Positions 1 to 64,000 of a stretch of 64,000 bases of DNA are shown here, piece after piece (position 1 is the stretch's first letter; the number at the start of each line of letters is the position of its first letter). The stretch lies in NCBI GenBank assembly GCA_023251155.1, contig JAHEZH010000009.1, forward strand, positions 1 to 64,000, in the 5' to 3' direction. Origin of the DNA: Flammeovirgaceae bacterium (GTDB lineage: Bacteria > Bacteroidota > Bacteroidia > Cytophagales > Cyclobacteriaceae). The notes beneath the pieces were generated by a model. The model was not told the DNA's origin. It was given only the letters and a program-made list of their open reading frames with translations, and ran no database searches. The translations under genes were made by a program, and so were the position numbers.

Positions 1-981
1 CAGACTGGTAAATGGTCTCAACCTGTTTTGATTGATTCTGGAAAAAATTGGTTTGTGAATTGGGCGGATTACCCAATGATTGCTACTAACGGAAATGATT
101 TCATCGCGCATTACCTTGCAAAAAGCGGAGATGGCACTTATGCCTACGATGTAAAAATGACTTCTTCGTTGGATAAGGGCAATACTTGGAAAGCGTCCGG
201 CACCCTGCATGACGATGGCAAAGAAGCAGAACACGGTTTTGTATCTATGCTTCCATACAAAGAGAACTTCTTCATCGCCTGGCTCGATGGGAGAAACACA
301 GTAATGGAAGGAATGGAAAATCATGCAGGACATCACGGCCAGATGAGTTTGCGCGCTGCCATTGTTGATAAGGAAGGTAAGAAAATAAACGAATGGGAAT
401 TGGACAATCGTACCTGTGATTGTTGCCAGACGAGTGCAGCCATTACAGCCAATGGGCCGGTAGTGGTGTATCGGGATCGTTCCGAAGATGAAATTCGCGA
501 TATGTCCATTGTGCGACTGGTGAACAACGAGTGGACTCAGCCCGAAGCGATCTATCATGACAATTGGAAAATAGCAGGCTGTCCTGTGAACGGGCCTCGT
601 GTAGTAGCCAATGGAAATTTAGTAGCAGTTGCCTGGTATACCGTTCCGGAAGGCAAATCGAAAGTGAACGTTATTTTTTCGCATGATGGCGGAAAGTCAT
701 TTAATAGTCCCGTGCAGGTGGATGAAGGCAGCGCCATTGGCAGGGTAGATATAGTTATGCTGGACGATGAATCGGTAATGGCCAGCTGGATGGAAGGCAC
801 TACCATCAAAGCGGCAAAAGTACATGCCGATGGTATAAAAGATTCATCCATCATCATCGCCTCATCATCCGAATCAAGGTCGAGCGGATTTCCCCAGATG
901 ACAAAGTCAGGGAAGGAATTGTTTTTCGCCTGGACCGATGACACAGATAAAGTCGTGAAAGTAGCAAGCTTAGCCTTTTAA
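1..981 (+). CDS. Sialidase-like (BNR/Asp-box) beta-propeller protein, 5' partial
   Basis: The frame is open from the first base, so the gene starts outside the window; about 326 C-terminal residues are visible. An Asp-box (SHDGGKSF, about 679-702) and repeated short strand motifs indicate a six-bladed sialidase-like propeller. I see no evidence of real sialidase activity. A Cys-Asp-Cys-Cys motif is encoded at 415-426 and another Cys follows in GCPVNG, which is unusual for a periplasmic propeller and could bind metal (inference). It lies 81 bases upstream of a copper ATPase gene on the same strand, so a role in copper handling is plausible. The fold assignment is fairly secure; the function is unknown. 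Confidence 0.75.
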   Translation, partial: QTGKWSQPVLIDSGKNWFVNWADYPMIATNGNDFIAHYLAKSGDGTYAYDVKMTSSLDKGNTWKASGTLHDDGKEAEHGFVSMLPYKENFFIAWLDGRNTVMEGMENHAGHHGQMSLRAAIVDKEGKKINEWELDNRTCDCCQTSAAITANGPVVVYRDRSEDEIRDMSIVRLVNNEWTQPEAIYHDNWKIAGCPVNGPRVVANGNLVAVAWYTVPEGKSKVNVIFSHDGGKSFNSPVQVDEGSAIGRVDIVMLDDESVMASWMEGTTIKAAKVHADGIKDSSIIIASSSESRSSGFPQMTKSGKELFFAWTDDTDKVVKVASLAF

Positions 982-1062
982 CAAGCTCATTAACGAATTA
1001 GTAATAAATCTACCACAGACTATCGGATTTCGAATTACTAAAAGCAAAAAAACGTAGAAGCA

Positions 1063-3231
1063 ATGGAACATACACACGCACAACAATACACTTGCCCGAT
1101 GCATCCGGAAGTGATCAAAGATGCACCTGGAAAATGTCCTCTTTGCGGAATGACATTAATACCCCTTGCAGACAAAATGCAGCCAGGCAAAGGAAGCCAG
1201 CATGAACATACTCATGATGACCATACTGCTATGAAGACGGACAAGTCAACTGCAATGCAAGAACATGAGCATCATGGCGATCATGGTAAAGGTGGTCACG
1301 CTCATCATGCCGGTATGATTGATGACTTTAAAAAGCGTTTCTATATTGTATTGATCTTAACTATACCGATCATGGCGCTGTCGCCAATGATACAGCACTG
1401 GCTGAGCGTAAACTGGACCTTTACCGGATCATCATACCTGCTAATGGCATTGTCTACAGTCGTATACTTCTATGGTGGATGGCCGTTCCTGGTAGGACTC
1501 AAGGATGAACTGAAAGCAAAATCCCTTGGTATGATGACCTTAGTTGCCGTGGCGATCACGGTGGCTTATGCGTATAGTGTGGCGATCGTGTTCGGACTTC
1601 AGGGTATGGACTTCTTCTGGGAGTTGGCTACGCTGATCTTAATTATGTTGCTTGGTCATTGGATCGAAATGAAATCGATTATGGGTGCTTCACGTGAACT
1701 GGAATTACTCGTGCAACTCATGCCGTCCGAAGCACATCTTGTACAGAACGATCAGGTCGTTGACGTGAAGACCGATTCACTGAAAGTGGGGGATATTATT
1801 TTAGTCAAACCCGGAGAGAAGATAGCGGCTGATGGGATCATCGCAGACGGGAAGAGCTTTCTGAATGAATCAATGTTAACCGGTGAATCAAAACCTGTCG
1901 AGAAAACGGATGGTGAGAAAGTAATTGCAGGCTCCATTAATGGAAATGGTTCCCTTAAAGTTGAAGTGTCCCATGGAAGTAAAGATTCCTATCTGGCTCA
2001 GGTTATTAAGCTGGTGCAGGATGCGCAAGACAGTAAATCAAAAACGCAACTATTGGCCGATAAAGCTGCGCAATGGTTGACCATCATTGCCCTGGCATCT
2101 GGTGCGTTGACGTTTATCATTTGGTTAGTCCTTGGTAAAGATTTGGCATTTGCCATGGAACGAATGGTTACGGTAATTGTAATTTGTTGCCCTCACGCCT
2201 TAGGACTTGCTGTTCCTTTAGTTGTTGCCAGATCAACTGCTATTTCTGCGCAGAGCGGATTGCTTATTAAGAACAGGACCGCATTCGAGAACTCCCGTAA
2301 AATCACCACACTTGTTTTTGATAAGACCGGTACGCTCACGGTTGGAGAATTTAAAGTGGTACGTTTTGAATCATTAGGAGAAAATATAGATCGCAATCAG
2401 GCGCTTTCTTGGGCAGCAACACTCGAGCAAAATTCGGAACATCCTATTGCCACGGGTATTACAAAGAAAGCACAGGAGTTGAATTTAAACTTACCTGGTA
2501 TGCAGGGCTTCAGCGCGATTACCGGTAAAGGCATACAAGCTACTATCGAAGGTAAATCCGTAAAGGTGGTAAGCCCCGGTTATTTAAAAGAAAATAATCT
2601 ACAGGCATCCATTACACCGTCAACGCAAGCTGAAACAGTAGTATATGTTTTACGCGATGAGATGGTAGTAGGGTTCATTGCACTGGCCGATGAAATCAGA
2701 AAAGAGTCTCCTCAGGCTATCAAAACACTTCGTGCAAATGGAATAAAAACCTTATTACTCACGGGTGATAATAAGGAAGTTGCCAGGCAAGTGAGTGAAT
2801 CACTGGCCATGGACGGCTTTATAGCCGAAGTGCTTCCACATCAAAAGCTGGAAAAGATTAAAGAGCTTCAGAGTAAAGGAGAATTTGTTGCCATGACAGG
2901 TGATGGCGTAAATGATGCTCCGGCTTTAGCCCAGGCCAACATTGGTATAGCCGTAGGTTCAGGTTCTGATATAGCAGCAGAGACGGCAGGCATTGTTCTG
3001 GTCAATAGCAATCCGCAAGATGTTGTCAACCTGATCCTTTTCGGAAAAGCCACCTATCGAAAAATGATTCAGAACCTGGCGTGGGCTACGGGTTATAACA
3101 TTATTGCCATGCCGCTGGCAGCAGGCATTCTTTACAATGCCGGCATCGTACTGAGTCCTGCTATTGGTGCTGTGCTAATGAGTGTCAGCACGGTTGTGGT
3201 TGCCATTAACGCGCGACTTTTAAAAGTATAG
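1063..3231 (+). CDS. copB: CPH-type heavy-metal (copper) P-type ATPase, CopB-like
   Basis: This is a P1B-type ATPase of 722 residues that pumps copper (possibly silver) across the inner membrane. The N-terminus carries a YHS-like heavy-metal-binding domain (YTCPMHPEV...CPLCGM, residues about 9-36), then a His-rich stretch to about residue 88. After that come membrane helices, the TGES actuator motif (about 273), the transmembrane CPH motif (about 375, in CCPHALG), the phosphorylation site DKTGT (about 419) and GDGVND (about 613). CPH rather than CPC places it in the CopB (P1B-3) group. The length is normal and the start has no competitor nearby. Three short co-directional genes follow. Family certain; exact ion inferred. 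Confidence 0.93.
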   Translation: MEHTHAQQYTCPMHPEVIKDAPGKCPLCGMTLIPLADKMQPGKGSQHEHTHDDHTAMKTDKSTAMQEHEHHGDHGKGGHAHHAGMIDDFKKRFYIVLILTIPIMALSPMIQHWLSVNWTFTGSSYLLMALSTVVYFYGGWPFLVGLKDELKAKSLGMMTLVAVAITVAYAYSVAIVFGLQGMDFFWELATLILIMLLGHWIEMKSIMGASRELELLVQLMPSEAHLVQNDQVVDVKTDSLKVGDIILVKPGEKIAADGIIADGKSFLNESMLTGESKPVEKTDGEKVIAGSINGNGSLKVEVSHGSKDSYLAQVIKLVQDAQDSKSKTQLLADKAAQWLTIIALASGALTFIIWLVLGKDLAFAMERMVTVIVICCPHALGLAVPLVVARSTAISAQSGLLIKNRTAFENSRKITTLVFDKTGTLTVGEFKVVRFESLGENIDRNQALSWAATLEQNSEHPIATGITKKAQELNLNLPGMQGFSAITGKGIQATIEGKSVKVVSPGYLKENNLQASITPSTQAETVVYVLRDEMVVGFIALADEIRKESPQAIKTLRANGIKTLLLTGDNKEVARQVSESLAMDGFIAEVLPHQKLEKIKELQSKGEFVAMTGDGVNDAPALAQANIGIAVGSGSDIAAETAGIVLVNSNPQDVVNLILFGKATYRKMIQNLAWATGYNIIAMPLAAGILYNAGIVLSPAIGAVLMSVSTVVVAINARLLKV

Positions 3232-3272
3232 AACAACACTAAACTGAAATAATAAAACAGACTTATTTACAC

Positions 3273-4136
3273 ATGAAAAAATTAAATATCCTTTCTATTT
3301 TCTTTGCCTTGATAATCGGCTATCCTTCATTTGCACAGTTAAATTTTCCCCATGCAAGTCCGGATGCGGAACTCAGGCAACAAGTAGGATTTACTGAGGT
3401 AGTAGTGAAATATTCCCGGCCCGGTGCAAAAGGCAGGAAGATCTTCGGCAACCTGGTTCCCTTTGGAGAACTATGGAGAACCGGTGCCAGCGATGCAACT
3501 ACCATTCATTTTTCAGATACCGTACAATTGAATGGAAATAGTATTCCGAAAGGAACCTATTCTCTTTTCACTATTCCCGAAAAAGAAGCGTGGACGATCA
3601 TTATCAACAAGGACACCGCCATGCATGGTGCGTCTAATTATACCAAAGATCTTGACATTTTACGATTCAAGGTGAAGCCGGAAAATACACTACGCTTTTA
3701 TGAAACCTTTACCATTGAGGTGAATGATATAATAAAAGAATCAGCCAGTATTTACCTGGCCTGGGAGAACACGCAAGTGAAATTAAGTCTCAGGACAAAT
3801 GCAGATGATAAAGTCATGGCTGAGATAAATGAACGCATCGTAAAAGGCAAAGAAGAAAAACCAAATCTTTATTATCAGGCCAGTTTATATTATTTCAACA
3901 ACGAGAAGGATTTAAACACGGCATTGGGTTGGATAAAAACAGCCAATAAGAAAGGCGATGAAGTCATGTACTTCCAGCTTCAGGCAAGGATAGAAGCGGC
4001 ATTGGGTAATTATAGCCAGGCGATCAAATCGGCTGAGGCATCTTCCCGCTTAGCGAAAGAAAAGAAATTGGATCAGGTCATTACAGCGAATCAAAAGTTG
4101 ATTGATGAATGGAAAGGTAAATCTGTAATGAAATAA
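3273..4136 (+). CDS. DUF2911 domain-containing exported protein
   Basis: A 287-residue protein with a signal peptide ending near residue 21 (YPSFAQ). It has the typical DUF2911 core: SPDAELRQQVG, then YSRPGAKGRKIFG, FGELWRTGASDAT and IPKGTYSLFTIP. The C-terminal third is helical and resembles tetratricopeptide-like repeats (NTALGWIKTANKKGDE). The biochemical role of DUF2911 is not known. The gene begins 41 bases after the copper ATPase and is followed after 27 bases by the YceI gene, so the three are probably co-transcribed. Family assignment is firm; a link to copper stress rests only on position. Confidence 0.88.
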   Translation: MKKLNILSIFFALIIGYPSFAQLNFPHASPDAELRQQVGFTEVVVKYSRPGAKGRKIFGNLVPFGELWRTGASDATTIHFSDTVQLNGNSIPKGTYSLFTIPEKEAWTIIINKDTAMHGASNYTKDLDILRFKVKPENTLRFYETFTIEVNDIIKESASIYLAWENTQVKLSLRTNADDKVMAEINERIVKGKEEKPNLYYQASLYYFNNEKDLNTALGWIKTANKKGDEVMYFQLQARIEAALGNYSQAIKSAEASSRLAKEKKLDQVITANQKLIDEWKGKSVMK

Positions 4137-4163
4137 GAACGCGCATTTCATAATTCATTAAAG

Positions 4164-4772
4164 ATGAACGTGACGATAAGCATACTAAAACACACGATAC
4201 TAATTGGACTTGTATTTTTAGCGTCAGGAGTACAGGCGCAAAAAATAGAAATCAATACGGTTGAAAGTTCAGTAAACTGGACAGGTAAGAAACTTACCGG
4301 GGAACATACAGGTACTCTTTCATTTGTGAAGGGAGAAATGGTGCTGAATAAAAAGAAACTTACCGGTGGCGTTTTTGAAATTGACATGAACAGTATTATC
4401 TGTACGGACATTCAGGATAAAAAGTCCAATGTCCGGCTGATCGATCATTTAAAATCAGATGATTTTTTCTCAGTTCGCACCAATCCCATAAGCCGTTTAG
4501 AGATCACCAAAGTTCAGCATCTTCAGGGTGATGAGTATAGTATTACTGGAAACCTGACCATCAAAGGCACCACACAAGCAATTACGTTTCCTGCGACAGT
4601 GATGGTTACCAGGGGGCTCGTAACAGCCAAGGCCCAACTGACTTTCGACAGGAGTAAATACAATATCAAGTTCGGTTCCAATTCATTCTTTGAAAATCTT
4701 GGAGACGAAATGATCTACGATGACATTGACCTGGTGATTCAACTGACCGGACAAATACCTGTACGCAATTAA
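4164..4772 (+). CDS. YceI family periplasmic protein
   Basis: A 202-residue protein with a signal peptide (hydrophobic run ending ASGVQAQ near residue 25). The remainder is a YceI-type lipocalin-like barrel, recognised from VNWTGKKLTGEHTGTL near the N-terminus, the central LIDHLKSDDFF motif and LTIKGTTQAITFP. YceI proteins bind isoprenoid-like lipids and are often induced by stress or found beside redox or metal genes. Here it is the third gene of the set that starts with the copper ATPase. I see no metal-binding signature in it. Family assignment is confident; ligand unknown. Confidence 0.9.
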   Translation: MNVTISILKHTILIGLVFLASGVQAQKIEINTVESSVNWTGKKLTGEHTGTLSFVKGEMVLNKKKLTGGVFEIDMNSIICTDIQDKKSNVRLIDHLKSDDFFSVRTNPISRLEITKVQHLQGDEYSITGNLTIKGTTQAITFPATVMVTRGLVTAKAQLTFDRSKYNIKFGSNSFFENLGDEMIYDDIDLVIQLTGQIPVRN

Positions 4773-4821
4773 CAAGAGTAATAATTCAAACATGAAGTAA
4801 TCCATTAGCTAAACGACAACG

Positions 4822-5580
4822 ATGCTTGCGAAAAATACGGTAACACAATCTCTGCTCATCTATAGCGACATGGTCGTCTTCGGAGGAACGAATATCCGTA
4901 CGAAACCGCATGCACATCATGCACTGGAAATAATCCTGGCAAAAGATTTATCAATGACAGTCATTCATCAGGCCAAACATTATACGGCCAGAGGCCTAAT
5001 TCTGAAGGCGGATGTGATGCATCAAACCTATGGAGAAGGTGCTGCAATATTTCTTTATTTCGATCCGGAAAGTCTATTTGCAAGGCAGTTTAATATACTT
5101 CTTCGAGGTGAAGGTATTTTGATATTGGAAGATGAAGTGTCATTGAAACTTATCGATTTCTTGGGAAAAGGAATGCGCGAGAACGTTTTAGAGTCTGCCA
5201 TCAAGGAATATTTACAGGAAACGTTTTTCGCGCATCATCCTCTCTATTCCTTCAATCCCATCGTGGATGAGCGAATTACTAAATTGATTGGCTTCATTAA
5301 AATCAATTTGGTAGGGACCCTTACCATAAAAGAATTAACAGAAGAAGTGTGTCTTTCGGAAAGCAGACTTTTTCACCTGTTTAAAACTGAGATCGGTATC
5401 CCCATTAGAAAATATATTTTATGGTGTCGCATCCGTAAGGTACTTCAACTGGTTATTGACGGCAATAGTCTGACACAAGCAGCACAGGTATCCGGGTTTG
5501 CTGACGTAGCCCACCTCAACAGAACATTTGTATCTTTTTTTGGAATAAGCCCATCGCATGTTTTAAAGAGTATCCTATAA
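4822..5580 (+). CDS. AraC family transcriptional regulator
   Basis: A 252-residue regulator. The N-terminal half has a cupin-like pattern (TKPHAHHALEIILAKD and later RGLILKADVMHQ), normally the sensing domain. The C-terminal 100 residues form the two helix-turn-helix AraC module: IKELTEEVCLSESRLFHLFKTEIG and then LTQAAQVSGFADVAHLNRTFVSFFGISPS. It is co-directional with the copper ATPase, DUF2911 and YceI genes and lies 49 bases after the last of these, so it may regulate this group, though no operator could be identified. It ends only four bases before the out-of-frame tail of the convergent membrane protein gene. Family certain; regulon inferred. Confidence 0.9.
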   Translation: MLAKNTVTQSLLIYSDMVVFGGTNIRTKPHAHHALEIILAKDLSMTVIHQAKHYTARGLILKADVMHQTYGEGAAIFLYFDPESLFARQFNILLRGEGILILEDEVSLKLIDFLGKGMRENVLESAIKEYLQETFFAHHPLYSFNPIVDERITKLIGFIKINLVGTLTIKELTEEVCLSESRLFHLFKTEIGIPIRKYILWCRIRKVLQLVIDGNSLTQAAQVSGFADVAHLNRTFVSFFGISPSHVLKSIL

Positions 5581-5584
5581 AAGA

Positions 5585-5725
5585 TTAGTGTTTGATATGC
5601 TTGCTGTGAGTAGTATTGTCTTCGAACGCACCGGGAGGTTCGCGGTAAAGCACAAGAAACCCAGCGCATAGGATTAGTAAAACAGGCCATCCGATGGAAA
5701 ACCAGGATAACGGTTTGCGAAAAAA
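5585..5725 (-). other. Out-of-frame 3' tail of the preceding membrane protein gene
   Basis: Read in the +1 frame from the homopolymer at 5720-5726, the minus strand encodes RKPLSWFSIGWPVLLILCAG and then FLVLYREPPGAFEDN, ending at a TAA (5585-5587). This is a convincing last membrane helix and polar tail, and it fills the gap to the convergent AraC gene, leaving four bases. The gene therefore probably lost one base in a run of A/T, through a real mutation or a sequencing error. Confidence 0.7.
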
Positions 5726-6240
5726 ATGTTGAGCGTAAAGGCCAACGAAACCAGGATAAGAAGTATGCCTAAATACTTATGAATACGTTGCGCCCATTCT
5801 ATTGCTTCGTTGCTCCCATGCTGCTCATGTACTAAAAACAAAACTCCAATTGCCAAAAGCGCGAGCGGCCAGCCATAATCCAAGGCTGGAATGTTCTTTA
5901 CCTTGGAAAGAATTTCAGCCAATCCTGCAAGGCTCAATAAGAGCGCTATCAGCAAGTGTTGACGCTGTTGCGGGTCTTTAAGAACCAGCGACCAAACCAA
6001 CGGCACTTTTGCAATGCCATGATGAAGCAGTAAATAACTGGCCAGAAAAATACCTGCCGCGAGGACAATGCTTTGCCAGAGCACCATCGAATTTCTAATT
6101 ATTCCAAAGCCCTGTAGCAAAGCAATAATTCCAATCGGTCCAAATAAACCCCCTTCAATCCAGTGGCCTAAATTCGACAACTGTCGCATTTCTTCTACAG
6201 TGTGCAAGGCAGACCAATCCACACCTTGATGTTTATCCAT
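5674..6240 (-). CDS. Multi-pass membrane protein, apparently frameshifted near its 3' end
   Basis: Protein of unknown family with about six hydrophobic segments; it starts MDKHQGVDW and has conserved-looking GHWIEGGLFGP and LLHHGIAKVP stretches. I chose the start at 6240, not the upstream ATG at 6270, because a -7 box (TAGGTTTG) at 6268-6275 would overlap the longer version. The current reading frame stops at 5674 after an abrupt ANRYPGFPSDGLFY end. Adding one base to the A7 run at 5720-5726 would continue the protein through one more membrane helix to a stop at 5585-5587. See the separate tail entry. I do not recognise the family; a link to copper handling is only positional. Confidence 0.75.
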   Translation of the reverse strand: MDKHQGVDWSALHTVEEMRQLSNLGHWIEGGLFGPIGIIALLQGFGIIRNSMVLWQSIVLAAGIFLASYLLLHHGIAKVPLVWSLVLKDPQQRQHLLIALLLSLAGLAEILSKVKNIPALDYGWPLALLAIGVLFLVHEQHGSNEAIEWAQRIHKYLGILLILVSLAFTLNIFFANRYPGFPSDGLFY

Positions 6241-6267
6241 GTGTTTTTCTTGTTTAATTGATTTTAA

Positions 6268-6275
6268 CAAACCTA
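6268..6275 (-). promoter_or_regulatory. Bacteroidota -7 promoter element for the membrane protein gene
   Basis: The minus strand reads TAGGTTTG, a full match to the Bacteroidota -7 consensus TAnnTTTG, 28 bases upstream of the ATG at 6240. I could not place a convincing -33 TTTG at the usual 19-21 base spacing, so this is a moderate prediction. Confidence 0.45.
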
Positions 6276-6429
6276 ATGGGACAAATCGAAAGTTTAATTG
6301 AAGGATTCTGCTGTGACCTTGAACGATCCTGCTTTTATTTCAAAAGCTCTTCAGTCCTGTCAAAAATGGCATAATAGTTTAAGTGGAATTAATAAAAACA
6401 TACCCAAGTTTTGAACTAAAAAATGACTT

Positions 6430-7053
6430 ATGAAACTGACTAAACTAATATCAGCTGCGCTGTTTATTCTATTGATTGCCTCCGCCTGTAAAGACGATGA
6501 TAACGGTTTGAAAGTGCAATCGCACGACAGTAATGAGATGATGTCTATTATGCATGCAATGAACTCAAAAATGGATGCCATGCAAATGACTGGTGATGCC
6601 GACCATGATTTTGCAAATATGATGGTAATGCATCATCAGGGTGCTATCGATATGGCAAACAAGGAACTGGAGAAAGGTGATGACGCTACTATAAAGTCTA
6701 TGGCCCAGCAAATCATCGCGAAACAGACGGCAGAAAAAGCCGACTTAACCGCTTGGTTGCAAAACGATACGCCCGTAGCTTCTCCCGAGGGCGAGGCATT
6801 CGATGCAGAAATGATGGATGTTATGAAGAAAATGAAAAACTGGAAGGACATACAAGTGTTGACTGGAAACACGGATCACGATTTTTCCGAGTTAATGATT
6901 GTTCATCACCAGACAGCTGTGGACAATGCAGGATCTATTCTGCATCATGGTCACCATGACAACATAAAAGAAATGGCAAAAATGATGATTACTGATCAGA
7001 ATAAAGAGATAACAGACTTTTCAGCATGGCTGATGACCAACAAAGGTTATTAA
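6430..7053 (+). CDS. DUF305 domain lipoprotein with two DUF305 repeats
   Basis: A 207-residue protein with a lipoprotein signal (LLIASAC, Cys near residue 20). It contains two tandem DUF305 units with the family's Met/His-rich signatures: DHDFANMMVMHHQGAIDMA and, about 90 residues later, DHDFSELMIVHHQTAVDNA. DUF305 is a four-helix ferritin-like fold common in copper and heavy-metal resistance loci; the HHQ motif with surrounding methionines suggests metal binding, not shown biochemically here. It is followed after 49 bases by the Csp-like gene. Family certain; copper binding inferred from context and composition. Confidence 0.9.
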   Translation: MKLTKLISAALFILLIASACKDDDNGLKVQSHDSNEMMSIMHAMNSKMDAMQMTGDADHDFANMMVMHHQGAIDMANKELEKGDDATIKSMAQQIIAKQTAEKADLTAWLQNDTPVASPEGEAFDAEMMDVMKKMKNWKDIQVLTGNTDHDFSELMIVHHQTAVDNAGSILHHGHHDNIKEMAKMMITDQNKEITDFSAWLMTNKGY

Positions 7054-7102
7054 AAATATATCTGTATTACTCAATCAAATTAATCAACTAAAAAACAAAT
7101 TT

Positions 7103-7453
7103 ATGAGTCACGAGAAATTTAAAACCTGCATTGATGCATGTAATGATTGTGCAGCAGAGTGTGAACATTGTGCCACTGCATGCGGGCATGAGAAGAATGC
7201 ATCCCTGATGGCAAAGTGTATGGAGCTTGATCGATATTGTGCTGATATGTGCCGAACCGCAGCAAGTTTTATGGCACGAGCCGATGAACACACCATGGCA
7301 TTTGTAAATAAATTTTGTGAGCTATGTTCTGAGATTTGTGAGGCCTGTGCTGACGAATGCGAAAAGCATGATATGGATCACTGCAAAAGATGTGCAGAGG
7401 CCTGTCGCAAGTGCGCTGAAGAGTGCCGGTCTATGGCGGAACAACACGCTTAA
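7103..7453 (+). CDS. Four-helix bundle copper-binding protein (Csp-like)
   Basis: A 116-residue, Cys-rich protein with regularly spaced CxxxC pairs throughout (CIDACNDCAAECEHC, CELCSEICEACADEC, CKRCAEACRKCAEEC). This is the pattern of the Csp family of copper storage proteins, in which cysteines line the core of a four-helix bundle and bind many Cu(I) ions. There is no signal peptide, so it should act in the cytoplasm, like Csp3. It lies between a DUF305 lipoprotein gene and a multicopper oxidase gene, and is followed directly by a hairpin terminator. Family assignment is strong. Confidence 0.92.
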   Translation: MSHEKFKTCIDACNDCAAECEHCATACGHEKNASLMAKCMELDRYCADMCRTAASFMARADEHTMAFVNKFCELCSEICEACADECEKHDMDHCKRCAEACRKCAEECRSMAEQHA

Positions 7454-7456
7454 TTT

Positions 7457-7493
7457 TAAAAAAGAGCTTCTTTGCAGAGGCTCTTCTTTTTTT
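7457..7493 (+). terminator. Rho-independent terminator after the Csp-like gene
   Basis: AAGAGC and GCTCTT arms enclose a short loop and are followed by a run of seven T. The hairpin begins four bases after the stop codon of the Csp-like gene and ends before the multicopper oxidase start, separating the two transcripts at least partly. Confidence 0.7.
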
Positions 7494-7510
7494 ATGTCTC
7501 CAGATTAATT

Positions 7511-9877
7511 ATGGAAAAAATACTTCTGCTTATTCCGTTTCTAGTTCTTGTTATTTTTTGCCACGGTCAGGATAAACATATTTCTTCTGATTACTCTCAT
7601 CAACACAAAGCACCATCAAGACAGGGTAAGCGGGTTGTTTACCAATTGAATGTGAGAGACACCGCTGTCAGCTTCACGGGAAAGAAAAAATCTGCCATCG
7701 CGATTAACGGACAAATTCCGGCACCCACATTGCATTTTACAGAAGGTGACACAGCTGTAATTTATGTTCATAATATGTTGCATGAAGAGGTGTCTATACA
7801 CTGGCATGGCGTCCTTCTTCCAAACGATGAAGATGGTGTGCCTTACCTAACAACAACTCCCATCAAAGGGGGAATGACCCATGTCTTTAAATTTCCTATT
7901 ATTCAAACCGGTACTTTCTGGTATCACTCGCACACTGAACTTCAGGAGCAGTTTGGATTGTACGGGCCATTGGTAATGTATAAGGCAGAAGAAAATAAAA
8001 TCAAGGAGGAAGTATTACAGCTTTCTGATTGGACAGACATCAAACCGAAAGAAGTACTGCGTTTATTGAAACGCAACTCAGACTGGTTTGAAATTCAGAA
8101 AGGCGCTGTGCAAAGTTATGGCGAAGCACTTGTTAAGGGGCAATTAAAAGATCGTTTAAAATTTGATTGGATAAGAATGCCAGGTGCAGATATCAGTGAT
8201 GTATTTTTTCCACGCTATCTGATGCATGGCGCGGCTCAGCGCAACTTTCCGTTATATCACAAAAATGATTCTATTCGATTGAGGATTATAAACGGTTCAG
8301 CAGCGACTTATTTCTGGTTGCAGTTTGCCGGTGGTAAAATGAAAATTGTAGCGGCCGATGGAAATGATATCAAACCAATTGAAGTCGATAAACTACTTAT
8401 CGCTACCGCTGAAACCTATGATGTAATTATTACGCTACCTGACGATAAACAATATGAACTCAGAGCCACAGCTCAGGATATCAAAGGATATTCCTCTGCT
8501 TTTTTTGGCGAAGGAGAAAAAGTAAAAGCATCCGATATTCCTGCTCTCGACTATTATAAAACAATGGGTGAGATGAACGCGATGATGTCGAAGATGAAAA
8601 AGATGGGAATGAAGATGACCATGGGACTAAAGATGCAGGATAGCCATATGCCTGCCCCACCTAAGAACATGTTGAGGGGTTTGGAAAAAACGATCGCTAT
8701 GCCAGTGAAAGGTATGAGCGATAAAGAAATGGACATGAATAAGAAAGACATGGATATGAAAAATATGGACAATCATCAAATGATGGATTCCATGTCTATG
8801 AAATCCATGATGATGAAAAAAATGGCAATGATGAAAACTAAGTTAACAGGTTTTGATATGCCGCCAGGAAATGGCGATGATAAAGTATTAACATATAACA
8901 TGATTCAATCCGATACCGTTACCTCACTTCCTTCCGACAGGCCATGGCGTGAAATCCATCTGAACTTAAGTGGCAACATGCTTCGCTACGTGTGGTCGAT
9001 TGATGGAAAAACATTTTCCACATTGGATAAGAAAGTGAAAATACATAAAGGTGAAAACGTCCGCATTTATTTTCACAACGCTACAATGATGGAACACCCC
9101 ATGCACCTTCATGGTCATTTTTTCAGGGTGATCACAGAACATGAACAAGTTTCTCCGATGAAGCATACGTTCAATGTAAACCCCATGGCCATGAGCATTA
9201 TTGAGTTTGAGGCAACGGAACAGAAAGATTGGTTCCTGCATTGTCATACACTTTACCACATGCTGGCAGGTATGGCAACTGTAATTAGCTATGAAGACAC
9301 CGAATCACAAGTACAGAGAGAATATGCCGATGGTTATAAAACGTTTAAGAAGAAACATGGTAGCCAAACATTTTTGTGGGCCAATGCCATGGTTCAATCG
9401 CAGGGAACATTTGCCAATGCTACTGTATCGGGATTAAAATGGCAACTCAATGCAAGTGGTAACGGAAATTGGCAAGGAAGCTACGAAGCTGAAACATACA
9501 TTAGGAGATTTATTGATAAACGACAATACTGGAGCGCGTATGTTCAGGCTGATAATCGTTTCACTATAGCGAAGAAAGATGGTGATGGAAATATAGTAAG
9601 AAATGAAAAACACGAAGATCTCTTTGCGGTAGGGATGGCGTACTTCTTACCAATGTTTATTTCTATAGATGGCAGAATTGATCACACGGGTAATTTCCGA
9701 TTCCAGGTCAGCCGTAGAGATTTTCCTGTTACAAAAAGGGTACGGCTTGATGCAGTTTGGAATACTGATGATGAATACTTCCTGGGGCTACGTTACGTGA
9801 TTCGTAAGAATTTTGCTTTGGCAGGAAACTATGATAGTGATTATGGCTGGGGCGCAGGTATTGATCTGCGATATTAA
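7511..9877 (+). CDS. Multicopper oxidase (CopA-like) fused to a CopB-like C-terminal domain
   Basis: I start it at 7511 because MEKILLLIPFLVLVIFCHGQ is a clean signal peptide; the upstream TTG at 7472 lies inside the terminator. The 788-residue product is a periplasmic laccase-type oxidase, expected to oxidise Cu(I) using four copper ions. Copper ligand motifs are HWHG (about 97), HSHTE (about 140), HPMHLHGHFF (about 528) and HCHTLYHMLAGM (about 577). Residues about 350-445 are very rich in Met (for example MDMNKKDMDMKNMD). After about residue 620 comes an extra region of about 165 residues with alternating strands, like the outer-membrane barrel half of CopB (YWSAYVQADNRF, YFLGLRYVIRKNFALAGNYD). 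Oxidase family certain; the fusion is a reading of the C-terminus. Confidence 0.9.
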   Translation: MEKILLLIPFLVLVIFCHGQDKHISSDYSHQHKAPSRQGKRVVYQLNVRDTAVSFTGKKKSAIAINGQIPAPTLHFTEGDTAVIYVHNMLHEEVSIHWHGVLLPNDEDGVPYLTTTPIKGGMTHVFKFPIIQTGTFWYHSHTELQEQFGLYGPLVMYKAEENKIKEEVLQLSDWTDIKPKEVLRLLKRNSDWFEIQKGAVQSYGEALVKGQLKDRLKFDWIRMPGADISDVFFPRYLMHGAAQRNFPLYHKNDSIRLRIINGSAATYFWLQFAGGKMKIVAADGNDIKPIEVDKLLIATAETYDVIITLPDDKQYELRATAQDIKGYSSAFFGEGEKVKASDIPALDYYKTMGEMNAMMSKMKKMGMKMTMGLKMQDSHMPAPPKNMLRGLEKTIAMPVKGMSDKEMDMNKKDMDMKNMDNHQMMDSMSMKSMMMKKMAMMKTKLTGFDMPPGNGDDKVLTYNMIQSDTVTSLPSDRPWREIHLNLSGNMLRYVWSIDGKTFSTLDKKVKIHKGENVRIYFHNATMMEHPMHLHGHFFRVITEHEQVSPMKHTFNVNPMAMSIIEFEATEQKDWFLHCHTLYHMLAGMATVISYEDTESQVQREYADGYKTFKKKHGSQTFLWANAMVQSQGTFANATVSGLKWQLNASGNGNWQGSYEAETYIRRFIDKRQYWSAYVQADNRFTIAKKDGDGNIVRNEKHEDLFAVGMAYFLPMFISIDGRIDHTGNFRFQVSRRDFPVTKRVRLDAVWNTDDEYFLGLRYVIRKNFALAGNYDSDYGWGAGIDLRY

Positions 9878-9921
9878 CGGCACATATTGTAATTGTAAAC
9901 TTAAATTAAAAAGACATTTAT

Positions 9922-10422
9922 ATGGAGAATATGAATTCACGAGAAGACACGCATGAAAAAATGAATCAGAAAGCTTATTTAAAATTTACGTTAATGCTGG
10001 CAGCATCCTTCATCGCGATGTATATCACCATGTATCTAAATACCTACAGCATAGATCATTTGTATTTCAGTCTCACGAGATTTTACATGAGTTGTTTGGG
10101 CATTTCAGCCATGGCTATTATCATGTTTGTATTCATGCGACATATGTATAAAAATAAAATGAAGAACATTCTGATAATCGCGGGCAGTGTTTTGCTTTTC
10201 GTATGCGCACTCGGTCTTGTGAGAGCACAAAGTCCAATCATTAAAGATGTCCTTTGGATGAAGGCCATGATACCTCACCACTCCATCGCTATCTTGACAA
10301 GCGAACGTGCCGACATTCAAGATCCTGAAGTAAAGAAATTAGCAGAAGGAATTATTGAAGCACAGAAAAGGGAAATTGAAGAAATGAAGGCGATGATTAA
10401 GAGACTCGAAAAATCACATTAA
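9922..10422 (+). CDS. Membrane-anchored DUF305-like protein
   Basis: A 166-residue protein with about three membrane helices in the first 100 residues (LKFTLMLAASFIAMYITMYL, FYMSCLGISAMAIIMFVFM, ILIIAGSVLLFVCALGLV). A short DUF305-like tail follows: DVLWMKAMIPHHSIAILTSE and then a charged helix (IIEAQKREIEEMKAMI). The Met/His motif suggests metal binding on the periplasmic side. It is the last gene of the copper region, 44 bases after the multicopper oxidase and probably in the same transcript. Family confident; function inferred from context. Confidence 0.85.
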   Translation: MENMNSREDTHEKMNQKAYLKFTLMLAASFIAMYITMYLNTYSIDHLYFSLTRFYMSCLGISAMAIIMFVFMRHMYKNKMKNILIIAGSVLLFVCALGLVRAQSPIIKDVLWMKAMIPHHSIAILTSERADIQDPEVKKLAEGIIEAQKREIEEMKAMIKRLEKSH

Positions 10423-10902
10423 TCAAATACGATCAACATAAATTATTCATTGGAAAATTGCGATTGTAAATCCAATAGATAATACAGGAGGGTTCTCGTT
10501 TAATGGTAATGCATTAGACCATTGCACCGGTCAGCCAAAGGTAGGCCTGTTTCAGGTTCGTTGTCAAGGGCATGGCAAGTGACGATGGAGGTTCACTTGA
10601 TATTGGTATCGTCACCCTTGACAACGAACAACGAACCTGAAACAAGCTCAATTGGCGGCTTATCGGTTAAAAATGGTCGGGTGTGATTATTTTGAAAATA
10701 CGTTCTCACTAAGACCCGGTTGTGATCCACTCCAGTCACCTTTGTTTGTCCTCCTTCTGATTTTCTTCATTGCACTTTCCCTGTAGAGATTAATCATGGT
10801 AAAAGTAGCATGGGATGATTCTGCATGCGTCAAAAGACTTCTATATAACCATCGTCAACGGCCTTCAATCCATTAATCTTCGCTCTAAGTATGCAGTTTT
10901 TG
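10423..10902. other. Non-coding stretch holding part of repeat copy A
   Basis: No convincing coding frame. It contains the hairpin of repeat copy A (10533-10680) and a second shared segment at 10775-10815 (core ATTAATCATGGT). The rest, up to the decayed IS110 transposase, shows nothing I recognise. Confidence 0.5.
10533..10680 (+). repeat. Structured repeat element, copy A (hairpin part)
   Basis: Begins AGCCAAAG and contains a nested hairpin. TGTCAAGG (with GTTCG outward) pairs with CCTTGACAACGAAC. Inside, after a 9-base left bulge, GTGACGAT (10579-10586) pairs with ATCGTCAC (10608-10615), enclosing a 21-base loop. The right outer arm carries a 7-base duplication (AACGAAC). It is followed by ATTGGCGGCTTATCGG, shared with copy B. 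Further shared pieces occur at 10775-10815 and 12451-12490, in the same order as in copy B. Confidence 0.75.
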
Positions 10903-12187
10903 CTAGCCTATATTTTGTTGATAACTGCTCAATTCCGGAGGATTAAATTCAATTTGCTTTGACACCATTTTATAATAAGCTGTCGCGAGCTTATTCGCGG
11001 TTGCTATGATCGCCTACATATTCCCAACTTTAGACTTCATTCTTATAAAATAATCTCCAAGCCAGTTTGTCACTTTTCTGCACACCATTTGCTGTATTTC
11101 GAAAAGCTTGACTGGCGATATTCGGCTTCTTCTTCATAACCATACTGCTTACGAGTTTTCCACAAGAGATTTTATTATTGGGACATAAATTTAGCCAGGA
11201 TACGAAGTGTTTTGAAGTTTCCCATTTCTTCATGTCTGTTCCTGTCTCTGTTAATATCTCAAGGGCAGATATGTCACTCAATCCAAAGATCGTTGTAACA
11301 TCCACACCGAGTATGCCTTTGAGGTAACTACAGGTGTTGAATTTCGGAGTGTTTTTGGTGGCTTGTTTTGCTGAATTAGTGGATGTGTCAATAATACTTT
11401 CCGGTAGTACGTCTTTTTGATAGGTATTAAGTTGTTTTTCAATGGCCTGATCACAAGTAGCAATTCGATCGCAATAATATAAGTAACACTTATGACAATC
11501 TTCCAGTAGATATAAAAGTTCGGAGCGCCAGTTTCCCTGCAAGGAGTTCACAATCATTTGATCATTTGCCTTGATATTGTTATTGACAAACTGGAGGAAT
11601 TTATGTGGATCACTTTCGCCTTTAATAATTGCTTCAACGATGGCTAATCCTGTTTTTCCAGTAACGTCATGTATAACAGTGTGAGGTTTGATATTCATTC
11701 ATCTCCATAGCTTTTTGCATACGTAAAATGAAACGATTGCGATCTAATATCAATGTCTTCCTGTGTCGAACTAATGTTGCAATGACGCCTGTTCACTTTC
11801 TGGCAAATAACTATTCTTTAACAGTCCGCAGCTATGTGGGTTTTGAACCCACTGTGCATCGTCTTGTTCATTTTTCCGGCCACTCACGTTCTTCGCTTGC
11901 TTAGAATTGACAAGGTGAACATCAAATCCGTCTTTAACCAACATAGTAAACAAAGGCTTCCAATAAACACCAGTACTTTCCATCGCAACCGTGTCAACAC
12001 CACATTTATGAAGCCACCTTATGATTTAAAACAAATCACAAGTCATTGCTCCAAATGATTTAACAAATTGCTCGTCTCTTCCCTCAGGAACTTCAACAGC
12101 ATGGATCGTATCACCTACATCAATGCCAGCTGCATTAGGATGCACAAGTGGCATCTTAGCAACATTTAGCTTTTTTGACTTTGTCAT
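10903..12187 (-). pseudogene. IS110-family transposase, decayed
   Basis: Pieces in several frames join into one IS110 transposase of normal size. The N-terminus from the ATG at 12187 (MTKSKKLNVAKMPLVHPNAA, then GIDVG) runs to a stop codon at 12026-12028. It resumes through MESTGVYWKPLFTMLVKDGF and NSKQAKNVSGRKNEQDDAQW (DEDD domain). Frames change near 11768 and 11700, followed by the Transposase_20 domain (GILGVDVTTIFGLSDISA, then FVSWLNLCPNN). Another shift near 11066 leads to YFIRMKSKVGN, an internal stop, and AIIATANKLATAYYKMV, ending at 10903. With at least one nonsense codon and three shifts it cannot make active transposase. It sits inside repeat copy A. Confidence 0.9.
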
Positions 12188-12440
12188 AACGATTGATTTT
12201 TGTAAGAAAGCTAATGCCTATTGCCATCAAAGCTTACGCTTCTATACGGGCTCGAACAACCCAATTGGAAAACTAAACAAGCAACAGAACCATACTACGG
12301 CTTGAACTATTTTTCCAATTCTTTTGAAGGTCTCTAACTGCATTAGCCTATAAACAAATTTACCAACGATAAACCACTCTCGCTAGATTTCTATTGACAC
12401 TATGCACTCAGGTTATTTTGAAGGAAGTATTATCTAATAA
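12188..12440 (-). other. Non-coding end of the IS110 element, possible bridge-RNA relic
   Basis: This non-coding stretch of about 250 bases lies just upstream of the transposase start, where IS110 elements carry the structured bridge RNA that selects target and donor. An inverted repeat, GCTAATGC at 12210-12217 and GCATTAGC at 12340-12347, encloses most of it. No fold was computed, and the element's outer end is not defined, so this is a positional inference. Confidence 0.3.
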
Positions 12441-12450
12441 TGTATTTACT

Positions 12451-12490
12451 ACGGCATAAACGGTTTCCCTTCCAGTTCTCGCTTTCAGGC
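12451..12490 (+). repeat. Third shared segment of repeat copy A
   Basis: Contains TACGGCATAAACGGTT followed by a pyrimidine-rich stretch and TCGCTT-CAGG, matching 13922-13962 in copy B. In copy B this lies about 40 bases after the ATTAATCATGGT segment; here about 1.65 kb separates them because of the IS110 remnant. Confidence 0.65.
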
Positions 12491-12518
12491 CGATCCGGTC
12501 AGCGCTGAATGTGCTGGT

Positions 12519-12726
12519 AATTTAAAGAATGCAAAGGTGGTAAGCATGGAAATCATTTGGAATTTCAAAAAAAGAAGGCGACAAATGGGTGGATGGGAAA
12601 ATCCTTAATACTGGAAACGGGAGTGTCTATGCTTCTTCAATCTGGCTCATTGACTCCGATACTCTAAAGGTTCGCGGATACCTGGGGTCATTCTATCGCT
12701 CGCAGGTTTGGAAAAGGACTCAATAA
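12519..12726 (+). pseudogene. DUF2147 protein gene, C-terminal relic
   Basis: About 68 codons resemble the end of a DUF2147 protein. NLKNAKVVSMEIIWNFKK is in one frame. After one surplus A in a run of seven A, EGDKWVDGKILNTGNGSVYA and SDTLKVRGYLGSFYRSQVWK follow in another, to a TAA at 12724-12726. The 5' part of the gene is missing and is replaced by the third segment of repeat copy A, so the gene was cut by that element or by a rearrangement. The next gene, an intact exported protein, begins 35 bases later. Confidence 0.7.
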
Positions 12727-12761
12727 GAAATTGTATCTTCGGGTAGGTAAATTCAAGTCTT

Positions 12762-13295
12762 ATGAAAACGGTTGTTGCCTTACTGATTCTTTCGCCAGTG
12801 TTGGCCTTTGGACAGTTGACCAAACAAGACAGTGTTTGGCTCCCTTTCAAAAACATGATCGGCAAATGGTCAGGAACCTCAGAGGGACAACCAGGAAAAG
12901 GTACCTATGAACGCAGCTATGAAATCGTGCTTAATAAAAAATTCATTGAAGTTAAAAACAAGTCAACCTATCCGCCTTCCACCAATAATCCCAAAGGTGA
13001 AGTACATGAAGACAAAGGCTTTATTAGTTACGATAAAGCACGAAAGACTTTTGTGTTAAGACAGTTTCATATTGAAGGATTTGTGAATCAGTATAAGATA
13101 GAATCCATCTCTCCGGATGGAAAAACTATTGTATTCATTTCCGAAGCAATCGAGAATATTCCAACGGGTTTTCGTGCAAGAGAAACCTATCGGATCATAA
13201 GCAACGATGAATTCACAGAGACTTTCGAATTAGCAGAGCCTGGAAAGGAGTTCGAAGTATATTCGAAGGCTACTTTAAAGCGAACAAAACAATGA
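12762..13295 (+). CDS. Exported lipocalin/FABP-like beta-barrel protein
   Basis: A 177-residue protein with a signal peptide (MKTVVALLILSPVLAFGQ). The remainder reads as an antiparallel barrel with an early MIGKWSGTSEGQPGKG motif, reminiscent of the nitrobindin/THAP4-like and DUF1579 group in which a GxW motif near the N-terminus starts the barrel. Conserved-looking parts include TYERSYEIVLNKKFIEVKN and DKGFISYDKARKTFVLRQFH. Heme or ligand binding cannot be judged from sequence alone. The gene is intact although flanked by the DUF2147 relic and repeat copy B. Fold assignment moderate; function unknown. Confidence 0.7.
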   Translation: MKTVVALLILSPVLAFGQLTKQDSVWLPFKNMIGKWSGTSEGQPGKGTYERSYEIVLNKKFIEVKNKSTYPPSTNNPKGEVHEDKGFISYDKARKTFVLRQFHIEGFVNQYKIESISPDGKTIVFISEAIENIPTGFRARETYRIISNDEFTETFELAEPGKEFEVYSKATLKRTKQ

Positions 13296-13331
13296 GAGAT
13301 TTTTATTAGATACAAAGATCATTCTCCCGCA

Positions 13332-13493
13332 AGCCAAAGTTAATCCCGTTCCGAAATGCCTGTCAAGGGTAATACAGAGTGACAATACTATTTCGTTTAT
13401 TTCTTTGTTGGAATTGTCACCCTTGACAGGCATTTCAGAACGTGCTGATTGGCGGCTTGTCGGAAAGAATGGTGGGGTGGGATTACTTACTTG
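13332..13493 (+). repeat. Structured repeat element, copy B (hairpin part)
   Basis: Begins AGCCAAAG, as in copy A. The outer arms 13345-13370 and 13419-13444 pair over about 25 bases (core ATGCCTGTCAAGGG with CCCTTGACAGGCAT). Inside, after a 10-base left bulge, GTGACAAT (13379-13386) pairs with ATTGTCAC (13413-13420). It is followed by ATTGGCGGCTTGTCGG. Compared with copy A, one inner pair changes from G-C to A-T and the outer stem sequence differs, while pairing is kept. The hairpin begins shortly after the barrel-protein gene. Confidence 0.8.
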
Positions 13494-13593
13494 AGATAGA
13501 CAATTCAAACAAATTCATTTCAGGTCACTCGCATTCGTTTCAATTCATTCATATTCCTATACCCGTATTCGAGGGTTGAACCACATTGCCCTC

Positions 13594-13803
13594 ATGAAAA
13601 TCTATACCAAGAGAAACAGTCAGGGCGATTGGATTGCCTTCCTGTCGGGAGCATTGCTCAACATGATATTTGCTGCTCGTGAAAACGGATGGTCGGATGC
13701 GGAATGGAAGTTATTTATTGCCGGACTAATCGGAGGCATCGTCTGGTTACTGGGAAACTCGTTGTATCAGTGGATCAAAATTCGGTGCCGGGTTCCGTGG
13801 TAA
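13594..13803 (+). CDS. Small hypothetical membrane-associated protein
   Basis: The ATG at 13594 gives 69 residues (MKIYTKRNSQGDWIAFLSGA onward); the upstream TTG at 13576 is less likely. It has two hydrophobic segments (WIAFLSGALLNMIF and FIAGLIGGIVWLLGNSLYQW) and a charged C-terminus. No family recognised. It lies within repeat copy B, between the hairpin and the ATTAATCATGGT segment; the matching interval in copy A is only about 125 bases and lacks it. It may therefore be a cargo gene of the repeat or a chance frame. Confidence 0.4.
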   Translation: MKIYTKRNSQGDWIAFLSGALLNMIFAARENGWSDAEWKLFIAGLIGGIVWLLGNSLYQWIKIRCRVPW

Positions 13804-13857
13804 GTAATTTGATTTCGGCAGTATGAAACTCGCTCTGCCAAGTCCATTTGCTTTCGT

Positions 13858-13962
13858 GCTTTCCATGCAAGTATTAATCATGGTCAAATGTAGCTTGGAG
13901 GTATTCGTTCCTGCAAAAGCTTACGGCATAAACGGTTCCCCCTTACAGCTATCGCTTCCAGG
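13858..13962 (+). repeat. Second and third shared segments of repeat copy B
   Basis: 13858-13900 (CTTTCCATG, ATTAATCATGGT, TGTAGC-TGG) matches 10775-10815 in copy A with few differences. 13922-13962 (TTACGGCATAAACGGTTCCC, then ATCGCTTCCAGG) matches 12451-12490. The same order in both copies shows that they derive from one longer element. Confidence 0.7.
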
Positions 13963-14039
13963 AACCCCCAATTATTCCGTTTCCTTTTGCATACACGTAC
14001 ATCCAAGCCTGATGACGACCATAATTAATTCTTACAATT

Positions 14040-14507
14040 ATGGAAAGCACACAGCTAAACAAACAATGGCAGGTAGCAGAGATTCAACTCTCGTACAAAT
14101 CAAATGTAAAGCCTTCACTCAGGCCGAAGATCACCAGCTCACGTGATGCACACGAAGTTTTGAAAAGAGTTTGGAATGATTCAGTAATTGAACTTTGTGA
14201 ACAATTCAAAGTAATCTTCACCAACCGGGCAAACAAAGTACTCGGTGTATTTGAAGTATCAACAGGTGGTATCGCAGGAACAGTAGCTGATCCGAAATTG
14301 ATATTCGTTGCTGCATTAAAAGCTGGCGCGACCGGCCTGATTTTATCGCATAATCACCCCAGTGGAAATCTTACACCAAGCCACGCTGACATTGAACTGA
14401 CAAAGAAAATAAAAGAAGGCGGGCGGCTGCTGGAAATTCAGGTGCTCGACCACATCATTATCACCAGTGAAAGCTATTATTCATTTGCAGATGAGGGGTT
14501 GCTATAA
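14040..14507 (+). CDS. JAB/MPN domain protein, short RadC-like
   Basis: A 155-residue protein consisting essentially of one JAB1/MPN metalloprotease-like domain, as in the C-terminal half of RadC. The zinc motif is complete: HNHPSGNLTPSHAD (His-x-His ... Ser-x-x-Asp), preceded by KAGATGLILS. It lacks the N-terminal helix-hairpin-helix of full RadC. Short stand-alone versions of this type are common on mobile elements in Bacteroidota. It sits about 80 bases after repeat copy B and is followed by a terminator overlapping its stop. Family certain; substrate unknown. Confidence 0.9.
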   Translation: MESTQLNKQWQVAEIQLSYKSNVKPSLRPKITSSRDAHEVLKRVWNDSVIELCEQFKVIFTNRANKVLGVFEVSTGGIAGTVADPKLIFVAALKAGATGLILSHNHPSGNLTPSHADIELTKKIKEGGRLLEIQVLDHIIITSESYYSFADEGLL

Positions 14508-14525
14508 GCCCCTCTCTATTTTTAT
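14493..14525 (+). terminator. Terminator of the JAB domain gene
   Basis: GAGGGG (14493-14498) and CCCCTC (14509-14514) form a 6-base stem spanning the stop codon, followed by a T-rich tract. Confidence 0.55.
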
Positions 14526-14644
14526 TTATCGATTTGAGAATGCATGATCAATCTGCAACACAAGTTCATGCATAAAATATTTCAAAAGCATCCGGTATCT
14601 TTTAAGAGTCTCACCCCACGGAAATATGACAAAATATTTCAGAT

Positions 14645-14665
14645 CACAATTCTGACAGAATTGTG
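14645..14665. promoter_or_regulatory. Perfect 9-bp palindrome, possible operator
   Basis: CACAATTCT-GAC-AGAATTGTG is a perfect inverted repeat 55 bases upstream of the small ORF that precedes the recombinase. Around it, AAAATATTTCA occurs twice (near 14575 and 14633), and TCATCTGATGA forms a short palindrome near 14695. This looks like a regulatory region for the recombinase transcript, but no regulator is known. Confidence 0.4.
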
Positions 14666-14719
14666 AATAAGACCTGATCATCTTAACGATCTTATCATCT
14701 GATGAGAAGGATTTAGGTC

Positions 14720-14950
14720 ATGAGTAAGAGAACAAAAGATAATGCTGTACTAAGTATTGAATGGCTAAAGCAATACGAAGGGTTTGAGAATTTTTCTGAC
14801 CAACAAGCATTAGAAGCTATTGAATCTATCCGTTCTTTTGCGTATCTTTTTATGAATGTTTACAAGCGAAAAAACAAAAAAGATCATGCAACCCTCCAGC
14901 AAAATGGAACACTTTCAAACCTTCGCAAAAGGAAAACTCAAGGAGAATAG
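14720..14950 (+). CDS. Small hypothetical protein preceding the recombinase
   Basis: A 76-residue protein with an acidic N-terminal half (LSIEWLKQYEGFENFSDQQA, LEAIESIRSFAYLF) and a basic tail. It has no recognised domain. It overlaps the start of the serine recombinase gene by 65 or 95 bases depending on the start chosen, which points to translational coupling. The helical, charged composition and position would suit a small partner or regulator, but this is only inference. Confidence 0.6.
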   Translation: MSKRTKDNAVLSIEWLKQYEGFENFSDQQALEAIESIRSFAYLFMNVYKRKNKKDHATLQQNGTLSNLRKRKTQGE

Positions 14951-16508
14951 AAGTGCCCTTAAAAATGCCATTATTTATACGCGGGTATCCAGTAAGGAGC
15001 AAACAGAAAACATGAGTCTTGATGTTCAACGCAAGGGATGTGAAAATTTTGCCTTGAAGAATAAGCTCATTATTAAAGACACCTTTGGTGGCACATACGA
15101 AAGTGCACAAACAGACGAACGCAATGAGTTCAAGCGGATGGTAACTTTTGCCAAGAACTCAAAAGAAGGAATCTCATATATCATTGTATACAGTCTGGAA
15201 AGATTTAGTCGTACAGGCGAAAATGCAATCTGGTTGTCACGACAACTTAGGGAACTTGGAATAACTATTCTGTCAGTAACACAGCCCATTGATACCAGCA
15301 ACCCTTCAGGTGTACTTCAACAAAACATCCTATTCCTGTTCAGTCAATACGACAACGACCTCAGACGTCAAAAGTGCGTTGACGGAATGCGCGAAAAACT
15401 CCTCAGGGGTGAATGGGTTGGTGTTGCTCCAAAAGGTTATTCTTACGATCATTCCAGCAATTCACGTGAACAAAAAATAGTTATCAATGCTGATGGCAGG
15501 TATGTAAAGAAAATTTTTGAACTCAAAGCATTTGATAAGTTATCCAACACGCAAATATGTGAAGTCATAAACAAAATGGGTTTCAAAATTACTATGCAGC
15601 GTTTATGTGAAATGCTACGCAACCCATTCTACTGCGGATTGATTTCACATAATCTTCTCAACGGTCAGGTGGCTAAGGGAAAACATCCGGCTATTATTTC
15701 AGAAGAGATATTCCTACAGGCTAACGAGCTTATGAAAAAGAATGCAAAGAATTTTCATGGGTATAAACAGAATAAGATTGAAGATAACTTGCCTTTGAAA
15801 CAATTCGTAGTTTGTGCTGAATGTAATACTCCCTTCACAGGGTATATTGTGAAGAAGAAAAACTTATGGTATTACAAGTGTAACAGAATTGGTTGCAAGT
15901 GTAACAAGAGTGCCCGGCACCTACACCAGAAGTTTGAAGAAATCCTGGATCACTATTCTCTAAAAAAGCAGTATGTCAATCCGATCATTGATGCAATTTC
16001 TGAATTGTACTTTAAACGTTCTTCCGAATCCTTTGATGAATCAGCAGGAATCAAAACGAAGATTGCCGAGGTAGAACAGAACCTGGCAACCATTGAAGAA
16101 CGCTACGCATTGGGCAAGATTAATGACGAGATTTTTGAACGCACTTCCTTAAAATTCAAAGCTGAGAAGAAGGCATTAGAGGAATCGTTGGACAACTCGT
16201 TTATAAATTTATCGAACCCATATAAAACCATCGCTGAAGCTGTTGAAAAAGTGGCAAATATTAAAGATTTGTGGGTTTCTCAGGATGCTTTAGAGAAGCA
16301 GAAATTCCAATTTCTGTGCTTTCCGGGAGGGATTCAGTATGATCGTAAAATTGATCATTATCGAACCGTGAATGTAAATCCGGCACTCAAGCTAATTGAT
16401 TCAATATCAGGGAATTTTGATAAAGAAAAAGCGGATAAACCAAAAGCATTTTTTGATTTATCCGCTTCAGTAGTCCCGACAGGAATCGAACCTGTATCAA
16501 AAGTTTAG
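14886..16508 (+). CDS. Large serine recombinase (resolvase/integrase family)
   Basis: About 540 residues. The N-terminal resolvase domain has IIYTRVSSKEQTENMSLDVQ, with the catalytic Ser in the YTRVSS motif, and SLERFSRTGENA. A Recombinase domain follows (GVAPKGYSYDH, then LRNPFYCGLI). Next are a zinc ribbon (CAECNTPF ... CNRIGCKC) and a coiled coil near residues 385-430. Another ATG at 14856 would add ten residues. Such enzymes integrate and excise mobile elements by site-specific recombination. The last codons run antisense through the tRNA-Arg terminator and 38 bases of the tRNA, so the final residues (VVPTGIEPVSKV) are dictated by the tRNA sequence. The element it served is not delimited. 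Confidence 0.92.
   Translation: MQPSSKMEHFQTFAKGKLKENRSALKNAIIYTRVSSKEQTENMSLDVQRKGCENFALKNKLIIKDTFGGTYESAQTDERNEFKRMVTFAKNSKEGISYIIVYSLERFSRTGENAIWLSRQLRELGITILSVTQPIDTSNPSGVLQQNILFLFSQYDNDLRRQKCVDGMREKLLRGEWVGVAPKGYSYDHSSNSREQKIVINADGRYVKKIFELKAFDKLSNTQICEVINKMGFKITMQRLCEMLRNPFYCGLISHNLLNGQVAKGKHPAIISEEIFLQANELMKKNAKNFHGYKQNKIEDNLPLKQFVVCAECNTPFTGYIVKKKNLWYYKCNRIGCKCNKSARHLHQKFEEILDHYSLKKQYVNPIIDAISELYFKRSSESFDESAGIKTKIAEVEQNLATIEERYALGKINDEIFERTSLKFKAEKKALEESLDNSFINLSNPYKTIAEAVEKVANIKDLWVSQDALEKQKFQFLCFPGGIQYDRKIDHYRTVNVNPALKLIDSISGNFDKEKADKPKAFFDLSASVVPTGIEPVSKV
16420..16467 (-). terminator. Terminator of tRNA-Arg on the minus strand
   Basis: An 11-bp perfect stem (AAGCGGATAAA at 16429-16439 with TTTATCCGCTT at 16457-16467) begins three bases after the tRNA 3' end. 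On the minus strand it is followed by TTTCTTTA. It lies inside the 3' coding end of the recombinase on the other strand. Confidence 0.75.
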
Positions 16509-16542
16509 GAAACTTCTATTCTATCCATTGAACTACGGGACC
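16471..16542 (-). tRNA. tRNA-Arg (CCT anticodon)
   Basis: A 72-base cloverleaf on the minus strand: acceptor GGTCCCG/CGGGACT (G-T first pair), D stem GTTC/GAAT, anticodon stem GAAGT/ACTTT with loop TTCCTAA (anticodon CCT), T stem ACAGG/CCTGT with loop TTCGAAT, discriminator A. CCA is not encoded. It lies 43 bases downstream of hflX in the same direction and overlaps the convergent recombinase stop. Confidence 0.93.
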
Positions 16543-16585
16543 TGCTCCTCAGCGGATGGAGAAATCCGGATGCAAAGTTAACAAT

Positions 16586-17770
16586 CTACTGCTCATCCGA
16601 ATAATCCGTATAGCTATTGTTCACCACAAAATTGGGATAAATAGCCAGGTGGAATTTCTTTATCTGATCGAAAAGCAATTTCTTCAGCTCAGCAATATTC
16701 AGCTTGGAGGTAGCCGAAACAAAAATAACATGGTCATATCCATGTTGCCGGTAATAGCCCTTCTTCTCTTCCAGATCAATAGCTTCTTCCTGCTCTTGCA
16801 GCAAATCGATTTTATTCAATACCAGAATAGTAGGAATGTTGCCCGCTCCTATCTCGGCCAGCGTCTTCGTGACCACCTCGATATGATTGTTGTGAAACGG
16901 ATGTGATACATCAGCCACATGAATCAACAGATCGGCTTCGCGCACTTCGTCCAGCGTGGATTTGAATGACTCAATCAGATGATGAGGCAGCTTGCGAATA
17001 AATCCGACAGTATCCGAAAGCAGGAAGGGAATCCCCTCCAATACTACCTTACGCACGGTTGAATCAACGGTAGCGAAAAGTTTATTCTCTGCTTTTACCT
17101 CCGCCTTCGAGAGCAGATTCATCAAGGTCGATTTACCTACGTTGGTGTATCCCACCAACGCCACACGCACTACGCCACTTCTGGATTTCCGCTGCGTCTG
17201 GCGTTGCTTATCAATCTTCTTTAATTCTTCTTTAAGCAACGCGATCTCATTACGGATCATCCGCCTGTCGGTCTCTATTTCCCTTTCGCCCGATCCTCCA
17301 CGTGTACCGGTACCTCCACGCTGCCGCTCAAGGTGAGTCCACATGCGGGTAAGGCGGGGGAGCAAATACTGATTCATGGCCAGATCTACCTGCGTGCGTG
17401 CCTGGGCAGTTTGCGCCCTCATTACAAAAATGTCGAGGATCAGTAAACTGCGGTCGTAAATCCTCACTTTGCGGTCTTCCCGGTCAGCTGGATTGAACTC
17501 TTTCTCCAGGTTTCGCAGCTGCGAAGGGCTCAGGTCATCATCAAAAATCAGGTTGTTCACCTCTTTTGCGAAGGCAAACTGCTTGATTTCCTCCAGCTTA
17601 CCTTTACCAACAAACGTGCGCACATCAGGGTGCGGAAGGCGCTGTACGTAACGGTTCAGGGTCTTTATACCTGCTGTTTCAGCCAGAAAGGCAAGCTCAT
17701 CCAGGTGTTCATCAATCTCTTCAGGCTTGGATTTGCCCGTATTCAGGGAGACCAGTAAGGCAGTATTCAA
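16586..17770 (-). CDS. hflX: GTPase HflX
   Basis: A 394-residue ribosome-associated GTPase that splits or rescues stalled 70S ribosomes. It has the HflX N-terminal domain (HPDVRTFVGKGKLEEI, then LIFDDDLSPSQLRNLEKEF) and a basic coiled linker containing the GGTGTRGGSGE loop. The G domain has G1 GYTNVGKST (about 207), DTVGFIRKLP (G3) and NKID (G4). Length is typical, and the ATG at 17770 is preceded by a good promoter. It is followed by tRNA-Arg on the same strand. Confidence 0.97.
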   Translation of the reverse strand: MNTALLVSLNTGKSKPEEIDEHLDELAFLAETAGIKTLNRYVQRLPHPDVRTFVGKGKLEEIKQFAFAKEVNNLIFDDDLSPSQLRNLEKEFNPADREDRKVRIYDRSLLILDIFVMRAQTAQARTQVDLAMNQYLLPRLTRMWTHLERQRGGTGTRGGSGEREIETDRRMIRNEIALLKEELKKIDKQRQTQRKSRSGVVRVALVGYTNVGKSTLMNLLSKAEVKAENKLFATVDSTVRKVVLEGIPFLLSDTVGFIRKLPHHLIESFKSTLDEVREADLLIHVADVSHPFHNNHIEVVTKTLAEIGAGNIPTILVLNKIDLLQEQEEAIDLEEKKGYYRQHGYDHVIFVSATSKLNIAELKKLLFDQIKKFHLAIYPNFVVNNSYTDYSDEQ

Positions 17771-17792
17771 TAGCGGATATGGGTTAAAGGCA

Positions 17793-17825
17793 CAAACTTA
17801 GTAGGATAAAACTTCATATTACAAA
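17793..17825 (-). promoter_or_regulatory. Promoter of hflX (-33 and -7)
   Basis: On the minus strand, TTTG (17822-17825) and TAAGTTTG (17793-17800) are separated by 21 bases, matching the Bacteroidota sigma consensus TTTG-N19-21-TAnnTTTG. The -7 box ends 22 bases before the hflX start. Confidence 0.7.
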
Positions 17826-17960
17826 CTATGCTTTCCCGATGGTTACTTTTTGTTAATTTTACAGGATGTAGTCATTGAAAAATCTTGGTAATCAGGGTTT
17901 TTCGAGAGCTCTGGTCTAAACTTTAATCTATGGTCCCGCCTTCGGGAAGAATTGTGCCGA

Positions 17961-19088
17961 ATGAAAGTCGCTATTGTACTCAATACCTCCTGGAACATCT
18001 ACAACTTCAGAATGAATTTCATCCGTGCCATGCAGGCGAAGGGATATGAAATTCATGCCATTGCCCCTACTGACGATTATACTCCTCTATTAGTTGAAGC
18101 CGGTTGTATTTACCATCCGGTGAAAATGGATAGCCGCGGGGCTAATCCTATTAAAGATTCGGCCCTTATATTCGAATTGTGGTCGATCTACCGAAAGGTA
18201 AAACCCGATATCATTCTTCATTATACAATTAAGCCTAATGTATACGGCACACTGGCTGCCTCCCTGTTGAAAATCCCGGTGATTAATAACGTGTGTGGTT
18301 TGGGTACAGTGTTTTTGAAAGATAACTTCGTTTCCGCTATCGCGATAGGGCTTTATAAGCTGGCTTTCCGCTTTCCCAAGAAGATCTTCTTTCAGAATCC
18401 GGAAGACATGGATCTGTTTGTAAACCGGGGGCTGTCGCCTAAGGAAACCGCAGATCTGCTGCCGGGCTCAGGCATTGATCTCGAAAGATTCAAACCCAAA
18501 GAATTCAAGCGCAACTCGTCATTTACCTTCCTGCTGATCAGCCGCCTGATTACCGATAAAGGCATCATGGAATACATCGAGGCCGTAAAGAAGTTAAAGG
18601 CCAAAGGTATCAATGCCCGTTTTCAGATACTGGGAGCAAAAGATCCGCAACACAAAAGAGGTATTCAGCTTTCCGTAATTGATGAATGGATTCGTACCAA
18701 CACCGTAGAATACCTGGGCACATCCAATGATGTACGCAAGTTTATTCATGAGGCGGATTGCATCGTATTGCCTTCTTACCGTGAAGGAACACCACGCACA
18801 TTGCTGGAAGCAGCAAGCTCTGGCAAACCGATTATTGCCACCGATGTACCGGGTTGCCACCAGGTAGTCAGTCATAATTTCAATGGCCTGCTTTGCCAGA
18901 TGAAAAATGCGACTGACCTGGCGGAGAAAATGGATACCATGACCGCCCTGAGTGATGATACCCTAAAGCAGTTTGGAGAAAATGGGCGTAAAAAAATGGA
19001 GCAGGAATACGATGAGTCGCGTGTCATCAACAAATACATGGAAGCACTCAGCCATTTTGATTTCAAGAAGGCTTCCCAATCAAACTAA
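17961..19088 (+). CDS. Glycosyltransferase family 4
   Basis: A 375-residue GT4/GT-B enzyme; I use the ATG at 17961 (MKVAIVLNTSWNIYNFRMNF) rather than the TTG nine bases earlier. The N-terminal domain has VNNVCGLGTVF, typical of the bacillosamine/N-acetylgalactosamine transferase-like branch. The C-terminal nucleotide-sugar domain has FLLISRLITDKGIMEYIEA and the E-x7-E motif in PSYREGTPRTLLEAASSGKP. It transfers a sugar to a growing glycan, probably lipid-linked, on the cytoplasmic face. It is the first gene of an exopolysaccharide set continuing to 24021. Family certain; sugar unknown. Confidence 0.92.
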   Translation: MKVAIVLNTSWNIYNFRMNFIRAMQAKGYEIHAIAPTDDYTPLLVEAGCIYHPVKMDSRGANPIKDSALIFELWSIYRKVKPDIILHYTIKPNVYGTLAASLLKIPVINNVCGLGTVFLKDNFVSAIAIGLYKLAFRFPKKIFFQNPEDMDLFVNRGLSPKETADLLPGSGIDLERFKPKEFKRNSSFTFLLISRLITDKGIMEYIEAVKKLKAKGINARFQILGAKDPQHKRGIQLSVIDEWIRTNTVEYLGTSNDVRKFIHEADCIVLPSYREGTPRTLLEAASSGKPIIATDVPGCHQVVSHNFNGLLCQMKNATDLAEKMDTMTALSDDTLKQFGENGRKKMEQEYDESRVINKYMEALSHFDFKKASQSN

Positions 19089-19197
19089 ACCTCTCCGGGT
19101 TTCAGGTGCAAGCTGAAGGTTTTCCGCAGAAAGGAACGAATGACACAAATCCGTTAATTATTCATAAAATAGGGTATAAATCCGTAATTTCACCCGG

Positions 19198-19989
19198 ATG
19201 ATTCTTTCACATTTATCTCCGTTTACAAAGCACCTCGTTGCTCTCCTGCTGCTTGGCCTTGTATTCGGATGTTCGTCTTACAAACAAAACATCATGTTTA
19301 AACCGGGTGAAGGATTTACTCCTGATCCAATCCGGAAAGAAGCATTGTCGGTAGAGAAAAGTTATGTAATTCAGAAAAACGACTATCTGAAGCTGGAGGT
19401 ATTCTCCAATAAAGGAGAACGTGTAATCGATCCGGATGGAGAACTGGTGAAAAGCATGGGCGCTGCGGCCCAGAATACCAATGTGAAACCGACACTAAAC
19501 TACCTGGTTAACACTCTTGGAGTAGCCAAATTTCCAATGATTGGTGAAGTCAAACTCGACAGCCTCACCTTGCGCCAGGCGGAAGAAATACTACAGAAAC
19601 TGTACAATGGCTACTACACGGATTGTTTTGTATCCCTTACATTTATGAACAAGCGCGTGATTGTACTGGGTGCGGTTGGCGGCCAGGTCATTCCGTTAAC
19701 CAACCAAAGTGTAACACTGGCCGAAATACTTGCCTTGTCAAAAGGAGTAGGAAACGATGCGAAAGCTCAGAACATACGTGTACTTCGCGGTCAACAGGTT
19801 TTCGTTGTTGATTTCTCTACGCTCAACGGATACCTCACCAGTAATATGATCGTAGAACCGGGTGATATCATTTATGTAGAACCCGTACGCAGACCTTTTG
19901 TGGAAGCATTCAAGGATTACGGAGGTCTGATCAGCCTGGGTGTTACGCTTACCTCCCTGATCATCGTCATCTCACAGACTACCAAGTGA
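19198..19989 (+). CDS. Polysaccharide export lipoprotein (Wza-like)
   Basis: A 263-residue outer-membrane export protein. It has a lipoprotein signal (LLLGLVFGCSS, Cys near residue 25), a Poly_export domain (YVIQKNDYLKLEVFSNKGER, then LTLRQAEEILQKLY), and a SLBB-like part (VIVLGAVGGQVIPLTNQSVT, then LAEILALSKGVG). The C-terminal hydrophobic helix (ISLGVTLTSLIIVIS) would span the outer membrane as in Wza. Its stop overlaps the BY-kinase start by four bases, so the two are translationally coupled and form the export channel and its inner-membrane partner. Confidence 0.94.
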   Translation: MILSHLSPFTKHLVALLLLGLVFGCSSYKQNIMFKPGEGFTPDPIRKEALSVEKSYVIQKNDYLKLEVFSNKGERVIDPDGELVKSMGAAAQNTNVKPTLNYLVNTLGVAKFPMIGEVKLDSLTLRQAEEILQKLYNGYYTDCFVSLTFMNKRVIVLGAVGGQVIPLTNQSVTLAEILALSKGVGNDAKAQNIRVLRGQQVFVVDFSTLNGYLTSNMIVEPGDIIYVEPVRRPFVEAFKDYGGLISLGVTLTSLIIVISQTTK

Positions 19990-22319
19990 TGGAGAAGAGC
20001 AAAGTTTTCACCCCTGCCGCTCAGTCCATTGATGGAATTGATCTCGAAAAGCTCGGCATCATCGTCCGCAGAAACGCACCCGCTATTGTTATTGTTTTCG
20101 TACTGTCTATTCTCTCCTGCTACCTTTATCTGCGCTACACCAAAAACGTGTACCAGTCCGACTCGGAATTAAAGCTGGATGTAAAGCAGGAAGCGACCGT
20201 ACTTCGTATCAATTCTGTAAGTGAAGATGACAATCTGAACATCATTGCGGGTGAAATCGAACAGATCCGATCAAAATTTTTCCTCAGCAGGGTAATCGAT
20301 TCATTGAATTTTAATGTAAGCTATCATGCCAAAGGAAAAGTACTGACCGAAGAAATGTACAAACGCTCACCATTTAGTGTAGCGCATACCTTAAACAATA
20401 ATTCACTGACGGATATTCCTCTTTATATCAACTTTGAGGAGGACGGCTCATTCCGGTTAAAAGTGGGTGAAAACGGAGCGGTGGTAAACGGAAAAGTAAA
20501 CAAGCCTTTTACACTTCAGGATAATCAGCTGACGATCCGCGAAACTTCTGTTTTTGAAAGCAATCACCGCGAAGATTATTTTTTCATCCTTCACAGTAAG
20601 GGAAGCCTGCTCGGTTATATTTTAGGCAATCTCAGCGTAGTACCTCTGAACTACAATGCCAACACCATCCGCATTTCCTTTAAGGATTTCAATTCGCGAA
20701 AAGCACAGGACATCGTCAACAAAATCGATTCGGTTTATCTCTTCTACAGCTATGAGCAAAAGAACCTCACCAATAAGCAGAAAATTGAATGGCTGAATTC
20801 GGAACTGGCCCAGCTGGAGAAGAAGATGGAAGACTACGAAGATTATTTTGAAAACTTCACGATTCAAAATAAAAGCAGCGATATGGATCTGGATCTGAAA
20901 CAAACCATCCTGCAGATCAACAAAATCGATTCCCAACGTTTTTCCATCAACAAACGGCTGAATGATCTCAATTCGATTACGGAAACACTTTCCACCGGTA
21001 ATGGTAAATCACTGCTATCCATAACCCAAAAACAATTTCTGCCTGCTTACCTGAATAAAAAAGTGGAAGACCTCCAGTTGATTGCCCAGGAACATGACCG
21101 GCTGGCACTATCCTATAATGAAAACACCTTTGCCTTCAAGCAAAAAGACAGAGAACTCAGCAATCTGAAATCGCAGGTATTCGGTCAGCTGGCCGATTTG
21201 AAAAAAGATTGGATGAAAACACAATTGGAATTGACCCGGCAAAAAGAAGCACTGGAGAAGGAGTTTGCTTCCATGCCCGACAAGAGCACGCAGCTGGCCA
21301 AGAAAAAAAGATTCTATAAACTCTACGAAGAGTTCTATCTATCCATGATGCAATCCAAAGCAGAGTTTGAGATTGCCAAAGCAGGTACCATCCCTGATTT
21401 TAAAATTCTGTCTCCTGCTACCAATCCGGTTACGCCCATCCTGCCACAGCGGGCCATGATTATGGGAGTAGGTATCGTAGCCGGTATTGTGCTCAACTTC
21501 TTCCTGATCGGGTTTCTTTACATCGTCAATAACAAGATCACCAGCGTACAGGAGATTGAAAAAACCATCCATGTACCCTTCATGGGGGTGATTCCCATTT
21601 CGCACCACAGCACCATCACTCCTTTTCACATTATCGACAATCCCAAGTCGATGGTGAGCGAAGCTATTCGTATTCTTCGCACCAATCTTGACTTCTTTAC
21701 ATCGAGTGGCAGCCGAAAAGTGATTTCAATTTCGTCTACGGTATCCGGGGAGGGAAAATCCTTTCTTGCATTGAACCTGGGCGGAGTACTGGCGCTGTCG
21801 CGTAAGAAGGTCATATTACTGGATCTGGATATGCGCAAGCATAAACACAACCTGCCATTTGAAACTGATGCCGCTAAAGGTATAAGCACAGTACTCATAA
21901 AGAAACATCACTGGAAAGAATGCCTCGTACACACTTCGCTGGAAAACTTCGACTACATTCCTTCCGGACCACATCCTCCTAATCCTTCAGAGCTATTGCT
22001 GAATGGCGAATTTACCGATATGCTTGAAAGCATGAAGGAGGTTTATGATTACATCGTAATCGATACTCCTCCGGTGGGTTTAGTCACCGATGGAATCATG
22101 GCCATGAAGCGATCGGATCTGTCTATCTATGTATTCCGAGCGAATTACTCTAAAAAAGATTTTCTCAATAACCTCCAGCGCATCATTGCCATCAATAAAC
22201 TGGAGCGGGTTGCCGTGGTGCTCAATGCCATGCCATCCTCCCGTAAGACATACGGTTACGGGTATTACGAGGATAAGACGGTGATTAAGAAACGTTGGAA
22301 AACTTTATTCCGCAGATAG
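19986..22319 (+). CDS. Polysaccharide co-polymerase with tyrosine autokinase (Wzc-like)
   Basis: A 777-residue protein joining a Wzz chain-length domain to a BY-kinase. The first membrane helix is at about residues 35-55 (IVIVFVLSILSCYLYLRY). A long coiled-coil periplasmic part follows, then a second helix at about 500-525 (VGIVAGIVLNFFLIGFLYIV). The cytoplasmic kinase has Walker A SGEGKS (about 588), Walker A' LLDLDMR, and Walker B VIDTPP (about 693). The Tyr cluster YGYGYYED near the C-terminus is the autophosphorylation site. It controls polymer length and export with the Wza-like protein and is reset by the downstream phosphatase. Confidence 0.95.
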   Translation: MMEKSKVFTPAAQSIDGIDLEKLGIIVRRNAPAIVIVFVLSILSCYLYLRYTKNVYQSDSELKLDVKQEATVLRINSVSEDDNLNIIAGEIEQIRSKFFLSRVIDSLNFNVSYHAKGKVLTEEMYKRSPFSVAHTLNNNSLTDIPLYINFEEDGSFRLKVGENGAVVNGKVNKPFTLQDNQLTIRETSVFESNHREDYFFILHSKGSLLGYILGNLSVVPLNYNANTIRISFKDFNSRKAQDIVNKIDSVYLFYSYEQKNLTNKQKIEWLNSELAQLEKKMEDYEDYFENFTIQNKSSDMDLDLKQTILQINKIDSQRFSINKRLNDLNSITETLSTGNGKSLLSITQKQFLPAYLNKKVEDLQLIAQEHDRLALSYNENTFAFKQKDRELSNLKSQVFGQLADLKKDWMKTQLELTRQKEALEKEFASMPDKSTQLAKKKRFYKLYEEFYLSMMQSKAEFEIAKAGTIPDFKILSPATNPVTPILPQRAMIMGVGIVAGIVLNFFLIGFLYIVNNKITSVQEIEKTIHVPFMGVIPISHHSTITPFHIIDNPKSMVSEAIRILRTNLDFFTSSGSRKVISISSTVSGEGKSFLALNLGGVLALSRKKVILLDLDMRKHKHNLPFETDAAKGISTVLIKKHHWKECLVHTSLENFDYIPSGPHPPNPSELLLNGEFTDMLESMKEVYDYIVIDTPPVGLVTDGIMAMKRSDLSIYVFRANYSKKDFLNNLQRIIAINKLERVAVVLNAMPSSRKTYGYGYYEDKTVIKKRWKTLFRR

Positions 22320-23041
22320 TGTTCTCTGTTTTCAAAAAGAAAGAAAAAAAAGAATATCTGCCGCTAAACACAGATATTCACTCCCATCTCCTTTATGGAA
22401 TTGATGATGGTGTTAAAACCTTGCAGGAAGCGGAGGAGGTAGTACTTGCGCTGCAGGAATGCGGCTATACCAAGCTGGTGACGACACCCCATAGCATGAG
22501 TGATCGCTACCCCAACGATGCGGCAACTATTGTTGGCAAGCTGGAAGAACTGCGAAATCATCTTCGCACAAAAAGCATTGAGATGCACATCGAAGCGGCC
22601 GCTGAGTACTACTTCGACGAATTTCTTTTCGAGCAGGTAAATGACAATAAACCGTTGCTTACGTTTGGCTCGCGGTATCTTCTGTTCGAAACGAATTATT
22701 TATCAGAGCCTTTTCAGTTAAAGGATTTTATTTTCAAGATCACCACACAAGGCTACAAACCGGTATTGGCACATCCGGAACGTTATCAATACATGACCCT
22801 GCAAAAGGCCGAAGATCTGCGCGATCGCGGCGTATTGTTTCAAATCAATATCATGTCGCTGGCGGGCCATTATTCCAAACCCATCCAGACCATGGCCAAT
22901 GATTTTATTGATCGTGGATGGATTGATTTCCTGGGAAGTGATTGTCATAATTCTTTGCATATTGAGGTATTGAAAAAGGCCATGATGAGCAAGCATTTTA
23001 AGAAAGCATTGGAACTACCTCTACTTAACCGCATGCTGTGA
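22319..23041 (+). CDS. PHP-type tyrosine-protein phosphatase (CpsB/YwqE-like)
   Basis: About 240 residues of the PHP metal-dependent phosphatase family that removes phosphate from BY-kinases. Metal ligands appear in TDIHSHLLYGIDDG near the N-terminus, the mid-protein PVLAHPERY and LGSDCHN near the end. I prefer the GTG at 22319, which overlaps the kinase stop and yields the common FSVFKKK start; a TTG at 22295 would add eight residues. It is the antagonist of the Wzc-like kinase in the same operon. Family certain, start less so. Confidence 0.92.
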   Translation: MFSVFKKKEKKEYLPLNTDIHSHLLYGIDDGVKTLQEAEEVVLALQECGYTKLVTTPHSMSDRYPNDAATIVGKLEELRNHLRTKSIEMHIEAAAEYYFDEFLFEQVNDNKPLLTFGSRYLLFETNYLSEPFQLKDFIFKITTQGYKPVLAHPERYQYMTLQKAEDLRDRGVLFQINIMSLAGHYSKPIQTMANDFIDRGWIDFLGSDCHNSLHIEVLKKAMMSKHFKKALELPLLNRML

Positions 23042-24021
23042 TGATTGCAATTACAGGAGCCAACGGATTGTTGGGAAGTTTCATCATCGAGCGGTTTGTA
23101 AATGAAAACATTCCGGTCATTGCCATTGCACGTCATCCGCCTCATTCAAAAACAAATCCATTAGTTACGTGGAGAGAAGCCGATGTAACGGATCCGGTAA
23201 GTCTTATCGAAGCATTGAAAGAGGCTACCTGTGTCATTCATGCAGCCGCCATGGTGTCGTTCAATCCATCGGCCACAAAAAAAATAATGGATACGAATGT
23301 GATGGGTACGCAGCAGGTGATTAATGCCTGTCAGTCACTTGGCATATCACACATCATTCACGTAAGCTCGGTGGGGGCATTGGGCAAAGTAAAGGATGCC
23401 AGTGTCATCACCGAAGAAAGCAAATGGATTGCCGGTTCATTTAATACCGACTATGCAGAATCAAAATACCTGGCCGAGTTAGAAGTGTATCGCGCCTACG
23501 AAGAAGGAATGACCGTGGCGATGGTTAATCCTTCCGTGATACTTACTCCGGGTGACTGGAGCCGCAGCAGTGCAAAACTGTTCAGGTTTGTGTGGGACGA
23601 AAAAATATTTTACACACAAGGCCAGTTCAACTATGTGGATGTACGCGATGTAGCTGAACTGATTTTCAGATTGTATCAGAACAAGGAGAAAGTAAATGGC
23701 CAGAAATTTATTGCCAACTCCGGCAGTGTTGAGTTTCTTGATTTCTTTCAGCGCGTAGCCAGCCGGTGGGGCAAGAGAGCACCTTTTATAAAGGTAAATT
23801 CCTCACTGATTACGACTGCTGCATTTCTTGAATCTGTGCGCTGCAAAATGACCGGAGCCGAACCGTTAATCGTTGCCAAAACATTGCGGGCCAACCGGCA
23901 AAAATTTGTCTACAGCAATCAAAAAGCGGCAAACGAACTCAAAATGCAATTCAAAACGCTGGACGAAACCCTCGACTGGTGCTGCCAAATGTATCTCGCA
24001 ATCGATACAACAAACAAATAA
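23041..24021 (+). CDS. NAD-dependent epimerase/dehydratase (SDR family)
   Basis: A 326-residue extended short-chain dehydrogenase. The Rossmann motif is IAITGANGLLGSFI at the N-terminus, and the catalytic Ser/Tyr-Lys are in HVSSVGALG and YAESKYLAE. PSVILTPGDW and the family C-terminal part follow. The ATG at 23041 overlaps the phosphatase TGA by one base; a GTG three bases earlier is less likely. It may act on a nucleotide sugar for the polymer, but the SDR subgroup looks more like the general dihydroflavonol-reductase-like group, so the substrate is open. Confidence 0.88.
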   Translation: MIAITGANGLLGSFIIERFVNENIPVIAIARHPPHSKTNPLVTWREADVTDPVSLIEALKEATCVIHAAAMVSFNPSATKKIMDTNVMGTQQVINACQSLGISHIIHVSSVGALGKVKDASVITEESKWIAGSFNTDYAESKYLAELEVYRAYEEGMTVAMVNPSVILTPGDWSRSSAKLFRFVWDEKIFYTQGQFNYVDVRDVAELIFRLYQNKEKVNGQKFIANSGSVEFLDFFQRVASRWGKRAPFIKVNSSLITTAAFLESVRCKMTGAEPLIVAKTLRANRQKFVYSNQKAANELKMQFKTLDETLDWCCQMYLAIDTTNK

Positions 24022-24130
24022 GATCTCCAAGTTGCCGCCTTCCTAATTATCGCTCAACTTTGCTTTAATTTTCAGGGCGCATTTCAGCAACCTGACTATT
24101 TTTTCTTACTTTAGGAAAACCTTTTAACGA

Positions 24131-25537
24131 ATGGCTCACGATTTTAGAAAGCGCGAGGAAGAGGAACTGATCAAGCGATTCGAAGAAACGCTCAAAAATA
24201 ATTCGACTACTTTTTTTGATGTAGAAGATTACGAAACGATTGTCCATCACTATCTCGACAATAATAAACCCAAGAAAGCACTGACGGCAATTAATCTGGC
24301 GATGGATCAATACCCATTCTCCACCGAATTATTTACCATCAAAGCGCAGATACTGACCAATCTTGAAGAATACGATCAGGCACTCGAACTTTTAGAACGA
24401 GCACGCAATCTCAATCCGATTGATATCGAGATCAGCTTATCTATCGGATCAGTATTATCATTGCAAGGCAAGCATGAGGAAGCAATTGCTCTTTATGAAG
24501 AAGCAATGAATTCATCCGATGAAGATCATGATGAGTTCTATTATAATATTGGTCTTGCTTATCAAAGCATGGACGATTACACCAAAGCCATTGAAGCCTA
24601 TAAAAAGTCAATAGAGCTTAATCTTTCACACGAAGGTGCTCTGTATGAGCTTGCTTTTTGCCTGGATGTAGTGGGTCAGCTGGAAAGCAGCCTGTCGTAC
24701 TATAAAAAATTCATTGACGAAGATCCGTATTCGGCCGCCGCCTGGTATAACCTGGGTATTGTAAGCAACAAGCTGGAGAAATACGAAGAAGCACTGGAAG
24801 CCTACGAATATGCAATCGCTATTGATGACAACTTTGCTTCCGCTCATTTTAACATGGGCAACTCCTACATGAACCTGGAGCAATACAGCAAAGCACTGGA
24901 TTCATTTAAGAAGACCATCGATATTGAAGGTCCAAGCCCCGAAGTGTACTGCTGTATGGGTGCTGCGTATGAAAACCTGGAGCAGTATGATCTGGGTCTC
25001 AAGTATTTTCAAAAAGCAACCAAGCTCGATCTCCTGTATGATGAAGCCTGGTTTGGTGCAGGCAGTTGCCTGGAGAAACAAGAGCAATGGTTTCAGGCAC
25101 TTCATTTTTTCAACAAAGCCATTAAGATCAACAGCCACAATGCAGAATACTGGAAAGCGGCTGCACATGCTGAGTTTAAAATAGGCAATACCATTTCCAG
25201 CATCAGCGCGTATGAAGAAGCCAGCAACCTGGGGCCTGATGACAAGGAAATATGGCTCAACTGGTCGTTTATCTATTATGAACAAGGCGAATACATGAAA
25301 GCCGTGGAGGTAATGCTGCAGGGAATGGACGAAATTCCGGACGAAGCAGAGTTCTTTTACCGTATCACGGTTTACCTCATAGAAGCAGGCAAGTTTAAAG
25401 AAGCCTTTAATTATCTGGAAAATGCTTTAATTTTGGACTTTGAAGGACACACTGTTCTTTTTGACTTCTTCACGAAGCCAGAGACACAGAAAGCCTTGTA
25501 CAAGATTATAGACCAGTTTAGAAAAGACAATCGCTGA
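24131..25537 (+). CDS. Tetratricopeptide repeat protein
   Basis: A 468-residue protein made almost entirely of TPR units, about eleven in number, such as AWYNLGIVSNKLEKYEEALE and AHFNMGNSYMNLEQYSKALD. It has no signal peptide, so it is cytoplasmic. The N-terminus is charged (HDFRKREEEELIKRFEETL). TPR proteins act as protein-binding scaffolds; no partner is evident. Its TGA overlaps the start of the phosphosulfolactate synthase-like gene by one base, so the two are co-translated. A weak -7 box (TACTTTAG) lies about 20 bases upstream. Confidence 0.93.
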   Translation: MAHDFRKREEEELIKRFEETLKNNSTTFFDVEDYETIVHHYLDNNKPKKALTAINLAMDQYPFSTELFTIKAQILTNLEEYDQALELLERARNLNPIDIEISLSIGSVLSLQGKHEEAIALYEEAMNSSDEDHDEFYYNIGLAYQSMDDYTKAIEAYKKSIELNLSHEGALYELAFCLDVVGQLESSLSYYKKFIDEDPYSAAAWYNLGIVSNKLEKYEEALEAYEYAIAIDDNFASAHFNMGNSYMNLEQYSKALDSFKKTIDIEGPSPEVYCCMGAAYENLEQYDLGLKYFQKATKLDLLYDEAWFGAGSCLEKQEQWFQALHFFNKAIKINSHNAEYWKAAAHAEFKIGNTISSISAYEEASNLGPDDKEIWLNWSFIYYEQGEYMKAVEVMLQGMDEIPDEAEFFYRITVYLIEAGKFKEAFNYLENALILDFEGHTVLFDFFTKPETQKALYKIIDQFRKDNR

Positions 25538-26343
25538 TGAACTACACAATTAAGAATTTACCTGAGCGCACTTCCAAGCCCAGGCAGATAGGTTTTACTA
25601 TGGCAATGGATAAAGGGTTAAGTGTGCGTGAAGCGGAAGATTTCATGAGCCTTTGTGCTGACCATGTGGACATTGTGAAATTAGGATGGGCAACCTCCTA
25701 CGTTACTCCCAACCTGAAAGAAAAACTGAAAGTATACAAAGATGCGGGCGTCCCCTGCTATCTGGGAGGTACTCTTTTTGAAGCATTTATCATCCGGGAT
25801 CAGTTTGACGACTACCGCCGGGTGCTGGATAAGTTTGACCTTTCTTTTGCGGAAGTATCAGACGGATCAATCGATCTGGATCACGACAAGAAATGCGATT
25901 ACATCAAACGACTGTCGGAACAAGTTACCGTACTCTCTGAAGTAGGTTCTAAAGATGCAGACAAAATCATTCCTCCTTATCAGTGGATTGAGTTGATGCA
26001 GAAGGAACTGGATGCCGGAGCCTGGAAAGTAATCGGCGAAGCACGCGAAGGCGGAAACGTAGGTTTGTTCCGTTCTACCGGAGAAGTACGCTCCGGCTTA
26101 GTACAAGAAATCTTAACAAAGATTCCTTTCGAGAAAATTATCTGGGAAGCTCCGCAGAAGGCGCAGCAGGTTTGGTTCATCAAACTGTTGGGTACTAATG
26201 TGAACCTCGGAAACATCGCTCCTAATGAAGTTATTCCATTGGAAACAATTCGCCTCGGCTTGCGCGGAGACACTTTTCTGCACTTCCTGGGATTAGAAAG
26301 AAAGAAAGACGATCACCGCGTGCCTCCATTTGAGGCCGATTAA
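25537..26343 (+). CDS. Phosphosulfolactate synthase-like protein (ComA family)
   Basis: A 268-residue TIM-barrel enzyme of the ComA family, which adds sulfite to phosphoenolpyruvate to make phosphosulfolactate. Family stretches are visible: GFTMAMDKGLSVREAEDF, VDIVKLGWATSYV, AGVPCYLGGTLFEAF, FAEVSDGSIDLD, VIGEAREGGNVGLFR and IIWEAPQKAQQVWFIKLLG. In archaea it starts coenzyme M synthesis; in Bacteroidota its role is unsettled and might feed sulfonates such as sulfolactate or cysteate. No other sulfonate gene is next to it. It is coupled to the upstream TPR gene. Family confident; pathway open. Confidence 0.88.
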   Translation: MNYTIKNLPERTSKPRQIGFTMAMDKGLSVREAEDFMSLCADHVDIVKLGWATSYVTPNLKEKLKVYKDAGVPCYLGGTLFEAFIIRDQFDDYRRVLDKFDLSFAEVSDGSIDLDHDKKCDYIKRLSEQVTVLSEVGSKDADKIIPPYQWIELMQKELDAGAWKVIGEAREGGNVGLFRSTGEVRSGLVQEILTKIPFEKIIWEAPQKAQQVWFIKLLGTNVNLGNIAPNEVIPLETIRLGLRGDTFLHFLGLERKKDDHRVPPFEAD

Positions 26344-26566
26344 GGGTTAAAATTTTACGCTTTCTTAAAAATTCATGCGTTGAGGAAAATAAAAGACAAT
26401 CTTCTGTTTTATTTGATTTCAGAAGGTGCATTTTGCATCCCTGAAATCACGCTTTCCCCGTACCCGACCATAATGCCCCCTCTCCTATTTCAAAATATAT
26501 TTTTTGCACCCGGCATAGGCACTATGAACCACCATGGGTTTATGCCACAATCAACTCATTGAAATC

Positions 26567-27310
26567 ATGGAAAAAAAATTCGGCCTGATTGGTCAAACAG
26601 TAAGTCATTCCTTCTCTAAAGTCTATTTTGACGAGAAGTTTTTCAGAGAAGGATTGAGAGACTTTCGCTACGACTTGTATCCGCTGGACACGATTGACGA
26701 CATCAAGACTTTACTCAGTGAAAATCCGGAACTGGTTGGTCTTAACGTCACCATTCCCTACAAAGAAAAAGTAATCAAGTTTTTAAGCGAGATTGATGCC
26801 GATGCAAAACGCATTGGTGCCGTAAACGTAATTCAGATCCGCGATGGAAAGCTGAAAGGATTTAATACTGACAGTGATGCCTTCCTGGATACCGTGACAA
26901 AATGGTTCAAGCACACGGCCGATTCGAAAGCACTCGTCCTGGGTACAGGAGGTTCATCAAAAGCAGTGCAGGAAGCACTCACCAAGCTGGGCATTCAATT
27001 TGAAACGGTTTCGCGTGAAGAAGGCAAAGCAACTTATACGTACGAGCAATTAGAAAAAAAACCGGCGGCAATTTCTTCAGCTCACCTCATCATCAACACC
27101 ACCCCGCTGGGGATGAGCCCGAATAACAATTCGGTACCTCCGATCAATTATGAACTGATTACGGCCGATCATTACGTGTACGATCTTATCTACAACCCCG
27201 CCCGCACCATGTTTTTACAGAAAGCGGAAATGCGCGGAGCAAAAATCAAAAACGGACTGGAAATGCTCCACATTCAGGCCGAGAAGGCCTGGGCCATCTG
27301 GAATAACTAG
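26567..27310 (+). CDS. aroE: Shikimate dehydrogenase
   Basis: A 247-residue NADP-dependent enzyme reducing 3-dehydroshikimate in aromatic amino acid synthesis. The start at 26567 (MEKKFGLIGQTVSHSFSKVY) is preferred over the TTG-type extension at 26534. Substrate-binding motifs are SHSFSK and NVTIPYKEKV; the NADP motif is LGTGGSSKA; NTTPLGMSP and a terminal GLEMLHIQAEKAW follow. Slightly short but typical for Bacteroidota AroE. It is followed by a strong hairpin terminator, and there are no other shikimate genes nearby. Confidence 0.95.
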   Translation: MEKKFGLIGQTVSHSFSKVYFDEKFFREGLRDFRYDLYPLDTIDDIKTLLSENPELVGLNVTIPYKEKVIKFLSEIDADAKRIGAVNVIQIRDGKLKGFNTDSDAFLDTVTKWFKHTADSKALVLGTGGSSKAVQEALTKLGIQFETVSREEGKATYTYEQLEKKPAAISSAHLIINTTPLGMSPNNNSVPPINYELITADHYVYDLIYNPARTMFLQKAEMRGAKIKNGLEMLHIQAEKAWAIWNN

Positions 27311-27322
27311 CCTAAAACCATT

Positions 27323-27357
27323 AAAAGAAGCCATCTGAAAAATGGCTTCTTTTGTTT
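27323..27357 (+). terminator. Terminator after aroE
   Basis: AGAAGCCAT (27326-27334) and ATGGCTTCT (27342-27350) form a perfect 9-bp stem followed by TTTGTTTT, 13 bases after the aroE stop. Confidence 0.85.
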
Positions 27358-27381
27358 TATCATTACTCCTATTTTTAAGGA

Positions 27382-29406
27382 ATGGACTTCATACTATCGA
27401 GCGAATTCGAACCAACCGGCGATCAGCCCAAAGCCATCAAACAACTCATTGAGGGCCTTGAGGCGGGCGAAGCCCATCAGACATTGTTAGGGGTAACGGG
27501 TTCAGGTAAAACGTTTACAGTAGCCAACGTCGTGGCGAAGTTAAACCGCCCTACGATTGTATTGTGTCACAACAAAACACTGGCCGCTCAGTTGTATGGA
27601 GAATTTAAACATTTCTTTCCACAGAATGCCATTGAGTATTTCATCTCGTACTACGACTACTATCAACCGGAAGCATTCATTCCTTCTTCCGGATTATATA
27701 TCGAGAAGGATCTTTCCATTAACGAAGAAATTGAAAAACTAAGATTGAGTGCGACTTCTTCCTTATTAACCGGAAGAAGAGATGTATTGGTGGTGGCTTC
27801 GGTGTCCTGCATTTATGGTATTGGTAATCCGGAAGAGTTTGGAAAAAACAGGATACAACTTCGCGTAGGTGAAATGATTCCGCGTAATCGTCTTTTGTTT
27901 GGACTGGTCGACATCTTATATAAACGTACCGAAGCCGAATTCAAACGGGGTTCTTTCCGCGTCAAGGGAGATACAGTGGATATCTTTCTCGCGTATGCGG
28001 ATTATGCGATTCGTATCTATTTCTATGGCGATGAGATTGAACGCATTCAGCAAATTGATCCGGAGAGTGGAAAGAAGATATCCGATGAAAAAGTAGCGAC
28101 CATATTTCCTGCCAATCTTTTTGTGACGGGCAAAGATGCCCTGCACCAGGCCATCAAAGAAATTCAGGATGACATGGTCTTGCAGGTACAAATGTTTGAA
28201 TCGGAGAAAAAACACCTGGAAGCCAAACGACTGAAAGAGCGTACCGAGTTTGATCTGGAGATGATGCGCGAACTTGGCTATTGCAGTGGTATCGAAAATT
28301 ACTCACGCTACTTTGACAGAAGAAAGGCTGGAGCCAGACCTTTCTGCCTGCTGGATTATTTTCCGGATGATTTTCTTCTGGTGGTTGATGAAAGCCATGT
28401 GACTCTACCCCAGGTGCGCGCCATGTGGGGCGGAGACCGTTCACGTAAAGTAAACCTGGTGGATTATGGGTTCCGCTTGCCTTCAGCGATGGACAATCGC
28501 CCATTGACGTTCAATGAATTTGAATCTATTGTCAACCAGGCAATCTATGTAAGCGCAACACCTGCCGAATATGAATTACGTAAGTCGGAAGGTGTAGTGG
28601 TCGAACAATTGATACGGCCTACCGGCTTGCTCGATCCCAATATCGATGTACGTCCCAGCAAAAATCAGATCGATGATCTGTTTGAAGAGATTGATGAGCG
28701 TGTGCGAAGAAAGGAACGGGTACTAGTTACTACGTTAACCAAGCGCATGGCCGAAGAGCTGACCAAATTCATGGAGCGTGCTTCCATTAAATGTCGCTAC
28801 ATCCATTCGGAAGTAGATACGCTGGATCGGGTGGAGATACTACGTGAACTAAGATTGGGAGTGTTTGATGTGTTGGTAGGTGTTAACCTGCTGCGCGAAG
28901 GATTAGATTTGCCCGAAGTGTCACTGGTAGCGATCCTTGATGCCGATAAAGAAGGATTCTTGCGTAACGAGCGATCTTTGGTGCAGACCATTGGCCGTGC
29001 CGCGCGTAATTCCAATGGCCGCGTGATTATGTATGCCGATAAGATTACCGAATCCATGCAGCAGGCCATTGATGAAACCGAGCGCAGAAGAAAAATACAA
29101 ATCGACTACAATACCAGGAACGGCATTACCCCAACTACGGTAATTAAATCGCGCGATGAAATCTTCCGTCAGACCAAAGTGGCGGACTCCAAGAAATCAA
29201 CAAAGAACTATTACATTGAAGACGAGGAGAAATCACTGGCTGCCGACCCGGTTGTTGCTTACCTCAGCAAAGAAGAACTGACCAAGATGGCCGAGCGAAC
29301 CAAAAAGCAGATGGAAAAAGCCGCGAAGGAGCTGGAATTCATGGAAGCTGCACGGTTGCGTGACGAGTACCTGGCGATACAGAAATTATTGGCCGGGAAG
29401 AAGTAA
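27382..29406 (+). CDS. uvrB: Excinuclease ABC subunit B
   Basis: A 674-residue helicase-like subunit of nucleotide excision repair that verifies damage and loads UvrC. Walker [10 protein letters not shown] (about 39), the beta-hairpin [30 protein letters not shown] (motif II), [27 protein letters not shown] and QTIGRAARN are all present. The C-terminal UVR motif ([20 protein letters not shown]) binds UvrC. Length is normal. It stands alone between the aroE terminator and the convergent methyltransferase gene. Confidence 0.98.
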
Positions 29407-29408
29407 TC

Positions 29409-30185
29409 TCACTTCTTCTCAAATTCAATAATCAAATGCTTACCCAGCAGTACCTTCAGTGACGTATTGATGTTAAAAATCTCTTCGTACACCTGCTTAT
29501 TATCCGGATCATTTTTGAGTTGCCGCTTCAAATTCTTTTTTGCGAAGTAGTAAATCCAGGGATAAAAAATTAACAGCAGGATAGAGGTGGAACTGGCAGG
29601 AGAAGGGTGAATCTTTTTGATGCGCAACCCATTAATACCGGCAAGTGTACGTAGGCGAAGAATGCCGCTGATAAACAGTTTACCAAAGTATCCTTTATCA
29701 CTATGCTCACTCCATTTTGCGTAGGCATCCAGTTCATTCGGTGCTGGCCGCGAATAGTGTTCACTCTCCATTAAAAACTGCGAGAACCGGCTTCGCAATG
29801 ACGAACTGTTCGGGGTGGTCAGTAGCAGCTTACCGGTCGTTTTTAGTATTCTTGACGTTTCTTTAAAAAAGAAAAACTGGTCAGGCAGATGCTCGATGGT
29901 CTCTCCTAATAAAACGATATCAGCTGAAGAAGATACAATAGGAAACTCTTCCTGAAGATCAATAAACTGACAAGTGGCTCTGGTAAATGAATCCTGTTCG
30001 GGAAACAGATCGTAGACACTGACATTTGCTCCGGCCTTCTCAAAGAGGTGCGCAATGTATCCGCTTCCTGTTGACAAATCGCAGACCGAAATACGGTTTA
30101 ATTGATTGGCTGATTCCGCAATGTAGTTTTCAAAGAAGCGAATGGCATTTTCTCTTGAGTGAGGAATTTCGGACTGATCACTCAT
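29409..30185 (-). CDS. Class I SAM-dependent methyltransferase
   Basis: A 258-residue methyltransferase. The SAM-binding motif is VCDLSTGSGYIAHLFEKAG, with acidic VSVYDLFPEQ after it, ADIVLLGETIEHLPDQ (motif for the target face) and TGKLLLTTPN. The C-terminal part has a hydrophobic stretch (SILLLIFYPWIYYF) suggesting membrane association. The family is that of surface-glycan or lipid methyltransferases, but the substrate is unknown. Its start overlaps the kdsB stop by four bases, so it is the third gene of the nfeD-kdsB operon and convergent with uvrB. Confidence 0.87.
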   Translation of the reverse strand: MSDQSEIPHSRENAIRFFENYIAESANQLNRISVCDLSTGSGYIAHLFEKAGANVSVYDLFPEQDSFTRATCQFIDLQEEFPIVSSSADIVLLGETIEHLPDQFFFFKETSRILKTTGKLLLTTPNSSSLRSRFSQFLMESEHYSRPAPNELDAYAKWSEHSDKGYFGKLFISGILRLRTLAGINGLRIKKIHPSPASSTSILLLIFYPWIYYFAKKNLKRQLKNDPDNKQVYEEIFNINTSLKVLLGKHLIIEFEKK

Positions 30186-30928
30186 GCCTTTGATTTAAGA
30201 TAAGCCAATGCATGTGTTAAGTCTTCCGGAGTATCGATACCCATGGTTTCAATTTCAGTCACCGCCGTTTTGATTTTAAACCCATTCTCCAGCCAGCGAA
30301 GTTGCTCCAGTGATTCGGCCTTCTCCAGAGATGAAACGGACAGTTTGGTGATCCGCTCCAGTATATCCCTGCGATAGGCATACATACCGATGTGTTTATA
30401 AAAGATATGATTTGCCAGCCACTGAGACTGTTCGGTGTTGCGCAGGTGGGGAATCGTTGAACGGCTAAAGTAAAGGGCTTCGCCAAGGGCATTTACCACC
30501 ACCTTCACTACATTCGGATTAAACAACTGCTCTTCTTTCCCGATCACCTTAATCAGTGTAGCTAATTCCGTTTTGCCATCTAGTAATGCGGCAAGGAGGT
30601 CAATCTGTTGCGGATCAATAAAAGGTTCATCGCCCTGTATATTGATAACGTAGTCATAGTGCTCCGTCTGCCTGCTATACGCCTCAAAGCAACGATCGGT
30701 GCCGCTCTGATGCTGTTCCGATGTCATACATACATTACCCCCAAAGGCCTGTACATGATCAACAATTTGCTGATTATCGGTGGCCACAACGACATGGGTA
30801 ATCCGTTTTGATTTCTTCACCTGTGCGTACACGGTCTCCACCATTGATTTTCCGGCAATATCCACCAGGGGTTTTGCCGGGAAGCGGGTGGACGCATAGC
30901 GCGAAGGAATGACTCCTAAAATCTTCAT
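30182..30928 (-). CDS. kdsB: 3-deoxy-manno-octulosonate cytidylyltransferase
   Basis: A 248-residue enzyme that activates Kdo with CTP for lipopolysaccharide inner-core synthesis. It shows the nucleotide-binding IPSRYASTRFPAKPL at the N-terminus, VVATDNQQI, MTSEQHQSGTDRC, NIQGDEPFI and a C-terminal ESLEQLRWLENG. The length is normal. Overlaps of four bases with both neighbours show an operon with nfeD and a methyltransferase. Presence of kdsB agrees with an LPS-bearing Gram-negative host. Confidence 0.96.
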   Translation of the reverse strand: MKILGVIPSRYASTRFPAKPLVDIAGKSMVETVYAQVKKSKRITHVVVATDNQQIVDHVQAFGGNVCMTSEQHQSGTDRCFEAYSRQTEHYDYVINIQGDEPFIDPQQIDLLAALLDGKTELATLIKVIGKEEQLFNPNVVKVVVNALGEALYFSRSTIPHLRNTEQSQWLANHIFYKHIGMYAYRRDILERITKLSVSSLEKAESLEQLRWLENGFKIKTAVTEIETMGIDTPEDLTHALAYLKSKA

Positions 30929-32250
30929 ACTTTCTTTACGGTAAGCGTTACTCCTTCGGTACTGATTACTTCTATCTGTTCGTCTCTTTCCACAAATTCT
31001 CCGCGTGTAAAGGCATCGTAGATCTGTTCGTCAATCATTACTTTACCACTGGGGCGAAGGATAGTGAACGCGGTTCCTTTCTTTCCAATCATTACCTCCA
31101 CTCCCGCATTCACTGTAAAGCCTTGTGATTTCTCCTGCGTATCGGTCAATGCAATACGATTGAATGCTTTTGTATTCGCTAACTGAGCTCCACCAAAAAA
31201 CAAAAGGAGAATTCCACCGGTGAGACCACCAAGTGCCACAAACGTAGCCGTAACGATATTCCCGAAAGGCACATATTCAAAATTGAAAAAATCATTATTG
31301 ATCATGATCAGAACAAGTGAGGTGATGGTGAGGGCAATGCCGGTAACACCCGCCACGCCAAAACCAGGAATCACAAAAATCTCTGCCGCAATCAGTACAA
31401 TGCCAATAAACAAGGCAATGATTTCCCAATAGTCAGCAAGGCCATTGAGGTAATAGGGAACCAGATAGAGGACTAAGGCAGCAATCGCAGCAAATAACGG
31501 GAAGCCAATACCGGGAGCCTGCATCTCAAAATAAATCCCTCCGATGATGATCAGAATCAAGATTCCGCTGATGAATGGGTTGAGAACAAAAGCAATGATC
31601 TTTTCCGCAAAACCTAACTGGTACGTTTCCAGGGTGTACTCCTTCACTTTGTTTCTTGCCAGAATTTCCTGGAGGGATGCTACTTTTGCCTCGCAGTAGC
31701 CGTTGGCAATGGCTTCTGTGGTAGTGAACGTAATTACCTTTCCCGCTTCCTTCACTCCTTCAATCACCACGCGGTCATCCACCATGCCTTCTGCAATGAT
31801 GGGATTGCGTCCGTTCTCTTCGGCAGTCGCCCGCATGATGGATCGCATATACGATTGGTATTTATCCGGTGCCGCCATACCATCCGATCCATTTACCACC
31901 GTAGCTGCTCCGATGCTGGCTCCTGGCGACATATAAATGCTATCGCAAGCGATGGAAATGAGAGCACCTGCAGAGGCAGCATCTGAATTGATATAGACCC
32001 AGATCGGCTTTTTGAAATCCATCATCAGATCCACAATCTCTTTGGCATCGGTGAGCACACCGCCATAAGTGTCCATGTCCACAATCACATAGTCGGCTTT
32101 GGTGCTTTCAGCATGCGCCAGGGCCAGCTTTACATATCGGGTCATGCGTGGATCAATTTCGTCTTTGATCTCCATTACCATCACCTTCTGTTTTTGCTGA
32201 GCATGGAGCGATGCGGTGAACAGCATCAGTGGTAAAAAGAACTTTATCAT
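30925..32250 (-). CDS. NfeD-type membrane serine protease
   Basis: A 441-residue long-form NfeD. A signal peptide (MIKFFLPLMLFTASLHAQ) precedes a ClpP-like protease domain with VDMDTYGG, NSDAASAGALISIACD (nucleophile Ser) and PGASIGAAT. A block of several membrane helices follows at about residues 225-355, then a soluble OB-fold domain (GKKGTAFTILRPSGKVMIDE, then FVERDEQIEVIS). NfeD proteins are thought to work with stomatin/prohibitin-type proteins in membrane quality control; none is adjacent here. It is the first gene of an operon with kdsB and a methyltransferase. Confidence 0.92.
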   Translation of the reverse strand: MIKFFLPLMLFTASLHAQQKQKVMVMEIKDEIDPRMTRYVKLALAHAESTKADYVIVDMDTYGGVLTDAKEIVDLMMDFKKPIWVYINSDAASAGALISIACDSIYMSPGASIGAATVVNGSDGMAAPDKYQSYMRSIMRATAEENGRNPIIAEGMVDDRVVIEGVKEAGKVITFTTTEAIANGYCEAKVASLQEILARNKVKEYTLETYQLGFAEKIIAFVLNPFISGILILIIIGGIYFEMQAPGIGFPLFAAIAALVLYLVPYYLNGLADYWEIIALFIGIVLIAAEIFVIPGFGVAGVTGIALTITSLVLIMINNDFFNFEYVPFGNIVTATFVALGGLTGGILLLFFGGAQLANTKAFNRIALTDTQEKSQGFTVNAGVEVMIGKKGTAFTILRPSGKVMIDEQIYDAFTRGEFVERDEQIEVISTEGVTLTVKKV

Positions 32251-32269
32251 TTTGAAAATAGTTTCTATT

Positions 32270-32277
32270 CAAAAATA
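32270..32277 (-). promoter_or_regulatory. -7 promoter element of the nfeD-kdsB operon
   Basis: The minus strand reads TATTTTTG, matching TAnnTTTG, 19 bases upstream of the nfeD start. No clear -33 box at the right distance. Confidence 0.45.
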
Positions 32278-32393
32278 GCAGTCTGCAATTAAATTTGAAG
32301 CCTGTCGTTTCTGATGTAAATCTAACGAAACAGAGCACCGTCAGCGCTATGAATAACAGCAAAGAATTGGTAACTTTTGGCATTGTTTAAGCT

Positions 32394-33545
32394 ATGATCA
32401 GACTCATTTTTTTAACTGCATTATCCTGGCTCAATCCGTCCGCTGATGCGGACTCCATACGCACCGAAACCATCAACGGAAAGGTGTGCGTGATCCATAA
32501 AGTGGACGAGAAGGAAACCCTCTTCAGCATTTCCAAGCGGTACGGAGCTACACTGACCAGCATTCTGGAATTTAATCCGGGTTCTGATAATGGCCTGGAA
32601 GTAGGGCAGCTCTTAAAAGTACCTTATACGGCCAAGGCTAAGTCACAACCCATTACGTCTGCTCCGGTCAGCACTCCGGCTAATTCTTCATCGAATACAG
32701 GTAACGGAATTCATAAAGTACAGCCAGGGGAAACGTTGTTTGCTATTTCCAGAAAGTACAACATTGATGTGGAAGACCTGAAGGCATGGAATTATCTTAA
32801 AGAAAACGCTATTTCTGTAGGGCAGGATCTGAGAGTGAAGCGACCGGCATCCTTCACGGAAGGAACAACGGTCAAGCAGCCCTCCACGACAACCGTTACT
32901 AACCACACCGCCACCACTACTTCTTCAAAAGAAAGCACGCATACGGTCGCTGCAGGGGAGACTTTGTATTCCATATCGAGGCAATACAATGTCAGCGTAG
33001 ATCAGATTAAAGCATGGAACAATCTTCAGGCCACCGAGTTAAAGATCGGTCAGGTACTTACGGTAAAGTCCGCTACCGGTGCAAATACAGCACCGGTAAT
33101 TAACGAAACAAAAAACACACCTCCGCAAATCACAGAGACCAAACAACAGCCCTCTCCTTCACCTACACCTTCACCTGTCATGAAAGAGGAGAAGAAAATC
33201 GTTCAGGAAGAGAAGAAAGTGACTCCGGTAGTTACCACTCCTGAAATCAAAATCTCGGAAGGTGTCAGTGGTTCTGATGAGATTAAAGAAGCCGGCCTTG
33301 CTGAATTGATTGAAGGGACAGAAGGAAACCGGAAATACCTTGCTCTTCATAAGACCGCCAAGGCGGGAACCATTATGAAAGTAAGAAACGAACTAAATAA
33401 CCGTGAAGTATTTGTTCGGGTAGTAGGGCCATTGCCGAATGTGGGAAGCAATGATAAAATGGTAGTGAAGATTTCAAAATCTGCCTATGATCGTCTGGGC
33501 GCGATTGACCCCAAGTTCCGGGTGGAAGTAACGTACTACAAATAA
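32394..33545 (+). CDS. LysM and double-psi beta-barrel exported protein
   Basis: A 383-residue secreted protein with a signal peptide (MIRLIFLTALSWLNPSADA). Three LysM domains follow: residues about 28-80 (VDEKETLFSISKRYGATL), about 105-150 (VQPGETLFAISRKYNID) and about 185-225 (VAAGETLYSISRQYNVS), separated by Ser/Thr-rich linkers. A Pro-rich segment leads to a C-terminal RlpA-like double-psi barrel (YLALHKTAKAGTIMKVRNEL, then VFVRVVGPLP). LysM binds peptidoglycan glycan strands. The RlpA-like catalytic residues are not obvious, so it may be structural. Followed after 20 bases by the TIGR02757 gene. Confidence 0.9.
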   Translation: MIRLIFLTALSWLNPSADADSIRTETINGKVCVIHKVDEKETLFSISKRYGATLTSILEFNPGSDNGLEVGQLLKVPYTAKAKSQPITSAPVSTPANSSSNTGNGIHKVQPGETLFAISRKYNIDVEDLKAWNYLKENAISVGQDLRVKRPASFTEGTTVKQPSTTTVTNHTATTTSSKESTHTVAAGETLYSISRQYNVSVDQIKAWNNLQATELKIGQVLTVKSATGANTAPVINETKNTPPQITETKQQPSPSPTPSPVMKEEKKIVQEEKKVTPVVTTPEIKISEGVSGSDEIKEAGLAELIEGTEGNRKYLALHKTAKAGTIMKVRNELNNREVFVRVVGPLPNVGSNDKMVVKISKSAYDRLGAIDPKFRVEVTYYK

Positions 33546-33565
33546 GGCTGTAAGCGATTGGGTAA

Positions 33566-34354
33566 ATGAAGAAACTGCCTCCGCAGGAACTGAAAGATTT
33601 CCTGGATAAAAAAGTAGCGCAGTTCAATCAGCCGGGATTCATCAAAAATGATCCCGTTCAGATTCCGCATCAATTCAAAAAGAAACAAGACATCGAAATT
33701 GCCGGATTGTTTGCTGCCGTTCTGGCTTGGGGACAGCGCGTTACCATCATCGGCAAAAGCAAAGAACTCCTTACCCGCATGGATAATGCTCCGCATGATT
33801 TCATGCTGCATCATCAGGAAAGTGACCTGAAACGATTTGAAAGTTTCCGGCACCGCACATTTAATGGATCAGACACATTGTATTTCATTGAGTTTCTTTC
33901 TTCGTTCTACAAAGCGAATGACTCATTAGAGAGTGCATTCATTGCTCCCTGTACTTCAGCGCAAGAACCCATCGAGCAAGGACTGATTCAATTCAACAAA
34001 CTCTTCTTTTCGCTTCCTCATTCTCCACAGCGAACGCGCAAACACATCTCCACACCAGAACGCAAGTCGGCCTGCAAGCGGATCAATATGTACTTGCGCT
34101 GGATGGTACGAAATGATCAGCAAGGTGTTGACTTTGGCATCTGGAAAAACATATCGCCTTCCGTCCTGATTTGCCCATGCGATCTGCATGTTGAGCGTGT
34201 AGCGCGAAAATTAAAAATGGTGAAGCGCAAGCAGATGGACTGGCTCACCGCCATTGAACTCACTCAGAGCCTGAGAAAACTCGACCCGAAGGATCCTGTC
34301 AAATACGACTTTGCCCTATTCGGCCTGGGTATTGATGAAGGGTTCGGGTATTGA
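33566..34354 (+). CDS. TIGR02757 family protein
   Basis: A 262-residue protein of the conserved TIGR02757 (DUF2400) family. Signature stretches are DPVQIPHQFKKKQDIEIAGL, AAVLAWGQRVTII, RTFNGSDTLYFIEFLSSFY, KRINMYLRWMVRNDQQGVDF and DLHVERVARKLKMV. The pattern is distantly like helix-hairpin-helix DNA glycosylases, but the function is not established. No signal peptide. Co-directional with the LysM gene and converging on the alpha/beta hydrolase gene. Confidence 0.92.
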   Translation: MKKLPPQELKDFLDKKVAQFNQPGFIKNDPVQIPHQFKKKQDIEIAGLFAAVLAWGQRVTIIGKSKELLTRMDNAPHDFMLHHQESDLKRFESFRHRTFNGSDTLYFIEFLSSFYKANDSLESAFIAPCTSAQEPIEQGLIQFNKLFFSLPHSPQRTRKHISTPERKSACKRINMYLRWMVRNDQQGVDFGIWKNISPSVLICPCDLHVERVARKLKMVKRKQMDWLTAIELTQSLRKLDPKDPVKYDFALFGLGIDEGFGY

Positions 34355-34362
34355 AGCAGTGG

Positions 34363-35364
34363 TCAATTCACCTTCCGCATTTTAAGTTTTTCAACAGCAA
34401 ACTGATCCATCTCCCTTTCCACCGAAGCAATATCTTTTGATGTAAGATGAGAACCCAATACATGGGCTCCGGCATTGGAGATGGAGCGTGCAACCTTCAT
34501 TCCTTCCGGAGTACCTAACTCTTTATTCATTTCAATGATTGCGCTCACCTTCACCGTTGGGTCTTGCTCTTTCTCATTTTTAAAATAGTAAAGCGTAAGC
34601 GATGGGCATTTCACCTTGTGAAAGGTGTCTTTGTTCATCTTCGTTTCCAGCAGTTCTTGCAATTGAGTGATGGCCTCGATGCGATAGGGGTTATTCCAAT
34701 ACTGATCTTTCACTTCATCTTTGGGAAAGGAACGGTAATCCGATCCGATGACCATTCGTGCTATTTGCAAACCCCATGGATTATTCAACAGCCAGGCGTT
34801 ACCATCATTAATGGCAATGTTAGGAGACATATTAAGTAATGCGAACACATCGTCAGGGTACTCGGCTGCCAGCATCAAGGACAGCGTACTTCCATTTGAT
34901 GTACTCATTAAAATCACCTTGTCTCCCAGGGCCTTCCCAATCACTAATGCTTCCTTCGCGCTTGCCCACAGTCGGTCGGGAGTCATGTATAAAAGTTGTT
35001 CAGTCGTATCTATACCATGATCCGACAATCGCGATAAATACAAATTGCATCCAAACTTATTGGCAAAATCCATATGCACCGGGTTGCCCTCCTCCTGGCT
35101 AGCCGAAAAACCATGAAGATAGACCACACTGTACGTCGTCTTCTTCTTTGTGCTGTCAGCCCAGATGATCCGGGCTTGGTTGTCCTTTTTCAGTTGATGG
35201 TTGCTCTCGTTCGTAGCAATATAACTCTCCAACTCATCGGGTTGCGCCGGAACAGCAGGTAATGCCTTGTCATATTCCGGTGTAGCTGGCCGTGGCCCAA
35301 TGAAATAAATGATCGCCAGCAGAGCAACGGGAACTACGATATAAAGTGTACGCTTCTTCATCAT
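34363..35364 (-). CDS. Alpha/beta hydrolase, membrane-anchored
   Basis: A 333-residue hydrolase with an N-terminal membrane anchor (RTLYIVVPVALLAIIYFIGP). The fold is recognised from VVYLHGFSASQEEGNP (oxyanion hole), the degenerate nucleophile elbow LMSTSNGSTLSLML (Ser in place of the first Gly) and the C-terminal His in NAGAHVLGS. Substrate unknown; an esterase or lipase-like role is likely. It is 48 bases downstream of the class V aminotransferase gene on the same strand and may be co-transcribed. Confidence 0.87.
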   Translation of the reverse strand: MMKKRTLYIVVPVALLAIIYFIGPRPATPEYDKALPAVPAQPDELESYIATNESNHQLKKDNQARIIWADSTKKKTTYSVVYLHGFSASQEEGNPVHMDFANKFGCNLYLSRLSDHGIDTTEQLLYMTPDRLWASAKEALVIGKALGDKVILMSTSNGSTLSLMLAAEYPDDVFALLNMSPNIAINDGNAWLLNNPWGLQIARMVIGSDYRSFPKDEVKDQYWNNPYRIEAITQLQELLETKMNKDTFHKVKCPSLTLYYFKNEKEQDPTVKVSAIIEMNKELGTPEGMKVARSISNAGAHVLGSHLTSKDIASVEREMDQFAVEKLKMRKVN

Positions 35365-35412
35365 TGATTATTTAGGATAGCTTAAACAGGTTGTAAGGTA
35401 AAATAGCCATTG

Positions 35413-36678
35413 CTATGCTTTACTTAATTCGGTAAGCGCATTAACAAAAACATCCAGTTCTTTTAGTGTTGTATAAATAGAAGGTGTGATCCGGCATCCA
35501 TGCACACCCGCACCATCAATAGCTACGGTATAAATCTTGTATTTTTTCAAAAGTGTCTCTGCTAAATCCTGAGGCTTCCTATTCCGGATACCTACATTAG
35601 CTATAGCACACGAGCGTGCCGGATCGGCCGGTGTATTGAGAATGACGTTCGGAATATTCCTTACTCTCGATGTCCAATAGTTTTGCAAATATCGAAGACG
35701 AAGTTCTTTTCGCTCTGCTCCCAGCGTAGTATAAAAATCAATGGCATCCGCAATCGTCAGGTCAGTGGCCACCGGATGCGTGCCGGTATGATTCAACCGG
35801 GCGATATCATCTTCCCTGCGATCGCCATCTGCAAATAGCGGCCAGAGCGCTGCAATGTTCTCCTTCTTGATATAGAGCATTCCGGCACCCAGTGGTACAC
35901 TCAACCACTTATGAAGGCTTGCTCCATAGTAATCGCAATGCAAATCAGGAATAGAAAAACGTATATGGGCCAACGCATGTGCCCCGTCCACCATTACCTG
36001 CACTCCCCTGCTATGTGCCATGTCACAAATTTTACGAACCGGCAGAATCTGCCCGGTGATGTTGACCATATGACACACCATCAGCAGCTTTGTTTTATCG
36101 GTAATGGCATTGGCATACAGGTTCACAATCTCTTCATCCGAAGCCGGATGATTCGGTAATGAAATCACTTTATTCACTACACCATGGCGTTTGGCTACTA
36201 GTCGGAACATATCCTGCATGGCACCATAATCCTGCTGCGCCATGATGGATTCATCTCCTGCTTTCCAGGGAAAACCACCAATGATGGTATCCAATGATTC
36301 CGTTGTATTGCGTGTGATGATGAGTTCATCTTCGGAGCATCCTGCTAATGCGGCCAGTTTGCTCACCATCTTCTTTTTGTTTTCCCATTGCACCGTGCGC
36401 ATGTAATAAGCGCCCTGGTAATTCACTTCACGGATGTGCTCCAGGTATTTATCCAATATTTCCTGAGGAAGAATGCTGTAATACCCATTCTCGAGATTGA
36501 TATAATCTGATTTTAACCTGTAGCCCTTGCGGATACCTTCCCAGAACGATTCCTCATCGGCAAGCTCAGTTGCCGTAAAAGAAGAAAATTGATCAAGCCA
36601 ATAATCCAGTGATTGGAAAGGAGTTGAACCCACTACACCAAGCATAGCAGCATTCTTTATGAAAGTACGTTTATTCAT
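35413..36678 (-). CDS. Aminotransferase class V, isopenicillin N epimerase-like, exported
   Basis: A 421-residue PLP enzyme. The N-terminus (MNKRTFIKNAAMLGVVGSTP) resembles a Tat signal with KR in place of RR, suggesting export of the folded enzyme. Class V features are ITRNTTESLDTIIGG, the PLP Asp region VQVMVDGAHALAH and the Schiff-base Lys in YYGASLHKWLSVPLGAGML. The closest type is the CefD-like group, often annotated as isopenicillin N epimerase or cysteine desulfurase-like without proof. Substrate unknown. A PLP enzyme outside the cytoplasm is uncommon. Confidence 0.88.
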   Translation of the reverse strand: MNKRTFIKNAAMLGVVGSTPFQSLDYWLDQFSSFTATELADEESFWEGIRKGYRLKSDYINLENGYYSILPQEILDKYLEHIREVNYQGAYYMRTVQWENKKKMVSKLAALAGCSEDELIITRNTTESLDTIIGGFPWKAGDESIMAQQDYGAMQDMFRLVAKRHGVVNKVISLPNHPASDEEIVNLYANAITDKTKLLMVCHMVNITGQILPVRKICDMAHSRGVQVMVDGAHALAHIRFSIPDLHCDYYGASLHKWLSVPLGAGMLYIKKENIAALWPLFADGDRREDDIARLNHTGTHPVATDLTIADAIDFYTTLGAERKELRLRYLQNYWTSRVRNIPNVILNTPADPARSCAIANVGIRNRKPQDLAETLLKKYKIYTVAIDGAGVHGCRITPSIYTTLKELDVFVNALTELSKA

Positions 36679-36963
36679 CTGTGTGTGATAGCCGGTTGAA
36701 AATACGGAAATAAAATGAAATAGAGATTCACCTGATTTTAGCCCTCCGTTAAAAATTCAATTGACCTGGTTTGTAGAGAAAAAATCTCACTTAAAAATCC
36801 ACCCGTTTTATAAAAACTGATGCCATAATTTAAGCTGATTGGGCATGAATTCATTCATCGGAAATATTAACGACTAACCTCATAATAGAGTCGTATAACC
36901 TTTGTTAAACTTTATTTACCGTAAGGATATGGATCTTTGACTATAACTAATTTTAAACTGAAT
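36679..36963. other. Intergenic region between divergent genes
   Basis: About 285 AT-rich bases between the class V aminotransferase and the small lipoprotein. GATCTTTG 29 bases upstream of the lipoprotein start approximates a -7 box. I see nothing else in it. Confidence 0.35.
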
Positions 36964-37527
36964 ATGACTAAGAGCACAAAATTATTAACCGCATTTCTGG
37001 CCATCGTATTATCGATCGCCTTCACCGGGTGTAAAGAGGATGACCCACAACCTGCCTTGGAGTACAAGACAGAGGGATATATAAAAGGTAAATTGACAGG
37101 TATATCCAAAGATGGTTCTTACACGTTCAACGATGATTTCAATTATACGGAATACAGCACCTTGGTGGGAGGACCGTCTACTTATCGCATTAACGCTGAT
37201 GGAACATATAATGTAACGTTGTACCGAAGTGACTTTGCGGAATACGGATCGGCCGCTATTTCATTCAAGTTATCCAACGCTACGGATACAACTCCTGAAA
37301 ATATCGATATCAGTTTCACGTATTCGAAGGAGCTAAGCGACAAGTTTGTCACATTCTCTATTGATACGGATGCGGATAATACGCAGGCCATTACCGATTT
37401 CACTTTTGATGCAACAACCGGAAAGGCGAAAGGAAAATTTAGTATCAGCGGACTTGAAAACTCAACGGGCAAGAGCGCTACGGCAACCGGTGACTTTGAT
37501 GTAACCACCAAAAAAGTAGTTCAATAA
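36964..37527 (+). CDS. Hypothetical lipoprotein
   Basis: 187 residues from the ATG at 36964; an upstream TTG at 36937 is rejected because MTKSTKLLTAFLAIVLSIAF leads directly to a lipobox (FTGC, Cys near residue 23). The rest is strand-rich with many Thr and Asp (NDDFNYTEYSTLVGGPSTYR), as in small surface beta-sandwich lipoproteins of Cytophagales. No family recognised. Followed by a strong hairpin terminator. Confidence 0.75.
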   Translation: MTKSTKLLTAFLAIVLSIAFTGCKEDDPQPALEYKTEGYIKGKLTGISKDGSYTFNDDFNYTEYSTLVGGPSTYRINADGTYNVTLYRSDFAEYGSAAISFKLSNATDTTPENIDISFTYSKELSDKFVTFSIDTDADNTQAITDFTFDATTGKAKGKFSISGLENSTGKSATATGDFDVTTKKVVQ

Positions 37528-37543
37528 TCCCCTCATTCTGCAT

Positions 37544-37575
37544 AAAAAAACCGGATCATAGTGTCCGGTTTTTTA
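37544..37575. terminator. Bidirectional hairpin terminator
   Basis: AAAAAACCGGA and TCCGGTTTTTT form an 11-bp stem around an 8-base loop, 17 bases after the lipoprotein stop. The A and T runs on both sides allow it to act in either direction, so it may also stop transcripts from ftsZ. Confidence 0.8.
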
Positions 37576-37812
37576 TTTTAAAAAACTTGTGATCAGGCGC
37601 AGGAAAAAATCAACTCACTGCAGTTATCGATCTCCCAATCAAAAAGAAGGCACTCCGGCACCGGCAAAAAATATTACCACCAACAACCACTACGAATGGA
37701 GTAATAACCAGTCGTGCCGGATATGCCATATCTTTACTGATTTACCATTTTCGAGTTACGAATTACAATTGAGGTACTCCAAAATCGTAATTCGCCCATC
37801 GTCAATCGAAAA
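37576..37812. other. Non-coding region downstream of ftsZ
   Basis: No convincing gene. It contains an inverted repeat, CGAATTAC (37759-37766) and GTAATTCG (37787-37794), just beyond the ftsZ stop. This has no T tract and is a weak hairpin. The only open frame here (37589-37879) has no sensible composition. Confidence 0.4.
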
Positions 37813-39477
37813 TCAATCCACATTGTCATGCAAAAATTTATTGTTACCTAATAAGTTGTTATCATCATTCAGATTATAACGAGAGATAAAAGGCTCAGAT
37901 GAATGAGGAACGTTGTCCATCTTCATGCCTCGGCGCAGGTAAGCAGGCGTATCCCACTTCTGCTTGAACTCTTCCTTGGTCATCTCCTGACTTTTATCTG
38001 AAGATGTCTTCTTCAGTTTCTCTCTGCGTTCTTTCGCTTGCTGCTCCAGGCGCTCTTTGGTTCTGCGGTGTTCCATCATACCATCTTCATTAATGTATTG
38101 ATCAGACGAAACTTCTTTACTGAACGAAAACTCTTCATCCTCATGATTGAACTTCTCCTCTTCGGTGTTCTTGTTCTCCTGATCATGACGTGCCGACATT
38201 TCCTCCTTTTCGAATAAGGTGAACGTGTAAGGACGATCTTCCTTCGGTGGCTCCTCTCTGCGAACAGGCTTCGGTTCTGGCTTAGGAGGAAGTGGTTTCT
38301 CTTCCTTCATAACCACACGATCCACTTCAGGTGTTTGCAATACCGGACGATCTTTATCCGGTCCCTGTTCTTTCACTCTCAACTCAGGCTCTTGCATGCG
38401 CTGGTTCACGGAGTTGTCTAGCTGACTGGTGAAGAGAGAGATCTGATTCTTATCCAGTTCGTGTACTTTCTTTTCTTTCGCTTCTTTCGGAACACTGATT
38501 CCTTCCGTTGCAAAACCGGTTGCAATCACCGTTACACGAATGCGATCTCCCAATGAAGGATCCACACCGTGACCGAAGATCATCTCGGCTTCGTCACCGG
38601 CCTGCTCCTGAATGTATTCCGTGATCACAGACAATTCATCCATCTGAAGCTCTGCTTCTTCGCCTGAAATAATGGACAAGAGAATTTTCTTCGCTCCCAT
38701 GATATCGCGGTTGTCCAGCAGCGGTGAGGCCAATGCCTGTTGCGCTGCCTTGCTTGAACGATGATCACCACGTGTTTCAGCTGATCCCATGACAGCTGCA
38801 CCGGCATTCAACATTACCGTGCGCACATCCTGGAAGTCAACGTTTACATATCCGGCCAGCGTGATAATTTCTGCAATGCCTTTAGCCGCTGTGGTCAATA
38901 CATTATCCGCTTCGGAGAACGCCTGCCCCACAGCAAGGTTGCCATAGATTTCACGCAGCTTGTCATTCATGATGACAAGTACTGTATCGCAACTGGCACG
39001 CAATGCCTCCACACCCAACTGAGCCTGGGCCAGTTTTTTCTTTCCTTCAAAACCAAAAGGCACCGTGACGATACCCACGGTTAATATGTCCATGTCCTTC
39101 GCAATCTTGGCAATTACCGGTGCAGCACCTGTACCGGTACCACCTCCCATCCCGGCAGTAACAAAAACCATTTTGGTTCCCGCAAGCAACTCACGGATCT
39201 GGTCTTTGCTTTCCATCGCTGCGGCACGTCCCACTTCCGGGTTTGCGCCACAACCTAATCCTTCGGTAAGATTAACACCCAACTGAAGTTTATACGGCAC
39301 CGGACTATTGTTCAATGCTTGTACATCGGTGTTGGCCACTACGAACTCGACATCCTTGATGCCTTGTTTATACATGTGGTTCACCGCATTGCTACCGCCA
39401 CCACCTACACCAATCACCTTAATGATTGACTTATGGTGCTTTGGCATATCAAATTTGTATGTTCCTGTTTCAAACAT
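37813..39477 (-). CDS. ftsZ: Cell division protein FtsZ
   Basis: A 554-residue tubulin-like GTPase that forms the division ring. The GTP-binding signature GGGTGTGAAP lies near residue 107, with IKVIGVGGGGSNAV at the N-terminus. The core ends near residue 320. A long charged linker follows (many Glu/Lys/Pro), and the C-terminal motif WDTPAYLRRG is the binding peptide for FtsA. About 37 residues come after it, an extension seen in Bacteroidota. It is the last gene of the dcw cluster, 93 bases after ftsA. Confidence 0.97.
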   Translation of the reverse strand: MFETGTYKFDMPKHHKSIIKVIGVGGGGSNAVNHMYKQGIKDVEFVVANTDVQALNNSPVPYKLQLGVNLTEGLGCGANPEVGRAAAMESKDQIRELLAGTKMVFVTAGMGGGTGTGAAPVIAKIAKDMDILTVGIVTVPFGFEGKKKLAQAQLGVEALRASCDTVLVIMNDKLREIYGNLAVGQAFSEADNVLTTAAKGIAEIITLAGYVNVDFQDVRTVMLNAGAAVMGSAETRGDHRSSKAAQQALASPLLDNRDIMGAKKILLSIISGEEAELQMDELSVITEYIQEQAGDEAEMIFGHGVDPSLGDRIRVTVIATGFATEGISVPKEAKEKKVHELDKNQISLFTSQLDNSVNQRMQEPELRVKEQGPDKDRPVLQTPEVDRVVMKEEKPLPPKPEPKPVRREEPPKEDRPYTFTLFEKEEMSARHDQENKNTEEEKFNHEDEEFSFSKEVSSDQYINEDGMMEHRRTKERLEQQAKERREKLKKTSSDKSQEMTKEEFKQKWDTPAYLRRGMKMDNVPHSSEPFISRYNLNDDNNLLGNNKFLHDNVD

Positions 39478-39570
39478 GGCGATTTATTATTTGTGTTCTG
39501 TTATACATAAGTAATGAGACGTAAGACATTCTGAAATCGTAATTACATCGATACATCCTTGTTCTTCCGG

Positions 39571-40893
39571 TTAATATTCATTTTTTCCATCCAGGTCATC
39601 GATCAGCAAGCCTTTCGTCTTGTTGAGGATATTCGAGAAGAAATCTCCGCTGAGAATTTGTTTCTTCGGTTTCACCACGGTTTGCTTTACGTTATTTACG
39701 GTGTGTGACTTGGCTTCTCTGTAACGCTCTTCACGCTCATCCAGTGAACGGAATCCGGACAGAACCAATCCTACTGCCGTAGCATACATCGGGCTTTTTA
39801 CGGCCTCCAGTTTACTCTTGCCAAGATGTTCGTTAGGATAACCGATGCGCGCATCCATTCCTGTCATGTATTCTACTAACTGTTTGAGGTTGCTCAACTG
39901 AGAACCCCCGCCTGTAATCACGATTCCACCTGCCAACCTGTTTTCAAATCCGGAGTTGATGATCTCCGTGTGTGTCATTTCAATAATTTCCTCCATTCTC
40001 GCCTGAATGATATTGGAGAGATTCTTTACTGAAATTTCCTTTGCTGTACGATTACGAATACCGGGAATAGAAACGATCTCATTAGGACTTGCTTCCTCAG
40101 CAATGGCCTTACCGAATCGTGTCTTCAATTGTTCTGCCTGCTTCGACATTACCTGCAATCCGTTCTGAATATCCGTAGTCAAAATATTTCCACCGAAAGG
40201 AATGACCGCCGTGTGACGAATAATGTTGTCATAAAAGATAGCCACATCGGTTGTACCACCACCAATATCAATCAAACAAACGCCGGCTTCTTTTTCTTCT
40301 TCACTCAATACGGCAAGGCTCGAAGCCAGCGGCTCCAGTATAAGATCCTGAATTTCCAGACCACCTCGGCGAACACATTTGTTAATATTATTGATCGCAC
40401 TGGTCTGCGCAGTGATCACATGGAAGTCGGCTTCCAGGCGCACACCACTCATTCCCACCGGATCTTTGATTTGCTCTTCATAGTCCACCGTATAGTCCTG
40501 GGGCATCACGTGAATGATTTCGCTACCGGAGGGAACCACCATGCGATACATATCTTCCGTGAGGCGGCTCACATCTTCAATCGAGATCTCTCCGTCCTTT
40601 GAGTCGCGAAGCAAACTGTTATGATGAATAGAACTGCGAATGTGCTGGCCGGCGATCCCCACGTTCACCACACCAATGTCGATGCCCGACATATCACTGG
40701 CTTCACGCACTGCCTTTTCAATAGCCGTCACTGTCTTATCGATATTCACGACAATCCCTTTGATCACACCTTCTGACTCCGCTTTGCCCATACCTAATAC
40801 CTCGAGCTTGCCGAATTCATTTTTGCGACCTACGATAGCACAGATCTTCGTTGTGCCAATATCGAGTCCGACTACTATTTTTTCGCGTTCCAT
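39571..40893 (-). CDS. ftsA: Cell division protein FtsA
   Basis: A 440-residue actin-like ATPase that tethers FtsZ to the membrane. Phosphate-binding VGLDIGTTKICAIVG is at the N-terminus, the SHS2 insertion follows, then VCLIDIGGGTTDVAIF and GIVITGGGSQL. The C-terminal FFSNILNKTKGLLIDDL is an amphipathic membrane-targeting helix. It lies between ftsQ and ftsZ, as usual. Length is typical. Confidence 0.96.
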   Translation of the reverse strand: MEREKIVVGLDIGTTKICAIVGRKNEFGKLEVLGMGKAESEGVIKGIVVNIDKTVTAIEKAVREASDMSGIDIGVVNVGIAGQHIRSSIHHNSLLRDSKDGEISIEDVSRLTEDMYRMVVPSGSEIIHVMPQDYTVDYEEQIKDPVGMSGVRLEADFHVITAQTSAINNINKCVRRGGLEIQDLILEPLASSLAVLSEEEKEAGVCLIDIGGGTTDVAIFYDNIIRHTAVIPFGGNILTTDIQNGLQVMSKQAEQLKTRFGKAIAEEASPNEIVSIPGIRNRTAKEISVKNLSNIIQARMEEIIEMTHTEIINSGFENRLAGGIVITGGGSQLSNLKQLVEYMTGMDARIGYPNEHLGKSKLEAVKSPMYATAVGLVLSGFRSLDEREERYREAKSHTVNNVKQTVVKPKKQILSGDFFSNILNKTKGLLIDDLDGKNEY

Positions 40894-40935
40894 AATTTTG
40901 ACTATGTATTTAGTGGTTGTTTGTTCTTGTTTAAT

Positions 40936-41700
40936 TTATTCAGCAATGATCTGTCCTTCGTACTCCAAATTCACACGCTCGTATCTGGTCCATCCACGCT
41001 GCGGCAATATCTCCTTATAAAAAATCATCAGCTTCCTGAATTTCTCTTCGAAATTATCCGGTTTCCCAAATTCAACACGCTGCGCGGTTACCTGAGGGTA
41101 AAGGGTAATTTTCCCCGATGCATTGATATCCATCTGCGCAATCTGTGCTCTCCAGAAATCATCTCCGCGAATGAAATCAATCATTGCCAAAATCTGTTTT
41201 CCTTCTTCTGTTTTTGTCAAGTCTTCACTCTCCAATAATCTTTTCACATACGATCCGCTGATCAGCACTACGCGCGAAGTATATTTTTCGGATACACTCA
41301 TTACCACACCATCTTCAGCAATGTATGCATCGGGTGCATCTTCCTGCACAATGCGGGCGATGGGTCTTCGGAGCTCCACACTCACTACCAGGTTTCCCTT
41401 CAGATCATTATACAGCTGCGCATCACTGATGTGTTTATCCAGACGAATCTTTCTTTCAATCTCTTTCAGATTCACTTTTTCCAACGTCACTCCTTTGATT
41501 CTTCGGCCTCCTGACTCCACCAACTTCAGCACATCGGCTTCATCCAGAAAATGATTTTCATTAACGTTGTCCAGCTCTACCACTACATCTTTACATACGG
41601 TACCTCCACGCTCACGCTCACTGAACGCAATCAGAGTAAAGACCGTAAGCAGCGCAAAGGCTACTTTAATCTCTTTCCGTATGTTGACTGTCCACTTCAT
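40936..41700 (-). CDS. ftsQ: Cell division protein FtsQ
   Basis: A 254-residue bitopic membrane protein. A short cytoplasmic N-terminus is followed by one helix (VAFALLTVFTLIAFS) and then a POTRA-like domain (VVELDNVNENHFLDEADVLK, EIERKIRLDKHISDAQLY) and the FtsQ/DivIB domain. Weak sequence conservation is normal for Bacteroidota FtsQ; position between murC and ftsA settles the identity. The start overlaps the murC stop by four bases. Confidence 0.9.
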   Translation of the reverse strand: MKWTVNIRKEIKVAFALLTVFTLIAFSERERGGTVCKDVVVELDNVNENHFLDEADVLKLVESGGRRIKGVTLEKVNLKEIERKIRLDKHISDAQLYNDLKGNLVVSVELRRPIARIVQEDAPDAYIAEDGVVMSVSEKYTSRVVLISGSYVKRLLESEDLTKTEEGKQILAMIDFIRGDDFWRAQIAQMDINASGKITLYPQVTAQRVEFGKPDNFEEKFRKLMIFYKEILPQRGWTRYERVNLEYEGQIIAE

Positions 41701-43082
41701 TTATACTTCCTGTTCAACATTTCTTTTATCGGCTTCACAAACGTATCGATATCACCGGCACCCACGGTAACCAGTACCTCCACTTCCAGATCTTCCAGCT
41801 TCTGCATCACATCGCTCTTGCCACAACGGATTTTCACCGGGCTGGTAATGTCTTGGAATAACATATCCGAGGTTACTCCCGGAATAGGTTCTTCTCTTGC
41901 GGGATAGATATCCATCAACAACAATTCATCCGCCATGCTTAAGCTTCTGGAGAACCCTTCGGCAAAATCACGTGTGCGGGTGAACAGGTGTGGTTGAAAA
42001 ACAACCGTCAGCTTCTTGCCTGCATACATGGCTTTCACTGATCTCAAAAACGCTTCAATCTCCGTGGGATGATGCGCGTAGTCATCGATGTAGACCAGGT
42101 TATCCTTCTTTAACACCAATTCAAATCTGCGCTTTACTCCTTTAAAGGAAGCCAGCGCCTCTTTGATGATATCATTACTGATACCCAAATGCTTGGCTAC
42201 GATAGTAGCAGCAATTGCATTTTCCATATTATGAAAACCAGGGACACCGAGCTGAATCTTTTTGATTATCTCATCAGATCCTTTCAAATCAAATTCAAAA
42301 AATCCGCCACTGGCGGTAATACTGTCGGCAAAAAAATGTCCCCGGCTCATGCCGTACGTCTCTTTCGAGATGTTATCTATTCCATCGGCCAGTGAAGCAA
42401 CCGATTCGTGTATAATCAAATTTCCATTAGCCTGAATCTGCCGGATGAAATCCCGGAAGGAAATAAGCATCGACTCATGATCTCCATAAATATCCAGGTG
42501 ATCGGCATCCGCCGAAGTAACCACCGCCGTGTGAGGAAACAATCTCAGGAAAGAGCGATCAAACTCATCCGCTTCAACCACGACTAATGTATCATCACTT
42601 ACTTCTCCATTCATCACCAGGTTCGAGCCATAATTGGTGGTGATACCACCCAGAAAAGCAACCATGTTCTTTCCTGCCGCTTTCAGGATATGGGCCACCA
42701 GTGATGAGGTGGTGGTCTTGCCATGCGTGCCGGCAACGGCAATTGTCTTGTAGTTCTTGGTTAACACACCCAAAACTTCAGAACGCTTGATGATGGTGAA
42801 CCCGTTATCCTTCAGATAATTATATTCAAGATGGGTTTTAGGTATTGCCGGAGTAAATACAACCAGCGTCTTTTCTTTGCTGATGTATCCGGGTATAAGT
42901 TCAATTTTATCATCGAAGTGAATCTCCATACCCTCCTCAATCAGCTCATGTGTGAGCGGAGTAGGCGTACGATCATAACCTGCAATGCGCCAGCCCTTGT
43001 GCTTGAACCAGCGTGCAATGGCACTCATGCCAATACCCCCGATACCGAGGAAGTAGATACTATCGTAATTCTTTAAGTTCAC
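41697..43082 (-). CDS. murC: UDP-N-acetylmuramate--L-alanine ligase
   Basis: A 461-residue Mur ligase adding the first peptide residue, L-Ala, to UDP-MurNAc. N-terminal IYFLGIGGIGMSAIARWF, ATP-binding AVAGTHGKTTTSSLV, EADEFDRSFL and DDYAHHPTEI are characteristic of MurC rather than MurD or MurE. Length is normal. It overlaps ftsQ by four bases and murG by four bases. Confidence 0.97.
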   Translation of the reverse strand: MNLKNYDSIYFLGIGGIGMSAIARWFKHKGWRIAGYDRTPTPLTHELIEEGMEIHFDDKIELIPGYISKEKTLVVFTPAIPKTHLEYNYLKDNGFTIIKRSEVLGVLTKNYKTIAVAGTHGKTTTSSLVAHILKAAGKNMVAFLGGITTNYGSNLVMNGEVSDDTLVVVEADEFDRSFLRLFPHTAVVTSADADHLDIYGDHESMLISFRDFIRQIQANGNLIIHESVASLADGIDNISKETYGMSRGHFFADSITASGGFFEFDLKGSDEIIKKIQLGVPGFHNMENAIAATIVAKHLGISNDIIKEALASFKGVKRRFELVLKKDNLVYIDDYAHHPTEIEAFLRSVKAMYAGKKLTVVFQPHLFTRTRDFAEGFSRSLSMADELLLMDIYPAREEPIPGVTSDMLFQDITSPVKIRCGKSDVMQKLEDLEVEVLVTVGAGDIDTFVKPIKEMLNRKYK

Positions 43083-44197
43083 TTATTCCTTGCTATTAGC
43101 TTTTCTATTTCTTCCACTATCTCAACAGCGGCATTGGGCTTACCCAACTTGCTGATATTGTCACTAAGTTTTTTACACTGTGGTGCATCATATAATAACG
43201 TCAACGCATCATTCACCAAGTTCTTTTTTGCATCCCCGTCTTTGATCATGACAGCGGCATCTTCATTCACTAATGCCAATGCATTTTTTGTCTGATGATC
43301 TTCCGCCACATTAGGTGAGGGGACCAGTATCGATGGCGATTTTGCCAGGCATAATTCTGAAATGGATAACGCTCCGGCTCTGGCAATGACTACATCCGCG
43401 CAGGCATACGCCATGTCCATTTGTTTAATGAAATCGTGAATGCGAATCTTACGCAAATCTTTTCCTGCCACCTGCTCCTTTACCGTTTCAAAATACATCT
43501 TGCCGGTCTGCCAGATTACCTGCACTTGTGCATCGATCAGTTTGTCAATACCCGCCACAACACTTTCATTGATGGTACGTGCCCCAAGACTTCCTCCGAG
43601 TATGAGCAGTGTTTTCTCATTTCCATTGAAGCCATATACATTCAAACCCAACTCACGTTTGGCATCCAGATCCAAAATGTCTTTACGCACCGGATTACCA
43701 GTGATCACTACCTTGTCCTTCGGAAAATACTTTTCCATTCCAGAGTACGCCACACACACGCGTTGTACTTTATCGGCAACACGCGTATTTGTGAGACCTG
43801 CATACGAGTTCTGCTCCTGTATGAGGGAGGGTACTTTATATTTCGTTGCAGCCAGCATTATCGGCCCGCTTGCATAACCTCCCGTTCCGATCACTACATC
43901 AGGCTTAAACTCCTTCACAATACTTCTTGCATTGAAATAGCTCAGGATCAGTTTCAAAGGGAACAATAGAATGGAAAAAGTGAGCTTGCGTTGAAGACCA
44001 CTGATCCATAAACCAACAATTTTATACCCCGCATCCGGCACACGCGTCATTTCCATTTTACCTTTTGCTCCCACAAAAAGGATCTCGGCATCCGGATGAC
44101 GCTCTTTAAAAGTATTCGCAATAGCCAGCGCAGGGAAAATATGCCCCCCGGTACCTCCACCACTTATGATTAAACGATATGGTCGTGTCGTAGTCAA
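43079..44197 (-). CDS. murG: UDP-GlcNAc:lipid I transferase MurG
   Basis: A 372-residue GT28 enzyme that forms lipid II on the cytoplasmic face. Glycine-rich loops IISGGGTGGHIFPALAIA and ILGGSLGARTINESV, VIGTGGYASGPIM and ARAGALSISELCLA are present. Normal length. Its ATG immediately follows the ftsW stop with no gap, which indicates close coupling. Confidence 0.97.
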   Translation of the reverse strand: MTTTRPYRLIISGGGTGGHIFPALAIANTFKERHPDAEILFVGAKGKMEMTRVPDAGYKIVGLWISGLQRKLTFSILLFPLKLILSYFNARSIVKEFKPDVVIGTGGYASGPIMLAATKYKVPSLIQEQNSYAGLTNTRVADKVQRVCVAYSGMEKYFPKDKVVITGNPVRKDILDLDAKRELGLNVYGFNGNEKTLLILGGSLGARTINESVVAGIDKLIDAQVQVIWQTGKMYFETVKEQVAGKDLRKIRIHDFIKQMDMAYACADVVIARAGALSISELCLAKSPSILVPSPNVAEDHQTKNALALVNEDAAVMIKDGDAKKNLVNDALTLLYDAPQCKKLSDNISKLGKPNAAVEIVEEIEKLIARNK

Positions 44198-45364
44198 TTA
44201 TGCTGCTTTTGCCTGTACTGTTTTACTTTCTTTTACCTCTGATGATTGTCCCCAGTTCTCTTCCTGCTCTCCACGACTTACACTCAGAATAATTCCTACC
44301 GATAAACCGGTAATCACCATGGATGTACCCCCCATACTTATGAGTGGCAAAGGCTGGCCGGTGATTGGGCCAAGCCCGACTACAACGCCCATGTTTACCA
44401 TGGCCTGACAGACCAAATCGAAACTCAATCCTGCTGACAGCAATCCGCCAAATGCCCGCTCACTGTTATATGCGGCTTTCATACCGCGATGAAGAAGGGT
44501 GAGATAAAGTACCAGAACAATGATTCCACCAATCATTCCATATTCTTCAATTACAATGGCATACACGAAATCAGAATAAGGATGTGGCAGGATGTTACGT
44601 TGTTCACTGTTACCAGGGCCTTTACCAACAATACCACCCGTTGACACGGCAATGAATCCATGAGTTGCCTGGAATGAATGTTCCCCTTTAACGAAAGCAG
44701 TAATCCGGCTCTTCACCGTTTCTGCACGACTACCTAACGTGGCGGCCACAGCACCGGCAAGCAATCCGACCAATACCAGCATCGCCAGGTATTTTACCGG
44801 CACACGACCAATAAACATAATCAACATACAGGTTGCAAAGAGCAATACAGCAGTAGATACGTTTGACAGACCGATTAAAGCACAGATAACACCACACCAG
44901 ATAAGAATCGGAATCAAGGTCTCCTTAATATCTTCAATATTCTGTTGCTTTTTAGACAGCATACTCGCCAGGTTGATGATCAAAGCCAGGCTGGCAAAAT
45001 CCGATGGCTGAAACGATCCGATTACAGGGATATTTATCCAGCGGGCAGCATCGTTCAGTGTAGTACCATTTGTAAATGTATAAATTAACAAAGGCACACT
45101 GATCCATAACGCAAAACGCGAAAGCTTGGAATAGTAACGGTAATCAATCTTATGTGCGATCCACATTGCTCCCAGACCAAGAAATACCATCAGGGTGTGT
45201 TTAAATAAATAGCTTTCGGTGCTTCTCGTCTTCTTATAGGCGAGCGTACCAATCGAACTATACACCACGAGAATGCTGATCAGCGACAATAGGAAAACCA
45301 CCGCCCAGATGACTTTGTCACCTTGCAGGTTTTTATCCGCCCATGTTTTAAACTTCGCAATCAT
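44198..45364 (-). CDS. ftsW: Peptidoglycan polymerase FtsW
   Basis: A 388-residue SEDS-family protein with about ten membrane helices; it polymerises lipid II at the septum with the FtsI transpeptidase. Family motifs are IGTLAYKKTRSTESYLFKH near the start, GSFQPSDFASLALI, THGFIAVSTGGIVGKGPGNS and PLPLISMGGTSMVITG. The hydrophilic tail carries a low-complexity charged end. Overlaps murD by four bases. Confidence 0.96.
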   Translation of the reverse strand: MIAKFKTWADKNLQGDKVIWAVVFLLSLISILVVYSSIGTLAYKKTRSTESYLFKHTLMVFLGLGAMWIAHKIDYRYYSKLSRFALWISVPLLIYTFTNGTTLNDAARWINIPVIGSFQPSDFASLALIINLASMLSKKQQNIEDIKETLIPILIWCGVICALIGLSNVSTAVLLFATCMLIMFIGRVPVKYLAMLVLVGLLAGAVAATLGSRAETVKSRITAFVKGEHSFQATHGFIAVSTGGIVGKGPGNSEQRNILPHPYSDFVYAIVIEEYGMIGGIIVLVLYLTLLHRGMKAAYNSERAFGGLLSAGLSFDLVCQAMVNMGVVVGLGPITGQPLPLISMGGTSMVITGLSVGIILSVSRGEQEENWGQSSEVKESKTVQAKAA

Positions 45365-46725
45365 GACGCTGCTTTTTCGGTTTCCTTTTTCAATTCGAGA
45401 ACGGCTTCACGAAACTGATCCCCTCGGTCTTCATAATTCTTAAACAAATCAAAACTGGCGCAGGCAGGTGACAATAAGACGACATCCCCTTTTTTTGCCG
45501 ATGCCAATGCCATACGCACCAACTCTTTTACGGTTTGTGTCTCCTTGATCTCACCCACTACTCCGCTGAAAAATGTTTTCAACTTCGCATTGTCCTTACC
45601 AAGACAAATCAATACACGAACCTTCTTGCTTACCTCTTCTTTGATCAGGTTATAATCATTACCCTTGTCGATACCACCGGCAATCCAGATCAAGGGTTGC
45701 GTATAACTTCCCAATCCATACACTACGGAATCCACATTGGTCGCTTTGGAATCATTCACAAACTCCACACCATCAATGGTTGCCACTGATTCCAGGCGAT
45801 GAGGCGCGTTGATGAATGTTTTCAACCCCGATTTAATCAAACCTATATCAGCACCCGCAAAAAATACAGCCGAAACAGCTGACATGGTGTTGATCAGGTT
45901 ATGTGGCCCCTTCAGCGTGGTTTCTGACTGGGAAATCGAAAAAATATCGTTACCGAAATTGAAAGTCATTTTATCTCCAGTGCTGTAGACGGTGGTCTGC
46001 TCTTTCAATGAAACAGCCGTCTTCTTCACGTCAATGGATCTCTTTTTCACTTCACTGCCTGTTACCGCATCATCGGCATAATAGATGAAGTGATCCTCTT
46101 TGCTCATGTTCTGAATCAGTCTGAATTTGGAGTTGATGTAGTTCTCCATTTTATACTCATACCGGTCCAGATGATCCGGAGTGATGTTCAGCAAAATAGC
46201 GATGTCTGGCCTGAACGAGGTAAAGCCGTCAATCTGGTAACTGCTTATTTCGATTACGTACCAATCGTATTGATCCTTTACGAGTTTGCGTGCGAGGCTT
46301 TCACCCACATTACCTGCGAGGGCTACTTTAAATCCTGCTGATTTCATCAGGTGATAAGTCAGCAAAGTAGTAGTGGTTTTTCCATTGGTACCTGTTATGG
46401 CAATCACCTTACCATTGGTATTGAGATACCGGAAGGCGAACTCCAATTCATCAATAATTTCAATGCCAGCACTTTTTGCTTTCCGGATGACTTCCGCTTT
46501 ATCCGGAATACCCGGACTCTTGATGATCAGCTTTGCATTCAGAATCAGATCCAGCGTATGCGTACCTTCTTCAAAAGGGATCGCCTCACCGATCAATTCA
46601 TGCTTATACTTGTCTTTCAATTGCGATTGGTCAGACACAAAAACATCGTACCCCTTCGCTTTTGCTAAACGTGCAGCACCGGTTCCGCTCTCTCCTCCTC
46701 CCAATATGACGATACGATCGCTCAT
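45361..46725 (-). CDS. murD: UDP-MurNAc-L-Ala--D-glutamate ligase
   Basis: A 454-residue Mur ligase adding D-Glu. [20 protein letters not shown] at the N-terminus, [26 protein letters not shown] and [11 protein letters not shown] identify MurD. Length is normal. It overlaps mraY by four bases and ftsW by four bases in a tightly packed cluster. Confidence 0.97.
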
Positions 46726-47939
46726 CTCAATTTTAATGTTGCCAGACTAAGTATTGCTAATAATATTCCTACGATCCAGAAGCGGGTTACAATCTTCGCT
46801 TCCGGTATGTTTTTCTTTTGATAATGATGATGTAACGGAGACATTAATAGAATACGTCTTCCTTCTCCATATTTTCTCCTGGTGTATTTAAAGTAAGATA
46901 CCTGCAAGATCACTGACATGTTTTCAATCAGAAACACGCCACATAATAAGGGTATCATCAACTCTTTTCGCACAGCCAATGCCAATACAGCAATGATCCC
47001 GCCTAACGATAAACTTCCGGTATCGCCCATAAACACCTGCGCGGGATAAGCATTGTACCACAAGAAGCCAAGGCATGCGCCCACAAAAGCAGTACAAAAA
47101 ATAACCAACTCACCCAGGTTGGGTATGTACATAATGTTGAGGTAATTACTAAAGTCCACACGGCCCGAGAGGTAAGCGAGAATAGCCAGTGTAAGTCCGA
47201 TGATACCTGAAGTACCTGCAGCCAGTCCGTCAATTCCGTCTGTAATGTTCGCCCCATTCGATACCGCGGTAATGATCAGGATCACAACGAGGGTATACAT
47301 GATCCAGGTATAGTTCCGATCCAGAAACGGTGTAATGCTATGATAATCGAATTCGTTATTCTTGATGAAGGGTAACGTTGTTTTGGTAGACTTCACATTT
47401 TGATACGTAGCCTCCTGTTGTTGTGTCACCACTTCGGTTTGCATAGCGGGATCAGCCGGCTCACGAACCACCACGTTGTTATTAAAAGAAAGGGTCAGCC
47501 CCACAATCAATCCGATGCCTACCTGCCCTACAATCTTGAAGCGTCCCGCAAGACCTTCCTTGTTCTTTTTGAATACTTTAATGTAATCATCCAAAAATCC
47601 GATCAGCCCCAGCCAAATCGTGGTCGTTACCAGTAGAATAACATACACATTATCCAGTTTGGCAAACAGGAGCGTTGGGATAAGAATACCCGCAATGATG
47701 ATAATACCTCCCATAGTAGGAGTACCCTTTTTCTGCATTTGTCCTTCCAGGCCAAGATCACGAATGGATTCACCTACCTGTTTTCTCCTCAAGTAAGCAA
47801 TCAGGTTCTGACCGAATGTGATGGTAATGATCAATGACAGAACCGCAGCAGCCCCGGCACGAAAAGAAATGTACTGAAACACACCCGTTCCCGGCAGATT
47901 AAAATGCTTTTCGATATAATCAAACAAGTAGTATAACAT
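46722..47939 (-). CDS. mraY: Phospho-MurNAc-pentapeptide transferase MraY
   Basis: A 405-residue membrane enzyme making lipid I from UDP-MurNAc-pentapeptide. It has about ten helices and motifs [53 protein letters not shown] and [11 protein letters not shown] soluble insertion of about 45 residues between helices ([15 protein letters not shown] region) is typical of Bacteroidota MraY. It is separated from murE by a small remnant gene. Confidence 0.97.
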
Positions 47940-47949
47940 GAATGTTCAA

Positions 47950-48129
47950 TTAGCCAATTTGACAATTAGTCATTGGGCTATCCTTTTTTGTTGATGCAAT
48001 TATTTTATTCAAAACCTTTATAATACTCTCTATTTCTCTTTGCTCACGAAGCAATTCAGAGAAATCCATAATATCCAATGCAAACTGGAACGTTAACTTC
48101 ACAATCACATTATCTTTATAATTCCTCAT
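47950..48129 (-). pseudogene. Four-helix bundle (IVS-type) protein gene with internal deletion
   Basis: A 59-codon frame on the minus strand reads MRNYKDNVIVKLTFQFALDI and MDFSELLREQREIESIIKVL, then a basic end. The beginning matches the N-terminal helix of the small four-helix bundle family also found in 23S rRNA intervening sequences. The end resembles that family's last helix, while the central two helices are missing, so an internal in-frame deletion is likely. It is flanked by an 11-bp inverted repeat (TTGACAATTAG at 47959-47969 and CTAATTGTCAA at 48133-48143). It interrupts the otherwise tight murE-mraY junction. Confidence 0.6.
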
Positions 48130-48159
48130 TGGCTAATTGTCAAGTTGTTCATTGGCTAA

Positions 48160-49623
48160 TTAATTACTGAACATTTTCAACATCCGTGTCAATACTTCGT
48201 GGTCGTCAAAGTTATGTTTCACCCCTTTGATCTCCTGGTACGTTTCATGGCCTTTACCCGCCACGAGTATGATATCTTTTTCTTTCGCCATCATACAGGC
48301 GGTCTTTATTGCTTCTTCACGATCGACCATGACCAATGTCTTGCGAACATCCGATGGGCTTACTCCCGTTTGCATTTCACGAATGATCTGCATCGGATCT
48401 TCATCGCGTGGATTATCTGAAGTAAAAATTACCTTATCACTGTACTTGCAGGCAATCGCAGCCATCAATGGTCGCTTGGTTTTATCGCGATTACCTCCAC
48501 ATCCCACCACAGAAATCACCTGCTCCTGCCCTGAACGAAAGTGCGTGATCGTGTCCAACACATTTTTTAATGCATCGGGTGTATGTGCATAATCCACGAT
48601 GGCCGTAAACTTTGAACCCGGAAGTACCAGTTCGAAACGACCCGGCGCACCGGTTAATGAAGATAACTTCATCAGGGCTAATTCCTGGTCTTCGCCCAGC
48701 AAGCATGCTGCCCCATATACCGCGAGAAGATTATACGCATTGAAGTCACCAATGAGCCGGAACCAAACGTTTCTTCCTCCTATCTCTACTTCCAGTCCTT
48801 CTATGGAATTGGTAATGATCTTTCCTTTAAAGTCGGCCATCTTCTTAAGACCGTACGTTTGCTTTTTGGCTTTGCAGTTTTGCAGCATTACCATACCACG
48901 CTTGTCATCCACATTCACCAATGCAAAGGCATCCGAAGGCAAGCCATCAAAAAATCCTTTCTTGGCACGGATATAACTTTCAAATGTGCGGTGGTAGTCG
49001 AGATGATCGTGCGTAATGTTGGTAAACAAACCACCGGTGAAATGCAAACCTTCTATTCTCCCCTGATCCACCGCATGCGAACTCACTTCCATAAAGCAAT
49101 GCGTGCATTTTGCTTCGATCATCTGAAGCAATAGCTCGTTGATCTGAATCGGATCAGGCGTAGTATGTGTCGCTACGATTTCTTTATCCACAATTTTATT
49201 CACAACTGTGGATAACAATCCGGAGCGATACTCCATTGCATTAAACAATTTGAACAACAAGGTAGCAACGGTTGTTTTCCCGTTAGTACCGGTCACGCCA
49301 ATCAGTTTTATTTTTTCCGAAGGGTTGCCATAAAAATTAGCAGCAATCACCCCCAGTGCATGTGCACTGTTTTTCACCGTTACATACGTGGCATGGTCGG
49401 ATATAGACTCGGGAAGTTTCTCACAGACCACCGCTTGAGCACCCGCTGCAACGACTTTATCGATGTATTCATGCCCGTCTGACTGAGTTCCCTTTACGGC
49501 AACAAACAGAAAGCCTGGCTTCACTTTACGCGAGTCAAAGCAAATACCTTTTACATCTACATTCATGTCGCCAGAAGTAGAGGTGATACTTACCTTGTAC
49601 AATATATCTTTCAGTTCTGTCAT
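48160..49623 (-). CDS. murE: UDP-MurNAc-tripeptide synthetase MurE
   Basis: A 487-residue Mur ligase adding the third peptide residue. Motifs [37 protein letters not shown], and DNPRDEDP are visible. The DNPR motif marks meso-diaminopimelate-adding enzymes, so the cell wall is predicted to be m-DAP type. Length normal. The start overlaps the ftsI stop by one base. Confidence 0.97.
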   Translation of the reverse strand: MTELKDILYKVSITSTSGDMNVDVKGICFDSRKVKPGFLFVAVKGTQSDGHEYIDKVVAAGAQAVVCEKLPESISDHATYVTVKNSAHALGVIAANFYGNPSEKIKLIGVTGTNGKTTVATLLFKLFNAMEYRSGLLSTVVNKIVDKEIVATHTTPDPIQINELLLQMIEAKCTHCFMEVSSHAVDQGRIEGLHFTGGLFTNITHDHLDYHRTFESYIRAKKGFFDGLPSDAFALVNVDDKRGMVMLQNCKAKKQTYGLKKMADFKGKIITNSIEGLEVEIGGRNVWFRLIGDFNAYNLLAVYGAACLLGEDQELALMKLSSLTGAPGRFELVLPGSKFTAIVDYAHTPDALKNVLDTITHFRSGQEQVISVVGCGGNRDKTKRPLMAAIACKYSDKVIFTSDNPRDEDPMQIIREMQTGVSPSDVRKTLVMVDREEAIKTACMMAKEKDIILVAGKGHETYQEIKGVKHNFDDHEVLTRMLKMFSN

Positions 49624-51722
49624 TAACTCAATCGAATATAAATTCGTGATCCTTTAGTAAATCGTGCTCCTGCAGGCAGTGATTGTTCTTCTACCCGGCC
49701 CTTACCGTTATGTACGACACGCAACCCGGACTTTTCTAATACATAAATTGCATCACGAAACGTCATTCCGGTTACATCCGGCACGCGGTCATTCACTATT
49801 GCATTTTTTCTCCACACCACTGCACTTCCGTTCTTTGCTGCCTTCACCCATTCTTCTTCGGTAGCCGTATGAGAAGAAACACCCAATTCATTGGTCAGCA
49901 TGCTTAGTTCTTCCTGGTGGCCTGACTTAATTACAGGAAACACACCTTCTTCAAACACTACCTTTTTTTCCATGGCTGTGTGCAGGTTCAGATCGCGTGA
50001 ATAAATGTTATCCGCTATCTCTTTGAATACAGGGCCTGCCACACTACTTCCATACTGGAAAATTCCCTTTGGGTTTTTCATCAATACAATGATGGAATAC
50101 TTGGGTGCATGAGCCGGAAAGTATCCAACAAAAGAAGTGACGTACTTCTTGGTATAATGTCCATCTTCCAGTATCTGAGAAGTACCTGTTTTACCTGCAA
50201 TGCGGTAGTGTGTTCCTTTCAGGCTCTTGGCTGTTCCATTCTCTACTACCGCCTCCAGTAATATCTTCATTTGAGCTAACGTCTTGTTCGAGCAGATTTT
50301 ACTATTCAATACCTCGGGTTCAAATTCCTTTTGCTTATCGTCAGCCCGGTTAACCGAGGTAACAAAAATGGGCTTCACCATCTTCCCATCGTTAGCTATC
50401 GCATTGTATAATGTCAATGTATGAAGCGGAGAAATTTCAAATCCATATCCGTAAGACATCCACGGAAGGGTGATCCCACTCCAGCTCTTATCGGTTGGGC
50501 GGGTGATCTTGGGATACGTTTCACCGGCAATCTGAATACCCAGTGGTTTGGATAATTTCAAGTCGTCTACATATTTCAGAAACTTCTCTGGTTTGGTGCC
50601 GAAGTATTTATCGGTCAACTTAGCCATCGCCACATTGGATGATACTTCAAAAGCACGCTGAATACTTACGGTTCCATAACCACCGATATCATGGTCTTTT
50701 ACGGTTCGGTTATAAAAATTGTAAAGTCCATTGCCCGTCTCAATATTATCTGTCAGCGCGATGTTGGTTTCTTCCAGTAAAGCAATCATGGTTACGGCTT
50801 TGAAGGTTGAACCGGGTTCGATCGAACCGGCCACAGCGATGTTATACTTCTCCTGGTAATTTCCCTTTCCATCCCGCGTAAGGTTAGATATCGCTTTGAT
50901 GTGCCCGGTCTTCACTTCCATCACCACCACAGTGCCTTCATCCGCATCATGCTGCTCCATGTGGCGATACAGTGAAGTCTCCGCTACATCCTGAAGATTG
51001 ATATCCAACGTGGTTTGTATATCCAGGCCATCAATGGCTTTCGTATTATTACCATCGAAAACAGGTTTCCAAACCCCTCCTGCTATTTTTTGAAACAGGG
51101 CTTCTCCGTTTTGTCCGCCAAGTACATCATTGAAACTATATTCCAGCCCCACCCCTACACCATTTTCATTGACATAACCCACCGTTCTGCGGCTCAGGTT
51201 AGAAAAAGGACGATAGCGAACATCGTGTTTTTCAAAAATCACTCCCCCTTTATATCTTCCTTCACGGAAAATAGGCCAGGAAGACATTTCCTTTTTTGTC
51301 TGATAGTTGATTTGCTTCCGATTGATGATCACGTATTGTTTGCGCGAAGCCCTCGCATCCAATAACATTCTTCGGTATTCTACTGTAGATTTATCTTTGT
51401 AATAACGGGAAAGCAACATCGCCAGAGAGTCAATACCTTTCTTGAATACATCCTCCTTGGCAAGTGTCGGATCGATTGCTACTTTATAAAAAGGTAGTGA
51501 GGTAACGAGCAGGCTTCCATTGTCCGAATAGATATTACCGCGTGTTGCCTTCACGGTTTTGTAATCAAACATGATTTCCTCTTCCATCTTGGCCCACTTC
51601 TCCCCCTCCACAAACTGAATATGGCCCACCTTCGCTGCCACGCAGATCGCAAAGACCACGATCGCGAGAAACGCTACGCGTACACGTACCAGTATGGACT
51701 TCTTAATATTCATCCTCGTCAA
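49623..51722 (-). CDS. ftsI: Septal transpeptidase FtsI (PBP3) with PASTA domain
   Basis: A 699-residue class B penicillin-binding protein that cross-links septal peptidoglycan. An N-terminal helix (VRVAFLAIVVFAICVAAKVG) is followed by the dimerisation domain. The transpeptidase domain has the active STFK (about 305), SSN in AFEVSSNVAMAKL and KTGTSQILEDG (about 515). A PASTA domain ends the protein (VPDVTGMTFRDAIYVLEKSG), as in SpoVD-type enzymes and usual in Bacteroidota. The start lies 19 bases inside the ftsL-like gene. Confidence 0.96.
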   Translation of the reverse strand: MTRMNIKKSILVRVRVAFLAIVVFAICVAAKVGHIQFVEGEKWAKMEEEIMFDYKTVKATRGNIYSDNGSLLVTSLPFYKVAIDPTLAKEDVFKKGIDSLAMLLSRYYKDKSTVEYRRMLLDARASRKQYVIINRKQINYQTKKEMSSWPIFREGRYKGGVIFEKHDVRYRPFSNLSRRTVGYVNENGVGVGLEYSFNDVLGGQNGEALFQKIAGGVWKPVFDGNNTKAIDGLDIQTTLDINLQDVAETSLYRHMEQHDADEGTVVVMEVKTGHIKAISNLTRDGKGNYQEKYNIAVAGSIEPGSTFKAVTMIALLEETNIALTDNIETGNGLYNFYNRTVKDHDIGGYGTVSIQRAFEVSSNVAMAKLTDKYFGTKPEKFLKYVDDLKLSKPLGIQIAGETYPKITRPTDKSWSGITLPWMSYGYGFEISPLHTLTLYNAIANDGKMVKPIFVTSVNRADDKQKEFEPEVLNSKICSNKTLAQMKILLEAVVENGTAKSLKGTHYRIAGKTGTSQILEDGHYTKKYVTSFVGYFPAHAPKYSIIVLMKNPKGIFQYGSSVAGPVFKEIADNIYSRDLNLHTAMEKKVVFEEGVFPVIKSGHQEELSMLTNELGVSSHTATEEEWVKAAKNGSAVVWRKNAIVNDRVPDVTGMTFRDAIYVLEKSGLRVVHNGKGRVEEQSLPAGARFTKGSRIYIRLS

Positions 51723-52119
51723 CTACTACCTTAAATGGTGGACGTAAACTTTCCTTTAATCCTAACTCCTTTACTCTTCGGGCTACTTCACTTTGCTTGC
51801 TGGCAAACATCACATCCGCTTTGAGGGTGGTGTAGTCCGCCCGCAGGTCTTCCACTTCACTTTGCGCACGGTCAATCGCCCGCGTGGTTTTTTCTGCATA
51901 GTGTGTATTGCTGATATAGATCAGGCTCAGCAGCATTACAAACAAAATCTTGGGCAGGTACTGAACAGGGAAACCTTCTTCAAAGTACGTTTCCAGCTTC
52001 ATTCGCTTTTCCATACCAGAGAACAGACTCGTACCGTTGCTCGCGGGCGCCTTCACTTCCGGCTTTACGCGTGCCTCGTTACCTTTCTTTTCCGGTTCTA
52101 TTCTGAATTTGTTCTCCAC
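51703..52119 (-). CDS. FtsL-like division protein
   Basis: A 138-residue protein with one membrane helix (YLPKILFVMLLSLIYISNT, about 55-73) and a short coiled-coil periplasmic part (EVEDLRADYTTLKADVMF). The basic N-terminus is cytoplasmic. This matches the FtsL topology, and its position between rsmH and ftsI is that of ftsL; sequence similarity alone would be weak. It overlaps ftsI by 20 bases. Confidence 0.8.
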   Translation of the reverse strand: MENKFRIEPEKKGNEARVKPEVKAPASNGTSLFSGMEKRMKLETYFEEGFPVQYLPKILFVMLLSLIYISNTHYAEKTTRAIDRAQSEVEDLRADYTTLKADVMFASKQSEVARRVKELGLKESLRPPFKVVVDEDEY

Positions 52120-52131
52120 CCTCTGTTAAAC

Positions 52132-53049
52132 TTAAATCTTCTCCGCTATTCTCAATTTCGCACTTCGTGCCCTGTTATTCTCTAAAATTTCTTCCTCACT
52201 GGCCTCTACCGGCTTTCTTGTAATTGCCTGAAAAGGTTTGATGGGGTTTCCAAAAAAATCCTTTTCCAGTTCTCCAAACACTTTTCCGGTGTTGATGTAA
52301 TTCTTTACCATTCTGTCCTCCAGCGAGTGATAACTCATGACGACCAGTCTCCCGTTTGTTGCCATTACTTCCCCACACTGAAGAAGAAATTGTTCCAGCA
52401 CTTCCATCTCCTGGTTCACCACGATGCGCAGTGCCTGAAAGACCTGTGCATAGTATTTAAACTCTTTACCCCAGGGTGCAATTGGCTTCAGCAGTTCGAT
52501 CAGATCATTGATTTTATCGAACTTTTTCTCCGCACGCTTTTGCACTACCAGCTTGGCCAATGTTCTTGCATTCTTTACTTCGCCATACATGCCAAAGATC
52601 TTGTGCAGCTCTTCTTCCGTATATTCATTCAAAAGTTTGGCTGCGCTGAGTGAACCCTTCTTGTCCATACGCATATCCAGTGGTCCATCGAAGCGGGTTG
52701 AAAAACCACGTTCCGGTGAATCGATCTGGTGCGATGAAATGCCAAGGTCAGCCAGAATGCCGTTGACCTTTGTCACTCCGTGCAGCTTCAGGTACTTTTT
52801 CATGTACATGAAGTTGGCCTGACAGAATATAAAAGAACGATGCTGAATGTGTTCAGCCTGTTGTCTGGCATCTTCATCCTGATCGAAACTGATGAGTTTA
52901 CCTCCTTTCAGTTTTTCAAGAATTGCCATGCTATGTCCACCACCGCCAAATGTGACATCTACATAAATGCCCTCCGGATCTATCTGCAATCCTTCGATAC
53001 ACGCTGCCAACATTACAGGCTTGTGATAGCTTCCGGTCGACTTGTTCAT
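52132..53049 (-). CDS. rsmH: 16S rRNA (cytosine1402-N4)-methyltransferase RsmH
   Basis: A 305-residue methyltransferase formerly called MraW; it methylates C1402 of 16S rRNA. HKPVMLAACIEGL at the N-terminus, the SAM motif VTFGGGGHSMAILEKL, ILADLGISSHQIDSPERGFS and VVMSYHSLEDRMVKNYI are all present. Length is normal. It follows mraZ after 48 bases. Confidence 0.97.
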   Translation of the reverse strand: MNKSTGSYHKPVMLAACIEGLQIDPEGIYVDVTFGGGGHSMAILEKLKGGKLISFDQDEDARQQAEHIQHRSFIFCQANFMYMKKYLKLHGVTKVNGILADLGISSHQIDSPERGFSTRFDGPLDMRMDKKGSLSAAKLLNEYTEEELHKIFGMYGEVKNARTLAKLVVQKRAEKKFDKINDLIELLKPIAPWGKEFKYYAQVFQALRIVVNQEMEVLEQFLLQCGEVMATNGRLVVMSYHSLEDRMVKNYINTGKVFGELEKDFFGNPIKPFQAITRKPVEASEEEILENNRARSAKLRIAEKI

Positions 53050-53097
53050 ATTCTTTATTTCAAGAATTCAGGAACAAGAGTCCGGAATCCATTTTCA

Positions 53098-53544
53098 CTA
53101 CTCATTTAAATATTTTTCCGCCAGCTTAGACAACTCACCTGGGTCGCTGATCAGGTGCTTCTCATACACAGATGGATTCCAGATCTCAACTTTGTTTCCC
53201 ATTCCCACCAGCATCGCATCTTTGTCGATCTGCGCATAGGTGAGCATGGCTTTGGGTATCAGAAAACGGCCGCTGTTATCCAGCTCTACCGTAACTACAC
53301 CCGACAAAAAGTTGCGCTGTAGTTTGCGATACTCTTCGTTGAATTCATTGAGACCCGAAATTTTTGAGAAGACCTTTTTGAACTCCACCATCGGGTACAG
53401 TGTGAGACACTGCTCGAAACCTTTGCGCACAACAAGCTCCTGCACACCGCTTTCTTGCGGGAGCTGGCTTTTGATACGCGCAGGCAGTACTAACCTGCCC
53501 TTAGCATCGAGTTTACTCTCAAACTGACTAGTGAAGAAAGTCAT
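53098..53544 (-). CDS. mraZ: Transcriptional regulator MraZ
   Basis: A 148-residue regulator with two AbrB-like halves. The DNA-binding motifs are KLDAKGRLVLPARI and ELDNSGRFLIPKAM. MraZ rings bind direct repeats upstream of its own gene and control the dcw cluster. Three such repeats are visible 50-76 bases upstream of the start. It is the first gene of the cluster running to ftsZ. Confidence 0.96.
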   Translation of the reverse strand: MTFFTSQFESKLDAKGRLVLPARIKSQLPQESGVQELVVRKGFEQCLTLYPMVEFKKVFSKISGLNEFNEEYRKLQRNFLSGVVTVELDNSGRFLIPKAMLTYAQIDKDAMLVGMGNKVEIWNPSVYEKHLISDPGELSKLAEKYLNE

Positions 53545-53573
53545 AGACGTAGTGGTTGCCTTTTTCTCCTAAG

Positions 53574-53581
53574 CAAACCTA
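53574..53581 (-). promoter_or_regulatory. -7 promoter element of mraZ
   Basis: The minus strand reads TAGGTTTG, a full match to TAnnTTTG, 30 bases upstream of the mraZ ATG. No -33 TTTG is present; the MraZ boxes occupy that area, so MraZ binding would cover the promoter. Confidence 0.6.
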
Positions 53582-53593
53582 TGTAATTTTCTA

Positions 53594-53620
53594 CCACTTT
53601 CCACCACTTTACGCCACTTT
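53594..53620 (-). promoter_or_regulatory. MraZ box: three AAAGTGG repeats at 10-bp spacing
   Basis: On the minus strand AAAGTGG occurs at 53614-53620, 53604-53610 and 53594-53600, each separated by three bases, so the period is exactly 10 bp. MraZ is known to bind GTGG/GTGK-type direct repeats with this spacing upstream of its own gene. Confidence 0.8.
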
Positions 53621-53811
53621 TTTACATATTTCACCATAAACAGACCCAAAAGCACATCAATTCCCGCTTTTTACAGACAAAGAATAAAAGAGAAACAGGT
53701 AAGAAAAGGAAGTAAAAACGAGAAATGCAACATTTAAAATGCTTACAATGAGCACTTTAGATTAATAAAAGGCAGGATCAGCCACGTACCTCTGACTGGC
53801 GGCTGATGTAA
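53621..53811. other. Intergenic region between the dcw cluster and the phosphatase locus
   Basis: Between the MraZ boxes and the terminator of the phosphatase gene there is an A-rich stretch without a credible coding frame. I see nothing further in it. Confidence 0.4.
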
Positions 53812-53849
53812 CATGGAAAAAGTGGGAGAAAAAGGGAGCTTCTCCCACT
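53812..53849 (-). terminator. Terminator of the phosphatase operon
   Basis: On the minus strand AGTGGGAGAA and TTCTCCCACT form a 10-bp stem followed by TTTTTCC, 27 bases after the alkaline phosphatase stop codon. Confidence 0.8.
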
Positions 53850-53876
53850 CTATTATATAGTATATAGGGAACTGAC

Positions 53877-55718
53877 TTATCGGGAAGCTTTAGCGCCGGT
53901 AAGTAATTGAAGTATCTTCTGCTGAAGTGCTGTATTTTGATATACCCCTTTGAACAGGTCCGCCCCGGGTCCATAGCTGAATACCGGAACCATTACCGCA
54001 GTGTGATCATTGGTGCTGAAATTACCCTGAACAAAACCAGTGGAGAGGTTGCCATCCGTAAGTGTAAGTCCACCGGTTTCATGATCGGCGGTTATAATTA
54101 ATAACGTCTCCCCATCGTGGTCAACAAACTTCATGGCTTCAGCTACGGCCTGATCAAAATCCATCACTTCACGGGCCACATACGCGATACTATTATCATG
54201 ACCACCATAATCGATCTGGGCACCTTCGGCCATAATAAAGAAGGGTTTCCTGGCTCGGGTAAATGTGTTCAGGCTTTTGTTTAACGAGCGAGATAAAAAA
54301 TCACCACGCCCTTTCATTTTTGAAACGACAGCGGCATCATCAAGAATCACAAACTTAGAGGAACGTACGGTGTCAATAGAGGAGAAGGAACCGGAAACAG
54401 TATATCCTTTCTTTGTTAATTCCTGAAACAGATTTCGTTTATCCGCCCGTTGTGTGAACGATTTGATTCCGCCTCCGATCAGTATATCCACATTACTAGC
54501 CATGAAGTCATTCGCGATGGCTTCACTGAAACTACGCTCTGGCTGATGAGCATAGAAGGCAGCCGGAGTAGCATCGGTGATATCTCCGGCGGAAATAAGA
54601 GCCGTAGCATATCCTTTATCCCTTATTTTTTCCGGAATTGTCGCCAATGGACGTGAGGAGGTATCCATACCAATGTAACGGTTATTGGTTTTACTTCCGG
54701 TACTCATGGCCGTAGCGCCCGCAGCGGAGTCAGTGATGTAGCTATCGGCTGATGTGGTGATACTAAATCCGATGGTAGGAATAGTGAAAATACTCAGGCG
54801 CCCTTTGTTAGCCGTATAGCCAGCGTATAATTGAGTGAGACCCATGCCATCACCGATAAGAAGGATAATGTTTTTAGGATTTTTCCGTGATAACGAGTGA
54901 TCCTTCTTTGGCTGATCTACTTCATGGTACTGATCACTCTGAAAACGGGATGCCGGTAGTTTCTGTACGAAAGCGGAGAGTGCCAAAACATCATCCGTTC
55001 CGATAACATCCACTTTCATTTTCATCAGCGTAATCCATGCATTGGTAAAATCGGGCGTAGCCCAAAACCGAATGGGTTTTCCTTTGGCATGAACCTGCTG
55101 AATAACCGCATGGAGCTTATCGCGCTCTGCTTGCGGAATCACTCCTTTTCCATTCCATCTGGAATAGAGTTGAAAACTGGTACTGATGAGATGAACCCGC
55201 TTCAACTGTTCATCCGTATAATTGATATGAGGTCGGCCATCAAAATGAATATAGGTGGGATAGTTTTTCCAAACCGAAGGATCGGGCACATCACCACTGA
55301 CCGTGATGTAAAACTGTTGCGCAGATAACACTACCGGATATTGATTTAACTCCTTAACCAGTGCATTTAACGTAGACACGCCTTCGGTTTTCAGATCAAT
55401 CATTAGTGTCAATGATTGGGAATGATCGGCATAAGGATACCCGTGGTTTTCTGTAATGTAATTGGCCAGTGGTTTCAGGTACAATTCGGCCAGTAGTTGA
55501 TTCGGATTAATTTCTTCTTTGGTGTGCGCTACTGCCAATTGCGACTGGTACAGAAATACATCTGCTTCAATGAAGCCAACCTGTCGTGAATACGAAACAT
55601 AAAACGGTACCGGTTGCACATAATCATTATGCGCGAAGATGGAGGAAGAGTGATAATCCTGTGCCGTGATTAGATGTATCCCGAAACAAAAGACAAAAGC
55701 AAGTAATGAGCGCATCAT
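53877..55718 (-). CDS. Alkaline phosphatase with N-terminal phosphodiesterase-like domain
   Basis: A 613-residue exported protein (signal MMRSLLAFVFCFGIHLITAQ). Residues about 25-255 look like a PI-PLC/GDPD-type barrel of the AIM6 kind, with FAHNDYVQPVPF, FIEADVFL and LAVAHTKEE in the places of the usual AHRG and Glu-x-Asp ligands. Residues about 280-610 are an alkaline phosphatase with IILLIGDGMGLTQ, the Ser nucleophile in TDSAAGATAMSTG (about 330) and ITADHETGG (about 543). The pair could release phosphate from phosphodiesters in two steps (inference). It is the last gene of a SusC/SusD locus. Confidence 0.9.
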   Translation of the reverse strand: MMRSLLAFVFCFGIHLITAQDYHSSSIFAHNDYVQPVPFYVSYSRQVGFIEADVFLYQSQLAVAHTKEEINPNQLLAELYLKPLANYITENHGYPYADHSQSLTLMIDLKTEGVSTLNALVKELNQYPVVLSAQQFYITVSGDVPDPSVWKNYPTYIHFDGRPHINYTDEQLKRVHLISTSFQLYSRWNGKGVIPQAERDKLHAVIQQVHAKGKPIRFWATPDFTNAWITLMKMKVDVIGTDDVLALSAFVQKLPASRFQSDQYHEVDQPKKDHSLSRKNPKNIILLIGDGMGLTQLYAGYTANKGRLSIFTIPTIGFSITTSADSYITDSAAGATAMSTGSKTNNRYIGMDTSSRPLATIPEKIRDKGYATALISAGDITDATPAAFYAHQPERSFSEAIANDFMASNVDILIGGGIKSFTQRADKRNLFQELTKKGYTVSGSFSSIDTVRSSKFVILDDAAVVSKMKGRGDFLSRSLNKSLNTFTRARKPFFIMAEGAQIDYGGHDNSIAYVAREVMDFDQAVAEAMKFVDHDGETLLIITADHETGGLTLTDGNLSTGFVQGNFSTNDHTAVMVPVFSYGPGADLFKGVYQNTALQQKILQLLTGAKASR

Positions 55719-55741
55719 CTGGTCTTCACATTTTTAAAGAG

Positions 55742-56719
55742 TTACTTCTTCAATTCGGTACGATATAAAACGACACCATGCTCATCGATGGCTTGTATAA
55801 GTATACCGTGGGCAGTGGCTGAAAACAACATAAAGCCATACCGGGACACCGCAAATTTACTTTGTGGTAACCTACCCACCTGGGTGGCTTCGGATGCGGC
55901 ACCGGATACAAAATGGTTCAACCCATCCACCACGATGTGCTGAAGACTATGATCATGCCCTGCGAGGTAAGCATCCACCTGATATTCTTCCAGCAACTTC
56001 TTCAAGGATGAACGGATGTTACGTGTATCATATCCTTCCCTTCGTTTATCACTTCCTGTAAACATGGGATGATGCCCCACCACCAGCTTCCATTTGATGT
56101 TAGGCGAAGGATCACCTAATACCGCTTTCAGCCAGACCTTTTGAGCGGTGCTGTCCTGCGATTTTACATTGGGTCCGTAATTCGAATTCGTATAGAAATC
56201 TTTCAGGAAAGGGTTCGTATCGATAAATGCAATCAGTAACTGTTGTGTCGTATCTCCATTAAGCACAAATTTTTTGGAGTAATAGCGCGATGGCATTCTC
56301 CACCGGCGGCTGATTTTGGAATAAGCTACCTGTGCATCCGGATTGGAACCATAATCATGATTACCCAGTACCGGGTACCAATCCCATTGCAATGAGAAGG
56401 CCGTATAAATGTCTTCAAACGAATATTTCCAGGAGGGGTCAAACTCACTGATTACACCCAAAGGGTAAAAGTTATCTCCGGTAGAAATAATAAAATCGAC
56501 ACTGGCTGCCGCTGCCACTTTTCCCATCTGTGCAGCTACCGGCTTTTGATGATCTTCACCGTTTCTTCCCCAGTCACCCATTACGATAAAATTAACGGCA
56601 TCGGGGTTTACCTCCAGTTTGGGTGTTTGCTTTTTTGTTGTTTGCGCGTTCAATGTGTGCGTACAGAGACTGACACAAAAAACGAGTAATGAGTACACTA
56701 TTATTCGATGCATCTTCAT
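55742..56719 (-). CDS. Metallophosphoesterase, purple acid phosphatase-like
   Basis: A 325-residue exported phosphatase; the start at 56719 (MKMHRIIVYSLLVFCVSLCT) gives a normal signal peptide. Five metal-binding motifs are visible in order: VMGDWGRNG, STGDNFYP, LGNHDYG, VVGHHPMF and GHDHSLQH. This is the pattern of small tartrate-resistant (type 5) purple acid phosphatases with a binuclear metal site. It lies 23 bases upstream of the alkaline phosphatase and 66 bases downstream of SusD. Confidence 0.92.
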   Translation of the reverse strand: MKMHRIIVYSLLVFCVSLCTHTLNAQTTKKQTPKLEVNPDAVNFIVMGDWGRNGEDHQKPVAAQMGKVAAAASVDFIISTGDNFYPLGVISEFDPSWKYSFEDIYTAFSLQWDWYPVLGNHDYGSNPDAQVAYSKISRRWRMPSRYYSKKFVLNGDTTQQLLIAFIDTNPFLKDFYTNSNYGPNVKSQDSTAQKVWLKAVLGDPSPNIKWKLVVGHHPMFTGSDKRREGYDTRNIRSSLKKLLEEYQVDAYLAGHDHSLQHIVVDGLNHFVSGAASEATQVGRLPQSKFAVSRYGFMLFSATAHGILIQAIDEHGVVLYRTELKK

Positions 56720-56785
56720 TCCGTTAAAAACAAATCCACAGGTCACTGTCTACGACTGTCACCTGTGGATTTACTCTATTCATTA

Positions 56786-58462
56786 TTAATAACTTTCGTT
56801 CTGAACTAAATAGCCTGGCATATTCGAAGCGGCATCAATGGCTGTTTGTGGAATAGGGAAAATTCTCTTTTTCACATCACTATTGTTTTTCTCTGTCCAG
56901 GTACCTTCGTACTTTCCAAAGCGAATCATGTCTGTACGTCTCTGCATTTCCCAATAGAATTCAAATCCACGTTCACGGAATAATATATCCAAATTCATAG
57001 AACTCAATGCCGGAGCAGGAGCAGATACGGTGCGCGCAGCACGTACGGTATTGACATCCGCCAGTGCTGTGGCAGCATCTCCCTTCCGTAGTTTAGCTTC
57101 GGCGTGCATCAAATAAACATCGGCCAGACGAAGGATGATAATATCTGCATCTCCTTTGTTTCTTCCCGAATCGGAGTTTCTTCCAAACTCGTATTTCTCT
57201 ACCCGGTAGCCATTGGGGTGATTGCTGTACGTACCGAAATCAACCTGTTCAGTAAAGTTCACTTCTTCGTTTGGCTTATTGCGGCTTGCATCATAGAGTT
57301 TACCCACCTGGTAAGTTCCATCTCCACATTTTACAAAGGCGCCATTCTTCTTGATTAATCCGTATTGCTGACCTCGCAGAATACCACGATTAATGTTGAA
57401 CTTATCAGCTGCCACGCAGGTAGCGGTTGGATCGGTATAAATGGCCAGGTTTTGCTTGTAGAAACGGGGATCAATAGCAGCCGGATCAGTAGGGGTATAG
57501 GCATTCACCCAGGTGCGATAAAAATCGGAGGTAATAGCAGGACCATCCGTACCATTGGCATTCGGATAATTAGGAAGTGGATACTGATCACCCGAAATCG
57601 AGAAGTAAGCCAAGCGATTATGAGAACCGGCTAAGTCATAACGTTGATCGATAGCAAAGATCAGTTCTTTATTGTCATGATTCGCATTTCCAAAAATGGC
57701 GAAGTAATCGGCAGACAGTTGATATTTACCAGAGGCGATGATCTTCTCGGTATACATAATGACTTTATCCATGTCCTCACTGGCAAAGCTAAAGTTAGTG
57801 GCATAGCGATCCCTATACACAGCTGCATTCAGGTGTAAGCGAGCTAACAATCCCCACACAGCGGCAGGAGTTAATCGCCCTGGGCCAGCATTGGCGTCCA
57901 GTCCGGCTTCTGCAGCAAGTAAATCTGCTTTGATATATTCTACGGCAGCATTGCCTCGCAGGATCACCGAAGTAGCGGCTTCCTCTTCTTTTGTAAACAC
58001 TAACCCAAAAAGGTCGAGAGAAAGCAAAGAATAAAATGCCCTCATGCCACGTGCTTCCGCTAAATAGGTTTTCGCATTTGAATCGCCATTCGTTGGCAGC
58101 TGAGCCATGGCGGTCACCGAACGGGATATCCCCTGATTGATCAGTGTCCAGGTAGATCCTAAATTGGGATCAGTACTGGTATAACTGTGCTGATGCATGG
58201 CGATGTAAATACCGTTATCCCCCCAATCGGTACCTCCACGATAAGGAAGGATTGCTTCATCGGTAGATATTTCCTGTATGGCAAAATAATTGGTGTGGTT
58301 AAAGATATCGTACATTCTTCCATACACCGGAGCAATAATTCCATCCGCAGCTTGTTTGTCGCCCGAGAGGCTGGGAGTCAACGTTTCATCCAGAATCTGT
58401 TCATTCAGATCAGTACATCCCATTGCACCAATCAACAATGCTATAAAACTTATTTTTTTCAT
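56786..58462 (-). CDS. SusD/RagB-type nutrient-binding lipoprotein
   Basis: A 558-residue outer-membrane lipoprotein (lipobox LIGAMGC, Cys near 16). SusD features are ISTDEAILPYRGGTDWGDNG, the TPR-like YLAEARGMRAFYSLLSLDLF, and C-terminal IILRLADVYLMHAEAKLR and LFRERGFEFYWEMQRRTDMI. It forms a lid on the SusC-type transporter encoded 17 bases upstream. Phosphatase genes rather than glycoside hydrolases follow, so the ligand may be an organophosphate (inference). Confidence 0.95.
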   Translation of the reverse strand: MKKISFIALLIGAMGCTDLNEQILDETLTPSLSGDKQAADGIIAPVYGRMYDIFNHTNYFAIQEISTDEAILPYRGGTDWGDNGIYIAMHQHSYTSTDPNLGSTWTLINQGISRSVTAMAQLPTNGDSNAKTYLAEARGMRAFYSLLSLDLFGLVFTKEEEAATSVILRGNAAVEYIKADLLAAEAGLDANAGPGRLTPAAVWGLLARLHLNAAVYRDRYATNFSFASEDMDKVIMYTEKIIASGKYQLSADYFAIFGNANHDNKELIFAIDQRYDLAGSHNRLAYFSISGDQYPLPNYPNANGTDGPAITSDFYRTWVNAYTPTDPAAIDPRFYKQNLAIYTDPTATCVAADKFNINRGILRGQQYGLIKKNGAFVKCGDGTYQVGKLYDASRNKPNEEVNFTEQVDFGTYSNHPNGYRVEKYEFGRNSDSGRNKGDADIIILRLADVYLMHAEAKLRKGDAATALADVNTVRAARTVSAPAPALSSMNLDILFRERGFEFYWEMQRRTDMIRFGKYEGTWTEKNNSDVKKRIFPIPQTAIDAASNMPGYLVQNESY

Positions 58463-58479
58463 CTTGTTCTTTTAAAATT

Positions 58480-61400
58480 TTAGAATGTCACATTTAAGCC
58501 AACAATCACCGTCTTGGCTTTCGGGTAGCTCTGGTAATCCACTCCATAAGAAGAGGTTCCATATCCGGGCGATGTTCCCTGAATAGAACGATCAATATTC
58601 ACTTCCGGATCATAACCATTGTACTTCGTGATCACGAACAAATTCTGCCCCGTCACCGATAATCGTAATGCTCTTACCCAGTTGTTGATCTTCAATGAAG
58701 AGGTATTGAAGTTATAACCTAAAGAAAGGTTGTTCAAACGAAGAAAAGCTGCGTCTTTAAGGTAACGGGTAGACACTGCTGCGGCATTTGTAATGGACTC
58801 TTCCGGATTGGCAATGGCTTCATCGGTAACGTTCAGGCTTTTTGATAAACGGAGTTTATAAAAATTTGCGTTGGCCGTATTGTCATACAACTTATTTCCG
58901 GATACACCATTGAAGTTAGCCGTAAGATCAAATCCTTTGAATGCCACGCTGGCGAAGAAATTATACATCGTCTTTGGTAAAGCACTTCCTGCAGCTACGC
59001 GATCTCTATCCGTAACATATCCATCGCCATCATTATCCGCATAGGTACTCATACCCTTGCTATCAAAACCGGTAAACTCTTTCAGGAAAAAAGTACCAAG
59101 GGGTTGTCCGTTCACATAGCCGTTGATTGTAGCAGAAGTTAATCCCGAACCGGAAGCTGTACCGGACGGAATTACCGAGTAAGGAGAGTTTTTAACCTCG
59201 TTATGAATAAAGGTAATGTTACCTCCTATATTGTATGTAAGACTATTGCCCAGTTTGGACTGATAGTTCAACGCTATTTCGACACCACGGTTGGTAATCT
59301 CCATATCCTTCACGTTTGTCCAATACGTAGGCTGTGGCTGAACGGGATCGGCAGGAATTACTTCAAGTAATATATTGTTGGATAATTTATTGAAGTAATC
59401 AACGGATCCGGAAAGTTTGCCATCGAGAAATCCAAAATCAAGTCCCACATTGGTTTGAGTGGATACTTCCCATTGAATATCAGGATTAGCTAACCGTACA
59501 TATACCGTTCCGGCAGGATAGGAAGTGCCTGCTCCCAAAGGATAGCTGGTACCTGATGAAATCGAAGAAGTAAAGGAAGTCTTAGTGATTTTATTTGGAA
59601 TCTCCTGATTTCCGGTACGCCCCCAGCCCGCTCTTAACTTCAGATTACTTACTGGCAGGGATTTCATAAACTCTTCTTCCGACAATCTCCATCCCAATGA
59701 GAAGGAAGGGAAAGTTCCATACTTGTTATTCGCTCCAAATTTTGTAGAACCATCCGCACGAACAGTAACCGTAGCCAGGTACTTTCCTTTCAGGTCGTAA
59801 GTGGCTCTTCCGAAAAATGACTGTAGCTCATTACGTGTTGTAGAGGCGGTAGGCTTGTTGTTGGCCAATGTCAAATCCAAGCCTAAACCTGGGTTATTGA
59901 TGGGTTCAATATCTGAAATATTGAATCTATTGATACTCCACGTACGATCCTGAATGAAGAACTTCTGATACGAATGCCCCAACAGTACGGAGAAATTATG
60001 ATCACCGGTATTGCGGCTGTAGGTAATGTAATTTTCAATCAGCGTATTACTGTTCTTCTTGTAGTTTGATTCCAATCTTCCCTGCTGAGCGGGTTGCAGA
60101 CTTGGTAATGATTGAATGTCTCGTGCTGAATTAGAGTTGTCTACACCAAAATTCAGTTTATACACCAGCCCTTTAATAATTTCAAGAGAAGGCGAGATAT
60201 TACCAATCAACCGGTTAACGGTAGTAACGTCTTTATTGAGTTGCAGTGTAATCAATGGGCTCACCACGTTCGGGTAATTGGCCACATTACCATTGGCATC
60301 ATATGCAGCGTAGGTAGGATTCATCGACAAGGCCGCACCCACTATGCTTTCTACCGGAGGACGTTCATTGACTGTATTGGTCGCATTCAGGTTCATATCT
60401 ACTGTCAACCGGTCATTCAGAAATTTCTGATTAACGTTGATACGTCCGCTGTACTTCTTCATATTGCTATTCTTCAAAATACCTTCCTGGTCCTGCAATC
60501 CCAGTGACGCGTAGTAGGTAAGCTTATCGGCACCACCGCCAAAAGAAAGATTGTGGTTTTGAGTAAATGCATTCCGGGAAATCTCTTTCTGCCAATCAGT
60601 AGAACCTCCCTGGTCGTCTATTGTTACCCCCAGGAGCGGAACCTGCTCACGAAATTTATCGGCAGAAAATACATCAATGGGTCTAGCCATCTTGGAGACA
60701 CCAAAATTGGCAGAATAGGTAATGGATGAATTACCCGATTTACCTCTTTTCGTGGTGATCAGAACAACACCATTGGCACCACGGGATCCGTAGATAGCAG
60801 TAGCTGAAGCGTCTTTCAACACATCTATTGATTCAATATCCTGAGGGTTCAGAAAATTCAACGGGTTAACACCCCCACTGGCCGTGGCTGAATTATCCAG
60901 CGCCATACCATCCACCACAAAAAGCGGAGTGCTTCCTGTACGTACACCACCCGGGCCACGGATTGTAATGGATTGTGTACCACCTGGCTCACCGCTGGTA
61001 GACGTTACATTCACACCGGCAACCTTTCCCTGCAGAAGCTGCTCCGGTGAGTTGATAATACCTCTATTAAAGTCTTCACTCTTTACAGATGCCACTGAAC
61101 CTGTTATGTCCTTTTGTTCCTGTGTACCATAACCCACTACTACCACTTCAGAAAGAGTAGAAGCATCACTCGCCATCGATACATTGATGTCGGATTGGTT
61201 TCCAACCATTACCTGCTGGCTGACCATACCAACAAAACTGAAGATCAATGTTGATTCGCCGGAAGCAACTGCCAGACGGAAGTTACCTTCTGCATCCGTT
61301 ACTGTTCCATTACTGGTGCCTTTTTCCAATACGTTTACACCAGGAAGCGATGAGCCGGCATCATCCGTTACCTTACCACTTACCGTTTTGTTTTGAGCCT

Positions 61401-61515
61401 GAACAGTTACTGCTCCAACAAGAGTAAGAATTACACTCAGCATCAGGTAACTTCTTCGTAGTGAAGAAAGAAGCTCTCCGATGTGAAAAATCTTGTAGTT
61501 TTTTTTCATCGACAT
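58480..61515 (-). CDS. SusC/RagA family TonB-dependent transporter
   Basis: About 1011 residues. I start at 61515 (MSMKKNYKIFHIGELLSSLR); the ATG at 61560 gives an unlikely N-terminus. A signal peptide is followed by a carboxypeptidase D-like domain (VSGKVTDDAGSSLPGVNVLE), the plug domain (EVVVVGYGTQEQKDITGSVA, then IYGSRGANGVVLITTKRG) and a 22-strand barrel. It imports large substrates across the outer membrane using TonB energy, with the SusD partner downstream. A tonB gene is divergent 288 bases away. Confidence 0.96.
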   Translation of the reverse strand: MSMKKNYKIFHIGELLSSLRRSYLMLSVILTLVGAVTVQAQNKTVSGKVTDDAGSSLPGVNVLEKGTSNGTVTDAEGNFRLAVASGESTLIFSFVGMVSQQVMVGNQSDINVSMASDASTLSEVVVVGYGTQEQKDITGSVASVKSEDFNRGIINSPEQLLQGKVAGVNVTSTSGEPGGTQSITIRGPGGVRTGSTPLFVVDGMALDNSATASGGVNPLNFLNPQDIESIDVLKDASATAIYGSRGANGVVLITTKRGKSGNSSITYSANFGVSKMARPIDVFSADKFREQVPLLGVTIDDQGGSTDWQKEISRNAFTQNHNLSFGGGADKLTYYASLGLQDQEGILKNSNMKKYSGRINVNQKFLNDRLTVDMNLNATNTVNERPPVESIVGAALSMNPTYAAYDANGNVANYPNVVSPLITLQLNKDVTTVNRLIGNISPSLEIIKGLVYKLNFGVDNSNSARDIQSLPSLQPAQQGRLESNYKKNSNTLIENYITYSRNTGDHNFSVLLGHSYQKFFIQDRTWSINRFNISDIEPINNPGLGLDLTLANNKPTASTTRNELQSFFGRATYDLKGKYLATVTVRADGSTKFGANNKYGTFPSFSLGWRLSEEEFMKSLPVSNLKLRAGWGRTGNQEIPNKITKTSFTSSISSGTSYPLGAGTSYPAGTVYVRLANPDIQWEVSTQTNVGLDFGFLDGKLSGSVDYFNKLSNNILLEVIPADPVQPQPTYWTNVKDMEITNRGVEIALNYQSKLGNSLTYNIGGNITFIHNEVKNSPYSVIPSGTASGSGLTSATINGYVNGQPLGTFFLKEFTGFDSKGMSTYADNDGDGYVTDRDRVAAGSALPKTMYNFFASVAFKGFDLTANFNGVSGNKLYDNTANANFYKLRLSKSLNVTDEAIANPEESITNAAAVSTRYLKDAAFLRLNNLSLGYNFNTSSLKINNWVRALRLSVTGQNLFVITKYNGYDPEVNIDRSIQGTSPGYGTSSYGVDYQSYPKAKTVIVGLNVTF

Positions 61516-61560
61516 TTTTTTGTTAGTGTATAAATTGATTTTGCGTTGGGTGATAAACAT

Positions 61561-61803
61561 AAAGCAGCATAACTGACATGATCCCAGCCACGCTATTTTG
61601 CCGCAAAGAAGACCTATTCCTTTGGCCGAAGGAGAAACAGATTGTTACTGATTCATTAAGCTATTATGTAGCCCATTAGCCGGAGTTCACTTTAAATTAA
61701 TATACCACCACCCTCAATCGTTGTAAAAAAGTTAAAATAAGGTTTGTGACTATTCCGGTTTACCTGCATTCTACACACAGTAACAACCTAAACAATTACA
61801 GCT
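61561..61803. other. Divergent intergenic region between susC-like and tonB genes
   Basis: About 240 AT-rich bases that should hold both promoters. On the plus strand TAAGGTTTG near 61739 resembles the -7 box with one extra base. I found no convincing operator. Confidence 0.35.
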
Positions 61804-62601
61804 ATGAAAACGGAAGGAGGAAACTATTACACCTGGGATGATGTGATTTTTGAAAACCGTAACCGAAGTTATGGTGCGTACCTGGTCAGACAATCGTATT
61901 CGCGTAATGCAACTATCGCGTTTGGAGCCAGTGTTTCTTTTGCTATTCTGTTGATATTCTCGCCACAGATTATTAGCTATTTCAGTGGTCGAGAAGTGAA
62001 AGCACCGACTATTGTTGAAATCATTGATAAGGGGGTGATATTCGTAGCACCTCCGCCTGATCTTCCCCCTCCGCCAGTACAGCCGGTGACACCTCCGCCT
62101 GCAACCGCAAGCGCCCCTGTTGCCAATCAGACTCCAGAGGTGGTGACGCATGAATCTACTGATGTAATTCCTCCCAACAATGAACTACTGAATGCTCAGC
62201 CTTCCAGTGGAGAAACAGGTACCGGCTATGTAGAATCAGCCAATCCGGGAATTGTAGAAGCACCTGTGGTGGCTCCACCTACTGGCCCCGTTTCTTTTGC
62301 TGAAGTAATGCCTTCGTATCATGGAGGCCTTCAGGCGATGACAAAATTCCTTTCTAAAAACTTACGTTATCCCAAAACCGCATCTTCGATGGGAATAGAA
62401 GGAACGGTGTTCGTAAGTTTTGTTATTGATGAGGAAGGTAATGTGATTGAAGTAAAAGTGATACGTGGTGTAAGTGCCGATTGTGATAAGGAAGCCATAC
62501 GTGTAGTTGAAAAAATGAATGAGTGGAGTCCCGGACAGATGAATCACAATCCGGTGGCCGTCCGCATGATGCTACCGATTACATTCAAGCTTACTCACTA
62601 A
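61804..62601 (+). CDS. Energy transducer TonB
   Basis: A 265-residue TonB. A cytoplasmic N-terminus of about 35 residues (YTWDDVIFENRNRSYGAYLV, as in Bacteroidota TonB proteins) precedes one helix (AFGASVSFAILLIFSPQII). A Pro-rich periplasmic spacer (PPPDLPPPPVQPVTPPPATA) follows, then the TonB_C domain (GGLQAMTKFLSKNLRYPKTA, GTVFVSFVIDEEGNV). It couples the proton motive force to TonB-dependent transporters, perhaps the adjacent SusC. No exbB/exbD nearby. Confidence 0.94.
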   Translation: MKTEGGNYYTWDDVIFENRNRSYGAYLVRQSYSRNATIAFGASVSFAILLIFSPQIISYFSGREVKAPTIVEIIDKGVIFVAPPPDLPPPPVQPVTPPPATASAPVANQTPEVVTHESTDVIPPNNELLNAQPSSGETGTGYVESANPGIVEAPVVAPPTGPVSFAEVMPSYHGGLQAMTKFLSKNLRYPKTASSMGIEGTVFVSFVIDEEGNVIEVKVIRGVSADCDKEAIRVVEKMNEWSPGQMNHNPVAVRMMLPITFKLTH

Positions 62602-62623
62602 GTCCATATCGGTTAACTTTTGG

Positions 62624-62667
62624 CAGAAGAACGGATGGTGCAAACCGTCCATTCTTCTGTTTTTTTA
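62624..62667 (+). terminator. Terminator after tonB
   Basis: CAGAAGAA-GGA-GG and CC-TCC-TTCTTCTG arms form a long stem with two small mismatches, followed by seven T. It starts 22 bases after the tonB stop and touches the stop codon of the convergent gene. Confidence 0.8.
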
Positions 62668-64000
62668 TTCAAAAGGCTCCTTACTTAGTTGCAGTATCGC
62701 CTGCACATCGTATCCCTTGGGCAAAGCGGGCTTCAGTTCGGGATTATACATTTTTATATAATGAGCATAGAGCTTCAACAAATCGCCCTGCAACATTTGC
62801 CTGGCCGCCACCGCATTCAGAATTTCAAATCCATACCACGCCCCGGGTTGTGTTCCGGGTAGTGAGTTAAAATCGTTCAACTGTTCTACCACGTGCTTTA
62901 CTACTGAAGGGCTCACTACACCCGCCCGTTTTTTATAATAATCCGTAATAAAGGAAAGTGAATTCTCTGCTACCCGGGTCATTCGCTCGTCACCCGGCTG
63001 CGCGTAGTTTTGTAAATAGTACAACGCCTTCAGGTGATAGTCCAGGTACAATCCATTGACTTCCGGCAGGCACATGTAGCTGTCTACTCGCTTCAACTGA
63101 GTAATCAATTTGTCCATTTGTAGCAATGGCACATCGGCATCGTAATACGCATTCTGAAAAGGGTCAAATGCATTTACGGACAGTGAAGTAAGATGATACA
63201 GGTTAAACACATTCAATTCAGGTTTCCCTCCATCCGCATAGTGCACCCATTCGGTTACCTGCTTATCTCCTTTCACATAATACGATTTCAGCAATTCATA
63301 ATACGCACTTTTGGGAGCGGTGTCAAACGAAGGTGTTAAAGGAAGTTGCTCCCCTCTTGTGAATGAAGGAAGTACTTCCCTTTCCGTTTTTATTTTCTCA
63401 AGTTCTTTATCCGCTGTCATCGTGGTGTCTCTCATCGCCATTCGCTTTGATACCGGAAAACACCTGACAGCGACCTGTTTAGATAACTCGTAAAGAAAAG
63501 CCAGCTGATTAAACCGGAGTCCTGTAAAAATCGGACTGGCGGTGTAAGGTACTTCGCACAATGCGCTTCCATCGATCAACCCTTTTTCGATGAAACGATA
63601 AGTGTATGCCTGGAAGTCCACACACATGGAAACATACTTTAATCGCGCACCCCGATCTGCAGCACCATCGGCCAGCGTGATTGCACTTTGTTCTGCTTTT
63701 TCAATCCATTGCTTCACGTGCAGTTTTTCCCAAAAGGACGGCCACAACGCGCTCTGTTTACGCAACTCAAACGTCTCAAACTGTTTTAAAAAATGGTAGC
63801 CAATCAATACATACAAAAAATCTGCATGGGGCGACTTTGCTATTAATTCATGGAGACGCACATCGCTCACCTGTTCCCGCTTGTATAAATCCATCAGGTA
63901 GTCCACCGCACCCATCAGGCGATAGTGCATGTCTCCTTCAGGAAAATTACGCTGTGCCAGGGTACGCATGATGCGGGCAATGGCATCCTCGGCTTGTAGC
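62665..64000 (-). CDS. Unknown protein, 5' partial
   Basis: The frame remains open to the right edge (codons for LQAEDAIARI precede the ATG at 63969), so the gene starts outside the window; about 445 C-terminal residues are visible. The sequence is mostly helical, with many Tyr and Leu (LYHLTSLSVNAFDPFQNAYY, AWYGFEILNAVAARQMLQG), no clear catalytic motif and no membrane helix in the visible part. I do not recognise the family. It converges with tonB. Confidence 0.7.
   Translation of the reverse strand, partial: LQAEDAIARIMRTLAQRNFPEGDMHYRLMGAVDYLMDLYKREQVSDVRLHELIAKSPHADFLYVLIGYHFLKQFETFELRKQSALWPSFWEKLHVKQWIEKAEQSAITLADGAADRGARLKYVSMCVDFQAYTYRFIEKGLIDGSALCEVPYTASPIFTGLRFNQLAFLYELSKQVAVRCFPVSKRMAMRDTTMTADKELEKIKTEREVLPSFTRGEQLPLTPSFDTAPKSAYYELLKSYYVKGDKQVTEWVHYADGGKPELNVFNLYHLTSLSVNAFDPFQNAYYDADVPLLQMDKLITQLKRVDSYMCLPEVNGLYLDYHLKALYYLQNYAQPGDERMTRVAENSLSFITDYYKKRAGVVSPSVVKHVVEQLNDFNSLPGTQPGAWYGFEILNAVAARQMLQGDLLKLYAHYIKMYNPELKPALPKGYDVQAILQLSKEPFE

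What the first reader, a model, noticed from the sequence alone, without database searches (positions are those of the whole stretch)
10533..13493. Two diverged copies of a nested, covarying hairpin repeat
10533-10680 and 13332-13493 share AGCCAAAG at the left and ATTGGCGGCTT-TCGG at the right, and the same nested fold: outer stem TGTCAAGG/CCTTGACA, a 9-10 base left bulge, inner stem GTGACRAT/ATYGTCAC, and a loop of 21-26 bases. The copies differ by a compensatory change in the inner stem (G-C to A-T) and by wholly different outer-stem sequence that still pairs, so pairing and not sequence has been kept. This points to selection on a structure, as a folded RNA or a cruciform read by a protein. 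I do not recognise it as a named family.
Basis: partly seen in the sequence, partly recalled or inferred. Interest (0 to 1): 0.75.

Follow-up and report, generated by a model that had tools for sequence, protein, structure and literature searches.

The report
Promoter-bearing hairpin shared by mobile elements
A long DNA hairpin seen twice here belongs to a family scattered through the mobile elements of one bacterial group; it hides a promoter whose melting site usually lies in an open bubble, so it may call RNA polymerase to single-stranded DNA, though this is untested.

Summary
The two hairpins are real and form a family. A covariance model (E <= 0.001) found it in 26 of 62 genomes of the genus and 44 of 390 of the family, in conjugative elements and in IS481 and IS3 insertion sequences; a DNA pattern found 9 viral contigs. 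Covariation is strong: 171 cells changed on both sides of a pair against 50.9 in shuffles. No Rfam family passes its threshold. New: the reverse strand carries a Bacteroidota promoter (TTG, spacer, TAnnTTTG; 38 of 41 spacers 19-21) in 41 of 75 distinct hairpins, the forward strand in 1 of 75, shuffles 0.45. Folded as single-stranded DNA, -33 and spacer pair (0.92, 0.81) and -7 is mostly open (0.43; mostly paired in 6 of 51). radC follows on the same strand at 32 of 82 hairpins, on the opposite strand at 0. Best reading: an RNA-polymerase-recruiting single-strand hairpin, Frpo/ssi-like, 0.38. Against it: not in a classical leading region, F gave no yardstick, insertion-sequence and phage copies unexplained. 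Rivals: 3'-end insulator, 6S-like RNA, cassette site, passenger.

The parts
10517..10684 (+). hairpin copy 1 (168 nt), with a 7-base tandem duplication in the right arm
   Evidence: covariance model R1, 146.9 bits, though the sequence is part of the model; DNA fold z -6.05
13317..13480 (+). hairpin copy 2 (164 nt)
   Evidence: R1, 151.2 bits, also part of the model; DNA fold z -7.02
10536..10543 (-). -7 box TACCTTTG of the reverse-strand promoter, copy 1; pairing probability 0.35
10565..10567 (-). -33 TTG, copy 1 (spacer 21), in a paired stem
13335..13342 (-). -7 box TAACTTTG of the reverse-strand promoter, copy 2; pairing probability 0.27
13364..13366 (-). -33 TTG, copy 2 (spacer 21), in a paired stem
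14040..14507 (+). short RadC (JAB domain, 155 aa), 560 bp 3' of copy 2 on the same strand
   Evidence: PF04002 E 1.6e-38; recurrent neighbour
12762..13295 (+). gene (PF08768) whose stop is 22 bp before copy 2; a similar gene ends beside a hairpin in another genome (L048/L209) and the left flanks match
13846..13962 (+). pre-radC segment; two pieces of it recur 3' of copy 1
10760..10813 (+). degenerate pre-radC piece 3' of copy 1 (second piece 12450-12489), with an IS110-type element between the two pieces

Best explanation
The hairpin is a transferable module of mobile elements that presents a Bacteroidota promoter to RNA polymerase in folded single-stranded DNA. Shown: a covarying stem; a reverse-strand promoter with paired -33 and spacer; a -7 box that is mostly unpaired; one orientation within each non-IS cluster; presence in conjugative elements, IS481/IS3 and viral contigs. 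Inferred: when the strand that carries the promoter (minus in the window) is single-stranded, it folds and its 3' arm acts as non-template strand with the -7 already melted; RNA polymerase starts there and reads outward, toward radC in the conjugative elements, making an early transcript and/or a primer for the second strand. In double-stranded DNA the arm facing radC has no -7 box, so that direction should be silent. It would be an Frpo/ssi-like element with Bacteroidota promoter boxes. In the insertion sequences it might prime second-strand synthesis on single-stranded copy-out intermediates; that step is speculation.
For: Promoter on the reverse strand in 41 of 75 distinct hairpins, forward 1 of 75, shuffle expectation 0.45; 38 of the 41 spacers are 19-21. 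Pairing probability on the minus strand, over the 51 of 71 sequences with a relaxed match: -33 0.92, spacer 0.81, -7 0.43. In the consensus structure the -7 columns are an internal loop between covarying helices. radC on the same strand and 3' at 32 of 82 hairpin rows (28 distinct radC genes), 5' at 2, opposite strand at 0, none in the fetched piece at 48. Hairpins of one contig within 90 kb share an orientation in 7 of 7 non-IS clusters, 16 hairpins. TAnnTTTG with TTTG at -33 is the published Bacteroidota sigma consensus (PMC7366714 and PMC9723704, passages); PMC7366714 adds that the -33 motif was not found in Flavobacterium johnsoniae. F has two Frpo copies that fold and rebuild promoter boxes, and its early genes use the transferred strand as template (PMC9849209, passages). 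The module is gained or lost: of the IS481 loci whose match reaches the C-terminus, the five distinct places at 84% or more of transposase identity and one decayed copy at 72% carry it, five other elements at 66-70% lack it, four of these with the same TGTAATAG end.
Against: Not in a classical leading region: in the cargo-free elements it lies about 1 kb from the end that faces radC and 27-33 kb 3' of the nearest relaxase in five genomes (G096, G045, G038, G009, G023), with tra genes between in those I read; G048 has no PF03432 relaxase inside its element; no oriT or transfer polarity was found. The nearest ORF between hairpin and radC runs against radC in 21 of 26 rows, so it would be read antisense. 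IS481/IS3 copies and tailed phages are not known to need a single-strand promoter, and IS-borne hairpins in G660 and G323 lie in mixed orientation. In F, no strong -35/-10 pair turned up in regions chosen by position. 34 of 75 hairpins lack the strict promoter, and -7 is mostly paired (0.6 or more) in 6 of the 51. Bias: the founder set was picked with GCCAAAG, and the model rewards the boxes; the phage pattern required the -7 motif. Some weak members (L214, L250) have no box and chromosomal-looking neighbours. 14 further radC loci gave one full hairpin (L338) and one without a box (L334).
Confidence: 0.38

Rival explanations
1. A 3'-end insulator working in double-stranded DNA and RNA: a long hairpin between converging genes blocks read-through from both sides, and the outward promoter fires against incoming transcription. 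In insertion sequences the same promoter would also read across the junction of a circular intermediate into the transposase gene.
For: Nearest mechanical ORFs of 90 aa or more within 700 bp, 81 distinct hairpins: left ORF runs toward the hairpin 55, away 18; right ORF toward 43, away 29; converging is the commonest case, 31 of 81; median gap 113 bp on the left and 44 bp on the right when running toward it. In IS481 the hairpin starts 33 bp from the element end and the transposase stop follows its right end.
Against: No T-run seen at the hairpin ends (sequences; in the window 2 terminator-like matches against 2.0 in shuffles, one of them inside copy 1). It does not explain why the -7 box tends to stay unpaired or why hairpins of one non-IS cluster keep one orientation.
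Confidence: 0.22
2. A 6S-like RNA: the transcribed hairpin mimics an open promoter and ties up host RNA polymerase for the benefit of the mobile element.
For: Same geometry as the DNA reading: paired -33 and spacer, bubble at -7; RNA folds are very stable; carried by several element types.
Against: No Rfam model passes its threshold at the hairpins; no dedicated promoter for such an RNA was looked for beyond the embedded boxes; no expression data.
Confidence: 0.13
3. A recombination site read as folded single-stranded DNA, like integron attC: modules of cargo are joined at hairpins.
For: Cargo blocks lie between hairpins in direct order. Pairs with the same left flank and hairpin but different right flank: L102/L104/L199 against L106 and L233, and L105/L117/L200 against L118; L104 and L106 diverge just past the right end (L035 and L038).
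Against: 0 of 58 genomes have an integron integrase over the cut-off; attC boxes (recalled consensus) not seen; insertion sequences with hairpins move by their own ends; in L228/L230 the hairpin goes with the right flank instead; ordinary homologous recombination would give the same mosaics.
Confidence: 0.08
4. A non-autonomous palindromic (MITE-like) passenger that spread by its own hop and now has no function.
For: Scattered among unrelated elements; one IS481 subfamily has it and its relatives do not.
Against: Strong compensatory evolution over deep divergence argues for function. The identical multi-copy set seen (5 in one genome) lies inside a full IS. Target duplications of the hairpin alone were not tested.
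Confidence: 0.1

Closest known systems
Frpo / ssi single-stranded DNA promoters of conjugative plasmids (F, ColIb-P9)
   Same: Long hairpin, promoter boxes rebuilt in the folded strand, more than one copy per element, hosted by conjugative DNA (passages of PMC9849209 and PMC11541004).
   Different: Bacteroidota boxes (TTG / TAnnTTTG), about 160 nt, beside radC at the element end rather than in a shown leading region, and also inside IS481/IS3 and viral contigs. No sequence relation was established.
Complementary-strand origins read by RNA polymerase on single strands (M13 origin, sso of rolling-circle plasmids; recalled, no call)
   Same: A folded single strand recruits RNA polymerase to start the second strand.
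   Different: Other hosts and boxes; no comparison was made here.
6S RNA / 6S-Flavo
   Same: Open-promoter-like geometry of paired arms and a central bubble (6S geometry recalled).
   Different: No Rfam match over threshold; mobile and scattered; promoter boxes of the DNA kind conserved.
Integron attC sites
   Same: Imperfect palindromes that join modules in one orientation.
   Different: No integron integrase over the cut-off; boxes differ.
HMP_4078, palindromic candidate from Bacteroidetes near phage domains (PMC8040213, section 8 read)
   Same: Palindromic, 109 bp, not predicted as an intrinsic terminator, mostly Bacteroidetes, near phage genes.

Membership tests
Frpo / ssi ssDNA promoter | stable stem-loop of one strand | tested here: met
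Frpo / ssi ssDNA promoter | host promoter boxes rebuilt in the folded strand | tested here: met
   Bacteroidota boxes in 41 of 75; -33 and spacer paired, -7 mostly open in the mean of 51 of 71, -7 mostly paired in 6 of the 51
Frpo / ssi ssDNA promoter | lies in the leading region, upstream of early genes that use the transferred strand as template | tested here: inconclusive
   radC is oriented as required, but the nearest ORF mostly is not (21 of 26 rows), the hairpin is 27-33 kb 3' of the relaxase and no oriT is known
Frpo / ssi ssDNA promoter | resemblance to F Frpo measured by the same method | tested here: inconclusive
   no strong -35/-10 pair found in the chosen F regions by a simple search
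Frpo / ssi ssDNA promoter | transcription from single-stranded DNA | not testable with these tools
   needs in vitro transcription
Integron attC | integron integrase in the genome | tested here: not met
   0 of 58 genomes over the TIGR02249 cut-off
Integron attC | RYYYAAC / GTTRRRY boxes (recalled) | tested here: not met
   by eye on the arms
Intrinsic terminator | T-run directly after the stem | tested here: not met
   by eye on the sequences; scan of 10400-13600 only
Known RNA families (Rfam 15, including 6S) | score over the family threshold | tested here: not met
   gathering, whole window; E-value mode on part of the window and 11 loci: no hit over a gathering score

The most novel reading that the evidence does not exclude
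Unrelated mobile elements of Bacteroidota (conjugative elements, IS481 and IS3 insertion sequences, tailed phages) share one transferable DNA hairpin that works only when single-stranded: it docks the housekeeping RNA polymerase on a pre-melted promoter with Bacteroidota boxes, to start second-strand synthesis or early transcription. In what I saw (listings; passages of two Frpo papers, the one word-checked naming no Bacteroidota) no such element is described for this phylum or for insertion sequences.
Probability: 0.3. Interest if true: 0.78.

Novelty: new variant of a known kind. Interest (0 to 1): 0.57.

Why it matters
If right, it gives Bacteroidota mobile elements a single-strand start signal of their own, explains how incoming single strands are expressed or copied in a phylum with unusual promoters, and supplies a marker of mobile DNA in metagenomes. 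Even if the mechanism is different, a covarying hairpin with embedded promoter boxes carried by at least four kinds of mobile element is a testable new family.

Tried and rejected
Integron/attC: considered from the gene-hairpin-gene layout; rejected as membership because no integrase passes the cut-off (0 of 58 genomes) and the boxes do not fit, though module joining at hairpins remains visible.

radC as obligate partner: the chromosomal-type radC loci L299-L328 have no good hairpin within about 1.5 kb (2 of 30 have a weak descriptor hit). Of 14 further radC loci, three cut short by a contig start, L338 has a full hairpin 2.45 kb upstream and L334 a hairpin without the box. So the radC link is mostly a property of this conjugative-element family, plus 3 of 9 viral contigs.

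Wider spread: a strict pattern in 395 genomes of the class gave 1 match, in another genome of the same family; it also misses the known copies of the window's own genome, so it says little. Copy 1 against plasmids: no match. The 60 genome contigs stretches were rescored with the model: 17 matches above 140 bits on 16 stretches, titled Cyclobacteriaceae, Cytophagales, Flammeovirgaceae or Bacteroidetes; the other 44 gave none at E <= 1 and are taken as chance.

Intrinsic terminator: no T-run. Rfam: nothing over a gathering score at the hairpins. F plasmid control: uninformative.
Full report
WHAT IS THERE. An exact pattern in 96 relatives gave homologues in the same genus along with chance hits. 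I aligned 13 copies and built a covariance model. At E <= 0.001 it finds the hairpin in 26 of 62 genomes of the genus, 44 of 390 of the family and 8 of 390 of the order, two of these outside the family and weak. High-scoring matches among 60 pattern stretches of genome contigs (16 of 60) carry the titles Cyclobacteriaceae, Cytophagales, Flammeovirgaceae or Bacteroidetes.

STRUCTURE IS SELECTED. On 40 sequences and 50 pairs, 83.6% of cells pair (73.6% shuffled), 29 pairs have changes on both sides (18.6), 171 cells have double changes (50.9) and the covariation score is 0.223 (0.080, 0 of 500); sliding the partners gives at most 0.101; the number of further pair types is less clear (67 against 61.5, 33 of 500). 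The structure was taken from one member, which favours it on cells paired, and shuffles do not keep relatedness.

BUT SEQUENCE IS KEPT TOO. In most of 71 distinct members three stretches stay while the other stem sequence changes: GCAAAGnTA in the left arm, GTCAAGGG with its partner CCCTTGAC, and the GC(A/G)AGTG edge of the left bulge. Read on the other strand, the first two are TAnCTTTGC and CCCTTGAC: the -7 (TAnnTTTG) and -33 (TTG/TTTG) boxes of the Bacteroidota housekeeping sigma (PMC7366714 and PMC9723704, passages). The strict promoter is on the reverse strand in 41 of 75 distinct hairpins and on the forward strand in 1; shuffles give 0.45 per strand. Spacers are 19-21 in 38 of the 41: mostly 21 in the conjugative family, 19 in IS481, 20 in one IS3 group. 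Caution: the founder set was picked with GCCAAAG and the model rewards these boxes. In the window the motif with spacer 19-21 occurs five times, all on the minus strand, against 2.1 on both strands in shuffles: two in the hairpins, one 54 bp before the start of the gene at 16586-17770, two others.

THE BUBBLE. Folding the minus strand with DNA parameters for the 51 of 71 sequences with a relaxed promoter match gives mean pairing 0.92 at -33, 0.81 in the spacer and 0.43 at -7; in 6 of the 51 the -7 is mostly paired (0.6 or more). In the consensus structure the -7 box is an internal loop between covarying helices. PMC9849209 (passages) reports that single-stranded Frpo folds and reconstitutes -10 and -35 boxes; that its -10 is open is my recollection and not read.

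WHERE IT SITS. In conjugative elements it lies between the end of a tra operon (TraJ, K, M, N confirmed in L203; one more gene without a family match) and a short RadC/JAB gene (PF04002). The cargo-free elements end about 200 bp after radC at a repeat of a tRNA 3' end. Direct repeats of it mark elements of 114-161 kb in four genomes, and in each of the four the far copy is the end of a whole tRNA-Lys gene while the copy beside the hairpin is not. radC is on the same strand 3' of the hairpin in 32 of 82 hairpin rows (28 distinct radC genes, one a fragment), 5' in 2, on the opposite strand in 0, and absent from the fetched piece in 48, some of them cut short by a contig end. In cargo-free elements the distance is 313-339 bp (L203, L205, L206, L212, L213); elsewhere cargo fills the gap, and the nearest ORF there runs against radC in 21 of 26 rows. 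Larger elements have two or three hairpins in one orientation (7 of 7 non-IS clusters within 90 kb, 16 hairpins); IS-borne copies in G660 and G323 are in mixed orientation, and two hairpins 286 kb apart in G097 differ. The window shows two units: copy 1 is followed by fragments of the same pre-radC segment that follows copy 2, with an IS110-type element between the fragments.

OTHER HOSTS. In G660 five identical copies of a 1324 bp IS481 element (NF033577) carry a diverged hairpin that starts 33 bp from the IS end, with the transposase stop just after its right end; each of the five is flanked by a 7 bp repeat. Of the IS481 loci whose match reaches the C-terminus, five distinct places at 84% or more of transposase identity and one decayed copy at 72% (L236, the same place as L350) carry it; five other elements at 66-70% lack it, four of them with the same TGTAATAG end. 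So it is a module that is gained or lost. IS3-type elements (NF033516 for L253 and L256) carry other versions, some with the transposase frame running through the hairpin. A pattern search found nine viral contigs with about six distinct hairpins, several with terminase or portal genes by inspection; in three (L292, L293, L297) a radC follows on the same strand at 633, 200 and 178 bp. This pattern required the -7 motif, so it is no independent support for that box, and the model R1 barely scores these contigs (best E 0.21), so they are relatives by motif only.

MECHANISM. The reading that uses structure, promoter, bubble, orientation and transferability together is an RNA-polymerase-recruiting hairpin on single-stranded DNA. 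If the minus strand is single, its 3' arm carries intact -33 and -7 boxes as non-template strand and transcription leaves toward radC. In duplex DNA the arm facing radC lacks a -7 box and only the outward promoter remains. Steps shown: structure, boxes, bubble, neighbours. Steps inferred: single-strand activity, strand polarity, benefit. Against it: the hairpin is 27-33 kb 3' of the nearest relaxase in five genomes; most cargo next to the hairpin faces the other way; F gave no yardstick; insertion sequences and phages need another rationale. The insulator reading fits the 3'-end position (31 of 81 between converging ORFs) and must stay close behind.

NOVELTY. No Rfam 15 family passes its threshold at the hairpins. 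Paper searches for single-stranded promoters in Bacteroidota elements gave nothing relevant in the listings. One published palindromic candidate, HMP_4078, found near phage genes in Bacteroidetes, may be a relative (section 8 of PMC8040213 read); I could not compare sequences. I file it as a new variant of a known kind, conditional on the Frpo-like reading.

Noticed in passing
window 11030-12190: IS110-family transposase (Transposase_20), apparently frameshifted, between two fragments of the pre-radC segment that follows hairpin copy 1.
   Followed up: partly
window 14856-16542: Large serine recombinase (Resolvase + Recombinase domains) whose 3' end overlaps by 38 bp a tRNA gene on the other strand (16471-16542); possibly an integration into the tRNA gene.
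   Followed up: no
L243, L244, L248, L251, L253: IS3 transposase frames stay open through the whole hairpin (stop 57 bp beyond it) in related copies; in L253 the IS3 profile ends at residue 278 of 354, so the hairpin may encode a C-terminal tail.
   Followed up: partly
G005:C1, G008:C10, G011:C134, G013:C108, G026:C131, G029:C59, G033:C26, G034:C35: Tyrosine recombinases that match the integron integrase profile in separate pieces below the cut-off and lie within about 1 kb of a contig start, as multi-copy elements would.
   Followed up: no
L111, L112, L113: Small integrative units: hairpin, cargo, then radC and/or a small DNA-binding-like protein, then a tyrosine integrase (the integrase in L112 has PF00589, that in L111 only PF13102; L113 by inspection).
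   Followed up: partly
window 13916 (-): A further TTG-N21-TAnnTTTG match in the pre-radC segment, pointing away from radC.
   Followed up: no
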